Positions 1 through 38,770 of a stretch of 38,770 bases of DNA are shown piece after piece. The stretch spans positions 1 through 38,770 of the IMG/VR virus record IMGVR_UViG_3300025520_000129; one strand, 5' to 3'. The position numbers and the translations under genes are program-made. The DNA is from a virus. The notes under the pieces are model-generated. The model ran no database searches, was not told where the DNA came from, and worked only from the letters and a program-made list of their open reading frames with translations. How positions within the stretch are numbered: position 1 is the stretch's first letter; each line of letters starts with the position of its first letter.

Positions 1-264
1 TTATTTGCGCTCGAGGTAAGGACCGGCGGTGACATAGTCGCAGATGCTTCGATCAACATCGTGGAAGATGAGAAGGGCCTGGACGTCCGACTCCAGTGCC
101 TTGATCGCGTAAGCATGGTTGCCAGATCTACTTGCCAGATCGGCCTCGCGCTGGAAGTCCGCGGTGATCCGGTCATAGCAAGCCCTTTCATCTTCCTGGC
201 ATCCGACCAACGCACAGATCGATAGCAGCGCAGGGACCGCGAAGCTTTTTTCGAAGCGGCTCAT
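1..264 (-). CDS. small putative lipoprotein, coupled to repressor
   Basis: This is an 87-residue protein with a charged N-terminus, a hydrophobic stretch and a canonical lipobox (LVGC, Cys22), so it is probably lipidated and membrane-anchored. The mature part (about 65 residues) has two cysteines and no family that I recognise. Its ATG overlaps the TGA of the upstream repressor gene by four bases (ATGA), so it should be co-expressed with the repressor in the lysogen. A lysogen-expressed lipoprotein could act in superinfection exclusion, but that rests on position only. The stop codon is the first base triplet of the window. Confidence 0.7.
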   Translation of the reverse strand: MSRFEKSFAVPALLSICALVGCQEDERACYDRITADFQREADLASRSGNHAYAIKALESDVQALLIFHDVDRSICDYVTAGPYLERK

Positions 265-941
265 CTGACCGTGCCCTTAAGTGGAATGCTTTGGCCGAGC
301 CAGACCACCTTGCCAAACAAGGTGATCTCTCTCGACACCGGACCTTCTATGATTTTGGGTGCCAGCTCGGGTCGAGAAGGATGAATAACGGTAACGTCAC
401 CGGCGAAGGTGAGGTGGGAAGCTAGAACGCGGCCAGCCATTTTATAGCACCAAAGGCCGTGGCCCTTCTGCAAACCTGCGCGGGTATCAAGTACGGCAAG
501 TATGTCGGTCGACGGGACCCCGTCAATCTCCACCTCATCAGGCAGGATCGCTTGGAGAAAGTCTACCTTCAGATCATGAGCATCGAGCCATGCTCGGGAG
601 AAACAAACCGGAGCGCTTCCTGCGCCGACACTCTTCTCGACCCACGGAATCGTCAGGAATCCCGTGGGTGCGGCATCGTCCAGGCCGTCGCCGTTCCTTA
701 TCCCGGCCTCATCGATTGTGGCCATCAAATGCTTTGGCGCAATCCTGATCTCAAGGCCGAGGGCATCACAGATCTCTTTTGTCCTGGCGAGCGTCGGACC
801 TGACTGCTTCTCGCTCCTGAGCACGTTTCTGATCGCATCCGGGGGCAGGCCAGCAGCGTTCTCGGCTGCGAAGGCGTTCAGCCGCAGCTCAGACAGCCGG
901 TCGCGAATGAGATCGCTGAAGGTTTGAACGAAAGTTTCCAC
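261..941 (-). CDS. S24-like phage repressor
   Basis: The protein has 226 residues. The N-terminal part (about residues 10-60) has an HTH-like helical pattern. The C-terminal part resembles the LexA/CI S24 fold, ending with the typical strand pattern around IHPSRPELAPKIIEG and LFGKVVWLGQ. The usual Ser in a GDSMEPT-type motif and the usual Lys in a KRL-type motif are not seen (VEIDGVPST and ASHL occupy those places), so self-cleavage looks unlikely. It is divergent from the early operon, as expected for the lysogeny repressor. The start is GTG at 941 with no clear Shine-Dalgarno; an AATAAT -10 box lies 8 bp upstream, suggesting a leaderless or near-leaderless message. Confidence 0.8.
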   Translation of the reverse strand: METFVQTFSDLIRDRLSELRLNAFAAENAAGLPPDAIRNVLRSEKQSGPTLARTKEICDALGLEIRIAPKHLMATIDEAGIRNGDGLDDAAPTGFLTIPWVEKSVGAGSAPVCFSRAWLDAHDLKVDFLQAILPDEVEIDGVPSTDILAVLDTRAGLQKGHGLWCYKMAGRVLASHLTFAGDVTVIHPSRPELAPKIIEGPVSREITLFGKVVWLGQSIPLKGTVR

Positions 942-949
942 GAGTCGGG

Positions 950-1011
950 ATTATTACCGAAAACCATGCCGCTTGACTATCGGGAGAGTTACCGTTTAGA
1001 TATTCGGTAAC
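950..1011. promoter_or_regulatory. divergent early/repressor promoters with operators
   Basis: TTACCGAA lies at 954-961 and its reverse complement TTCGGTAA at 1003-1010. A perfect 7-bp inverted repeat, GTTACCG-N10-CGGTAAC, spans 988-1011, and a further partial motif (CACCGAA) lies at 1014-1020. Rightward: -35 TTGACT (973-978) and, 17 bp on, a weak -10 TTAGAT (996-1001) inside the inverted repeat. Leftward: -35 TAGTCA (complement of 974-979) and, 18 bp on, -10 AATAAT (complement of 950-955), touching the TTACCGAA site. The layout suggests that the repressor or the small HTH protein blocks the early promoter and tunes the repressor promoter. Confidence 0.7.
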
Positions 1012-1019
1012 AACACCGA

Positions 1020-1274
1020 ATGGCGGGCAGTATGGAAACCCTTACCCTGGTCAGATTGGCAGAGGCCTACGCGGAGCACTGCTCGCTCAGCTTGTCGACC
1101 GTCTCCACCTATGCGCGGAACGACGGGAAGTTCTTCGACAAGCTGAAGTCCGGGGCGGGCTGCACGTTGAAGACCGCCTCGTCCGTGGTTCAGTGGTTCT
1201 CGGACAACTGGCCTGACGATCTTGCCTGGCCGAAGGACATCGCGCGTCCGGCGAAGACGAAGAGGGCCGCGTGA
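1020..1274 (+). CDS. small HTH regulator, first early gene (Ner/Cro position)
   Basis: This 84-residue protein has a helix-turn-helix-like segment around SLSTVSTYARNDGKFFDKLK followed by a WFSDNWP motif. It resembles small DNA-binding proteins common in alphaproteobacterial prophages. As the first gene after the early promoter it sits where Mu has ner, so a Cro/Ner-like role in shutting down the switch is likely but inferred. The ATG at 1020 abuts the last operator half-site and has no good Shine-Dalgarno. The ATG at 1032 is an alternative start that would shorten it by four residues. Confidence 0.65.
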   Translation: MAGSMETLTLVRLAEAYAEHCSLSLSTVSTYARNDGKFFDKLKSGAGCTLKTASSVVQWFSDNWPDDLAWPKDIARPAKTKRAA

Positions 1275-1450
1275 TGCACAGCGCGTCTCTTCCCCATCCC
1301 CCAACCTGGAGCACCCCCATGCGCAAGCTTCTGTCCGCCTGTCGGCGGCTGGACGACCATTGGGTTGGCGACGTCATCGGCGTTGTCATCCTGTTCAGCC
1401 TGATCCCGTTGGTGCTGTTCATCGGCACCTTCTTCCACGGAGGCCGCTGA
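1274..1450 (+). CDS. small one-TM membrane protein
   Basis: This short gene (58 codons plus stop) begins in a TGATG overlap with the preceding gene, behind AGAGGG. A second in-frame ATG at 1319 has a better-placed GGAG (1308-1311) and would give 43 residues. Either product ends with one strongly hydrophobic helix (VIGVVILFSLIPLVLFIGTFF) and a short basic tail, so it is a single-pass inner-membrane protein. No family is recognised. Position in the early operon hints at host takeover, but no function can be assigned. Confidence 0.6.
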   Translation: MHSASLPHPPTWSTPMRKLLSACRRLDDHWVGDVIGVVILFSLIPLVLFIGTFFHGGR

Positions 1451-1734
1451 TGCTCGGCGAGCTTGTGGCCTTCGATATGAGTGCTGTCATCAAGAAGCAG
1501 GCCGCCGTGGAGCGCGACAGGATCATGTCGATCCTTGCCGCAATCGACGAGCGCCACGCGGCCGGCATCGCCGTCCAGGACGAAACGCTGTCCGAGGCCG
1601 GTGAATACCTGGCGTTGAAGCGGCTGACCGATGCCGAGGACAAGCTTCTGAAGCTGGTCCTGGATCCCGGCTTCGCCCGCTATCAGCGCGAGCTGAAAAA
1701 GTGCCTTGCCGACTTCGTCGAGGGGGCGGCATGA
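1450..1734 (+). CDS. hypothetical early protein, helical
   Basis: This is a 94-residue, highly charged, predicted all-helical protein with no recognised domain. The start at 1450 is preceded by GGAGG (1439-1443) at good spacing and overlaps the previous stop by one base. It is embedded in a run of overlapping early genes and so is probably translated from the same message. No cysteines, signal peptide or membrane segment are seen. Confidence 0.6.
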   Translation: MLGELVAFDMSAVIKKQAAVERDRIMSILAAIDERHAAGIAVQDETLSEAGEYLALKRLTDAEDKLLKLVLDPGFARYQRELKKCLADFVEGAA

Positions 1735-1958
1735 CCGGCCCCGTTCCCATCGAGTGGACCCGCGTCGTCGCCGCCCACCAGCACGCGCGGAGCGACCGCG
1801 AGGCGATCCGCCACGGAGCGACCCAGCAGCTGCGGGACGAAGCCGCCTTGCGGTTCGGACGCGCCCTGGACGCGATCATGGACAATCTGTCGGCCCTTGA
1901 CGACCGGCAGGACCTGACCCGGATCACGGCGCTCCTGAGCCAAAGGGGGCGGGTCTGA
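1731..1958 (+). CDS. hypothetical early protein
   Basis: This 75-residue protein is charged and helical and has no recognised family. The ATG at 1731 overlaps the upstream stop (ATGA) and follows a purine-rich GAGGGGG, which makes it a better start than in-frame codons further upstream. It sits between two other small early genes. Confidence 0.55.
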   Translation: MTGPVPIEWTRVVAAHQHARSDREAIRHGATQQLRDEAALRFGRALDAIMDNLSALDDRQDLTRITALLSQRGRV

Positions 1959-2278
1959 TGGGCCTTGCCATGCACTATTCCAAGCCCGCCCATGCCCGCT
2001 GGTCGATGGAGTACGTCACCGGCCAGGGCTGGCGCTTGGTCGACCCGGACGGGAAGCCGCAGTCCGCCTTCTACAACACGAAGGACAGAGCGCAGACCAA
2101 CCTCGACTCCGCCCAGGCGCAGACCGATGCGGCGCGCCAAAGGCGTCATCGCCCCTGCATGTGTTGCGGGCACGTCTTCTTGAGCGAAGGCATCCACAAC
2201 CGGATGTGCGACGTCTGCCGGCACCGCGATGTGGCTCCTGACCCCGTCAGAGCAGTCGCTATGGCGAGGCGCGCCTGA
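1958..2278 (+). CDS. small zinc-ribbon-like early protein
   Basis: The protein has 106 residues. The C-terminal half contains two cysteine pairs, C67-x2-C70 and C84-x2-C87, with an extra Cys69 and flanking basic residues, which looks like a zinc-ribbon or treble-clef metal site. The N-terminal half (WSMEYVTGQGWRLVDPDG) is unassigned. It overlaps both neighbours by one base. A nucleic-acid or protein-binding role is plausible, but no family is recognised. Confidence 0.55.
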   Translation: MGLAMHYSKPAHARWSMEYVTGQGWRLVDPDGKPQSAFYNTKDRAQTNLDSAQAQTDAARQRRHRPCMCCGHVFLSEGIHNRMCDVCRHRDVAPDPVRAVAMARRA

Positions 2279-2526
2279 TGGGAGCGACCGGCCATATTCA
2301 CGCGGCCACGATGGCCAGCCCGCGACTTCGGCGGGTCGTCCATCTGCTTGCGGACGGAAAGCCCCGCACGACGCGGGACATTGTCCGGAAGGCCCGCGTA
2401 ATGGCCGTTCCAGCCGTCGTGGCGGAGCTTCGCCACCTCGGAGCCGAGATCACCTGCGTCCGCCAGCAGACCCCGATGGGCCCGCGCTTCTACTACACCA
2501 TGACGAAGGCACCTGACCTGAAATGA
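2278..2526 (+). CDS. winged-helix-like small regulator
   Basis: This 82-residue protein has the helix pattern of a winged helix: a helix at RLRRVVHLLADG, a turn with TTRDIVRKARV, a recognition-like helix AVPAVVAELRHLG, then a beta wing (AEITCVRQQTPMGPRFYYTM). It directly precedes and overlaps the ParB-like gene by four bases. It is probably a DNA-binding accessory factor of the early operon; its target cannot be read from the sequence. Confidence 0.5.
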   Translation: MGATGHIHAATMASPRLRRVVHLLADGKPRTTRDIVRKARVMAVPAVVAELRHLGAEITCVRQQTPMGPRFYYTMTKAPDLK

Positions 2527-3407
2527 AGTCCCCGACCCTGCAGATGACCGGCCCGGTGCCGGTGGCCGAGATCGAAGCCAAGAACCGGTTGCGCCCGGTG
2601 AGCGAGGCCGGTGTCGAGGCCCTGAAGGCCTCGATCATCGAGACCGGCGTGATGAAGGACGCGATCCACGTCCGCCGCAAGAAGGGCGGGGTGCTGGTTC
2701 TGATCGCGGGGGCCCACCGTCTGGAAGCCGCGCGTCAGCTGGGCTGGGCGGAAATCGAGGCGAAGGTCTGGACCGACGTGACCGACGACTGGTCGCGGCT
2801 GATGGAGATCGACGACAACCTCGCCGGGGCCGAGATGGGGCCGCTGGACACCGCCGTCTTCCTGGCCGAGCGCAAGGCAGTCTACGAGCGCCTGCACCCG
2901 GAGACGAGGCACGGTGGCGACCGGAAGAGTGTCGAGTTCCAAAATCAAGCGGACATTATGTCCGTTCGATCCTTCGCCGCCGCGACGGCAGAGAAGTTCG
3001 GGATCTCGGACCGCCATGTCCGTCGCATGATCGAAATTGGTTCCACCCTGTCGCGCGACGAGGTGCGGTGGCTTCGTGCCGCCCCGGCGCCCGTCCGTCT
3101 GAACGACCTTCAGGCGCTGGCGAAGATCGGGGACGCCAAGGACCGGTCGCAGGTCTGCATCCGCCTGTCCAACGGTGCGAAGTCCGCCGCCGATGCTTGG
3201 CGGTCGCACCGCCTTGAAGCGGGCGATGAAGCCCCGGTGAAAGACCCCGTTGAAGAGGCGTTCATCGCTCTCTCGAAAGCATGGGCGCGCGCGCCGATGG
3301 CGGCGAAGAAGCGGTTCCTGATCAACCACCGCCACGAAATCTGGGAGGCCGAGAACAAGGGCGATTCCCTGATCAAGTATCTCGACAAGGAGGGTGACGA
3401 GAAGTGA
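2523..3407 (+). CDS. ParB-like DNA-binding protein
   Basis: The protein has 294 residues. The N-terminal ParB/sulfiredoxin-type domain (about residues 8-110) carries the family motif GAHRLEAAR (63-71). It is followed by an HTH around residues 155-172 (AEKFGISDRHVRRMIEIG). ParB-fold proteins bind DNA and may act as CTP switches or nucleases; which applies here is not visible. The gene lies immediately upstream of transposase A and overlaps it by four bases, so it may help transposition, target choice or segregation. ParB-like genes in this place are known in some alphaproteobacterial Mu-like phages. Confidence 0.8.
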   Translation: MKSPTLQMTGPVPVAEIEAKNRLRPVSEAGVEALKASIIETGVMKDAIHVRRKKGGVLVLIAGAHRLEAARQLGWAEIEAKVWTDVTDDWSRLMEIDDNLAGAEMGPLDTAVFLAERKAVYERLHPETRHGGDRKSVEFQNQADIMSVRSFAAATAEKFGISDRHVRRMIEIGSTLSRDEVRWLRAAPAPVRLNDLQALAKIGDAKDRSQVCIRLSNGAKSAADAWRSHRLEAGDEAPVKDPVEEAFIALSKAWARAPMAAKKRFLINHRHEIWEAENKGDSLIKYLDKEGDEK

Positions 3408-5533
3408 CCCTCACCCCTGCCCAGGAATGGTGGACGCCCGAGCAGATCGCAGAGAGTGGTCTGCCCGACCTGCCCGCGACCAAGCGGGGCGTCAACGCGC
3501 TGGCCGACCGCCTGAACTGGCGCGGGGCCACGAAGTTCGCGCGTCGTCGGGCGGGCAAGGGTGGCGGCTGGGAGTACAGCTGGAAGCTGTTTCCGAACAG
3601 TGCGCAGCGTGCCCTGATCAAGCAGGCCGTGGCTCCGAAGATCGAGGCCGCAAGGGCTCGGGACGAAGTCTGGGCTTGGTACGAGGCGCTGCCACAGAGT
3701 GTGAAAGCAAAAGCCGAGGCGCGGCTGCTGGTGATCCAGAAGGTGGAGGCGCTCGAGGGTTCGATCGGACGCTTCCTGGCCGTCGAGCAGGTCGCGAAAA
3801 TGGATGGGGTCGGTGCCCGCACGGTCTGGTCCTGGTTCCAGATGATCGAGGGCATCGCGGCACATGACCGGCTGGCCTACCTGGCCCCCCGGAACCGTGC
3901 GGCAGAGAAGCGGTCGCGCGCCAAGGAATGCAGCCCGGAGTTCTTCGAGCTCCTGAAGTCCGACTATCTGCGGCTTGAAGCGCCGCCTTTCACCGACTGC
4001 TACCGCCGGGCAATTCGGGTGGCGAAGGACAGGGGCCTGGACACCCTGCCGGAGCGGACGATGCGCCGGCACCTGGATGCCCAGGTCAGTCGAGTGACGC
4101 AGGTCCTTGCGCGGCAAGGGGTGGACGCGGTCAAGCGGCTGTTCCCGGCGCAGACCCGCGACAAGACCTGCCTTCATGCGCTTCAGGCGGTCAACGCCGA
4201 CTTCCACAAGTTCGACGTCTTCGTCCGCTGGCCGGGCCAGTCTGGGACGATCACCCGTCCGCAGATGGTGGCCTTCCAGGACATCTACTCGGGCCGCATT
4301 CTGGCCTGGCGCATCGACCAGACCCCGAACTCCACCGCCGTCATGCTGTGCGCGGGCGACATGATCGAGGCTTGGGGCATCCCCGAGCATGTGCTTCTGG
4401 ACAACGGGCGCGAGTTCGCGGCCAAGGCCATCACCGGCGGTGCGGCGACCCGCTTCCGCTTCAAGGTGAAGGAGGACGACATTCCGGGCCTCTTCACGGC
4501 CCTGGGCTGCACAATCCATTGGGCCACGCCCTACAGCGGCCAGTCGAAGCCGATCGAACGAGCCTTCCGCGACATGTGCCAGTCGATCGCCAAGGATCCT
4601 CGTCTGGCGGGGGCCTACACCGGCAACACCATCGACGCCAAGCCCGAGAACTACGGGTCGCGTGCGGTCGAGCTGGAAGAGTTCCTGAAAGTGGTGGCCG
4701 AGGGGATCGAGGAGCACAACGCCCGCGAGAACCGCCGGTCGGAGGTAGCCTTCGGGCGGTCCTTCAACGCCGTTTTCGACGAGAGCTACGCCAGCGCCCC
4801 GATCCGCAAGGCCACCGAGGCGCAGCGGCGGCTTTGGCTTCTTGGCGCGGAGGGTCTGCGGGCCGATGCGAAGTCGGGCATGATCCGCTTCCAGGGCAAC
4901 GAGTTCTGGGAGCCTTGGCTGACCGAATTCGCCGGGGCGCGGGTGGTGATCCGCTTCGACCCCGCCGATCTGTGGTCAGGGGTGCATGTCTATGCCCAGG
5001 ACGGGGCCTATCTCGGCCATGCCGAGTGCCGTCTGAAAGTCGGCTTCTTCGACATGGACGAGGCCCGTATCCATGCCCGCGCCCGCGCGACCTGGCTGAA
5101 GGCCCAGAAAGCCGAGGTCGAGGCGCACCGCACCCTTACTGCCATGCAACTCGGGAGGACGATCGACAGCATGTCGAACGCGCCGGCGCCGAAGCCCGAA
5201 GCCAAGGTCGTCCGCGCCCAGTTCGGCAAGCCAATGCCCGAGGCCCCGGCCCGGCCGAGCGGGTCGCCGCCCATCGACCAGACCACCTTCGACCGCATCC
5301 AGGCGGGGGTGGTGGCGAACCTCGACGCCGCGCGGGCGAGCAAGCCAGCGCCCACGGCCGAGGAGACGGCACGGGACCGCTTCAAGCGGGCCTTGGATAT
5401 CGAACGGAAACTGGAGGCGGGGGAAGCCGTCACGCGGGACCAGGAGCGGTGGCTCTCGGTCTTCCAGAATACCTCGGAGTACCGGGCAGAACGCAATGCC
5501 TGGGAGAACTTCGGGGACGCGATCTTCGGATGA
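3404..5533 (+). CDS. A: MuA-type DDE transposase
   Basis: This 709-residue protein catalyses strand transfer of the phage ends during integration and replicative transposition. Residues 8-70 match the Mu N-terminal winged-helix domain (WWTPEQIAESGLPDLPAT). The catalytic triad is visible: D266 in NADFHKFDVFVRW, D333 in VLLDNGREF, and E385 in KPIERAF, close to MuA D269/D336/E392. The segment RFRFKVKEDDIPGLF also matches MuA closely. The C-terminal part is the Mu-type barrel domain and a tail expected to contact the ATPase. It is longer than MuA (663 residues) mainly at the C-terminus. Confidence 0.97.
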   Translation: MTLTPAQEWWTPEQIAESGLPDLPATKRGVNALADRLNWRGATKFARRRAGKGGGWEYSWKLFPNSAQRALIKQAVAPKIEAARARDEVWAWYEALPQSVKAKAEARLLVIQKVEALEGSIGRFLAVEQVAKMDGVGARTVWSWFQMIEGIAAHDRLAYLAPRNRAAEKRSRAKECSPEFFELLKSDYLRLEAPPFTDCYRRAIRVAKDRGLDTLPERTMRRHLDAQVSRVTQVLARQGVDAVKRLFPAQTRDKTCLHALQAVNADFHKFDVFVRWPGQSGTITRPQMVAFQDIYSGRILAWRIDQTPNSTAVMLCAGDMIEAWGIPEHVLLDNGREFAAKAITGGAATRFRFKVKEDDIPGLFTALGCTIHWATPYSGQSKPIERAFRDMCQSIAKDPRLAGAYTGNTIDAKPENYGSRAVELEEFLKVVAEGIEEHNARENRRSEVAFGRSFNAVFDESYASAPIRKATEAQRRLWLLGAEGLRADAKSGMIRFQGNEFWEPWLTEFAGARVVIRFDPADLWSGVHVYAQDGAYLGHAECRLKVGFFDMDEARIHARARATWLKAQKAEVEAHRTLTAMQLGRTIDSMSNAPAPKPEAKVVRAQFGKPMPEAPARPSGSPPIDQTTFDRIQAGVVANLDAARASKPAPTAEETARDRFKRALDIERKLEAGEAVTRDQERWLSVFQNTSEYRAERNAWENFGDAIFG

Positions 5534-5539
5534 GGGAAT

Positions 5540-5571
5540 GCCGCCGGGGGCGGGAAAGACCCCACGGCGGC
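5540..5571 (+). other. hairpin between A and B
   Basis: GCCGCCG (5540-5546) pairs with CGGCGGC (5565-5571), and GGGG (5547-5550) with CCCC (5560-5563) around an A-rich loop, giving an 11-bp stem with one bulged A. No T-tract follows, so it is not a typical intrinsic terminator. It occupies the only real gap (58 bp) between transposase and ATPase genes and may set their expression ratio or protect the upstream message. Confidence 0.5.
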
Positions 5572-5591
5572 GGTAGTGAGCAGAGGGAAAA

Positions 5592-6365
5592 ATGACAGAA
5601 AAAGGGGAACTTTACAACACGGTCGCGCCTTTGGCGAACGTCACGCGCCTGGTGGCGCTGGTGGACCGTGCGCAGAACCGGGGTCCGGGTCTTCCGGGCC
5701 TGGGCTGCTTCTACGGCAAGGCAGGTCGCGGAAAGACGACCGCCGGGATCTACTGCACCAACACGATGAACGCCTGCCACGTCGAGGCGTTGCCCTTCGG
5801 CGGGCTGAAGAAGCTACTGGAAATGATCGTGACCGAGCTGGGCCTGCGGCCCAAGCGGCTGATCCCCGATCTTTTCGACCAGGCCGCGCAGGAGCTGGCC
5901 GTGACGGGCCGTCCGCTGATCATCGACGAGGCGGACCACATCCTGTCCACCAAGACCATCGAGGCGGTCCGGCACCTGCATGACAAGTCTGGCGCGCCCG
6001 TGATCCTGATGGGCGAGGAACTCTTGCCGCAGCGGCTGCAGGCCTGGGAACGGGTCCACGGCCGGATGCTGGCCTGGGTCGAGGCCGAGGATGCCACGAT
6101 CGAGGACGTGGGCCACCTCGTGAAGGTCTACGCCCCGGGTGTCGAGATCGTGCCCGAGCTGCGCCAGAAGCTGCTCACCGCCTCGCAGGCGTCGATGCGC
6201 TACATCTCGACCAATCTGGCCTCGATCGCCGAGTTCGCGGCCGCGCGGGATCTGCGCCGGGTGACCGTGGCCGATTGGACAGGCACCTTCCACACCGGTG
6301 AGCCGCCCACCCTTCGCCGTGGTGCCATCCCCGCGCTGACCCGCCGCGGGAGGGCCGTGGCATGA
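5592..6365 (+). CDS. B: MuB-type AAA+ target-selection ATPase
   Basis: The protein has 257 residues. Walker A is GKAGRGKTT (42-50) and Walker B is PLIIDEAD, with D112/E113. MuB-family ATPases coat target DNA, deliver target to the transpososome and give target immunity. It is shorter than Mu B (312 residues), mainly because it lacks Mu B's N-terminal DNA-binding extension. The start has GAGGG just upstream. It follows A directly and overlaps the next gene by four bases, the usual A-B order of transposable phages. Confidence 0.93.
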   Translation: MTEKGELYNTVAPLANVTRLVALVDRAQNRGPGLPGLGCFYGKAGRGKTTAGIYCTNTMNACHVEALPFGGLKKLLEMIVTELGLRPKRLIPDLFDQAAQELAVTGRPLIIDEADHILSTKTIEAVRHLHDKSGAPVILMGEELLPQRLQAWERVHGRMLAWVEAEDATIEDVGHLVKVYAPGVEIVPELRQKLLTASQASMRYISTNLASIAEFAAARDLRRVTVADWTGTFHTGEPPTLRRGAIPALTRRGRAVA

Positions 6366-6907
6366 GGCTTCGCCCCGAGAACATGCAGGCGGTTGCGGAA
6401 TCGGCCTTCGCCTACGCGGCGAGCCTTCCGCAGTTCGGCCATGCCGAGATCGCGATCAAGGTCCAGATGTCCGAGCGCTGGGTCAGCAAGACCGTGCGCG
6501 GCTGGCTGGAGAAGGATCTGGTCGAGATGGTCCAGTCCGGTCACATGATCCGGACGATCTGGCGGGTCAAGCCGGGGGCCAAGTTCGCCCTGGCGGCGAA
6601 GGCCCGCTCGCCGGAGCAGAACATGTGGACCGCGATGCGGCAGCTGAAAAGCTTCACGCCGCGCGATCTTGCCGCCCATGCCGCGACCGAAGAAACCGCC
6701 GTCACCCTGGAGGCCGCGCAAGAGTACTGCCGTGCGCTGATGGGAGGCGGCTACCTGGCCGTCGCGCGGAAGGCAGTCCCCGGCAAGACCGAGGCGATCT
6801 ACCGGCTGACGAAGAACACGGGCCCCCGCGCGCCCCGCGAAAAGCGAGTGCGGGCGCTGGTCGATGCCAACACCGAGCAGACGATCCTGATCGGAGGTGG
6901 CGCATGA
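6362..6907 (+). CDS. HTH-containing early protein
   Basis: This 181-residue protein is conserved in position after B in alphaproteobacterial Mu-like phages. The first 60 residues form a winged-helix-like region (AEIAIKVQMSERWVSKTVRGWLEKDLVEMV), and residues 85-150 may be a second one ending in YRLTKNTGP. It is probably a DNA-binding regulator. The ATG overlaps the B stop codon (ATGA). No enzymatic motif is seen. Confidence 0.65.
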   Translation: MRLRPENMQAVAESAFAYAASLPQFGHAEIAIKVQMSERWVSKTVRGWLEKDLVEMVQSGHMIRTIWRVKPGAKFALAAKARSPEQNMWTAMRQLKSFTPRDLAAHAATEETAVTLEAAQEYCRALMGGGYLAVARKAVPGKTEAIYRLTKNTGPRAPREKRVRALVDANTEQTILIGGGA

Positions 6908-7275
6908 GCGATCTCATGACCACCACCGAAGAGGCCTGGGGCGCGCCCCTGCCGGACTGGATCAGGTCGCTGGCCCTGGCCTGCGAACGGTCGAGCCAGT
7001 CGAAGGTTGCCGCCCAGCTGGACCGGTCGCCGGCCGTCGTCTCCACCGTTCTGCGCAAGAAGTACGCCGGGTCCTACGACCGGATCGAAGAGCGGGTGCG
7101 CGGCATCCTGATGGACGGCCGCATCGACTGCCCCGGCATGGGGAAGTTGCCGAGCCACGAGTGCCAGGACTGGCGTGAGAAGGCCAAGGTCTTCGCCCCC
7201 GGCAACCCGACCCGCACCCGCATGTTCCGGGCCTGCCGCAAGTGCCCGGTCTATCTGAAGGAGGGCGAGGCATGA
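6904..7275 (+). CDS. HTH regulator with C-terminal Cys4 motif
   Basis: The protein has 123 residues. An HTH lies at about residues 32-53 (SQSKVAAQLDRSPAVVSTVLRK). A probable zinc site follows, with Cys76, Cys87, Cys111 and Cys114 (CPGMGKLP...C...CRKCP). This two-part layout is typical of an XRE-like protein found in many Mu-like phages. The ATG at 6904 has GGAGG upstream and overlaps the preceding stop, so longer readings of the same frame are not needed. Confidence 0.7.
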   Translation: MSDLMTTTEEAWGAPLPDWIRSLALACERSSQSKVAAQLDRSPAVVSTVLRKKYAGSYDRIEERVRGILMDGRIDCPGMGKLPSHECQDWREKAKVFAPGNPTRTRMFRACRKCPVYLKEGEA

Positions 7276-7769
7276 GGGCGCTGACCCTAGAGTTCGTGGA
7301 CGGCAGAAAGACCGTCGTGCCGGAGCGTCCGTCCATCGACGGCATCATCCGCGCCTATGCAAAGCTTTCGGGGTTCAAGGTAGAGGACCTGGTCGGCAAG
7401 AGCCAAACCAGCGCCGTCACGGGCCATCGGCACGAGCTGATGTTCCTGATCCGCCGGATCGATCCGACCGCGTCCTACACGCTGATCGGTCGCTTCCTGG
7501 GTGGCCGGGATATGGCGACGGTCCACGAGGCGGTTGCCAAGGTCGAGCAGAGGATGCAGCGCGAGAGGCTCTATGCCGACCAGCTGGCCGCGCTGCACCG
7601 TCAGGTCGTCGCTCTGGCGCATGAAGAGGCTCTGGACGATGCCCCGTCTGCCAAGCCCTGGCAGCTTCTCGCCGCCGCCCAGGTCCTGCGCGACCAGCAG
7701 ATGACCGACGCCGAGGCTCGCAAGGTCGCGCTGTCCTTCATCGAGCAGCTGGAGGCGGCGCATGGCTGA
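7272..7769 (+). CDS. DnaA domain IV-like protein
   Basis: The protein has 165 residues. Residues about 22-92 look like the C-terminal DnaA-box-binding domain: IGRFLGGRDMATVHEAV (72-88) matches the DnaA signature usually seen as IGREFGGRDHTTVMHAV, and TGHRHELMFLIRR precedes it as in DnaA helix alpha-12. No AAA+ domain is present, so it cannot load helicase like DnaA. It could bind DnaA boxes to recruit or divert host replication. The remaining 70 residues are helical and unassigned. The start overlaps the upstream stop (ATGA). Confidence 0.75.
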   Translation: MRALTLEFVDGRKTVVPERPSIDGIIRAYAKLSGFKVEDLVGKSQTSAVTGHRHELMFLIRRIDPTASYTLIGRFLGGRDMATVHEAVAKVEQRMQRERLYADQLAALHRQVVALAHEEALDDAPSAKPWQLLAAAQVLRDQQMTDAEARKVALSFIEQLEAAHG

Positions 7770-7992
7770 CGTCCGCCCCTTCACCGAGCGCGAGATGCTG
7801 GAGGTCGCATCCCGGGCCGTCGGCAAGGTCTGCCGCGACGATGTGCGGGCCATCACGCTTCTGTCCGTCGACGAGATCGCGGCCATGACGGGCACGCTTC
7901 TTGCCTTTGGCCTGATCGCCACCCCGCCGGGCGAAGACCCGCCCGCGCGGCTGATTTTCACCGTGAGAGAGGAGGCCACCGATGGCCAGTGA
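7762..7992 (+). CDS. hypothetical small early protein
   Basis: This 76-residue protein has no recognised domain. It is mixed alpha/beta and begins MADVRPFTEREMLEVASRAVG. It overlaps the upstream gene by 8 bases and the downstream DUF3164 gene by 11 bases, which supports real, coupled translation. Confidence 0.55.
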   Translation: MADVRPFTEREMLEVASRAVGKVCRDDVRAITLLSVDEIAAMTGTLLAFGLIATPPGEDPPARLIFTVREEATDGQ

Positions 7993-8635
7993 GTTCAATC
8001 CCGCCCCGATCCCCGACCGCATCGTCGATGTCTGCGGCACCCCCCACATGCGCGATGCCAAGGGCGCGCTCGTGCCCTTGACGATGGTCAAGGCACAGGA
8101 CCAGCTGCAGGACGAGGTCGTGCGCAAGATCATGGGCCATGCCATCGCCCTGTCCGACCAAGTCGCGCGGTTCAAGGCCCACACCTTCGACGACATCGGC
8201 GGCTTCGAGGCCCTGCTTGCCCAAGAGTACGACGCCACCTTGGGCGGGGCGAAAGGCAACAAGACCCTGATGTCCTTCGACGGCCTCTTCAAGGTTCAGG
8301 TCCAGGTCGCCGACAACGTGGTCTTCGGCCCCGAGCTGCAGACCGCCAAGTCCCTGATCGACGAATGCCTGAACGAATGGGCCGCGGGTGCGCGCGACGA
8401 GATCCGCGCCATCGTCACCCGCGCCTTCAACACCGACAAGGAAGGCCAGATCAACCGGTCGGAGATATTCATGCTGTTGCGGCTGGAGATCGAGGACGAC
8501 CGCTGGCAGCGCGCCATGAAGGCCATCCGCGATGCGATGCGGGTGGTCGGCTCCAAGACCTATGTCCGCTGCTACCGCCGCGAAAGCTTCGACGGGAAGT
8601 GGCAGGCGGTCAGCATCGATCTGGCGAAGGTCTGA
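7982..8635 (+). CDS. DUF3164 family early protein
   Basis: This 217-residue protein resembles the DUF3164 family, a nearly constant early gene of Mu-like phages whose biochemical role is unknown. Recognisable features are the N-terminal MRDAKGALVP, the central GNKTLMSFDGLFKVQVQVAD, the charged helical AFNTDKEGQINRSEIFMLL, and the C-terminal YVRCYRRESFDGKWQAVSID. The start lies inside the previous gene, and the stop is a few bases before the next ATG. Confidence 0.85.
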   Translation: MASEFNPAPIPDRIVDVCGTPHMRDAKGALVPLTMVKAQDQLQDEVVRKIMGHAIALSDQVARFKAHTFDDIGGFEALLAQEYDATLGGAKGNKTLMSFDGLFKVQVQVADNVVFGPELQTAKSLIDECLNEWAAGARDEIRAIVTRAFNTDKEGQINRSEIFMLLRLEIEDDRWQRAMKAIRDAMRVVGSKTYVRCYRRESFDGKWQAVSIDLAKV

Positions 8636-8639
8636 CGGG

Positions 8640-8777
8640 ATGACCGCTTACCTTCTTTTCGCAGCCGGATTTGCCGCCGGCATCTTCGTAAACCAGCGGG
8701 ACATGCCCGTCGCTGCGACGTGCCTGGGCGCTGCGCTTCTGTTGGCGGGGCTGACATTCGCGGGGGTAGTGCAATGA
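8640..8777 (+). CDS. tiny two-helix membrane protein
   Basis: This 45-residue protein has two hydrophobic segments, YLLFAAGFAAGIFV and AATCLGAALLLAGLTFAGVV, separated by a short polar turn. It is almost certainly an inner-membrane hairpin. It overlaps the next gene (ATGA), which also encodes a small membrane protein, so the two may form a pair. No family is recognised. Confidence 0.6.
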   Translation: MTAYLLFAAGFAAGIFVNQRDMPVAATCLGAALLLAGLTFAGVVQ

Positions 8778-8977
8778 GCGAGGTGCTTCTATGGGGCGCC
8801 GCGGCTGGGCTGATCCTTCTGCTTCACGTCTGGGTGTTCGCCTTGGGCCTGATCTTCTCGGGCGACGATCTGGACGCTGACGACCAGCGGTGGATGACCG
8901 GGGCCGTCGCAGGGCTTGCAGTTTTCACCTGGGCACTGCTGGCGGCGGTAGCCATCGCCCTTGCTCATCTACCCTGA
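8774..8977 (+). CDS. small two-helix membrane protein
   Basis: The protein has 67 residues with two predicted transmembrane helices, VLLWGAAAGLILLLHVWVFALGL and AVAGLAVFTWALLAAVAIALA, and a short acidic loop (SGDDLDADDQ) between them. It is coupled to the preceding 45-residue membrane protein. The paired architecture would suit a host-membrane modifier, but this is speculation and no known family is evident. Confidence 0.6.
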   Translation: MSEVLLWGAAAGLILLLHVWVFALGLIFSGDDLDADDQRWMTGAVAGLAVFTWALLAAVAIALAHLP

Positions 8978-8982
8978 GTTTC

Positions 8983-9003
8983 CCCGGCGGGCTGTCCGCC
9001 GGG
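8983..9003 (+). other. intergenic GC hairpin
   Basis: CCCGGCGG (8983-8990) and CCGCCGGG (8996-9003) form a perfect 8-bp stem with a GCTGT loop, right after the second small membrane gene and 42 bp before the HU-like gene. There is no T-tract. It could stabilise the upstream message or attenuate transcription. Confidence 0.5.
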
Positions 9004-9044
9004 ATCACCCCGCGCCGCTGGCGCGACCATCACGAGGAACTGCA

Positions 9045-9317
9045 ATGTCTGCACCGCAAGCATCCAAAACCGACCTGATCAAGAACGTGGCGCATCGCCT
9101 CGACACCACCGACGCAGAAGCGGGGAAAGCCGTGGAAGCGGTGCTCGAGGGCATCGCCATGTGGGCCAAGGAGAACAAGCTGATCATCCGGGGCTTCGGC
9201 ACCTTTGAGGTCAAGCACAAGCCCGCCCGCACCGCGCGGAACATGCGCACCGGCATGCCGGTCGACGTGCCCGCCCGTGACGTCCTGACCTTCAAGGCCG
9301 CGAAACCCAAGGCCTGA
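9045..9317 (+). CDS. HU/IHF-family DNA-bending protein
   Basis: The protein has 90 residues, the normal HU length. The family signature is clear: IIRGFGTFEVKHKPARTARNM, then MRTGMPVDVPARDVLTFKAAK. HU/IHF proteins bend DNA, and HU is needed for assembly of the Mu transpososome at the left end, so a phage copy makes sense in this operon. The chosen ATG (9045) has GAGGA upstream; extending the frame upstream would run into the preceding hairpin. It has its own small intergenic regions on both sides, each with a hairpin. Confidence 0.93.
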   Translation: MSAPQASKTDLIKNVAHRLDTTDAEAGKAVEAVLEGIAMWAKENKLIIRGFGTFEVKHKPARTARNMRTGMPVDVPARDVLTFKAAKPKA

Positions 9318-9324
9318 CGAAGCT

Positions 9325-9359
9325 CCGCCGCGCCCGGGCTGCAACCCCAGGCGCGGCGG
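9325..9359 (+). other. intergenic GC hairpin after HU-like gene
   Basis: CCGCCGCGCC (9325-9334) pairs perfectly with GGCGCGGCGG (9350-9359), a 10-bp stem with a 15-nt loop, 8 bp after the HU-like stop codon. The rest of the 116-bp gap up to 9433 holds a weaker hairpin (GCAGG/CCTGC) and an AAAGGA ribosome site. No T-run is present, so termination would have to be partial or Rho-assisted. Confidence 0.5.
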
Positions 9360-9433
9360 TGAAGGCAGGTGGCCGGCCTGCGTGACGATCCGGCCAAACC
9401 CAACCTTCAACACCAGCTTAAAGGACCTTTCAC

Positions 9434-9655
9434 ATGAACGCTTCTGCAATCGCCACCGCCCTCCTGATCGCCCTTCTGAAAACGAACGGGGAAGGGGGCA
9501 CCGTCCAGTTGCCCTACGACACCGCCGAGGCCTGCGAGGCTGCAGGTGAGCGGCTGGAAGCCCAGTTCGAAGCGCTGACCCTGGAGGACCGCGACCAGAA
9601 CCCGGTCGAAGGTCATCCCCGCGTCGTCTGGACCTGCTTCGAAGCCGGCAACTGA
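9434..9655 (+). CDS. hypothetical small protein
   Basis: This 73-residue protein has a short hydrophobic N-terminus (residues 2-16), then an acidic domain with two cysteines (AEACEAAGERLEAQFEAL; VVWTCFEAGN). It may be a weakly membrane-associated or exported peptide. An AAGGA ribosome site precedes the ATG. It is flanked on both sides by GC-rich hairpins. Unrecognised. Confidence 0.55.
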   Translation: MNASAIATALLIALLKTNGEGGTVQLPYDTAEACEAAGERLEAQFEALTLEDRDQNPVEGHPRVVWTCFEAGN

Positions 9656-9662
9656 TCGAGAG

Positions 9663-9686
9663 GGCCCCGGCCTGTCGGCCGGGGCC
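9663..9686 (+). other. intergenic perfect GC hairpin
   Basis: GGCCCCGGCC (9663-9672) and GGCCGGGGCC (9677-9686) form a perfect 10-bp stem with a TGTC tetraloop, 8 bp after the upstream stop and before the ribosome site of the proline-rich gene. No T-tract follows. It is the third such hairpin within 700 bp. Confidence 0.55.
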
Positions 9687-9708
9687 GCATCCCCCGCAGG
9701 AGAAAGAC

Positions 9709-10092
9709 ATGACCCGTTCCCCAATCATCGCCGTCCTTGCCCTCGCCCTTCTGGCCGCGCCGGCCCTGGCCTGCGGCAATGGCGAGTGCGACCCACCGCC
9801 AGCCAAGGTGGAGCCGCCCGTTGCCGAACCGCCCGTTGCAGAACCGCCGGTGCCTCCGCCCCCCGCTGTCGAGCCGCCTTCAGCCCCGCTGCCGACGCCC
9901 GACGACGGTGATCCCTTGCAGCCCTATGTCGCCCCCCACTTCGCACATTGCTGTCAGATCGAGGGCAGGATGTACGTCAGGACCGCCTGGTTGCGCGATC
10001 CGGTGACCGCCCTTGAGCAGTGCCGCGCCCGCGAAGAGCGCCTGCAGTCGCTGCCGGAATGCCCGCGGCGCATCCGCGAGAGGGCTGAGTGA
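9709..10092 (+). CDS. secreted proline-rich protein
   Basis: The protein has 127 residues. It has an N-terminal signal peptide with AxA cleavage (AAPALA, before Cys22), then a proline/valine/glutamate-rich stretch with three near-repeats of EPPVA, and a C-terminal domain with a CC pair and two more cysteines. It should be exported to the periplasm. Proline-rich exported proteins occur among phage spanins, but position in the early region, far from the lysis cassette, argues against that. The ribosome site is AGGAGAAAG. Confidence 0.6.
   Translation: MTRSPIIAVLALALLAAPALACGNGECDPPPAKVEPPVAEPPVAEPPVPPPPAVEPPSAPLPTPDDGDPLQPYVAPHFAHCCQIEGRMYVRTAWLRDPVTALEQCRAREERLQSLPECPRRIRERAE
9811..9855 (+). 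repeat. 15-bp tandem repeat encoding EPPVA
   Basis: Three consecutive 15-bp units of the type GARCCGCCSGTTGCM encode EPPVA/EPPVA/EPPVP in the linker of the secreted proline-rich protein. The first two units differ at two positions; the third is more diverged. Such an array can change length by slippage, altering the linker. Confidence 0.6.
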
Positions 10093-10502
10093 TGGTGGCC
10101 ATTGACTTTGACCCGCGCTTTGAGGTTGCCATCCGCGAGGGCTGGAAGACCCAGACCATCTGCAAGCCCCGGAAGCGCGGCAACCCCCGCCCCGGCGACA
10201 TGCTGCAACTCTGCATCGGCCTGCGCACCGCCTATTGCCGCCGCATCTGCCAGGACGTCCGCTGCACCGAGGTGATGTCGATCGAGATCACCTTCGGCGA
10301 CGACTTCGGCATCGACCGGATCGTGACCGACGGTGTTCCGGTCAAGGACCTGGACGCCTTCGCCGTGCGTGACGGTTTTACCGACAGCGACGACATGGCC
10401 GCGTTCTTCAAGCTGAAGCACGGCCCGATGGAGACTTTCCGCGGCCTGGTCATTGAGTGGTCCATGCCGCGCCTGGCTGACGCAATGCAGGTGGCAGCAT
10501 GA
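10092..10502 (+). CDS. ASCH-domain-like protein
   Basis: The protein has 136 residues. The N-terminal pattern FDPRFEVAIREGWKTQTIC, then RPGDMLQLCIGLRT, then CTEVMSIEI, matches the ASCH fold, a PUA-related domain that binds RNA or modified nucleotides. It is cysteine-rich. The ATG at 10092 overlaps the upstream stop by one base and is preferred over the adjacent GTG at 10089. Role in the phage is unknown; ASCH proteins can act in RNA handling or nucleotide modification. Confidence 0.65.
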   Translation: MVAIDFDPRFEVAIREGWKTQTICKPRKRGNPRPGDMLQLCIGLRTAYCRRICQDVRCTEVMSIEITFGDDFGIDRIVTDGVPVKDLDAFAVRDGFTDSDDMAAFFKLKHGPMETFRGLVIEWSMPRLADAMQVAA

Positions 10503-10504
10503 AA

Positions 10505-11035
10505 TCAGATATCGAAAGGGCTGGGTCGGGTGGCAAAAAGGACACCACCGTTCGCTCCTCTCTTGTGGCCGAAGTTCTGCTTACAGCCAGGGCAAAAGAC
10601 GTGCGTGTCCGAGCTACCGAGTGGCTGAAGGATAAATTTCTGACCTTGCTCGTAGCATGCATGGCAAAGGTAATGGAATGGTTCGCCCTTGGGGTCACCC
10701 TCCTTCAGCGCCAGCACAAAGCCTCCCATCGACAGGCGCGTCAGCTGATAACGTTGCGCCTCATCGTTCTTTGCCTGCGTGGCACGGAGCGCTGTTTCCG
10801 TCTGATGAAGGCGATCTACCAGCTCCAGATGCGCAACCTGCACCTGGAGGAGCTTCTCGCTGAGCGTGCCGAGAAGACTGACGATCTCATCCTGCTTGGC
10901 CGCATCCGGCGCACCGCGCAGACTGTCGCGTACTTTCTTGGCGATCGAAATGCCATCTTTAAGGACCCCACCGGCGTCGCGAGCTGCGCCAACGGCGTCG
11001 GTGATTGTCGCAAGGTCGACCCCAAAAACGTTCAT
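10505..11035 (-). CDS. antisense accessory gene (moron), zinc-ribbon protein
   Basis: This 176-residue protein is encoded against all surrounding phage genes. The N-terminal part is helical, with a probable coiled coil (about residues 48-95). The C-terminal domain is a zinc ribbon with Cys124, Cys127, Cys148 and Cys151 (YLCHACYEQ; VFCPGC). A GGAGG (complement of 11040-11044) precedes its ATG. Codon use is visibly less GC-biased than in neighbouring genes. Opposite orientation, own start signals and foreign composition suggest a moron expressed in the lysogen. An overlapping rightward frame exists but lacks domain signals. Confidence 0.75.
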   Translation of the reverse strand: MNVFGVDLATITDAVGAARDAGGVLKDGISIAKKVRDSLRGAPDAAKQDEIVSLLGTLSEKLLQVQVAHLELVDRLHQTETALRATQAKNDEAQRYQLTRLSMGGFVLALKEGDPKGEPFHYLCHACYEQGQKFILQPLGSSDTHVFCPGCKQNFGHKRGANGGVLFATRPSPFDI

Positions 11036-11106
11036 CAGACCTCCGGACCATTCGACTCAGCAGAGCCATCTTCTGCCGGCGAAGCGGGAAAAGGCGAGTC
11101 CTTTAA

Positions 11107-11544
11107 ATGACGCGCGCCCTGCAGAAGCTGGTCCATGTCGGCTGCCGCGAGCTGGGGATCGACGGGGAGACCCGGCGCGATCTTCAGCTGGTGGTCACCG
11201 GCAAGGCCAGCATGCACGACATGGACGAGGCCGATCTGAACAAGCTGGTCACCGCCTTGAAGGAGCGCGGGTTCAAGCCCCATGCCGGGAAGGCCCGCGC
11301 CAAGCGCCCAGCTGCGAAGCGGGCCGACGTCCGGTTCGCCCATGTCCTTTGGGGCAAGCTGCACAAGGCCGAGGCCGTCACCCAGGGCGGGGCCAAGGGC
11401 CTGAACGCCTTCATCCGCGCCCGGTTCGAGAAAAGCTGGGGCGCGGCGACCTTCGACATCGATTCCATGCAGGACCATCGCCAGATCGCCACCCTGATCG
11501 AGGCCTTGAAGGGCATGTGCGCAAGGGCGGGGATCGATCTGTGA
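11107..11544 (+). CDS. gemA: GemA-like (Mu gp16) regulatory protein
   Basis: This 145-residue protein matches the DUF1018/GemA family: LQKLVHVGCRELGIDGETRRDLQLVVTGK, then DLNKLVTALKERGFKP, and a C-terminal KLHKAEAV...LNAFIRARF segment. In Mu, GemA affects host gene expression and DNA topology and is transcribed near the early/middle boundary. Here too it follows the early genes and lies a few genes before the Mor/C activator. The ATG is just past the start region of the leftward accessory gene, so its promoter region overlaps that gene's. Confidence 0.85.
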   Translation: MTRALQKLVHVGCRELGIDGETRRDLQLVVTGKASMHDMDEADLNKLVTALKERGFKPHAGKARAKRPAAKRADVRFAHVLWGKLHKAEAVTQGGAKGLNAFIRARFEKSWGAATFDIDSMQDHRQIATLIEALKGMCARAGIDL

Positions 11545-11819
11545 AGAAGCCGCTGGCCCATGTCACCGACCATGCCGTCCTGCGCTACCTGCAGCGTGTG
11601 AAGGGCATCGACATCGATGCGGTCCGCGACGAGTTGGGCCGCGTCGTCGACAAGGCCATCGAGATGGGCGCGGGTGCGGCCGTGGTCGACGGGGTCAAGT
11701 ATGTCCTGAACGACCGGACCATCGTCACCTGCTCTACCATCAAGCAGGTTCCCCTGCGCGGGCGCGCCATGCGCCGCCGGAAGCGCGATGCAGGGACTGA
11801 CTGGGAGGGCGAGGAATGA
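11541..11819 (+). CDS. hypothetical protein next to gemA
   Basis: The protein has 92 residues and starts at GTG 11541 in a GTGA overlap with gemA. It has the compact alpha/beta pattern HVTDHAVLRYLQRVKGIDIDAVRDEL, then GVKYVLNDRTIVTCS, and a basic C-terminus (RGRAMRRRKR). Similar small proteins are found beside gemA in alphaproteobacterial Mu-like phages; the HAVLRYLQR start recalls small nuclease-like folds, but no active site can be claimed. Confidence 0.6.
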   Translation: MKKPLAHVTDHAVLRYLQRVKGIDIDAVRDELGRVVDKAIEMGAGAAVVDGVKYVLNDRTIVTCSTIKQVPLRGRAMRRRKRDAGTDWEGEE

Positions 11820-12448
11820 GCCAGAACCGATCCTCGGCCGTGATGCAGCAGCGGTCCGAACCGCATCAAAGCTTGGACGATTTCCCGACCCCGCCGTGGG
11901 CAACGCGGGCGCTGCTCGAACACCTGAACGGGCGGCTGTGGTGGCCCTACTTCGACGGCCAGTCCGTGCGCGAACCGGCTGCAAATCGTGGGCACATGGT
12001 CAGGCCGCTGGCGGAGTATTTCGGCAGGGTGGAGGCCAGCGATATCCACGATTACGACGCCGGGTTTCCTGTGCAGGACTACCTCTTCGGGCCGCCACCA
12101 GTCCACACCGACTGGACGATCACAAACCCGCCGTTCCGGCTGGCTGAGCAGTTCGTTGACCGCGCCTTGGCATGCAGCGACAACGTTGCCGTGATCGTCC
12201 GCAGTGCCTTTCTGGAGGGTGTCGGGCGGCACAAGGCGCTCTTCTCAGTCCACCGTCCGCATCTGGTCCTGCAGTTCACAGAGCGGGTCGTCATGCACAA
12301 GGGCAAGCTGTCTCCGAAAGGTAGCACGGCCACGGCCTACTGCTGGATCGTTTGGGGCAAGCACTTCAGCGGATCCACGATGTTCGACTGGATCAAGCCG
12401 TGCAGGAAGCAGCTGGAACGGCCCTCGGACTACGAGGCCTCGCCGTGA
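11816..12448 (+). CDS. adenine DNA methyltransferase-like protein
   Basis: The protein has 210 residues. It shows the motif IV tetrapeptide NPPF (N104-F107, in DWTITNPPF) of N6-adenine methyltransferases and a motif I-like REPAANRGHMVRPL (from about residue 52) followed by an acidic ASDIHDY. These suggest binding of S-adenosylmethionine and methylation of an exocyclic amine in DNA. Phage methyltransferases often protect against host restriction. Motif I departs from the usual FxGxG, so activity is not certain. Start overlaps the previous stop (ATGA). Confidence 0.75.
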   Translation: MSQNRSSAVMQQRSEPHQSLDDFPTPPWATRALLEHLNGRLWWPYFDGQSVREPAANRGHMVRPLAEYFGRVEASDIHDYDAGFPVQDYLFGPPPVHTDWTITNPPFRLAEQFVDRALACSDNVAVIVRSAFLEGVGRHKALFSVHRPHLVLQFTERVVMHKGKLSPKGSTATAYCWIVWGKHFSGSTMFDWIKPCRKQLERPSDYEASP

Positions 12449-12681
12449 AGCCCTGGATCGAGCCCGACGAAAACCGTCTGCGCCCGCAGGAGGCGGCGCT
12501 TCTGGCCCTGTGCGACCGGGTGACCGTCTTGGAGCAGGCCTTCACCGCCGAGGTCGAGGCCCACCGCCTGACGCGGAAGCGGCTGGACCATGTCCAGAAA
12601 GACCTGCACGAGCTGCGCGCACGGCAGGCCCGTCTTCGGGACGACCACCGTGCCCTCTTCGACATGCTGGAGCGCGAATGA
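12445..12681 (+). CDS. small coiled-coil protein
   Basis: This 78-residue protein is charged and almost entirely helical, with heptad-like spacing from LLALCDRVTVLEQAF to RALFDMLERE, so it is probably a coiled coil. The GTG at 12445 overlaps the methyltransferase stop (GTGA) and is the natural coupled start. It overlaps the activator gene downstream (ATGA). No function is recognised. Confidence 0.55.
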   Translation: MKPWIEPDENRLRPQEAALLALCDRVTVLEQAFTAEVEAHRLTRKRLDHVQKDLHELRARQARLRDDHRALFDMLERE

Positions 12682-13052
12682 CCGACACCCCGGCCCCGCC
12701 CGCGCACCTGGAGCCCTACGTCACCGCCCTGGGGGTCGATGCGGTGATCGATCTCTTTCTCGCCTTCGGCGGGACCTTCCTCTACATCCCTCGCGACCCG
12801 AAGGGCCGGTCCGAGCTGGTCCGCGTCCTGGGCGCGGACAAGGCCCAGGCGCTGGCCGACCTTGCGGCGCGCACCAGTCTTCCGCGCCGCCTGCCGATCG
12901 GCAAGAAGTGGATCGCGCAGGTCCTGAAATCTCGGGGCTTGCCCGAAGCCAAAATCGCCACCAGACTGCACGTCAGCAACGTGACCGTCACGAACTACCT
13001 GCGCGGTCACCAGGCGCGGGACTTCGACCCCCGGCAGCCGGACCTGTTCTGA
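12678..13052 (+). CDS. mor: Mor/C-family late transcription activator
   Basis: This 124-residue protein belongs to the Mor activator family: the LFLAFGGTFLYIPRD motif (26-40) is the Mor dimerisation strand, and a C-terminal HTH lies at about residues 87-108 (LPEAKIATRLHVSNVTVTNYLRG). In Mu, Mor and C bind dyad sites near -35 and activate middle and late promoters. Only one such protein is seen here, directly upstream of the lysis genes where Mu has C, so one activator may do both jobs. A palindrome immediately downstream is the likely target. Confidence 0.9.
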   Translation: MTDTPAPPAHLEPYVTALGVDAVIDLFLAFGGTFLYIPRDPKGRSELVRVLGADKAQALADLAARTSLPRRLPIGKKWIAQVLKSRGLPEAKIATRLHVSNVTVTNYLRGHQARDFDPRQPDLF

Positions 13053-13070
13053 CCCGCTTCCTCGCGGGCA

Positions 13071-13089
13071 CTACAAGCCGTTGTAGGTG
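13071..13089 (+). promoter_or_regulatory. putative Mor/C site of the lysis (Plys-like) promoter
   Basis: CTACAAGCCGTTGTAGGTG contains the dyad CTACAA-GCCG-TTGTAG. The identical 19 bases recur only at 21934-21952, before the I-like head gene. This copy lies 19 bp after the activator gene and about 100 bp before lysozyme. Mu C activates Plys and PI from dyads at matching places. No good -10 box stands out downstream at the expected distance (CACATT at 13111-13116 is weak). Confidence 0.75.
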
Positions 13090-13116
13090 AAATTCCCAGA
13101 TTGCAGCGGGCACATT

Positions 13117-13167
13117 GGACCGGCAAGGCCGGTCCCTCTCCGGCCATTCCCCCCTCTGGCCGGAGAG
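13117..13167 (+). promoter_or_regulatory. tandem hairpins hiding the lysozyme ribosome site
   Basis: Two perfect hairpins sit back to back. The first is GGACCGGC (13117-13124) with GCCGGTCC (13128-13135). The second is CTCTCCGGCCA (13136-13146) with TGGCCGGAGAG (13157-13167), an 11-bp stem with a C-rich loop. The GGAGAG in the 3' arm (13162-13167) is the Shine-Dalgarno of the lysozyme gene (ATG 13173), so the fold should block its translation until opened. Confidence 0.7.
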
Positions 13168-13172
13168 ATGCC

Positions 13173-14096
13173 ATGCAGCTGAGCGACAAGGGCCTAGCCT
13201 TCCTCGAAGCCCACGAAGGCGTCGTGCTGAAGGCCTACCGCGACCCGGTCGGGATCTGGACCATCGGCGCGGGCCTGACCTCGGCCTCGGGTGTGGTGAA
13301 GGTCCGGCCGGGCATGATCATCTCGAAGCAGGAGGCGAGCCGCCTGCTGCGTGAGGCGCTGCGCAAGAACTATGAGCCGGGGGTCGCGCGGGCGATGCCG
13401 GGGGCCGAGCAGCACGAGTCCGATGCTGGTGTCAGCTTCCATTTCAACACCGGAGCCATCGCCAAGGCGACCTGGGTGAAGCGCTGGCGGGCCAAGGCCG
13501 ACGACGCGCTGATCAAGGCCGGGCTCTTGGCGTGGAACAAGGGCGGTGGCCGCGTGCTGCCTGGCCTGAAGCGCCGTCGCGAGGAAGAGGCAGCGATGCT
13601 TCTCGAAGGCCGCTATATCGGGGTCAGCGCGCCCCTGGTCCTGAAGAAGGCCGCGCGTCCGGAATCGGCCTTGGCGCGCTGGGGCCTGGCCGTCGACGGG
13701 GACGAGATCGGTCGGATCCGCGAGGGCTTCCGCAAGCTGGGCTACAACCCCGGGCCGGACACCGACGGGGTGATCATGTCGGCGGCTGTCAGCTTCCAGG
13801 CGGATCATGACCTGAAGGCGGACGGGATCATCGGCCGCGCGACCCTTTCCACTCTGCAGCGGCGCCTGGACGCCGCGTCCAAATCGAAGACCGCCGCCGC
13901 CGCTCCTGCGGCCGCTGGAGCGGGTTCCGCCACGGACAGCTTCGACGCGGCCGGTCTGCCGCCCCAGGCCGAATGGCTGATCCTGGCCGCAGCCTGCCTG
14001 TTCGCTGCCTATGTCGCCTGGCGCTACCGCGACGTCGTGGCGGCCAAGGTCCAGGGCTTCCTGCCGCGCACCGCGGCCTTCCTGAGGAGCTGGTGA
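13173..14096 (+). CDS. lys: endolysin: GH24 lysozyme with peptidoglycan-binding domain and C-terminal TM
   Basis: The protein has 307 residues. The N-terminal domain is a T4-type lysozyme: E15 in AHEGVVLKAYRDPVG, D24 and T30 keep exactly the spacing of T4 E11/D20/T26. Residues about 170-232 look like a peptidoglycan-binding domain (IREGFRKLGYNPGPDTDGV...FQADHDLKADGIIGRATL). An Ala-rich linker leads to a C-terminal membrane helix at about 268-284. The start at 13173 is set by GGAGAG; the frame is open further upstream but lies in the leader hairpins. The terminal membrane helix is unusual for an endolysin. Confidence 0.88.
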   Translation: MQLSDKGLAFLEAHEGVVLKAYRDPVGIWTIGAGLTSASGVVKVRPGMIISKQEASRLLREALRKNYEPGVARAMPGAEQHESDAGVSFHFNTGAIAKATWVKRWRAKADDALIKAGLLAWNKGGGRVLPGLKRRREEEAAMLLEGRYIGVSAPLVLKKAARPESALARWGLAVDGDEIGRIREGFRKLGYNPGPDTDGVIMSAAVSFQADHDLKADGIIGRATLSTLQRRLDAASKSKTAAAAPAAAGAGSATDSFDAAGLPPQAEWLILAAACLFAAYVAWRYRDVVAAKVQGFLPRTAAFLRSW

Positions 14097-14422
14097 TGGC
14101 TGCGTTCTTCCGCTTCGTGGTGGCCTTGATCTTGGGCCTGATCCTTCTGCTTTCCATCCTTCTCATTGCCGAGCCTTCGCGCGCACAGGGCCTTCAGTGC
14201 GATGCCGTCGACAGGATCCTGTCCTATCTGACGGACCAGTTCGGCGAAGAGCTGGTCGGAGATGGCGAAGGGCCGGGCGGGACCCGGCTTCTGCTGTTCG
14301 CCCATCCCGACGTCGACACGTGGACAGTCGTCGGTGTGATGCCCGGCGACAAGGCCTGCCTCATCGCGTCCGGGACGAACTGGACTGCCCGCGAACCCAC
14401 ACCTGCCGGATCGGAGACCTGA
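14096..14422 (+). CDS. exported lysis-cassette protein
   Basis: The protein has 108 residues with a long hydrophobic N-terminus (FVVALILGLILLLSILLIA) and a probable signal peptidase site after SRA (residue 30). The mature part (about 75 residues) has two cysteines and no recognised family. It lies between the lysozyme and holin genes and overlaps the lysozyme stop by one base. A spanin or lysis-regulator role is possible by position alone. Confidence 0.55.
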   Translation: MAAFFRFVVALILGLILLLSILLIAEPSRAQGLQCDAVDRILSYLTDQFGEELVGDGEGPGGTRLLLFAHPDVDTWTVVGVMPGDKACLIASGTNWTAREPTPAGSET

Positions 14423-14425
14423 CGC

Positions 14426-14938
14426 ATGGCACCCTTGATCGCAATCGCCCTGAAGGCGGGCCTGCCGTCCATCGCCGCAATCCTGCAGCGCAAGCTGGGG
14501 GATGCAGGCGGCGGACTTGCTACCGACGTCCTGAATACCATTGCCTCCCGCGCTGGGGCAAAGGTCGAAGACCTGGAGACACTGGCCGACGAGTACCCCG
14601 GCAAGGTCCTGGACGCGATGCGCCAGGTCGAGCCGATGACGCCCGAGCTGATCGCGCTCTACACCAAGGGACTGGAACACCAGTTCACGCTTCTGCAGGC
14701 CGAGATGGCCGAGGGCGGCTGGAAGGCCGCCTGGCGGCCGGCCTTCATGTGGTTCCTGATGTTCCTCTGGGCCTGGCAGGTCGTCATCCTGCACGTCGCG
14801 AATGCCTTCTGGAAGATTGCGCTGCCGCCGATGCCTTGGGAGCACCTTCTGGGCCTGACGGCAATCTTCATGGGCCTCTACATGGGGGGGCACACCGTCA
14901 AGGACGCGGTCGCCAAGCTCGCGGGGGCCGGGAAGTAA
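14426..14938 (+). CDS. GTA-type 3TM holin
   Basis: This 170-residue protein matches the holin family first described for gene transfer agent release: an amphipathic N-terminal half, then WKAAWRPAFMWFLMFLWAW and two membrane helices at about 106-128 and 140-155, ending GGHTVKDAVAKL. It should form the inner-membrane lesion that lets the endolysin out. It follows the lysozyme cassette and overlaps the next gene by one base. Confidence 0.85.
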   Translation: MAPLIAIALKAGLPSIAAILQRKLGDAGGGLATDVLNTIASRAGAKVEDLETLADEYPGKVLDAMRQVEPMTPELIALYTKGLEHQFTLLQAEMAEGGWKAAWRPAFMWFLMFLWAWQVVILHVANAFWKIALPPMPWEHLLGLTAIFMGLYMGGHTVKDAVAKLAGAGK

Positions 14939-15297
14939 TGGAATTCGACTTCCGGGTCACGCTGCCGTTTCTCCTGACCCTTGGCACCCTGCTTTACACC
15001 TGGTGGCGGACCCGCGACCGCAATGTCGAGGACAAGTTCAAGGCCGTCGACGAGCGCTTCAAGCTGGGGTCCGAACGCATGGACCGCCACGACACCCGGC
15101 TGAACAGTATGGAGCAGACCCTGCGCGGGCTTCCCGCCAAGCAAGACATGCACGAGTTGCAGATCTCGATCACTGAGCTGAAGGGCGAGTTGAAGACGAT
15201 GGCTGCCGTGATCGACGGACGGAACAGCCTGATGGAGCGCCTGGAAAACATCGTCGAGCGGCATGAAGCCCACCTTCTTGAAGGCAACCGGAAATGA
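14938..15297 (+). CDS. DUF2730 (Mu gp25-like) membrane coiled-coil protein
   Basis: The protein has 119 residues, with one N-terminal membrane helix (about residues 8-24) and a long charged coiled coil rich in DxRL/ELK patterns. It fits the DUF2730 family found before the packaging genes in Mu-like phages. Its location between the holin and the gp26/27-like genes is the normal one. It may take part in lysis, but its role is not established. Confidence 0.75.
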   Translation: MEFDFRVTLPFLLTLGTLLYTWWRTRDRNVEDKFKAVDERFKLGSERMDRHDTRLNSMEQTLRGLPAKQDMHELQISITELKGELKTMAAVIDGRNSLMERLENIVERHEAHLLEGNRK

Positions 15298-15596
15298 GCG
15301 ACTACGAGAACCTTGTCCGCCAGGACGCCCGCTTGATCATCCTGAAGGCGTTGGCCGCGCAAACGGATGAACGGCTGCATTCCGGCTTCATCTCCGAGGA
15401 GCTGATGCGGTTCGGCATCGACCGCCCGCGCGAGTGGGTCCACGGCGAGCTGGACTGGCTTGAAGAGATGGGCGCGGTCACCCTTCTGAAGCCCGGCAGC
15501 GTCGTTGTCGCCACTCTGACCGAGAAGGGCGCGCGCCATTTGCGCCGTGGCGTCGTGATCGAGGGCATCAAGCGCCCATCCCGCCCGGGAGAGTGA
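15294..15596 (+). CDS. Mu gp26-like small phage protein
   Basis: This 100-residue winged-helix-like protein resembles the VpaChn25_0724 family of Mu-like phages: RLIILKALAAQTDERLHSGFIS, then RPREWVHGELDWLEEMGAVT, and LTEKGARHLRRGVVIEGIKRP. The conserved ending GVxRP is typical. It overlaps the preceding gene by four bases. It is presumed to act in DNA packaging or head assembly because of its place next to gp27. Confidence 0.75.
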   Translation: MSDYENLVRQDARLIILKALAAQTDERLHSGFISEELMRFGIDRPREWVHGELDWLEEMGAVTLLKPGSVVVATLTEKGARHLRRGVVIEGIKRPSRPGE

Positions 15597-15598
15597 GC

Positions 15599-16183
15599 AT
15601 GGCCACCGGGCGCGGACGTCTTTCGTCTTTCGACCTGCTGCCGCCCGAGGCCAACGCCATCGTTGCCTGGGCAGCGCTGGAGCTGGCCGACCGAGACAAG
15701 ACCCAGACCGAGATCTATGCCGAGTTCGTGGCGAAGTGCCAGGCCTTGATGGCCGAGCATCGCGGCGAGCTCGAGTTCAAGATCCCGGCCTTCTCCAGCT
15801 TCAACCGGTATTCGCTGCGCCAGGCGCGAATGTCTCGCCGCCTCGACCAGACCCGCGAGATCGTCGCTGTCCTGTCGCAGAAGCACGACCCGCAGACCGC
15901 GGACGAGGTCACCATCATCGCGGCCGAGATGATCAAGGCGGCGGTCCTCTATGCCACCGGCGACGGCGAGGACGTGATGGGCGGCAAGGAGCTGAAGTCC
16001 CTGGCGGAGGCGCTGCGAGCGGCCCAGGCAGCACAGAACCTGTCTTCGACCCGCAAGGCTAAGGAGACGGCCCAGCTGCAGGAGCGCCTGGGCGAGGCGG
16101 TGGACGCCGTGGCGAAGGCCAAGGGCCTGTCCGCCGAGACGGCCGAAGCGATCAAGGCTGACATCCTGGGAGTGACCAAATGA
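15599..16183 (+). CDS. DUF3486 (Mu gp27-like), probable small terminase subunit
   Basis: The 194-residue protein matches DUF3486/gp27: GRGRLSSFDLLPPEANAIVAWA, then TQTEIYAEFVAKCQAL and IPAFSSFNRYSLRQARMSRRL, followed by a long helical C-terminal part. It is the presumed DNA-recognition partner of the large terminase. The ATG at 15599 has GGGAG seven bases upstream; the GTG at 15593 that overlaps the previous stop is possible but too close to that site. Confidence 0.85.
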   Translation: MATGRGRLSSFDLLPPEANAIVAWAALELADRDKTQTEIYAEFVAKCQALMAEHRGELEFKIPAFSSFNRYSLRQARMSRRLDQTREIVAVLSQKHDPQTADEVTIIAAEMIKAAVLYATGDGEDVMGGKELKSLAEALRAAQAAQNLSSTRKAKETAQLQERLGEAVDAVAKAKGLSAETAEAIKADILGVTK

Positions 16184-16434
16184 CCGACGCGACCGATCCC
16201 TATGCCGTCACGGCAGACGAGCTGCGCCAGTTCATCGAGCGCTACGAGCAGCTGGAGTCCGAGAAGTCGGACATCACCGAACAGCAGCGCGAGCTCATGG
16301 CCGAGGCCAAGGGCCGGGGCTACGATACCGCCGTCATGCGCCAAGTCATCGCGCTGCGGAAGAAGAAGCCCGACCAGGTTGCCGAGCAGGAGGCCGTCCT
16401 GGAGTTGTACAAAGCCGCGCTGGGGATGAGCTGA
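16180..16434 (+). CDS. gapR: GapR-like (DUF2312) nucleoid protein
   Basis: The 84-residue protein is nearly full length for GapR. It has ADELRQFIERYEQLESEKSDI, then MAEAKGRGYDTAVMRQVIALRKK and EQEAVLELYKAALGM, the hallmark helices of this alphaproteobacterial family. Host GapR binds overtwisted AT-rich DNA ahead of replication forks and stimulates type II topoisomerases. A phage copy could serve replicative transposition or packaging. It overlaps both flanking genes, so it belongs to the late operon and is not a stray insertion. Confidence 0.88.
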   Translation: MTDATDPYAVTADELRQFIERYEQLESEKSDITEQQRELMAEAKGRGYDTAVMRQVIALRKKKPDQVAEQEAVLELYKAALGMS

Positions 16435-16688
16435 TGTCAGATGCGAAACACGAAGGCCTGCCCGTGGCAGGTTACAAACCGCAGAGCGCGCAGTCGGTCG
16501 AGCTGGTCAATGGGATGAAGGTCACGGAGGAAATCGTCCTTCGGTGCCTCGACGATCTGGCCGCAATGCCCGAGGTGGACAAGCGCTGGCTGGCCATCGG
16601 CCGCACCCAGATCGAGCAGGGCTTCATGGCCGTGAACCGTTCGATCTTCAAGCCGGGCCGGGTGCCGTTGACTGACGACGTGCCGTGA
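16434..16688 (+). CDS. Acb2/Tad1-hairpin-like protein, putative anti-CBASS sponge
   Basis: The 84-residue protein has the pattern of the Acb2 family: GYKPQSAQSVELVNGMK near the N-terminus, a helix of about 25 residues, then DKRWLAIGRTQIEQGFMAV and NRSIFKP. Known Acb2 proteins are phage-encoded helical hexamers that sequester cyclic oligonucleotide signals of CBASS defence. The call rests on motif recall alone; binding residues were not checked. It overlaps gapR and the next gene, so it is probably made with the late proteins. Confidence 0.7.
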   Translation: MSDAKHEGLPVAGYKPQSAQSVELVNGMKVTEEIVLRCLDDLAAMPEVDKRWLAIGRTQIEQGFMAVNRSIFKPGRVPLTDDVP

Positions 16689-16945
16689 TGCTGACGATCG
16701 AGGTCAAGCTGAACGGGGTGGTGATCGCCGAAGCTAGTGCGCGCAACATGAGCGAGCTGGCTGATACCAGCTCCTACTTCGTGGTCTGGAACGAGACCGA
16801 GTGCGCCGAACTGGGGATCGAGGCCCAGGGCCGCAAGTTCGTCATCGAAGGCCACCGCCGCCGCCAGACCGCATGGGCGCTGGTCGCCAAGGTCGTGATG
16901 CGCATCCTCGGTCAGATGACCGGTGAGCCGGAGGGCAAGAGGTGA
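16688..16945 (+). CDS. hypothetical small protein
   Basis: This 85-residue protein starts with a beta-rich segment (MLTIEVKLNGVVIAEASARN), has a central region with two aromatic residues (SYFVVWNETE), and ends in a basic helical segment. No family is recognised. The ATG at 16688 overlaps the upstream stop by one base and is preferred over the GTG at 16685. Confidence 0.5.
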   Translation: MLTIEVKLNGVVIAEASARNMSELADTSSYFVVWNETECAELGIEAQGRKFVIEGHRRRQTAWALVAKVVMRILGQMTGEPEGKR

Positions 16946-17307
16946 GCGCCCTCGGGACCAAGCTTCGCAAGGTGGAAGGCGGTCAGGTCAGCTACTGGTG
17001 CCCCGGTTGCGACATGGCTCACGTGGTTCGCGTGGAGCCGGTCGAGCCCGGCCCATGCTGGTCCTGGAACGGTGACCTCGACGCGCCAACCTTCCAGCCT
17101 TCGGTCCTGTGCCGATGGGAAAGCGCAGTGCCGGCCGTGACGCCAGAGAACCTGGCCGAGTGGAAGCAGAAGCCCTGGCCGCAGCGCAAGCAGGTCCACA
17201 TCTGCCATGCCTTCGTGACCGACGGGATGGTCCAGTTCCTGGCCGACAGCACCCATGCCCTGGCGGGCAAGACGGTGCCGCTGCCCGACTTCGGGGTCGT
17301 GCAATGA
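16942..17307 (+). CDS. DUF6527-like small metal-binding protein
   Basis: This 121-residue protein begins at GTG 16942, overlapping the upstream stop. It has WCPGC (about residues 19-23) and a following histidine, SWNGDLDAPTFQPSV, and a C-terminal CHAFVTDGMVQFLADSTHALAGKTVPLP. This is the pattern of a widespread phage family now called DUF6527, which probably binds zinc. Its role is unknown. It lies directly before the terminase. Confidence 0.75.
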   Translation: MSALGTKLRKVEGGQVSYWCPGCDMAHVVRVEPVEPGPCWSWNGDLDAPTFQPSVLCRWESAVPAVTPENLAEWKQKPWPQRKQVHICHAFVTDGMVQFLADSTHALAGKTVPLPDFGVVQ

Positions 17308-18950
17308 CCGTGCCCCTGACCGAGAAGGCCTGGGCGGACGCCCGCGCGGCCGCTATGGCCTCGATCCCGGCCGAGGTGCAGAAGTCGGGCCTGCCTGCCG
17401 TGTTGTTGCCCTACCAGGCGCGCGCCGTCGGGCTCCTGGACAGCGCCTGCCCAGTCCTGTTCGTCGAGAAGTCGCGCCGGATCGGGCTGACCTGGGGGCT
17501 TGCGGCCTATGCCGTGCTGCGCGCCGGTCGCCAGAAGGCGGCGGGCGGGATGGATGTCATGTACATCTCCTACAGCCGCGAGATGACGCGCGAGTTCATC
17601 GACGCCTGCGCCATGTGGGCACGTGCCTTCGACAGCGCCGCCGCGGCCGTCGAGGAGACGCTGTTCGACCAGGGCGACGGTGACAAGGCGATCAACGCCT
17701 TCCGGATCAAGTTCGCCAGCGGATTCGAGATCATGGCCCTGTCCTCGGCCCCACGCGGCCTGCGCGGCAAGCAGGGTGTGGTCATCATCGACGAGGCCGC
17801 CTTCGTCGACCAGCTGGCCGAGCTTCTGAAGGCGGCGCTGGCCTTCCTGATGTGGGGCGGCCAGGTCGTCGTCTGTTCGACGCACGACGGGGCAGAGAAC
17901 GCCTTCAATCTTGCAATCCAGGAGATCCTGTCGGGCCGGTCGAAGTATGCCCATCTGCGGATCGACTTCGACCAGGCGCTGAACGAGGGCCTCTACCAGC
18001 GCATCGCCCTGGTGACCGGCAAGACCTGGACGCCAGAGGCCGAAGCGAAGTGGCGGCAGGACATCATCGACTTCTACGGCGACGGGGCCGAGGAGGAACT
18101 GTTCTGCGTCCCCAGCCTGTCGTCCGGCGCCTGGCTGTCAGCCCCGCTGATCGAGGCGCGGATGACCGAGACCACGCCGGTCCTGCGCCTGGAACTGCCG
18201 GGGAACTACCTGCACCTGCCGCGCCTTGAGCAGCTGATCCACCTCGCCGAGTTCAGCTTCGACCTGGCCGCGCAGCTGAAGGCGCTGGACATGGACGCGC
18301 ACTATGCCTTCGGCTTCGACTTCGGCCGGGTCTCGGACCTTTCAACCGTGTCTTTGCTGGCCATTGAAAGACGGCTTAAACGGCGCGAGGCGCTGTCGAT
18401 CGAGATGCGGAACGTGCCGGGGGACGAGCAGAAGTCCATCGTCCGACAGGTCCTGACGGCCGTCCGCCGCCGCCTGGTCGGGGCCGCCTTCGACGCCACT
18501 GGCATGGGCTGGACCGTGGCCGAGGACATGGGCCGTCTCTTCGGGCTGCGCGAGGACCACGAGGAAGGCTCGGGCCTGATCATGGCCGTCAAGTTCACCG
18601 AGGAATGGTACCGGCTGCACATGCCGCCCCTGAAGGCCGCGTTCGAGGATGACGAGATCGCGATCATCAAGGACCAGGAGCACCTGAGCGACCTGCGCAC
18701 GGTGAAGCTGGTCAGGGGCATCGCAAGGGTTCCCCCGACCCGCGAGGGCGAGACCGGCAAGAAGCGCCACGGCGACTATGCCATCGCCCTGGCGCTTGCC
18801 CACTGGGCCAGCCGGATGCGCTGGGTGGAGTACGACTATCGCCCGATCACCGCCAGCCGGCAGAGCGCGGCCCAGGGGCCCGACGACGATGACGAGGCGC
18901 GCGACCCCTATCGCCCGCCGCTCGGGTCCGGACTTAGAGGAGCCATCTGA
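17304..18950 (+). CDS. terL: large terminase subunit (Mu gp28-like)
   Basis: The protein has 548 residues. The ATPase part has Walker A KSRRIGLT (56-63) and Walker B VVIIDEAAF with D163/E164, followed by a CSTH coupling motif near residue 191. The nuclease part shows acidic residues in the usual order: D339 (GFDFGRVSD), D397 (FDATGMG) and D491 (HGDYAIALAL). It packages DNA into proheads, with headful cutting expected for Mu-like phages. The ATG at 17304 overlaps the preceding gene by four bases. Confidence 0.95.
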   Translation: MTVPLTEKAWADARAAAMASIPAEVQKSGLPAVLLPYQARAVGLLDSACPVLFVEKSRRIGLTWGLAAYAVLRAGRQKAAGGMDVMYISYSREMTREFIDACAMWARAFDSAAAAVEETLFDQGDGDKAINAFRIKFASGFEIMALSSAPRGLRGKQGVVIIDEAAFVDQLAELLKAALAFLMWGGQVVVCSTHDGAENAFNLAIQEILSGRSKYAHLRIDFDQALNEGLYQRIALVTGKTWTPEAEAKWRQDIIDFYGDGAEEELFCVPSLSSGAWLSAPLIEARMTETTPVLRLELPGNYLHLPRLEQLIHLAEFSFDLAAQLKALDMDAHYAFGFDFGRVSDLSTVSLLAIERRLKRREALSIEMRNVPGDEQKSIVRQVLTAVRRRLVGAAFDATGMGWTVAEDMGRLFGLREDHEEGSGLIMAVKFTEEWYRLHMPPLKAAFEDDEIAIIKDQEHLSDLRTVKLVRGIARVPPTREGETGKKRHGDYAIALALAHWASRMRWVEYDYRPITASRQSAAQGPDDDDEARDPYRPPLGSGLRGAI

Positions 18951-20581
18951 TGAAAACCGCCCAGCTGCTTGACCATCGCGGTGAGCCGGTCCGCAAGGCA
19001 GACCTCAAGGTTGAGGTAGCGGCCGCGACCACCTCCGGTGTCCGGTCGCCCACCACGGGCTATCCCGGCGACGGGCTGACGCCCTCGCGCCTCGGGGCGA
19101 TCCTGAAGGAAGCCGACGCCGGGGATGCCATCCGCTACCTGGAACTGGCCGAGACGATCGAGGAACGTGACCCCCATTACTCCGGCGTCCTGCGCACACG
19201 CCGCCTGGCGGTCAGTCAGCTACCGGTCACGGTCAAACCGGCTTCCGACGACGCGGAGGATGTCGAGAAGGCCAAGATGGTCGAGACCTGGCTGGACCGC
19301 GACGAACTGGCCGACGAGATCTTCGACATCCTTGACACGCTGGGCAAAGGCTATTCGGCGACGGAGATCCTCTGGGACACCTCGGAAGGCCAGTGGATGC
19401 CGCTGAAGCTGGAACTGCGTGACCCGCGCTGGCTCCGCTTCGACCGGCACAACCTGACGACGCCGCTTCTTCTGAGCGAGCAGGGGCAAGAGCAGCCGAT
19501 GCCCGCCTTCAAGTTCATCTTCGCCACCATCAAGGCGAAGTCCGGTCTTCCGATCCGGGCAGGCCTCGCGAGGATCGCGGTCTGGCCCTACCTCTTCAAG
19601 AAGTTCACCGAGCGAGACTGGGCGATCTTCACCCAGACCTACGGCCAGCCGCTGCGCCTGGGCAAGTTCGGCCCGAACGCCAGCGAAGAGGACAAGCGCA
19701 CCCTCCTGCGGGCCGTCAGCAACATCGCCGGCGACTGCGCGGCAATCGTGCCGGAGTCGATGATGATCGACTTTGTCGAGGCGGCGAACGTCGGCGCGGC
19801 CCACGCCCTTTACAAGGAGCGCGCCGAGTGGCTGGACGAGCAGGTGTCGAAGCTGGTCCTGGGACAGACGGCGACGACCGATGCCAAGACCGGGGGCCTA
19901 GGATCCGGCAAGGAACACCGTCAGGTCCAGGAGGACATCGAGAGAGCAGACGCCAAGGCGCTGGCGGCCGTCCTCAACCGGGATCTGATCCAACCCTGGA
20001 TGCAGCTGAACTTCGGTCCTCAGAAGGCCTACCCGCGCCTGATCATCGCCCGGGAGGAGTCGGAGGACCTGAAGGCCTTTGCTGATGCCGTCGGTCCGAT
20101 GATCGACCGCGGGCTGGAGGTCGACCAGGCGGAGGTGCGGGAGAAGTTCGGGCTGTCGGCCCCCAAGGCGGGGGCAAAACTGATGGCCAGGCGCGCCCCG
20201 GCGGCACCTGCAGCCGACCCCAAGGGAGCAACGGGCGATTTAAACGGTGTAGGAGCCGTTTTTAAAGGGGGTGAGGCCTCCGGACGTATCGTCGAACCCC
20301 AAAGCGAGAAAAGGGGCTCCACGGCCCGGAAATCCGCCCCATCCCCGGATGACGTCCTGGCGGCTCGAATGATGGTCGAGACGGCCCCCGCGATGGAAGC
20401 GATGCTGGGTCAGATCGAGGAGATGATGGCGAAGGCCACCAGCTTGCCCGAGCTGCGCGAGATGCTTCTGGCTGGCTTCCCCGATCTGGACTCGGACACC
20501 TTGGCGCAGGTGCTGGCCGTGGGGCTTCTGGCGGCGGACCTGGGCGGGCGGGTCGCGGTCGAGGAAGAGGCGGCAGAGTAG
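18950..20581 (+). CDS. portal protein (Mu gp29-like, DUF935)
   Basis: The protein has 543 residues. The DUF935 pattern is clear: RLGAILKEADAGDAIRYLELAE, ERDPHYSGVLRTRRLAV, and GYSATEILWDTSEGQWMP. It forms the dodecameric portal through which DNA enters the head. Residues about 405-465 form a low-complexity linker with less GC-biased codons, including a hairpin plus T-run in the DNA at 20242-20263. The C-terminal 80 residues are helical. It sits in the standard terminase-portal-F order. Confidence 0.93.
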   Translation: MKTAQLLDHRGEPVRKADLKVEVAAATTSGVRSPTTGYPGDGLTPSRLGAILKEADAGDAIRYLELAETIEERDPHYSGVLRTRRLAVSQLPVTVKPASDDAEDVEKAKMVETWLDRDELADEIFDILDTLGKGYSATEILWDTSEGQWMPLKLELRDPRWLRFDRHNLTTPLLLSEQGQEQPMPAFKFIFATIKAKSGLPIRAGLARIAVWPYLFKKFTERDWAIFTQTYGQPLRLGKFGPNASEEDKRTLLRAVSNIAGDCAAIVPESMMIDFVEAANVGAAHALYKERAEWLDEQVSKLVLGQTATTDAKTGGLGSGKEHRQVQEDIERADAKALAAVLNRDLIQPWMQLNFGPQKAYPRLIIAREESEDLKAFADAVGPMIDRGLEVDQAEVREKFGLSAPKAGAKLMARRAPAAPAADPKGATGDLNGVGAVFKGGEASGRIVEPQSEKRGSTARKSAPSPDDVLAARMMVETAPAMEAMLGQIEEMMAKATSLPELREMLLAGFPDLDSDTLAQVLAVGLLAADLGGRVAVEEEAAE

Positions 20582-20585
20582 GGCA

Positions 20586-21371
20586 ATGGCCGACCTCGCG
20601 GCGATCTTCGGCAGGCCCTTTTCCTATCAGCTGGCTGCCTGGCGCATCCGGCTTGGCAACCAGATCACCACGGCAACCTGGAAGGACCTGTGGCAGTCAC
20701 AGCATGACCGTGCCTTCACGGTGGCGGGCGCATTGAAGGCTGAGCTGCTGGCCGACCTCGCCGCGGCTGTCGACAAGGCGATCGCGAACGGCGGGACGCT
20801 GGAAAGCTTCCGGGCGGAGTTTCGCGAGATCGTCGAGCGGCACGGGTGGCATGGCTGGTCGGGCGAGGGGACGAAGAAGGGTGAGGCCTGGCGGACCAAG
20901 GTCATCTACAAGACCAACCTCGCCACCAGCTATGCCGCCGGTCGCCTGGCCCAGCTGCGCGACGGAGGCTTCACGCACTTCGTCTACAATCACGGGAACA
21001 GCCTCGAGCCCCGCGTTCAACATTTGGCCTGGGACGGCCTCGTCCTTGAAGCCGACCATCCCTTCTGGGCCACCCATGCCCCTCCGAACGGCTGGGGCTG
21101 CAGTTGCTTCCTGTCTGGGGCCCGGAGCCGGGAGGGTGCAAGGCGGGTTGGGGGCAACCCAAACAAGCAGCTTGAAGAGGGCTGGCAGGCGATCGATCCC
21201 AGGACCGGCGCTCCGAAGGGCATCGACAAGGGGTGGGCGTATGCCCCAGGCGAGACCGTGGCGGACACTCTGGCAGAGGCTGTGAATTCAAAAATGGTGA
21301 AACTGCCGGACGCGCTAGCGGAAGCGCTGACGGCAGAGATCGCAGCGCGCGCGGCCAAGACAGATGGCTGA
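20586..21371 (+). CDS. F: F-like minor head protein (Mu gp30)
   Basis: The 261-residue protein matches the Mu F/SPP1 gp7 head-morphogenesis family: TKVIYKTNLATSYAAGRLAQL, VYNHGNSLEPRVQHLAWDGLV, and HAPPNGWGCSCFL with its two cysteines. It is much shorter than Mu F. It is expected to sit near the portal and help head assembly. The C-terminus overlaps the start of the G-like gene by 8 bases. Confidence 0.9.
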   Translation: MADLAAIFGRPFSYQLAAWRIRLGNQITTATWKDLWQSQHDRAFTVAGALKAELLADLAAAVDKAIANGGTLESFRAEFREIVERHGWHGWSGEGTKKGEAWRTKVIYKTNLATSYAAGRLAQLRDGGFTHFVYNHGNSLEPRVQHLAWDGLVLEADHPFWATHAPPNGWGCSCFLSGARSREGARRVGGNPNKQLEEGWQAIDPRTGAPKGIDKGWAYAPGETVADTLAEAVNSKMVKLPDALAEALTAEIAARAAKTDG

Positions 21372-21861
21372 CATCATCATCACCAATGACGAGATCACCG
21401 CGGCGCTTGCCCGGCTGTCGGCGGCGCTGTCCGACATGACACCGGTCATGGAAGAACTGGGGCAGATCCTGACATTATCCACGATGCGTCGATTTGGGGA
21501 GGGAGTTGCCCCGGACGGCAGCCGCTGGGCGCCGAAGTCTCAGACCACCTTGAACCGCTATGGCGCTCGCAGCTCGAACCGGATCGACATTCGCCCGCTC
21601 TTTGGCCCGTCAGGAGACCTTAACTCGCAGATCTTCTACGAGGTCACTCCGGACAGCGTCAGCTGGGGCTCGCCGAAGATCTATGCCGCCACCCAGCAGT
21701 TCGGCGCGGCGCAGGGGGCATTCGGCCGTACATCGCGCAATGGCCCGATCCCCTGGGGCAACATCCCGGCCCGGCCCTTCCTTGGCATCTCGGCCGACGA
21801 CCAGACCAACATCCTCGATACGATCGCCGAGGCTCTCACCCGGTTCGCCGCGCCTGGTTGA
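21364..21861 (+). CDS. G: virion morphogenesis protein (Mu G-like)
   Basis: The 165-residue protein matches the phage virion morphogenesis family (Mu gpG, P2 gpS-like). It has an N-terminal helical segment with MTPVMEELGQIL, then FGEGVAPDGSRWAPKSQTTL, and PARPFLGISADDQTNIL at the C-terminus. These proteins link head and tail or complete tails. It is the last gene before the 124-bp intergenic region that carries the second activator palindrome. Confidence 0.88.
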   Translation: MADIIITNDEITAALARLSAALSDMTPVMEELGQILTLSTMRRFGEGVAPDGSRWAPKSQTTLNRYGARSSNRIDIRPLFGPSGDLNSQIFYEVTPDSVSWGSPKIYAATQQFGAAQGAFGRTSRNGPIPWGNIPARPFLGISADDQTNILDTIAEALTRFAAPG

Positions 21862-21871
21862 AGCCCGAGCT

Positions 21872-21895
21872 TGACCCGTGACGCCCGGCGGGTCA
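21872..21895 (+). terminator. hairpin after G-like gene
   Basis: TGACCCG (21872-21878) pairs with CGGGTCA (21889-21895) around a 10-nt loop, 10 bp after the stop codon of the G-like gene; CGTTAG follows, so the T-run is minimal. GTGAC/GTCAC gives an overlapping alternative stem. It may end or attenuate the packaging transcript just before the presumed late promoter. Confidence 0.4.
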
Positions 21896-21933
21896 CGTTA
21901 GGGCCATCCCGACCCCCTGAAGAGCGCCGGTCC

Positions 21934-21952
21934 CTACAAGCCGTTGTAGGTG
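21934..21952 (+). promoter_or_regulatory. putative Mor/C site of the head (PI-like) promoter
   Basis: This is the second exact copy of CTACAAGCCGTTGTAGGTG, here with 7-bp arms (CCTACAA-GCCG-TTGTAGG). It lies 34 bp before the ATG of the I-like protease/scaffold gene, the position of PI in Mu. If the dyad centres near -43 as in Mu late promoters, transcription would begin almost at the ATG, giving a nearly leaderless message. A clear -10 box is not seen. Confidence 0.75.
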
Positions 21953-21985
21953 TTTCGGGTGTGGGCCATCCGCCAGTCTTGCGGC

Positions 21986-23074
21986 ATGCAGAACACCCCC
22001 GCCTTCACCCCCAGGTCCGACCTGATCGCCCTCGCCGCGTCCGCCGCGTTGCCCGCCCTTGGCAGCGACGGAGCCGTGCCCGAGTGGGTTCAGCTTTTGC
22101 CGGTGGCGGAGGGCGCGGTCGAGACCTTCGATGGACGAGGCCCCTACCATGTGACCGACCTGCAATCCGTCATCCAGGCGTCGATGGCCTGGGAGCGTGG
22201 CATCCCGATCGACGAGAACCACGCAACCGACCTGCGCCCGGGCCACGAGGCCCCGGCGCGCGGCTGGATCACCGAGCTGCAGGCCAGGCCTGACGGCCTT
22301 TGGGGGCGCGTCGAATGGACCGCGGCAGGTCGCGCCCTGGTGGCCGACAAGGCCTACCGCGGGATCTCGCCCGTCCTGATGGTCGACCCCAAGGACAAGC
22401 GGACGGTGAAGCTGATCCCGCGCGCATCCCTGGTCAATGTCCCCAACCTTCGCGGCCTGGCCGCACTCAACACCGAGGAGACCTCCCGTATGGAAGGCAT
22501 GAGCAAGATCGCTGAAAAGCTCGGCCTCGCTGCCGACGCTTCGCTGGACCAGATCCTGGCGAAGATCGGCAGCATGGCCGAGAAGAAGGACGAGAAGCCC
22601 GACGCCGCGCTGCAGTCGGCCCTGGCCGAGATCGGCACGACCGTCGGTCTGCCTACCGGCACCCCCGACGCCATCGTTGCGGCCGTGAAGGTCAAGACCG
22701 CTGGCGGCGGCGATGTCGTCGCGCTGCAGTCGCAGCTGACCGCCCTGCAGACCGAACTGACGACGCTGAAGGACGGTGCCAAGCGCGCCGCCTCCGAGGC
22801 CTATGTCGACGGCGAGATGAAGAAGGGCCGCACCGGCATCACGGCCGCCAGCCGTGAGCACCTGATCACGCTCCACATGTCGCAGCCCGACCAGGCGAAG
22901 GCGATCATCGAGGCGCAGCCGATCGTTGCCCCGTCGGCCGTCATCACCGCCGCGAAGCCGCCCGTCGGCGCCGATGGCACCGTCGAGCTGAACGCCGAGC
23001 AGCTGCAGGCTGCCACGATCCTGGGCCTCGATCCGAAGGCCTACGCGAAAACCCTGGCTGAGGAGAACGCCTGA
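21986..23074 (+). CDS. I: Mu I-like head protease/scaffold
   Basis: The 362-residue protein has the Mu I protease domain at residues about 20-165 (SMAWERGIPIDENHATDLRPG, GWITELQARPDGLWGRVEWT, KAYRGISPVLMVD). The C-terminal half is helical and charged, as in scaffolds. Proteases of this type mature the prohead and remove the scaffold. The ATG at 21986 is chosen because the protein begins there with the normal MQNTPAF leader; the upstream GTG at 21950 lies inside the activator palindrome. Confidence 0.88.
   Translation: MQNTPAFTPRSDLIALAASAALPALGSDGAVPEWVQLLPVAEGAVETFDGRGPYHVTDLQSVIQASMAWERGIPIDENHATDLRPGHEAPARGWITELQARPDGLWGRVEWTAAGRALVADKAYRGISPVLMVDPKDKRTVKLIPRASLVNVPNLRGLAALNTEETSRMEGMSKIAEKLGLAADASLDQILAKIGSMAEKKDEKPDAALQSALAEIGTTVGLPTGTPDAIVAAVKVKTAGGGDVVALQSQLTALQTELTTLKDGAKRAASEAYVDGEMKKGRTGITAASREHLITLHMSQPDQAKAIIEAQPIVAPSAVITAAKPPVGADGTVELNAEQLQAATILGLDPKAYAKTLAEENA
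22490..23074 (+). CDS. internal-start scaffold protein (Mu Z-like)
   Basis: An in-frame ATG at 22490 has GGAG at 22477-22480, nine bases upstream, and begins at the border between the protease domain and the helical scaffold half (MEGMSKIAEKLGLAADASLDQ). The product would have 194 residues. Mu makes its scaffold Z from an internal start in gene I, so the same arrangement is likely here. It has not been shown for this phage. Confidence 0.6.
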   Translation: MEGMSKIAEKLGLAADASLDQILAKIGSMAEKKDEKPDAALQSALAEIGTTVGLPTGTPDAIVAAVKVKTAGGGDVVALQSQLTALQTELTTLKDGAKRAASEAYVDGEMKKGRTGITAASREHLITLHMSQPDQAKAIIEAQPIVAPSAVITAAKPPVGADGTVELNAEQLQAATILGLDPKAYAKTLAEENA

Positions 23075-23505
23075 TGCCGCCGCTGACCCAAGACCGCAAC
23101 ACCCCCCGCGCCGAGGGCGATGAGCGCATCGGCACCCTTGGCCTGAACCAGGCCATCTTCGCCGGCGCGATCCTGATGCGGAACGCCACCGGCGACCTGA
23201 TCGAGGGCGCCACCGCCACCGGCAGCTTCGGCGTCGGCGTGGCGCAGGAGCGCCTCAGCTCGACCACCGCCGGCGTGACGCCGATCCGGTATCGGCCCGG
23301 TGTTCACCGTTTCGCCAACTCGGCCGCCGGTGACCTGATCGCCAAGGCTGACGTGGGCACCGTCTGCTACATCGTCGACGACCAGACGGTCGCGAAGACG
23401 AACGGCACCAACACCCGCTCGCCCGCGGGCATCGTCGACTCCGTGGACGCCCAGGGCGTCTGGGTCCGGTTCGACGAGGCTCTCACCCGCGCCCTCCTGT
23501 CGTAA
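23074..23505 (+). CDS. head decoration (capsid cement) protein, DUF2190-like
   Basis: The 143-residue protein is beta-rich: GAILMRNATGDLIEGATATGS, then GVGVAQERLSSTTAG, a central VGTVCYIVDDQTV and a terminal GIVDSVDAQGVWVRFD. This is the usual layout of the small decoration proteins that stabilise the capsid and lie just before the major capsid gene. It overlaps the scaffold stop by one base. Confidence 0.78.
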   Translation: MPPLTQDRNTPRAEGDERIGTLGLNQAIFAGAILMRNATGDLIEGATATGSFGVGVAQERLSSTTAGVTPIRYRPGVHRFANSAAGDLIAKADVGTVCYIVDDQTVAKTNGTNTRSPAGIVDSVDAQGVWVRFDEALTRALLS

Positions 23506-23517
23506 GGAACCCCTGAC

Positions 23518-24411
23518 ATGCTCGTTAACGCCGCAAACCTCGACAGCCTTCGCGTCGGCTTCAAGACGTCCTTCCAGAACGGCCTGTCGCAGGCCTCGAC
23601 GGCCTATGCCCGCGTGGCCACGGTCGTTCCTTCCTCGCAGAAGGAACAGAAGTACGGCTGGCTGGGCAAGATCCCGAACGTGCGCGAATGGGTCGGCCCC
23701 CGCGCCGTGCAGAACCTCCAGCAGCACGACTACGCCATCAAGGAAAAGGCGCTGGAACTGACGCTGTCCGTCGACAAGGACGACATCGAGACCGACAACC
23801 TCGGCATCTACACGCCCCTCTTCACCGAGATGGGCATGTCGACCGGAGCGCAGTGGGACCTGATGGTCTTCGCCCAGCTGAAGGCGGGCTTCACCACCAA
23901 CTGCTACGACGGCCAGTTCTTCTTCGACACCGACCACCCCGTCCTGGACGAGAACGGCAACGCCGTCGCCGTTTCGAACACAGGCGGCGGCGCGGGCACG
24001 CCGTGGTTCCTCCTGGACGTCAGCCGGGCGATCAAGCCGATCATCCTGCAGAAGCGCAAGGACTTCCAGTTCACCGCGCTCGACAACCTGACCGACCAGA
24101 ACGTCTTCATGAACAAGGAGTTCATGTACGGGTCGGATGCGCGGGCGAACACCGGCTACGGCTTCTGGCAGATGGCCTATGGCTCGCAGCAGACCCTGAA
24201 CGCCGCCGCCTATGCGACCGCCCGCTCGACCCTGATGGGGATGAAGGGCGACTATGGCCGCCCGCTGGGCATCGTCCCGAACCTTCTGGTCGTCCCGCCG
24301 AGCCTCGAAAGCGCGGCGCGGAAGATCCTGAACTCGGAATACGCGTCCGGCGGCGAGACCAACGAGTGGAAGGGCACGGCCGAGCTTCTGGTCGTTCCGT
24401 GGCTCGCCTGA
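23518..24411 (+). CDS. T: major capsid protein (Mu gpT-like)
   Basis: The 297-residue protein matches the gpT family of HK97-fold capsid proteins: FKTSFQNGLSQASTAYARVAT, KYGWLGKIPNVREWVGPRAV, then FFDTDHPVLDENGN and a C-terminal PNLLVVPPSLESAARKIL. No N-terminal delta domain is visible, fitting a separate scaffold. GGAAC precedes the ATG as a weak ribosome site. It is followed by a hairpin terminator and a structured intergenic region two genes on. Confidence 0.95.
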   Translation: MLVNAANLDSLRVGFKTSFQNGLSQASTAYARVATVVPSSQKEQKYGWLGKIPNVREWVGPRAVQNLQQHDYAIKEKALELTLSVDKDDIETDNLGIYTPLFTEMGMSTGAQWDLMVFAQLKAGFTTNCYDGQFFFDTDHPVLDENGNAVAVSNTGGGAGTPWFLLDVSRAIKPIILQKRKDFQFTALDNLTDQNVFMNKEFMYGSDARANTGYGFWQMAYGSQQTLNAAAYATARSTLMGMKGDYGRPLGIVPNLLVVPPSLESAARKILNSEYASGGETNEWKGTAELLVVPWLA

Positions 24412-24435
24412 GCCGCCTGACGGCGTGATGCAGAT

Positions 24436-24473
24436 AAGGGGCCGGGCCGGACGGCTAGGCGGGCCGGCCCCTT
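24436..24473 (+). terminator. hairpin terminator downstream of major capsid gene
   Basis: AAGGGGCCGG (24436-24445) and CCGGCCCCTT (24464-24473) form a perfect 10-bp stem around an 18-nt loop, 24 bp after the capsid stop, and TCTC follows the terminal TTT. It is the best intrinsic-terminator-like structure in the window. Partial termination here would raise capsid message over the downstream connector and tail messages. Confidence 0.6.
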
Positions 24474-24515
24474 TCTCGATCACACCTTTCCCCCGCCCCT
24501 TGCACGGAGAGACCG

Positions 24516-24881
24516 ATGTCCCGCAGGAAGACCGCCAGCGCACAGCCGCCCGCTGCTGCTGCCGCACAGACTACCCAGGCCGCCGCCGAGGCGGTCGTGA
24601 CCCAATCCACGTTGGGGGACGGGGATGCGACGGGGGCGGCGCAAGAAGCCGCCTCGGCCACCGCCGCCCCTCAAGCGCCCGCCCCCGACGTGGTGAAACC
24701 CAAGGCCAAGGCGAAGGGCCACTTGCTTCGCGTCATGGGCCCGGCCAAGGGCCGCTGGCGCGCGGGTCGCAAGTTCGGACCCGAGCCGGTGGACATCCCC
24801 GTGGACGAGCTGACCGAAGACGACCTGGCCAAGCTGGAGGGCGATCCCGAGCTGACCGTCAGCATGGTCGAAGCCGACTGA
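24516..24881 (+). CDS. FluMu gp35-like protein with Ala-rich N-terminus
   Basis: The protein has 121 residues. The first 65 are low-complexity Ala/Thr/Gln/Pro. The C-terminal 50 residues (GHLLRVMGPAKGRWRAGRKFG, then DIPVDELTEDDLAKLEGDPEL) resemble the small domain found in Mu gp35/FluMu head-region proteins. It follows the major capsid gene as in Mu. Function is unknown. GGAGAG lies upstream of the ATG. Confidence 0.7.
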   Translation: MSRRKTASAQPPAAAAAQTTQAAAEAVVTQSTLGDGDATGAAQEAASATAAPQAPAPDVVKPKAKAKGHLLRVMGPAKGRWRAGRKFGPEPVDIPVDELTEDDLAKLEGDPELTVSMVEAD

Positions 24882-24896
24882 CAATCCCGAGCGAAA

Positions 24897-25031
24897 GGAT
24901 CAGTCGCGAACCTGCGGAGCAACGGACGTGCCAAACATAGGGGTCCGCCGCAGATGATCCGAGTAGGCCAGTCCGGGGCGGTCCGGAACGCGAACGTCGC
25001 AAGGGGGCGTGACAGCCGGGAGAGTACCGGC
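24897..25031 (+). ncRNA. candidate structured RNA between head genes
   Basis: A 170-bp gap carries nested stems: GGATCA (24897-24902)/TGATCC (24955-24960), CTGCGG (24912-24917)/CCGCAG (24948-24953), and CGGAC (24923-24927)/GTCCG (24943-24947), 17 bp in all, closed by a 15-nt loop. Three small hairpins follow: CCGG 24973-24976/24983-24986, GCGA-ACG-TCGC 24990-25000, and GCCGG 25015-25019/CCGGC 25027-25031. No convincing ORF fills the gap. It could be a cis-regulatory leader of the gp36-like gene or a phage RNA. A motif called Mu-gpT-DE has been described downstream of gpT; membership is untested. Confidence 0.5.
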
Positions 25032-25051
25032 ACCCTTAAACCGAGGACCCA

Positions 25052-25480
25052 ATGCCCTACGTCACCCTTGCCCAGCTGACCGACCGCTTCGGAGAGCAGA
25101 TGCTGATCTCGCTCACCGATCGCGGGACGGACGCGCTTGGGGTGATCGACACCGACGTGGTGGACCGGGCCCTGGCCGAGACCGACGCCCTGATCGATGG
25201 CTACCTCGCGCGCCGCTACGCCCTGCCGCTAAGCGTGGCCCAGCCGATGCTGGTGGGCGTGGCCGGCGCGATCACGATCTACAACCTGCACCTCTTCGAG
25301 GCCCCGCCGAAGATCGAGGCCGACTACAAGGAAGCGATCCGCACCCTGACGGCCATCGCCCAAGGCACGATCACCCTGACCGCCGCCGGGGTCGAGGCCC
25401 CGTCCACCGGCTCCATGGGCGTCCAAATTACCGACCGTGAGCGGCCCTTCACCGAAGACAACCTCAAGGGCTTCATCTGA
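25052..25480 (+). CDS. head completion protein, DUF1320 (Mu gp36)
   Basis: The 142-residue protein matches DUF1320: YVTLAQLTDRFGEQMLISLTDR, VDRALAETDALIDGYLARRYALPL, and ITIYNLHLF. It is a connector-type protein at the head-tail joint. A GAGGA ribosome site lies four bases before the ATG, just past the structured intergenic region. Confidence 0.9.
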   Translation: MPYVTLAQLTDRFGEQMLISLTDRGTDALGVIDTDVVDRALAETDALIDGYLARRYALPLSVAQPMLVGVAGAITIYNLHLFEAPPKIEADYKEAIRTLTAIAQGTITLTAAGVEAPSTGSMGVQITDRERPFTEDNLKGFI

Positions 25481-25917
25481 TGCTGATCGAGGATCTGATC
25501 GAGCGGCTGAAGGATCGGGTTCCGGACTTTTCGGGCCGGGTCGAGGGCGCATTGGAATGGTCTGCGCTGCGCGAGCAGGGTCGCCTGCCGAACGCCACGC
25601 CCGCCGCCTTCGTGATCTCTGTCGGCCTGACCGGGGGAACGCCCGATGCCGCTGCGGGCCTGTTCCGCCAGGCCTACGAGGAAGTCTTCGGCGTGATCCT
25701 GATCTTCCGGTCGAACGACCTGGTCGGCAAGCGCGCCTTCGCCCGGTCCGAGGAGATCAAGCGCGCCGTCCTCGAGGCGGTCGCCGGATGGGCCCCGCCG
25801 GGGATCCTTGGAACCTTCCGCCTGGCACGGGGCACCCTTCTGCCCTTCGACGCCGGCACCCTTTCCTTCCAGATCGACTTCGCCATCGGCGACCAGCTGA
25901 GGATCGACCCAACATGA
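25480..25917 (+). CDS. Mu gp37-like (DUF1834) head-tail joining protein
   Basis: The 145-residue protein matches DUF1834/gp37: an N-terminal LIEDLIERLKDRVP, a central AAFVISVGLTGG and VFGVILIFRSNDLVGKRAF, and a C-terminal LPFDAGTLSFQIDFAI. It is expected to lie at the neck or tail terminus. It overlaps gp36 by one base and the following small gene by four bases. Confidence 0.85.
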   Translation: MLIEDLIERLKDRVPDFSGRVEGALEWSALREQGRLPNATPAAFVISVGLTGGTPDAAAGLFRQAYEEVFGVILIFRSNDLVGKRAFARSEEIKRAVLEAVAGWAPPGILGTFRLARGTLLPFDAGTLSFQIDFAIGDQLRIDPT

Positions 25918-26105
25918 AGAAGCCCGAACCCGTGACGCCGGACACCGTGCCCTCGGAGGCCCTGCCGCTGCCCCACCAGGGCGGCAGCTACATCCGTCTG
26001 CCCGACGGCACCCTGCAGCTGGAGGAGGCCACGGACAACCGCCCCGAGGCCCGCGCCGAGGCGGCACTTGAAGGGGGCGTTCAAGCCCCTGTGAAGGAGG
26101 CCTGA
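25914..26105 (+). CDS. small gp38-position protein
   Basis: The 63-residue protein is proline- and glutamate-rich with a short beta-like core (GGSYIRLPDGTLQLEE). It occupies the place of the small gene between gp37 and the tail tube gene in Mu-like phages. The ATG overlaps the upstream stop (ATGA). No function is assigned. Confidence 0.6.
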   Translation: MKKPEPVTPDTVPSEALPLPHQGGSYIRLPDGTLQLEEATDNRPEARAEAALEGGVQAPVKEA

Positions 26106-26106
26106 G

Positions 26107-27048
26107 ATGCCCGCTCCGCTGTACTGGAAATCGAAGATCCTGCTGGCCAAGATCGAGACGACTTACGGGACCGATTCCGCCCCGACCGGCGCCCTGAACG
26201 CGATCCTGGCCACCGAGGTCAAGATCCAGCCGATGGAAGGCAACGACGTCAGCCGGGACCTTGAACTGCCCTACCTGGGCGGCCAGGGCACCATACCGAC
26301 CGAGCTGCACGCCAAGCTGTCGTTCCGTGTCGAGCTGGCACCGTCGGGCACGGCTGGCACCGCGCCCGGCTGGGGCGTTCTTCTGCGCGCCTGCGGTTGC
26401 GCCCAGGTCGTCAACGCCGGAACGAGCGTGGTCTACAACCCGATCTCGACCAACCACGAGTCGGCGACGATCCACCTCTGGATCGACAGCACCCGCTACG
26501 TCATGCGCGGCACGCGCGGGACGGCGAAGGTCATGGTCGGGGCCAACGGCATCCCGTACCTGGAGTTCAGCTTCACCGGCCTCTTCTCGGCCCCGGCCGA
26601 GACCGCCCGTCCGACGCCTGTCACCCTGTCGGCCTTCCAGAAGCCGCAGGCAGGCAGCACGCTGAACACGCCGGTCTTCACCATCAACGCGGTCGCTTTC
26701 GTCATGCGGTCCTTCAGCCTGGACCTGAAGAACGCGGTCGAGCCGCGGTTCCTGATCGGGGCCGAGCAGATCCTGATCACCCAGCGCGAGGAAGAGGTCG
26801 AGACGGTGGTCGAGGCCCAGCCCCTGACCGCCTTCAACCCCTTCACCCTGGCGCAGAACCAGACCGCCGTCCCGGTCGTCCTGACCCACGGCACCGGCGC
26901 GGGCCGGATCAGCACCCTGAGCATGCCTGCCGCACAGGTCCAGCGCCTGCAAGGCCTGGAGAGTGCCCAGGACATCAAGGAATGGCCGCTACGCCTGGCC
27001 CCGCTGCCGGTGACCGGCAACGACCAGTGGACCCTGACCCTGACCTGA
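26107..27048 (+). CDS. major tail tube protein (siphovirus type)
   Basis: The 313-residue, beta-rich protein begins KSKILLAKIETTYGTDSAPTGA and has GGQGTIPTELHAKLSFRVEL, a typical pattern of tube proteins of long non-contractile tails. There is no sheath gene next to it, so the tail should be non-contractile. GGAGG precedes the ATG at good spacing. It is followed by a hairpin and the tail chaperone genes, the normal order. Confidence 0.82.
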   Translation: MPAPLYWKSKILLAKIETTYGTDSAPTGALNAILATEVKIQPMEGNDVSRDLELPYLGGQGTIPTELHAKLSFRVELAPSGTAGTAPGWGVLLRACGCAQVVNAGTSVVYNPISTNHESATIHLWIDSTRYVMRGTRGTAKVMVGANGIPYLEFSFTGLFSAPAETARPTPVTLSAFQKPQAGSTLNTPVFTINAVAFVMRSFSLDLKNAVEPRFLIGAEQILITQREEEVETVVEAQPLTAFNPFTLAQNQTAVPVVLTHGTGAGRISTLSMPAAQVQRLQGLESAQDIKEWPLRLAPLPVTGNDQWTLTLT

Positions 27049-27060
27049 TCCCTAAGCCTT

Positions 27061-27076
27061 GGGCGCCTCCGCGCCC
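27061..27076 (+). other. hairpin after tail tube gene
   Basis: GGGCGC (27061-27066), CTCC loop, GCGCCC (27071-27076): a perfect 6-bp GC stem 12 bp after the tube gene stop and 27 bp before the chaperone ATG. No T-run. It could protect the abundant tube message from 3' decay. Confidence 0.45.
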
Positions 27077-27103
27077 GGGCCTGACCCTCTGGAGCATCCC
27101 CCC

Positions 27104-27436
27104 ATGTTCAAGCTGAAGAAGAACGCGACCTTCCTGCACGATGTCCCGGTCCAGTGGCCGGTCGATGACGGGTTCGAGGAGGTAATGCTCAAGACCCGCT
27201 TCCGGGTCCTGGATGCCGACACGCTGCGGCTGCACGACGACCTGATGACCGAGGCGGGCCAGAATGCCTTCCTGCGCGCGGCCATCGTCGGCTTCCCGGC
27301 CGTGATGGACGACGACGGCCAGCTGGTACCGGACGACGACGCCCTCTTCGAGCGCATCCTGGGCCTGACCTTCTGCCGCGCCCCGCTTCTGCGGACCTAC
27401 CAGACCGCCATGACGGGCGCGCGCGCAAAAAACTGA
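27104..27436 (+). CDS. tail assembly chaperone, short form (G-like)
   Basis: The 110-residue protein lies between the tail tube and tape measure genes, the invariant place of the tail chaperone. It has a beta-rich start (KKNATFLHDVPVQWP) and a helical part ending TYQTAMTGARAKN. GGAG at 27091-27094 is its ribosome site. The last codons GCA AAA AAC TGA contain a perfect -1 slippery site, so part of the ribosomes should continue into the next frame to make a longer form. Confidence 0.85.
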   Translation: MFKLKKNATFLHDVPVQWPVDDGFEEVMLKTRFRVLDADTLRLHDDLMTEAGQNAFLRAAIVGFPAVMDDDGQLVPDDDALFERILGLTFCRAPLLRTYQTAMTGARAKN

Positions 27437-27471
27437 AGTGGGTCGGGCGCGCCTGGGCAACCGGCGCGCTC
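27427..27471 (+). promoter_or_regulatory. programmed -1 frameshift site
   Basis: The heptamer A AAA AAC (27427-27433) is in the correct phase (GCA AAA AAC) and is directly followed by the stop TGA. Eleven bases on, GGGCGCGCC (27445-27453) pairs with GGCGCGCTC (27463-27471) in a 9-bp stem including one G-U pair. After the slip the frame continues (LKWVGRAWATGALGQKRDK) without stop into the downstream chaperone part. The fusion would have about 231 residues. Confidence 0.88.
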
Positions 27472-27489
27472 GGCCAGAAGCGCGACAAG

Positions 27490-27798
27490 ATGGCAGGGGC
27501 ACGGGCTGATGCCGCCCTTTGGGGCATCAGTCTGCCGACGGGATGGGACGAGGACGATGACGACGAGGACGGGGTCTGGCCAGAGAACGAGGCGGCGGTT
27601 CACGCCTTCCTCGAGATCTGTTCGCAGTTCCGCACCGTTGCCCATTTCGACGGCAGCCTGCAGCGCACCGGCCTTGACTACCTGGCCGCTGAAGCCGGTC
27701 TGCGCCTGGCGGAGGTCGACGTGACGCCGGATCTTTGGAACGCCATCCGCGTGATCGAATGGGGCGTCCTGACCGCGCACCGCGAGGGTGAGGCATGA
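27490..27798 (+). CDS. tail chaperone extension (T part), DUF1799-like
   Basis: From the ATG at 27490 this is 102 residues, but that ATG has no good ribosome site and the frame is open back to the slippery site at 27427-27433, so it is probably made only as the fusion with the upstream chaperone. The sequence GVWPENEAAVHAFLEICSQFRTV and LWNAIRVIEWGVLTAHRE fits the DUF1799 family. It binds the tape measure during tail assembly. It overlaps the tape measure start by four bases. Confidence 0.85.
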   Translation: MAGARADAALWGISLPTGWDEDDDDEDGVWPENEAAVHAFLEICSQFRTVAHFDGSLQRTGLDYLAAEAGLRLAEVDVTPDLWNAIRVIEWGVLTAHREGEA

Positions 27799-29741
27799 AG
27801 CTGCTCACCCTCTCGATGCTCCTTCGGGCCGAAGGGGCCCCGGCGGCGAAGGCGGCTATCCAGGAGGTTGCAACCTCGACTGAGCGGCTCGGGACGGTCA
27901 CGACGCGTGGGGCGACGGCCGACCGAGCGGCTGCCAGCGCCAAGCAGGCCAACGCCCAGGCAAACCGGGCACTCGCCGCAACCAGCAACGCGGCTGCCGG
28001 CGCGACCGGCAACCTGGTCGCGAACTTCAACGACCTCTTCATGATGATCGGAGCGGGGCAGAACCCGCTGACTACTGCCATCCAGCAGGGCACCCAGATC
28101 ACCCAGGTGATCGGCCCGATGGGCGCCGCCGGAGCGGTGCGATCGTTGGGCAGTGCCTTCATGGCAATGCTGAGCCCGATCAATCTGATTACCTTGGGAG
28201 CAATCGCTGCCGGCTCGGCCATGCTTCAGTGGCTGATGTCGGCAGATGAGGAAGCAGACGCCGTTACAGCTGCCCTAGAGCGCCAGAGGGCTGCCCTTGA
28301 GGCGGTGGTTGCCGAGACCGAAAAGCTTCGACTTGAGCGAGGGATGCTCATGTCGGGCGCGCAATCGACTGACGAGCAGATCGTCCTCGAAGAGATCAAC
28401 CGCCTCTTGCGAGAACGTCGGGCCATCGCAGCCGAGTTGGAAGCCCAGCAGTCCAGCATGGGCCGCGCTGCCGGTATCGGTGCCCAGACGGTGGCCGACG
28501 CAAAGCAGAAGGAACTGCAGGCCCAGCTCGCCGACCTCGACGCGAAGATCGCGGCCTTGGAAAAGCAGCGTGAGCTGAACGCCGCGACCGAGAACGGTCG
28601 GGCGATTGCAGAACAGCTGAAGACCTCAACCCAAGGCATCACGACGGCCATCCAATCGGCCGACGGTAGTCGCCTCGTTGGCGCGTTTGCGGCGGCGTTC
28701 CCGACTGCCAATGCTCTCCTTTCAATCGCTCAGGGGATTGTGGAGACCATCGGGGGTGCCGCAGAGCTGCAGGCACAGGCGTCGGGCGATCGATATGACC
28801 GCTTCATTGGAGTTGTGGGCCAGTCTTCGGGGCCAGATGCAGTTCGCACCCGTCAGTTCGGCGGCGGTGCTTTCCGCGCGCCGGTTCGCGGGGCCGGGCT
28901 TCCAGCCCCCCGCATTCCCGGCGGGGGCGGCGGTGGCGGCGGCGGTGCAGCCGCCCGGGACGAAGCGAATGCGCTGCAGGAGCTGATCGAAAGCCTTGAG
29001 GGCGAGATCGAGGCGCTGCGCGTCCAGGACCCGATCCAGCAGGAGCTTCTGAAGCACCGCGAGGCGATGACCGGGGCGACCGAGGCCGAAAAGCAGAAGG
29101 TCGAGGAGCTGATCGCCGTCCGCGAGCGGGAAGCCGCGGCGCTGGAAGGGGCGAAGGCCCGGCGTGAGTTCTTCGAAGATCTCGGGAACAACGCCTTGGA
29201 AGCCCTGATCGTGAAGGGCGAGTCCTTCAACGACGTGCTGAAGAACATCGCCCAGTCGCTGATCCAGGCAGGTATCCAGGCCGCGCTCTTCGGGACCGGT
29301 CCCTTCGGGGACCTCTTCGGCGGCACCTCGCTGATGTCGATGATCTTTCCCGGCCTGGGCGGAAAGGCCGACGGCGGGATCATTCACGGCCCCGGCACCG
29401 GCCGATCAGACAGCATCCTGACCCGCCTCTCGAATGGTGAGTTCGTCGTCAACGCCAAGGCCACCGCCCGTAACCGCCACCTCCTGGAGGCGATCAATGC
29501 GGGGGCCCTGCCGGGCTATGCCAGGGGCGGCATGGTGGGGGCGGATGCCCGCCGCGTGGGCGAGCTTGGAGGATCGGGGCTGCCCGGCTCGATCTACATG
29601 GACTTCCGGGGCGTCCAGGGCGACCGGGAGATCGATGTTATTGCACGCCGCGCCGCCGCCCAGATGGTCGCGCTCTACGACAAGGAAGGCCTGCCGGTCT
29701 CGGTCAAGCGCGTCTCGGGCGATCCCAGGAGGACCGGCTGA
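27795..29741 (+). CDS. tail tape measure protein
   Basis: The 648-residue protein has a helical N-terminal half with AANRALAATSNAA-type repeats, a hydrophobic stretch at about 125-150 (LSPINLITLGAIAAGSAML), long coiled coils, a Gly-rich hinge (about residues 375-390) and a lambda-type C-terminus (FNDVLKNIAQSLIQAGIQAAL, GFGD-like loops, GRSDSILTRLSNGEFVVNAKATARN). It sets tail length. At 648 residues, and about 1.5 angstrom per residue, it predicts a tail of about 100 nm or less. Confidence 0.9.
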   Translation: MKLLTLSMLLRAEGAPAAKAAIQEVATSTERLGTVTTRGATADRAAASAKQANAQANRALAATSNAAAGATGNLVANFNDLFMMIGAGQNPLTTAIQQGTQITQVIGPMGAAGAVRSLGSAFMAMLSPINLITLGAIAAGSAMLQWLMSADEEADAVTAALERQRAALEAVVAETEKLRLERGMLMSGAQSTDEQIVLEEINRLLRERRAIAAELEAQQSSMGRAAGIGAQTVADAKQKELQAQLADLDAKIAALEKQRELNAATENGRAIAEQLKTSTQGITTAIQSADGSRLVGAFAAAFPTANALLSIAQGIVETIGGAAELQAQASGDRYDRFIGVVGQSSGPDAVRTRQFGGGAFRAPVRGAGLPAPRIPGGGGGGGGGAAARDEANALQELIESLEGEIEALRVQDPIQQELLKHREAMTGATEAEKQKVEELIAVREREAAALEGAKARREFFEDLGNNALEALIVKGESFNDVLKNIAQSLIQAGIQAALFGTGPFGDLFGGTSLMSMIFPGLGGKADGGIIHGPGTGRSDSILTRLSNGEFVVNAKATARNRHLLEAINAGALPGYARGGMVGADARRVGELGGSGLPGSIYMDFRGVQGDREIDVIARRAAAQMVALYDKEGLPVSVKRVSGDPRRTG

Positions 29742-30400
29742 TGCCACTGACCTTCCCGCTTGCGCGCGCCACTTTCATCGACACCCTTCTCGCAGAGCGT
29801 GTGACCTGCGACCTGCCGGAGCTGGTCGAGCAGTCCCGTACCGCCGGAGGCGAGCAGCTCATGGCCGACATGGGCGAGCGGCTTTGGACCGGCCGGATCG
29901 ATCTGGGCAAGATGCAACGAAACGAGGTCGGACGCCCCGAGACGCTGATACAGGTTGTGAAGCAGGGCCGCACCTTCGAGGTCTATGACCGGCGCCGCCC
30001 GGCCCCGCTTCTGGATCCCAATGGGACCATTCTGGGCGCAGCATCGGTGACCATTCTTTCCCTGGGGGCGGACCCCCGTGAGCTGTCGCTGGCAGGGCTG
30101 CCCGCGGGCTACACGCTGTCCTCTGGGGATTACCTGTCCTTCGCCTACACCAGCCTGTCCGTCACGCGCCAGGCTCTGCACCGGGTCGTGGACACGACCG
30201 TCGTCGCCAATGGATCGGGCCAGACGCCGCTGTTCGAAGTGGTTCCCGCGATCCGCCCCGGCGCGACTGCGGCGACCGCCGTCACACTGATAAGACCCTT
30301 CTGTCGGGCCGTCATGGTCGCGGGCAGTGCCGCGCCATCGGGCGGGCGCAGCACCCTTTACGAGGGGCTGGGCTTCGATTGGGTCCAGAGCCTGAGGTAG
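29741..30400 (+). CDS. tail protein after tape measure (distal-tail position)
   Basis: The 219-residue beta-rich protein starts MPLTFPLARATFIDTLLAE and has GKMQRNEVGRPETLIQV, then a domain ending YEGLGFDWVQSLR. It lies where siphoviruses of the B3/GTA type have the distal tail protein gene, immediately after the tape measure. The family is not certain. It overlaps the tape measure gene by one base. Confidence 0.7.
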   Translation: MPLTFPLARATFIDTLLAERVTCDLPELVEQSRTAGGEQLMADMGERLWTGRIDLGKMQRNEVGRPETLIQVVKQGRTFEVYDRRRPAPLLDPNGTILGAASVTILSLGADPRELSLAGLPAGYTLSSGDYLSFAYTSLSVTRQALHRVVDTTVVANGSGQTPLFEVVPAIRPGATAATAVTLIRPFCRAVMVAGSAAPSGGRSTLYEGLGFDWVQSLR

Positions 30401-30402
30401 TC

Positions 30403-31002
30403 ATGCGCAGCTTCGACGCCCCCACCCTTTCTGCCTTCCAGACCCGCACCCAGATCATGGCGCGGGTGCTGGTCTGGATCACGGCGCGGAACCGGTCCAC
30501 CGGCCTGCCCGAGCAGCTGGGCCTGTGGAACGGCGGATATGACCGCAGCTTCACGATCAACAGCGTTGCCCGCACCTATGTGGGTGCTGGCGCCCTGATG
30601 CAGATGCCGCCGCTGGTCTATCAGGTGGGTCTGGCCGTCCGGATGCAAAGGCTGACCCTGTCGCCCATCGATCCGACCGTGGGCAATCTGATCCGAACCT
30701 ATGACGCCCGCCTGGCCCCGATCGAGATCCATCGTGCGCTGTTCGATCCGGTGACGACCGCGCTGATCAGCGAGCCGCACCGGCTTTTCAAGGGCATGAT
30801 CGACGAGTTGGAGGTCACAACCGACGCCAAAGGCGAGACGCGCTGCGAGGTGACCGTTGCCAGCTCGGCCCGCTACCTGACCCGCACGCTGACCCTGAAG
30901 CGGTCGGACGCCAGCCAGCAGCTGCGGTCCGGCGACCGCTTCCTGCGTTATGCGGACGTGTCGGGCGAAGTCGATGTCTTTTGGGGTGAGAACCGTCGAT
31001 GA
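30403..31002 (+). CDS. tail protein, DUF2163-like
   Basis: The 199-residue protein has an N-terminal MRSFDAPTLSAFQTRTQIMARVLVWI and a repeated small-barrel pattern (RMQRLTLSPIDPTVGNLIRTYDARLAP; RLFKGMIDELEVTTDAKGE) that resembles DUF2163/hub proteins of GTA-like tails. A TGAGGT ribosome site sets the start at 30403. It overlaps the peptidase-like gene by four bases. Confidence 0.65.
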   Translation: MRSFDAPTLSAFQTRTQIMARVLVWITARNRSTGLPEQLGLWNGGYDRSFTINSVARTYVGAGALMQMPPLVYQVGLAVRMQRLTLSPIDPTVGNLIRTYDARLAPIEIHRALFDPVTTALISEPHRLFKGMIDELEVTTDAKGETRCEVTVASSARYLTRTLTLKRSDASQQLRSGDRFLRYADVSGEVDVFWGENRR

Positions 31003-31403
31003 TAGCGACCCGCCGTCCCGACTGGAGACCCCGCCTGGTGGCCTACCTCGAAGAGGTCCGGGCCCGACCCTTCGCCTATGGCACCCATGACTGCGCCCTG
31101 TTTGTCGCCGGTGCGGTCGAGGCGATGACGGGGTTCGATGCAGCCGCGGGGTTTCGTGACCAGTACGACAGCTTGAAAGGTGGGTTGAAGCTTCTGCCCA
31201 AGGGCGACCACGTCGCGCTGGTCGGGCGCTTGCTAGAGGAGGTGCCCGTCGCATTCGCCCAGGTTGGCGACATCGCGGTAATCGGCGAGATCGGCGTGCC
31301 GGCACTTGGGCTCTTCGAGGGCGAGAGCGTCCTGGTCGTTCGCGACGAGGGGGTCGGACACATGCCCCGGTCGGCCGCGACGCAAGCCTTCCGGGTGCCC
31401 TGA
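30999..31403 (+). CDS. NlpC/P60-like tail peptidase (DUF6950-like)
   Basis: The 134-residue protein has FAYGTHDCALFVAGAVEAMTG (about residues 25-45), where Cys32 with the neighbouring His30 resembles the NlpC/P60 Cys motif; a downstream GDIAVIGE loop fits the same fold. Such proteins sit at the tail tip and cut peptidoglycan for DNA entry. A separate catalytic His is not obvious, so it may be structural. Position before the large tip protein is typical. Confidence 0.75.
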   Translation: MIATRRPDWRPRLVAYLEEVRARPFAYGTHDCALFVAGAVEAMTGFDAAAGFRDQYDSLKGGLKLLPKGDHVALVGRLLEEVPVAFAQVGDIAVIGEIGVPALGLFEGESVLVVRDEGVGHMPRSAATQAFRVP

Positions 31404-33706
31404 TGCCCGCCGTCGGAGCCGCCATCGGTGCCATCGTTTCCTCTATCGGCGCAGCCTTTGCCGCGGGCGGCTTCTTCACGACTGTGGTCGGCCGGCTGCT
31501 GCTGTCGGTCGCCCTTTCCGCGCTTCAGGCCGCACTTGCCCCAAAGCCCCGAGAGCCCGGGATCAAGACAAAGGTCACCCAGACCGGTGGCACCAATCCG
31601 CAGTCCTACATCCTGGGCCGCTATGCCACCGCCGGAACCCATGTCTGCCCGCCGATGACCCACGGTCAGGTCGGCAAGACCCCGAACGCCTATCTCACCT
31701 ACGTGATCCTGTTGTCCGACGTGCCGGGCTGCACGTTGAACCAGGTTCTAATCAACAACCAGTATGTGACGCTGGGCGGCGTTCACCCGGACTACGGTGC
31801 GACGGTCGCCTCGGCTCCCTACACGAACCGGGCTTGGGTGAAGTACTACGACGGCAGCCAGACCGCCGCCGACCCGATGCTTCTTTCGAGATACGGCTCG
31901 TACCCGGAGCGGCCCTGGTCGGCCGACATGATCGGGCGTGGCAGCTGCTACGCCATCGTGACCTTCGCTTATGACAGGGCAATCTTCCCCGGTTTGCCCC
32001 GGGTGCGGTTCGAGATGAATGGCATTCCCCTTTACGACCCCCGGCAGGACAGCACGGTAGGCGGATCGGGGTCGCAGCGCTGGGCCAACAAGGCGACCTG
32101 GCAGTGGTCCACAAACCCGATGGTGATGGCCTACAACGTGAAGCGCGGCGTCTCGCTTCTGGACGGCAGCATCCACGGCGGAAACTTCCCGGCAGCGGAC
32201 CTCCCGCTCGCCAGCTGGTTCACCGCGATGAACGAATGCGACCTGACGGTGAGCGACGGTGCCAGCGGCACCCAGCCGCAATACATGGCTGGGATGGAAG
32301 TCAGCACCGACGAGGAACCAGCTGACGTAATCGCCGAGCTCATGAAAGCCTGCACCGGCCAGGTCGCAGACATCGGCGGCACCTGGAAGGCGCGCAGCGG
32401 TCCACCCGGCATCCCCGTCCTGTCGATGACCGACGCCGACATCGTCATCTCGAAGGAGCAGAACTTCCGCCCCTTCCCGAACTTCGCCTCCAGCTACAAC
32501 GGGGCGCATGCAACCTTTCCGGATCCGTTCAGCGCATGGGAGCCTAAGGAAGCCCCGCCACTGTACAAACCGGCCTACGAGGCACAGGACCAAGGTCAGC
32601 GCCTGATCGCCGAGCTGAACCTGGTCGCGGTGCCTTTCGCCGCCCAGGTCCGCCGGATCATGCACTCGGCCGTCGAGGAAGAGCGCCGCTTCCGTCGCCA
32701 CGAGATAACCCTGCCGCCGGACTATGTGCAGGCCGAGCCGCTGGATGCGATCAGCTGGACCAGTGCCGAGAACGGCTACACGGCGAAGTCCTTCGAGATT
32801 GCAGGTGTGACCGAAGACCCGATGACCGGGCTGCAGCGGATGATCCTGCGGGAACGCGACAGCGGGGACTTCAGCTACCCCGCGTTGCCGGCTCCCGCCC
32901 CGATCTCGATACTGCCGGTGATACCGGCGGCGCAGACGGTGCCCAGTTTCGCCGTGACCGCCACATCAATCCCGGACGCCAGTGGCACCGCACGACGTCC
33001 GGCCCTCCGGCTGACATGGGAACCGGACCTTGCGGATGTCCGGGGCATCATGTTCGAGGTGCGCGTTCAGGCGACCGGCGTCGTGGTGCATCGAAGCTCG
33101 ACGCAGGACGTGGCGACCGGGGAGTTCCTTGTCACGCAAGGGCTGATCGCGTCGACCGCCTACCAGGTGCGGGCGCAACCCGTGGTGGATCGGCCGGCGG
33201 CCTGGACCGCGTGGATTGCCGCGACCACGCCCGCCAATCTGTTCGTCCGTCCAGACCTTGCTGTCGGATCGGTCACCGACCGCTTTGAGAGCTTTGTTCC
33301 CGGGCCTTTCTTCGCCAGCACCACTCCGACCAACTACGTATTCTTCAGCTATTCGCACGGTCCTGTCGCCCGTGGCGAGATCTGGCGGCGGGGCCTGACC
33401 TTCAGGATGGCGGCCCTGTTTGGCTCAGACGTGGATCCGAACCGCGCGAAGGTCGCTCTGCAGATGACCCGAAAGCCCTATGGGATGGGCTACTCGCCGT
33501 GGAAGACCCTGGAAATCTTCAACACGGAGTACGTCCATGAATTTGGCGTGGGCGGTTATGTGCCCTTCGCGGATTCGGGCACGTTCTCAGCTGTGCTGGA
33601 AGACATCGTTTATCGCATGATCGTGAACTTCATGCCGGCGGGGGCCCCGAACACCTTTCCCTGGATCGCCGACATCAACTTCGTCGTGGCGGAGACGACG
33701 CGATGA
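31403..33706 (+). CDS. tail tip/central fibre protein (J-like)
   Basis: The 767-residue protein has a hydrophobic N-terminus (about residues 1-45), then the phage tip domain (GGTNPQSYILGRYATAGTH; NAYLTYVILLSDVPG; ASWFTAMNECDLTV), a region with RRHEITLPPDYVQAEPLDAI, and a fibronectin III-like domain at about 510-615 (RLTWEPDLADVRGIMFEVRVQ). The C-terminal domain is probably receptor-side. It is the largest tail gene after the tape measure and ends in an overlap with the next gene. Confidence 0.85.
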   Translation: MPAVGAAIGAIVSSIGAAFAAGGFFTTVVGRLLLSVALSALQAALAPKPREPGIKTKVTQTGGTNPQSYILGRYATAGTHVCPPMTHGQVGKTPNAYLTYVILLSDVPGCTLNQVLINNQYVTLGGVHPDYGATVASAPYTNRAWVKYYDGSQTAADPMLLSRYGSYPERPWSADMIGRGSCYAIVTFAYDRAIFPGLPRVRFEMNGIPLYDPRQDSTVGGSGSQRWANKATWQWSTNPMVMAYNVKRGVSLLDGSIHGGNFPAADLPLASWFTAMNECDLTVSDGASGTQPQYMAGMEVSTDEEPADVIAELMKACTGQVADIGGTWKARSGPPGIPVLSMTDADIVISKEQNFRPFPNFASSYNGAHATFPDPFSAWEPKEAPPLYKPAYEAQDQGQRLIAELNLVAVPFAAQVRRIMHSAVEEERRFRRHEITLPPDYVQAEPLDAISWTSAENGYTAKSFEIAGVTEDPMTGLQRMILRERDSGDFSYPALPAPAPISILPVIPAAQTVPSFAVTATSIPDASGTARRPALRLTWEPDLADVRGIMFEVRVQATGVVVHRSSTQDVATGEFLVTQGLIASTAYQVRAQPVVDRPAAWTAWIAATTPANLFVRPDLAVGSVTDRFESFVPGPFFASTTPTNYVFFSYSHGPVARGEIWRRGLTFRMAALFGSDVDPNRAKVALQMTRKPYGMGYSPWKTLEIFNTEYVHEFGVGGYVPFADSGTFSAVLEDIVYRMIVNFMPAGAPNTFPWIADINFVVAETTR

Positions 33707-34320
33707 TCCGCTTCGCCCACCTCGACAAGGACGGCAACCCGACCTCTGGCGGCACCCGCCGAGAGCTTCCGGAAGGCGCGGTCGAACTGCCCGACCGCTA
33801 CAGCTTCGCCGACATGCCGCGCCTGCGGTACCGGGACGGGGCCTGGGAAGAGCGCGCGGATTACGTCCCGCCCGATGAACCGGTGATGATGCCGAACGAA
33901 AGCCCCGTCTGGCGGGAGGCCATGCTGGACCGCGCCCGGGCCGAGGCCGTCGCGCGGGTGAACGCCGCCATCGGCGAGATCCGGAAGCGCATCTACACCG
34001 ACATCCCCGGCCAGGATGCGATGTACCTGGAGAAGCGGGCCGAGGCCGTCGCCTATGTGGCGGAGGCCCGCGGTCGGGGCGAGCCAGCGACACTGGCGGA
34101 TTACCCGCTTCTTGCCAACGAGGTGGGTGTCACCGCCCCGACGCCCTGGACCCTCGCCCAGCTTTGGCTGAACCGCTCGGACCAGTTCAAGCGCGTCGGA
34201 GCCGCCACCGAAAGCCTGCGGATGCAAGCCCAGATCAACATATCCGCGGCCCAGAACGCCGAGGCCCTGGAAGCCATCGAACGCAACTTCAACGAGGCCT
34301 TGAACCGCCTCCCCCTCTGA
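33703..34320 (+). CDS. fibre-associated protein, paralogue 1
   Basis: The 205-residue protein has an N-terminal variable domain and a helical C-terminal domain (about residues 85-195) with IPGQDAMYLEKRAEA, YPLLANEVGVTA and GAATESLRMQA. The same domain is found in the gene at 35971-36585, so the two are paralogues from a duplication. It resembles tail-fibre assembly or adaptor proteins of alphaproteobacterial phages. Its ATG overlaps the stop of the tip gene. Confidence 0.65.
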   Translation: MIRFAHLDKDGNPTSGGTRRELPEGAVELPDRYSFADMPRLRYRDGAWEERADYVPPDEPVMMPNESPVWREAMLDRARAEAVARVNAAIGEIRKRIYTDIPGQDAMYLEKRAEAVAYVAEARGRGEPATLADYPLLANEVGVTAPTPWTLAQLWLNRSDQFKRVGAATESLRMQAQINISAAQNAEALEAIERNFNEALNRLPL

Positions 34321-34333
34321 CAGGAACCCTGCC

Positions 34334-35020
34334 ATGTCTTCTAAATCGGACGTCTACGAAAACGACTACCTGCGCCTGCTTTTCAACAACGTCGACATTG
34401 CCGGGATCGGCGATGCCGGAGGCCTGCGGGGATCCGTCGCGCCGGGCCAGCTTTTCTTTTCCCTGCACACCGCTGACCCGGCCGAAGGTGGGAACCAGGC
34501 CTCCAACGAGGTCGCCTACACCGGCTATGCCCGCGTCGGCGTTGCGCGCAGCGGGGCCGGGTTCGTCGTGACCGGAAACTCGGTCAGCCCGGCTGCGAAC
34601 GTGGACTTCGGGGCGTGCACCGCTCTTCCGGCGACCTACATGTACTGGGGGCTTGGCACCGCCGCCTCGGGTGCCGGCAAGCTTCTCTACAAGGGCGTTA
34701 TCGGCGCAAACCTTGGTGGATTCACGGCGCTGGCGACGGACGTCCTCACCATCCCGGGTCTGACCGGTGTGGCGGTCAACGACAACATCGCCTTCTTCGC
34801 TGCCCCTGGCGACACCCTTCCGTCCGGAATCACCGAGGGCACCGTCTACTTCGTCCGGACGGTTTCCGGCAACGACATCACCCTGTCGACCACGGCCGGC
34901 GGCGCTGTTGTGGACATCACCGGACCGGGCAAGGGCCGTGCGATGCGGATCACCCCGAAGGTCATGACCGTCGGCGACATCCCTCGCATCCCGACCACCA
35001 CGACCATCGTGGAGGATTGA
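34334..35020 (+). CDS. tail fibre/structural protein
   Basis: The 228-residue beta-rich protein starts MSSKSDVYENDYLRLLFNNVDIAGIGD and has SLHTADPAEGGNQASNEVAYTGYARVG, a pattern of phage tail fibre proteins. The middle part (LYKGVIGANLGGFTALATD, TEGTVYFVRTVSGNDITLST) looks like a beta-sandwich insertion. GGAACCC lies before the ATG. It belongs to the adhesin cluster between the two paralogous accessory genes. Confidence 0.7.
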   Translation: MSSKSDVYENDYLRLLFNNVDIAGIGDAGGLRGSVAPGQLFFSLHTADPAEGGNQASNEVAYTGYARVGVARSGAGFVVTGNSVSPAANVDFGACTALPATYMYWGLGTAASGAGKLLYKGVIGANLGGFTALATDVLTIPGLTGVAVNDNIAFFAAPGDTLPSGITEGTVYFVRTVSGNDITLSTTAGGAVVDITGPGKGRAMRITPKVMTVGDIPRIPTTTTIVED

Positions 35021-35024
35021 CCGC

Positions 35025-35969
35025 ATGGGTCTGCGCCACGCCTTCGTAATCTCCGGTCCGAGCGACCCCGCCCTGCCGGTGGACGAGGTCGACTGGAACG
35101 CAGAGCATGTGATCGACGACTACCTGGACTTCCCGGCGATTTCGACCCCTGCGGCCCCGGCATCGAACGTGGTGCGGCTTTTCGGGCGGAGCGTCGGGGG
35201 CCGCATCCTTCCAGCGATCCGGGGACCGTCGGGCCTCGACACCTCGCTGCAGCCCTTCCTGGGCCGCAACAAGGTCGCGATGTTCACTGTCGCCGGAAAC
35301 GGCGGCGTGGACTCCCAGATTGGTCTTCCCGTCACGGCCGTGGGAACTGCTCAGACGACCAACGTGGTCACGACCAGCACCCTCGGCTACTTCAGGCGCC
35401 GGGAATGGGCGATCACGACAGCTGCGACCACGGCCGTCGCCGGTATTCGTGGGTCGGCGCAGATGTTCGGCCTGGGCGGAACCGCTGCGGGACGCGGGGG
35501 CTTCTTCCTGGTCTGGCGCTGGGGTGTCGGCCGCGGTGCAACCGTGGCCACCCACCGCGCCTTCTGTGGCATGCGCGGGGCGGCAGCTGCGCCGACGGAC
35601 GTCAACCCGTCGACGCTTCTGAACCTCTGCGGCATGGGCTACGACAGCGCCGACACGCAGATCCAGTTCATGCACAACGACGGGACGGGCGCTGCCACGA
35701 AGATCCCGCTGGGCGCAAGCTTCCCGAAGCCCACGGTCAACGACGCGACGATGTACGAGATCATCCTGTTCGCGCCGCCCGGCACGACGCAGTCCCTGTC
35801 TTACCTGGTCACTGACCTTCTGACCGGCGCGACGGCGTCGGGCGTCGTCACGACCGACCTCCCGTCGACCGCCACCCTTCTGAACCTCGACAGCTACGTA
35901 AGCGTCGGCGGCACGTCCTCGACGGTCGGCATCGTGAACTCCAGCTTCTACATCGAAACGGACAACTGA
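35025..35969 (+). CDS. putative receptor-binding tail protein
   Basis: The 314-residue protein begins MGLRHAFVISGPSDPALPVDEVDWNAEHVI, a start often seen in tail proteins of this group. The remaining part is Thr/Gly-rich and beta-strand-like, ending with SSTVGIVNSSFYIETDN, as in lectin-like sandwich domains. It is probably part of the receptor-binding apparatus. No specific fold is certain. Confidence 0.6.
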   Translation: MGLRHAFVISGPSDPALPVDEVDWNAEHVIDDYLDFPAISTPAAPASNVVRLFGRSVGGRILPAIRGPSGLDTSLQPFLGRNKVAMFTVAGNGGVDSQIGLPVTAVGTAQTTNVVTTSTLGYFRRREWAITTAATTAVAGIRGSAQMFGLGGTAAGRGGFFLVWRWGVGRGATVATHRAFCGMRGAAAAPTDVNPSTLLNLCGMGYDSADTQIQFMHNDGTGAATKIPLGASFPKPTVNDATMYEIILFAPPGTTQSLSYLVTDLLTGATASGVVTTDLPSTATLLNLDSYVSVGGTSSTVGIVNSSFYIETDN

Positions 35970-35970
35970 C

Positions 35971-36585
35971 ATGGGCTTTCACGTCGTCTTCACCCCCGAA
36001 GGTATCCCCGGTTGGATTGGATTCGAGGCCCGCGATGGCAGCGAAGAGCTGCCCGAAACCCGCATGGAAGGGGACGTGGAGGTCGAGATCGATGTCGCCT
36101 TCCTTGCCGCCCATATGCGCCTGCCCACCGGTGAATGGGTGCCACGGCCACCGCCAGCGCCGCCCTCGGCCGAAGAACGCGCCGCACAGGCCGAAGCCGA
36201 GCTGCACGGAGCCAGGCTGAATGCCGCCCAGGTGATCGATGATCTGATCACCGGCGCCCGGCTGCGGTTCGTCACCCAGCTTCCCGGCCAAGAGGCGATC
36301 TACCTGGCAAAGGAAGCCGAGGCCCGCCTGTACGTCGCCACGATGCCCGAACCGGACACCTTGGAGGACTTCCCCTACCTTGCGGCCGAGGTGGGCATCA
36401 CGGCATCCTCGCCACGTGATCTGGCAACGATCTGGCTGCAGAAAGGTGCGCAGTTCCGAGGACTCGGCGCTGCGACCGAGCGCCGGCGGATGGCCGCGCG
36501 GAAGGCTGTTGCCAGCGCCGCGACCACCGAGGCCGTGACCGAGATCCTGAACGACCTGTCTGCCGATCTCGACGCTCTCGGCTGA
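35971..36585 (+). CDS. fibre-associated protein, paralogue 2
   Basis: The 204-residue protein shares its C-terminal helical domain with the gene at 33703-34320 (LPGQEAIYLAKEAEA, FPYLAAEVGITA, GAATERRRMAA). The N-terminal 70 residues (GFHVVFTPEGIPGWIGFEAR) differ. The paired placement, each beside a fibre gene, suggests that each serves its own adhesin, for instance as adaptor or chaperone. Unrecognised family. Confidence 0.65.
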   Translation: MGFHVVFTPEGIPGWIGFEARDGSEELPETRMEGDVEVEIDVAFLAAHMRLPTGEWVPRPPPAPPSAEERAAQAEAELHGARLNAAQVIDDLITGARLRFVTQLPGQEAIYLAKEAEARLYVATMPEPDTLEDFPYLAAEVGITASSPRDLATIWLQKGAQFRGLGAATERRRMAARKAVASAATTEAVTEILNDLSADLDALG

Positions 36586-36593
36586 CCTGATCC

Positions 36594-38417
36594 ATGCCCA
36601 TTTTCGCCCCCTCCATCTTCAGCCCGACGGTGTTCAGCACCGGAAGCGGGGGGGCGACCAGCCAGGTGCTGTCCTATACCGGCACCCCTACGATCATCCC
36701 GAACGTCACCTGGGATGGCCAGCTGGGCGAAACCTTCGTCTTTACCGGCGACTTCACGATCTTTTTCGTTCCCGGGATCTGGGTCTATCCGCTGATGGTG
36801 GGCGGTGCCGCCGGGTCCGGTGCGTCCTCTTTCGGTTTTGCGGCCGGGGGCAGCGCCGGTGGCGGGGTCCGCGGCGGGACGGCACTCTATCGGTTCCTGA
36901 CCGACGCAGGGATGTATTCCGGGACGATCGGCATCGGTGGCCTAGGATCCACGGCCGAGACGGCGCGCGGTGCCAAGGGCGGCGATACCATCCTGACCGG
37001 GACCAACGCCCCGCCCGCTGCAGAGGGCGGCGGTGGCGGCGGGTCGCAGGATGCGCCGGGACGCGACGGCGGCAACGGCGGATCAGGTGGCGGCGGGTCC
37101 AACGGCGGGACCGGCGGCACGGGCGCGGCCGGCCAGGGCAACGCGGGCGCGGCATCGGTCGACCCCACGAACGCGGGCGGCGGCGGCGGCGCGGGCGCGC
37201 CCGCATCGGGCAAGAATGGCGGGCAGGGCTTCACCTCTGCCATCACCGGGTCGCCGCAGGTCTATGGCTCTGGCGGTTCGGGCGGTGGCAACGCGACCGC
37301 CGGTGTTCCCGGGACCAATGCCGGGGCCGGCGGCACCTATGCCTCGCCCGCCGGTCAGCCGGGTGTTGACGGCTTCGGCGGCGGCGCAGGTGGCCCGTGC
37401 AGCAATGGTGCCAGGGTCAACGGTGCCAAGGGCGGCAACGGCACCATCATCTTCTTCGTGCCTTATGGCGCAGGCAGCGGCGGTACGATCCTGGATTCGC
37501 CGGGTGTGGCGATCGGCGGAAGCTTTGCACAGGCCGATCTGGCGGCCATTCGTAGTGGAGTCGGATCGGCCGTGGCCGGATCGGCAGCTGCGGCCCCGTC
37601 CGCGGCGATCCGCGTCTCGGTAGCCACCACGGTTGGCCTAAGCACTGCAAGTGCCCTTGGCGGGCTTCTCCTGACCTCCTCCGGGATCGCCATCGGGGCT
37701 GGACTTGCGGCAGCGCCGCCCGCTGCAATTCGTCCGTCGGAAGGTGCAGCTGCCGCAATGTCGAGGGGGGCAGCACCGCCGGCGCTGGTCCGGTCGTCAC
37801 AAGGGGTGACGGTGGGCCTGTCGGTGGCGACCGCCCTTGCAGCGGCCATCCGGTCGTCCGAGGGCGTGTCCGTCGGCATGGCAGTGGCCGAGGCGCAGCT
37901 CAGCGCGCTCAGCTATCTCATCAGCGTGGCGGTGGCCATTGGCGGGTCCTTTGCCGCTGCCCCGCCCGCGATGGTTCGCTCTGCCCCAGCCACGGCCGCG
38001 GGGGTCGCTACCGTCGCGGCTCCTCCGGCGATGATATGCTCGGCCCCGGGCAGCGTGGTTGGCTTTGCGGTCGCCCGCGCGACCGCCGCGATGATCCTGG
38101 GTGGCCAAGGCTTCGGCATCGGTTCTTCGACCGTGGTCGCAGCTGCCGCGCTCATCCGGTCTGCACCAGGTGTGGCGATCGCCCTCTCGCGGGCCGAGGC
38201 CCCGGCGGTGATGATCCGCAGCTCTGCGGGCTTCGCCTCGGGCATCGCCATTGCCGCAGGCCTCGGTATCCTGGTCTCGGCGCAGGACTACTCGACGGGG
38301 CGGCTCGCCTTCGCCTCGCTCCAGCCGCGCCGGGGCACCATATTGAACCAGGCCGCACGCAAGGGCAGGATCCTGAACCCAACCCGCCGCGGCCGCATCA
38401 CGGAGCTGGACCAATGA
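36594..38417 (+). CDS. glycine-rich, repeat-bearing tail adhesin
   Basis: The protein has 607 residues. The N-terminal 130 residues are beta-rich. Residues about 140-300 are very Gly-rich (GGGG blocks separated by Asn/Ala/Ser), as in polyglycine-sandwich adhesins of some phage fibres. Residues 302-561 consist of thirteen units of about 20 residues with the consensus SSxGVAxGxSxAxAPPAAIR. A basic, Arg-rich tail ends the protein. It is probably a receptor-binding fibre. It overlaps the next gene (ATGA). Confidence 0.75.
   Translation: MPIFAPSIFSPTVFSTGSGGATSQVLSYTGTPTIIPNVTWDGQLGETFVFTGDFTIFFVPGIWVYPLMVGGAAGSGASSFGFAAGGSAGGGVRGGTALYRFLTDAGMYSGTIGIGGLGSTAETARGAKGGDTILTGTNAPPAAEGGGGGGSQDAPGRDGGNGGSGGGGSNGGTGGTGAAGQGNAGAASVDPTNAGGGGGAGAPASGKNGGQGFTSAITGSPQVYGSGGSGGGNATAGVPGTNAGAGGTYASPAGQPGVDGFGGGAGGPCSNGARVNGAKGGNGTIIFFVPYGAGSGGTILDSPGVAIGGSFAQADLAAIRSGVGSAVAGSAAAAPSAAIRVSVATTVGLSTASALGGLLLTSSGIAIGAGLAAAPPAAIRPSEGAAAAMSRGAAPPALVRSSQGVTVGLSVATALAAAIRSSEGVSVGMAVAEAQLSALSYLISVAVAIGGSFAAAPPAMVRSAPATAAGVATVAAPPAMICSAPGSVVGFAVARATAAMILGGQGFGIGSSTVVAAAALIRSAPGVAIALSRAEAPAVMIRSSAGFASGIAIAAGLGILVSAQDYSTGRLAFASLQPRRGTILNQAARKGRILNPTRRGRITELDQ
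37497..38276 (+). repeat. thirteen 20-residue (60-bp) coding repeats
   Basis: 780 bp encode 260 residues that fall into 13 units of mostly exactly 20 residues (first and last 19, the eighth 22). Each unit has a Ser/Gly start, a VAxG strand, an S-x-A-x-A-PP turn and a hydrophobic AAIR/AMVR/ALIR end. The DNA units are strongly diverged, so the array is old and selected at the protein level. Confidence 0.8.
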
Positions 38418-38770
38418 GCAAGCTTTTCACGATCCGCGTCGGCGACCGGAAGCCCTATCTGGCCTACCGGTTCGGCTTCAGCCTGGCCGACGCGCTGGGT
38501 GTGACCTTCTCGGCCAAGGACGCCGACACCGATGCCGTGTTCATCAACAACCAGCCGGCGGTGATCGCGAATGGGACCTATACGATCGAGGGTGCCGAGG
38601 AGGCGCTGACCCCGGCGGACGGGGTTGTCTTTTACCCCTGGGCCTCGGGCGACACGGCGATCCAGCGCAAGAGCTGCCTTGCCCTCTTCCACATCAACTG
38701 GCCCGGCAACCTGCCCGAGACGTTGCCTTCGGACGGCTACGAGCGGTTCAAGATCGGTGACAACTTCTGA
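38414..38770 (+). CDS. terminal tail-module protein
   Basis: The 118-residue beta-rich protein starts MSKLFTIRVGDRKPYLAYRFGF and resembles the small Ig-like/baseplate-upper-type proteins of fibre clusters (VFINNQPAVIANGTYTIEGAEEAL; DGVVFYPWASGDT). The ATG overlaps the stop of the adhesin gene. Its stop codon is the last triplet of the window, so downstream partners cannot be judged. Confidence 0.65.
   Translation: MSKLFTIRVGDRKPYLAYRFGFSLADALGVTFSAKDADTDAVFINNQPAVIANGTYTIEGAEEALTPADGVVFYPWASGDTAIQRKSCLALFHINWPGNLPETLPSDGYERFKIGDNF

Follow-up and report, generated by a model that had tools for sequence, protein, structure and literature searches.

The locus examined here raises the question of why 170 bp without an obvious gene should lie within a phage head operon. 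The window, i.e., the whole 38,770-nt stretch of DNA that was analysed, corresponds to positions 1 to 38,770 of the IMG/VR virus record IMGVR_UViG_3300025520_000129 and contains a Mu-like head module (portal, neck, protease, and major head protein (MCP) genes) surrounding the gap. The gap, positions 24882 to 25051, separates a gp35-like gene (24516-24881, + strand; phrog_27280, E = 1.3e-19, with a weak sub-threshold match to Pfam FluMu_N) from a gp36-like head-tail adaptor gene (25052-25480, + strand; phrog_195 (PHROG 195), E = 8e-41). A preliminary description had argued that other junctions in this operon overlap or are only a few bases long, and that retention of 170 bp therefore implies function. 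The account of the other junctions was imprecise, since the MCP-gp35 junction measures 104 bp (24412-24515), and the argument from retention is weak because most relatives are without the gap. The 104-bp junction itself contains a strong GC hairpin, AAGGGGCCGG..CCGGCCCCTT (24436-24473), directly 3' of the MCP gene, which is terminator-like with a short T run and for which the pattern scan made no call. At the window copy of the element described below, the pattern scan found neither a promoter nor a terminator pattern, so it is presumably co-transcribed.

As the preliminary description had stated, there is no convincing gene in the gap: stops are present in each frame in 27 to 33 of 36 relatives, and a coding gene was rejected on this basis. 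Pseudoknot-driven read-through of the gp35 stop codon was also rejected, the frame being open in the window and closed by stops in loci L001 and L092. The stems previously drawn are all present in the sequence. GGATCA/TGATCC, CTGCGG/CCGCAG, and CGGAC/GTCCG are nested, with 17 bp in total, and are followed by three hairpins, TCCGG/CCGGA, ACGTC/GGCGT, and GCCGG/CCGGC. However, the fold of the single sequence is not significant (z = -0.46; 57 of 200 shuffled sequences fold equally well), and the minimum free energy structure differs from the nested stems. The case for a structured RNA thus rests on comparison.

Scanning IMG/VR with the major head protein produced 80 loci, in most of which the gp35-gp36 gap is short or unrelated; a clear relative of the element was recognisable in only four (L001, L009, L014, and L020). 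Conserved boxes from these four were used for pattern searches of viral contigs and GTDB genomes, which yielded about 40 distinct copies. The main patterns fixed GCGAAAG, UCGCGA, AGUAGG, or half of the terminal hairpin P7 and imposed no pairing in stems P2, P3, P5, or P6; one further pattern fixed a single form of P2 and added no new locus. In the resulting alignment A2 (36 sequences, not filtered for P2 pairing), 89.5% of cells are paired compared with 74.5% in shuffled alignments, and 104 cells show double changes compared with 25.5. For each of five measures, all 500 shuffles stayed below the observed value, a positive outcome for the test of covarying pairs that had been proposed beforehand, and sliding the partners by 1 to 3 columns reduced pairing to 25 to 43%. 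In the well-aligned helices, G-U pairs outnumber A-C mismatches by 15 to 5, modest numbers that favour an RNA of the + strand.

Comparison of the relatives gives good support for a folded RNA of approximately 150 nt in the gap, the family of which we refer to as class I. The covariance-model match extends over positions 24881 to 25035 (+ strand, as are all features given here). The element begins with a conserved 5' box, UCCCGAGCGAAA (24885-24896), in which GCGAAA is invariant in A2. P2 is formed by GGAUC(A) (24897-24902) and (U)GAUCC (24955-24960): all five pairs have changed on both sides, 97% of cells are paired, and its forms in relatives include GGATC/GATCC, GGTTC/GAACC, GAACC/GGTTC, GGAAC/GTTCC, GGCTC/GAGCC, and CGGGG/CCCCG, among others. 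P3, CUGCGG (24912-24917) with CCGCAG (24948-24953), is retained in nearly all copies with altered sequence, the mean best helix being 5.0 bp compared with 2.9 bp in shuffled sequences. P4, CGGAC (24923-24927) with GUCCG (24943-24947), lies in a variable region and is a direct reading of the window only. The conserved single-stranded box GAGUAGG (24961-24967) follows P2; its AGUAGG is invariant in A2, AGTAGG having been within the search patterns. The P5 hairpin, UCCGG-GGCGGU-CCGGA (24972-24987), covaries and is under-counted by the alignment because its loop length varies, P6, ACGUC..GGCGU (24994-25010), has double changes at three of five pairs with 94% paired, and the terminal hairpin P7, UGACA-GCCGG-GAGAGUA-CCGGC (25010-25031), has double changes at three of five pairs with 99% paired and recurs in unrelated phages. 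A further helix, P1, between GCGA (24891-24894) and UCGC (24904-24907), would form a pseudoknot with P2. It has zero covariation and is unformed in 4 to 7 of the 36 sequences; a viral scan without the P1 constraint added no loci beyond the first scan, with P1 present in all of them, and the UCGC strand is frequently missing from members detected via the 3' hairpin. Comparison shows P2, P3, and P5 to P7 in the fold of the family.

Class I copies combine a covarying P2 next to GCGAAA and GAGUAGG with P6 and a P7 bearing UGACA and a GARAGA loop. Three variants (L119, L325, and L338) keep the 5' domain and have a different 3' end. A covariance model, R1, gives the window copy a score of 130 bits (E = 1.2e-37, model positions 1-152) and finds nothing else significant in the window. 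Copies outside the training set were detected with E values of 1e-12 to 1e-31, and among these unseen relatives, L352 and L353 carry the boxes with new compensatory P2 pairs, GGACC/GGTCC and GATCC/GGATC, respectively. R1 was positive in 10 of 395 Rhodobacteraceae genomes (about 2.5%) and in none of 397 other sampled genomes of the phylum, and a search of plasmids gave no match. A genome or phage typically carries a single copy.

The 4227 covariance models of Rfam 15, used at gathering thresholds, gave no match to the element in the window, in 17 relative loci, or in 12 element-bearing loci, the only hits being to tRNAs in the neighbourhood, and a relaxed E-value gave no relevant match for the window region or the L113 copy. 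Class I is a phage RNA family absent from Rfam 15, and no literature on it was found among open-licence papers. The preliminary description had offered two identities, a member or relative of the Mu-gpT-DE motif or a new phage RNA. The Mu-gpT-DE motif is a structured RNA described in the head operons of Mu-like phages, and the setting of the window copy, in a Mu-like head operon close to gpT, is what such a member would have. Against membership, class I RNA fails to match Rfam 15 at either threshold and is found also away from gpT, in slots that are not Mu-like; in phage Mu itself the gp35 and gp36 genes overlap, which leaves Mu without such a gap. We regard membership as having a negligible probability. 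Covariation together with absence from Rfam 15 supports the second identity, a new phage RNA.

The class I RNA is distributed as an optional component. The gap of L002, whose MCP is 96% identical, is only 4 bp, L003 (MCP 91%) has a tRNA-Met(CAT) in place of the class I RNA, and L028 has a tRNA-Gly in the gap. The window and L001 are 92.5% identical in MCP DNA and 91.6% in gp36 but only 74% in the RNA, whereas L001 and L020 are 91% identical in the RNA and 80.6% in MCP DNA. These discordant identities indicate a module swapped independently of its neighbours, and on this comparison we consider the class I RNA to be an accessory, modular passenger exchanged among phages. The preliminary description had named two outcomes that would count against it, short or unrelated gaps in related phages and stems without covariation. 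Most relatives do have short or unrelated gaps, but covariation is clear, and the two together point to an RNA that is real but optional.

The gp35-gp36 slot holds other passengers in other phages. A different gap of approximately 100 nt is present in the Mu-like relatives L012 (5303-5405), L013, L016, L019, L025, L030, L040, L049, L052, and L063, with a recurring hairpin, CCTGCC(C/T)GGCGGCG..CGCCGCC(A/G)GG, that may represent another structured element in this slot. Another passenger is a family of small ORFs beginning MTTxVxVxAxHGWPV..., found in L017 (5300-5627), L022 (4277-4746), L287, and L310, for which there was no Pfam match.

The 5' box of class I copies usually lies within a few bases of the end of the upstream gene, and the end of P7 is usually about 15 to 30 nt before the next start codon, just above the ribosome-binding site. 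The downstream gene varies and may encode gp36, an Acb2/Tad1 family protein, a tail-assembly-chaperone-like protein, or a DNA clamp, so no one gene is a fixed regulatory target. In many copies it encodes an Acb2/Tad1-hairpin protein (Pfam PF24729; E = 7e-17, 1.3e-17, and 1.5e-8 in the three downstream genes tested), of a family whose members act against CBASS as sponges for cyclic nucleotides (PMC12043709). Close relatives of this Acb2 have either the class I RNA or a P7 hairpin about 20 nt upstream and distant ones do not; the link is confined to one lineage and may reflect common descent. Further slots lie 3' of a terminase gene in L338, between tail genes in L245, L260, and L297, and ahead of a DNA-clamp gene in L290. 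Comparison across these loci shows class I RNAs next to tRNA genes, genes of the Acb2 family, and structured RNAs of other kinds, and in some places no gene is present that they could regulate. In L119 a second structured RNA comes after the class I RNA and precedes an intrinsic terminator; this second RNA is present also in L122, where a terminator-like hairpin was recognised by eye only. In L353 a tRNA-Met(CAT) gene begins about a dozen bases or less after the class I RNA and is followed by an oppositely oriented ORF, perhaps belonging to another prophage integrated there. These three contexts do not fit the idea that the element regulates one specific gene located 3' of it.

Some individual loci have additional features. 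The second RNA of L119 and L122 has a 9-bp closing stem, AGAGCGCGG/CCGCGCTCT, with 127 to 163 nt between the stem ends, a 3' ACCA or ACCT, and an internal GGAGTAGCG box. In L446 (Rhodobacteraceae genome G384, contig C2), ORFs on the opposite strand follow the class I RNA and a tRNA-Met(CAT) gene, and one of them resembles a head protease, which suggests that the tRNA gene of one prophage served as the integration site of another. In Bradyrhizobium phage ppBdUSDA122-1 (L343, 2897-3049), the annotated CDS of a 659-aa hypothetical protein encloses the class I RNA, as a result of either a misannotation or an embedded RNA.

Hairpins of the P7 type, UGACA-[5 bp]-GAGAGA or GAAAGA-[5 bp], also occur outside the class I RNA. 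Where viral contigs matched half of the hairpin, the stem was completed at 93 of 105 places. The hairpin lies in intergenic DNA that carries no annotation, in phages of Cronobacter, Pseudomonas, Stenotrophomonas, Klebsiella, Acinetobacter, and Phaeobacter as well as in phages recorded from cyanobacteria. It occupies a 77-nt slot flanked by two tRNA-Leu genes in MD18, lies between tRNA-Gly and tRNA-Trp in Mwe-JY26, and a related form in Alexa is in a non-coding stretch where the next gene is convergent. Some of the non-coding stretches are several hundred bases long and carry at least two copies; one to four or more UGAC-stem-GAAAGA hairpins were seen in those of L346 (2300-3030, Stenotrophomonas phage BUCT708), L340, L363, and L358. 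When P7 was removed from 134 contexts, the remainder formed clusters of 40 (class I) and 20 (mostly tandem neighbours) and otherwise mostly singletons, indicating many different 5' domains joined to a single 3' hairpin type, the members of which may be homologous. Another 5' domain, GCAGCGGGnAnACGTCC..CCCAGCGTGAG, precedes the same terminal hairpin in L197, L250, L258 (3460-3610), and L271, and in L258 it lies directly 3' of the class I RNA. We tentatively suggest, as a possibility and not as the expected outcome, a superfamily spanning phages of alphaproteobacteria, gammaproteobacteria, and cyanobacteria, in which a constant UGACA-stem-GARAGA-stem would follow varied 5' domains, the members would act in trans as RNA counter-defence or host take-over factors and be carried singly, in arrays, or in tRNA clusters, and class I would be one family.

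For the window, the gap is probably a stand-alone accessory non-coding RNA gene of approximately 150 nt, with a product that is likely set free from the operon transcript to act in trans. Such a gene would travel in the late operon in the manner of a "moron", its RNA would be processed from the late-operon transcript to a discrete form with P7 as its 3' end, and the RNA may then act on host machinery or defence. The neighbourhood of the copies makes counter-defence our leading guess for the role, and it is put forward as a guess with some way to go before it could be called probable. Another trans-acting role, as a sponge for CsrA through GGA in the loops, was set aside because, to our knowledge, CsrA is absent from most Rhodobacterales and from cyanobacteria.

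The spacing to the next gene also fits a 5'-UTR element, which tells against the stand-alone reading, and the RNA could instead be a cis-acting mRNA element for processing or stability, or a translation leader for gp36, acb2, or another next gene. However, compact phage genomes would give this spacing anyway, the upstream stop codon is equally close, the downstream genes are mutually unrelated, and the element is found also ahead of tRNA genes and other RNAs; such a cis role in the mRNA seems to us improbable. A cis-acting role in transcription, in which the nascent RNA would make RNA polymerase read through termination as do HK022 put and lambda nut/boxB, draws on the resemblance of P7, with its 5-bp stem and purine loop, to a boxB-type hairpin. 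Class I shares with those elements a short GC stem, a purine-rich loop, and a location in phage operons, and long stretches of non-coding DNA near phage repressor and early genes (Medea1, BUCT708, and mEp390) often contain related hairpins, as do tRNA clusters; the untranslated RNA of such regions could need protection from termination. Yet sequence and architecture differ from those of nut/boxB and put, the early region of HK022 at the expected location of putR is dissimilar by eye, and close relatives keep the same operon without the RNA. There are also copies with nothing downstream to read, that of L119 preceding an intrinsic terminator and Alexa having no later gene on the strand. Antitermination is in our judgement unlikely.

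A site for recombination or cassette exchange, acting at the DNA level by folding as single-stranded DNA, would explain the mosaic spread of the element, which lies where genes meet, next to passengers that are swapped, and is exchanged as well; integron attC sites and T4-type promoter-early stem-loops are models for such sites. The excess of G-U over A-C, modest as the numbers are, points away from DNA, as do the conserved unpaired boxes and the complex multi-stem fold. No linked recombinase was found, and there is usually one copy per phage and not flanking repeats. We think a DNA-level site very unlikely and retain the trans-acting accessory RNA as the preferred reading.

Class I gives phage biology a structured RNA family that is well supported and that Rfam 15 lacks; its fold is defined, its covariance model can be used directly, and known anti-defence genes are among its neighbours. 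The recurrence of P7 in intergenic DNA without annotation, across phages with little else in common, provides a handle on phage RNAs missed by gene-centred annotation. If the proposed action in trans is true, RNAs of the class I type would be candidates for RNA-based counter-defence. Among known phage RNAs, rnaC and rnaD of T4 are comparable in being accessory structured RNAs of about 120 to 140 nt, annotated in the T4 record within a tRNA cluster; kinship was rejected because R1 does not match them and no sequence similarity is visible. GOLLD and ROOL are much larger than the class I RNA, which has no match in Rfam, but they resemble it in being structured non-coding phage RNAs that are often close to tRNAs.
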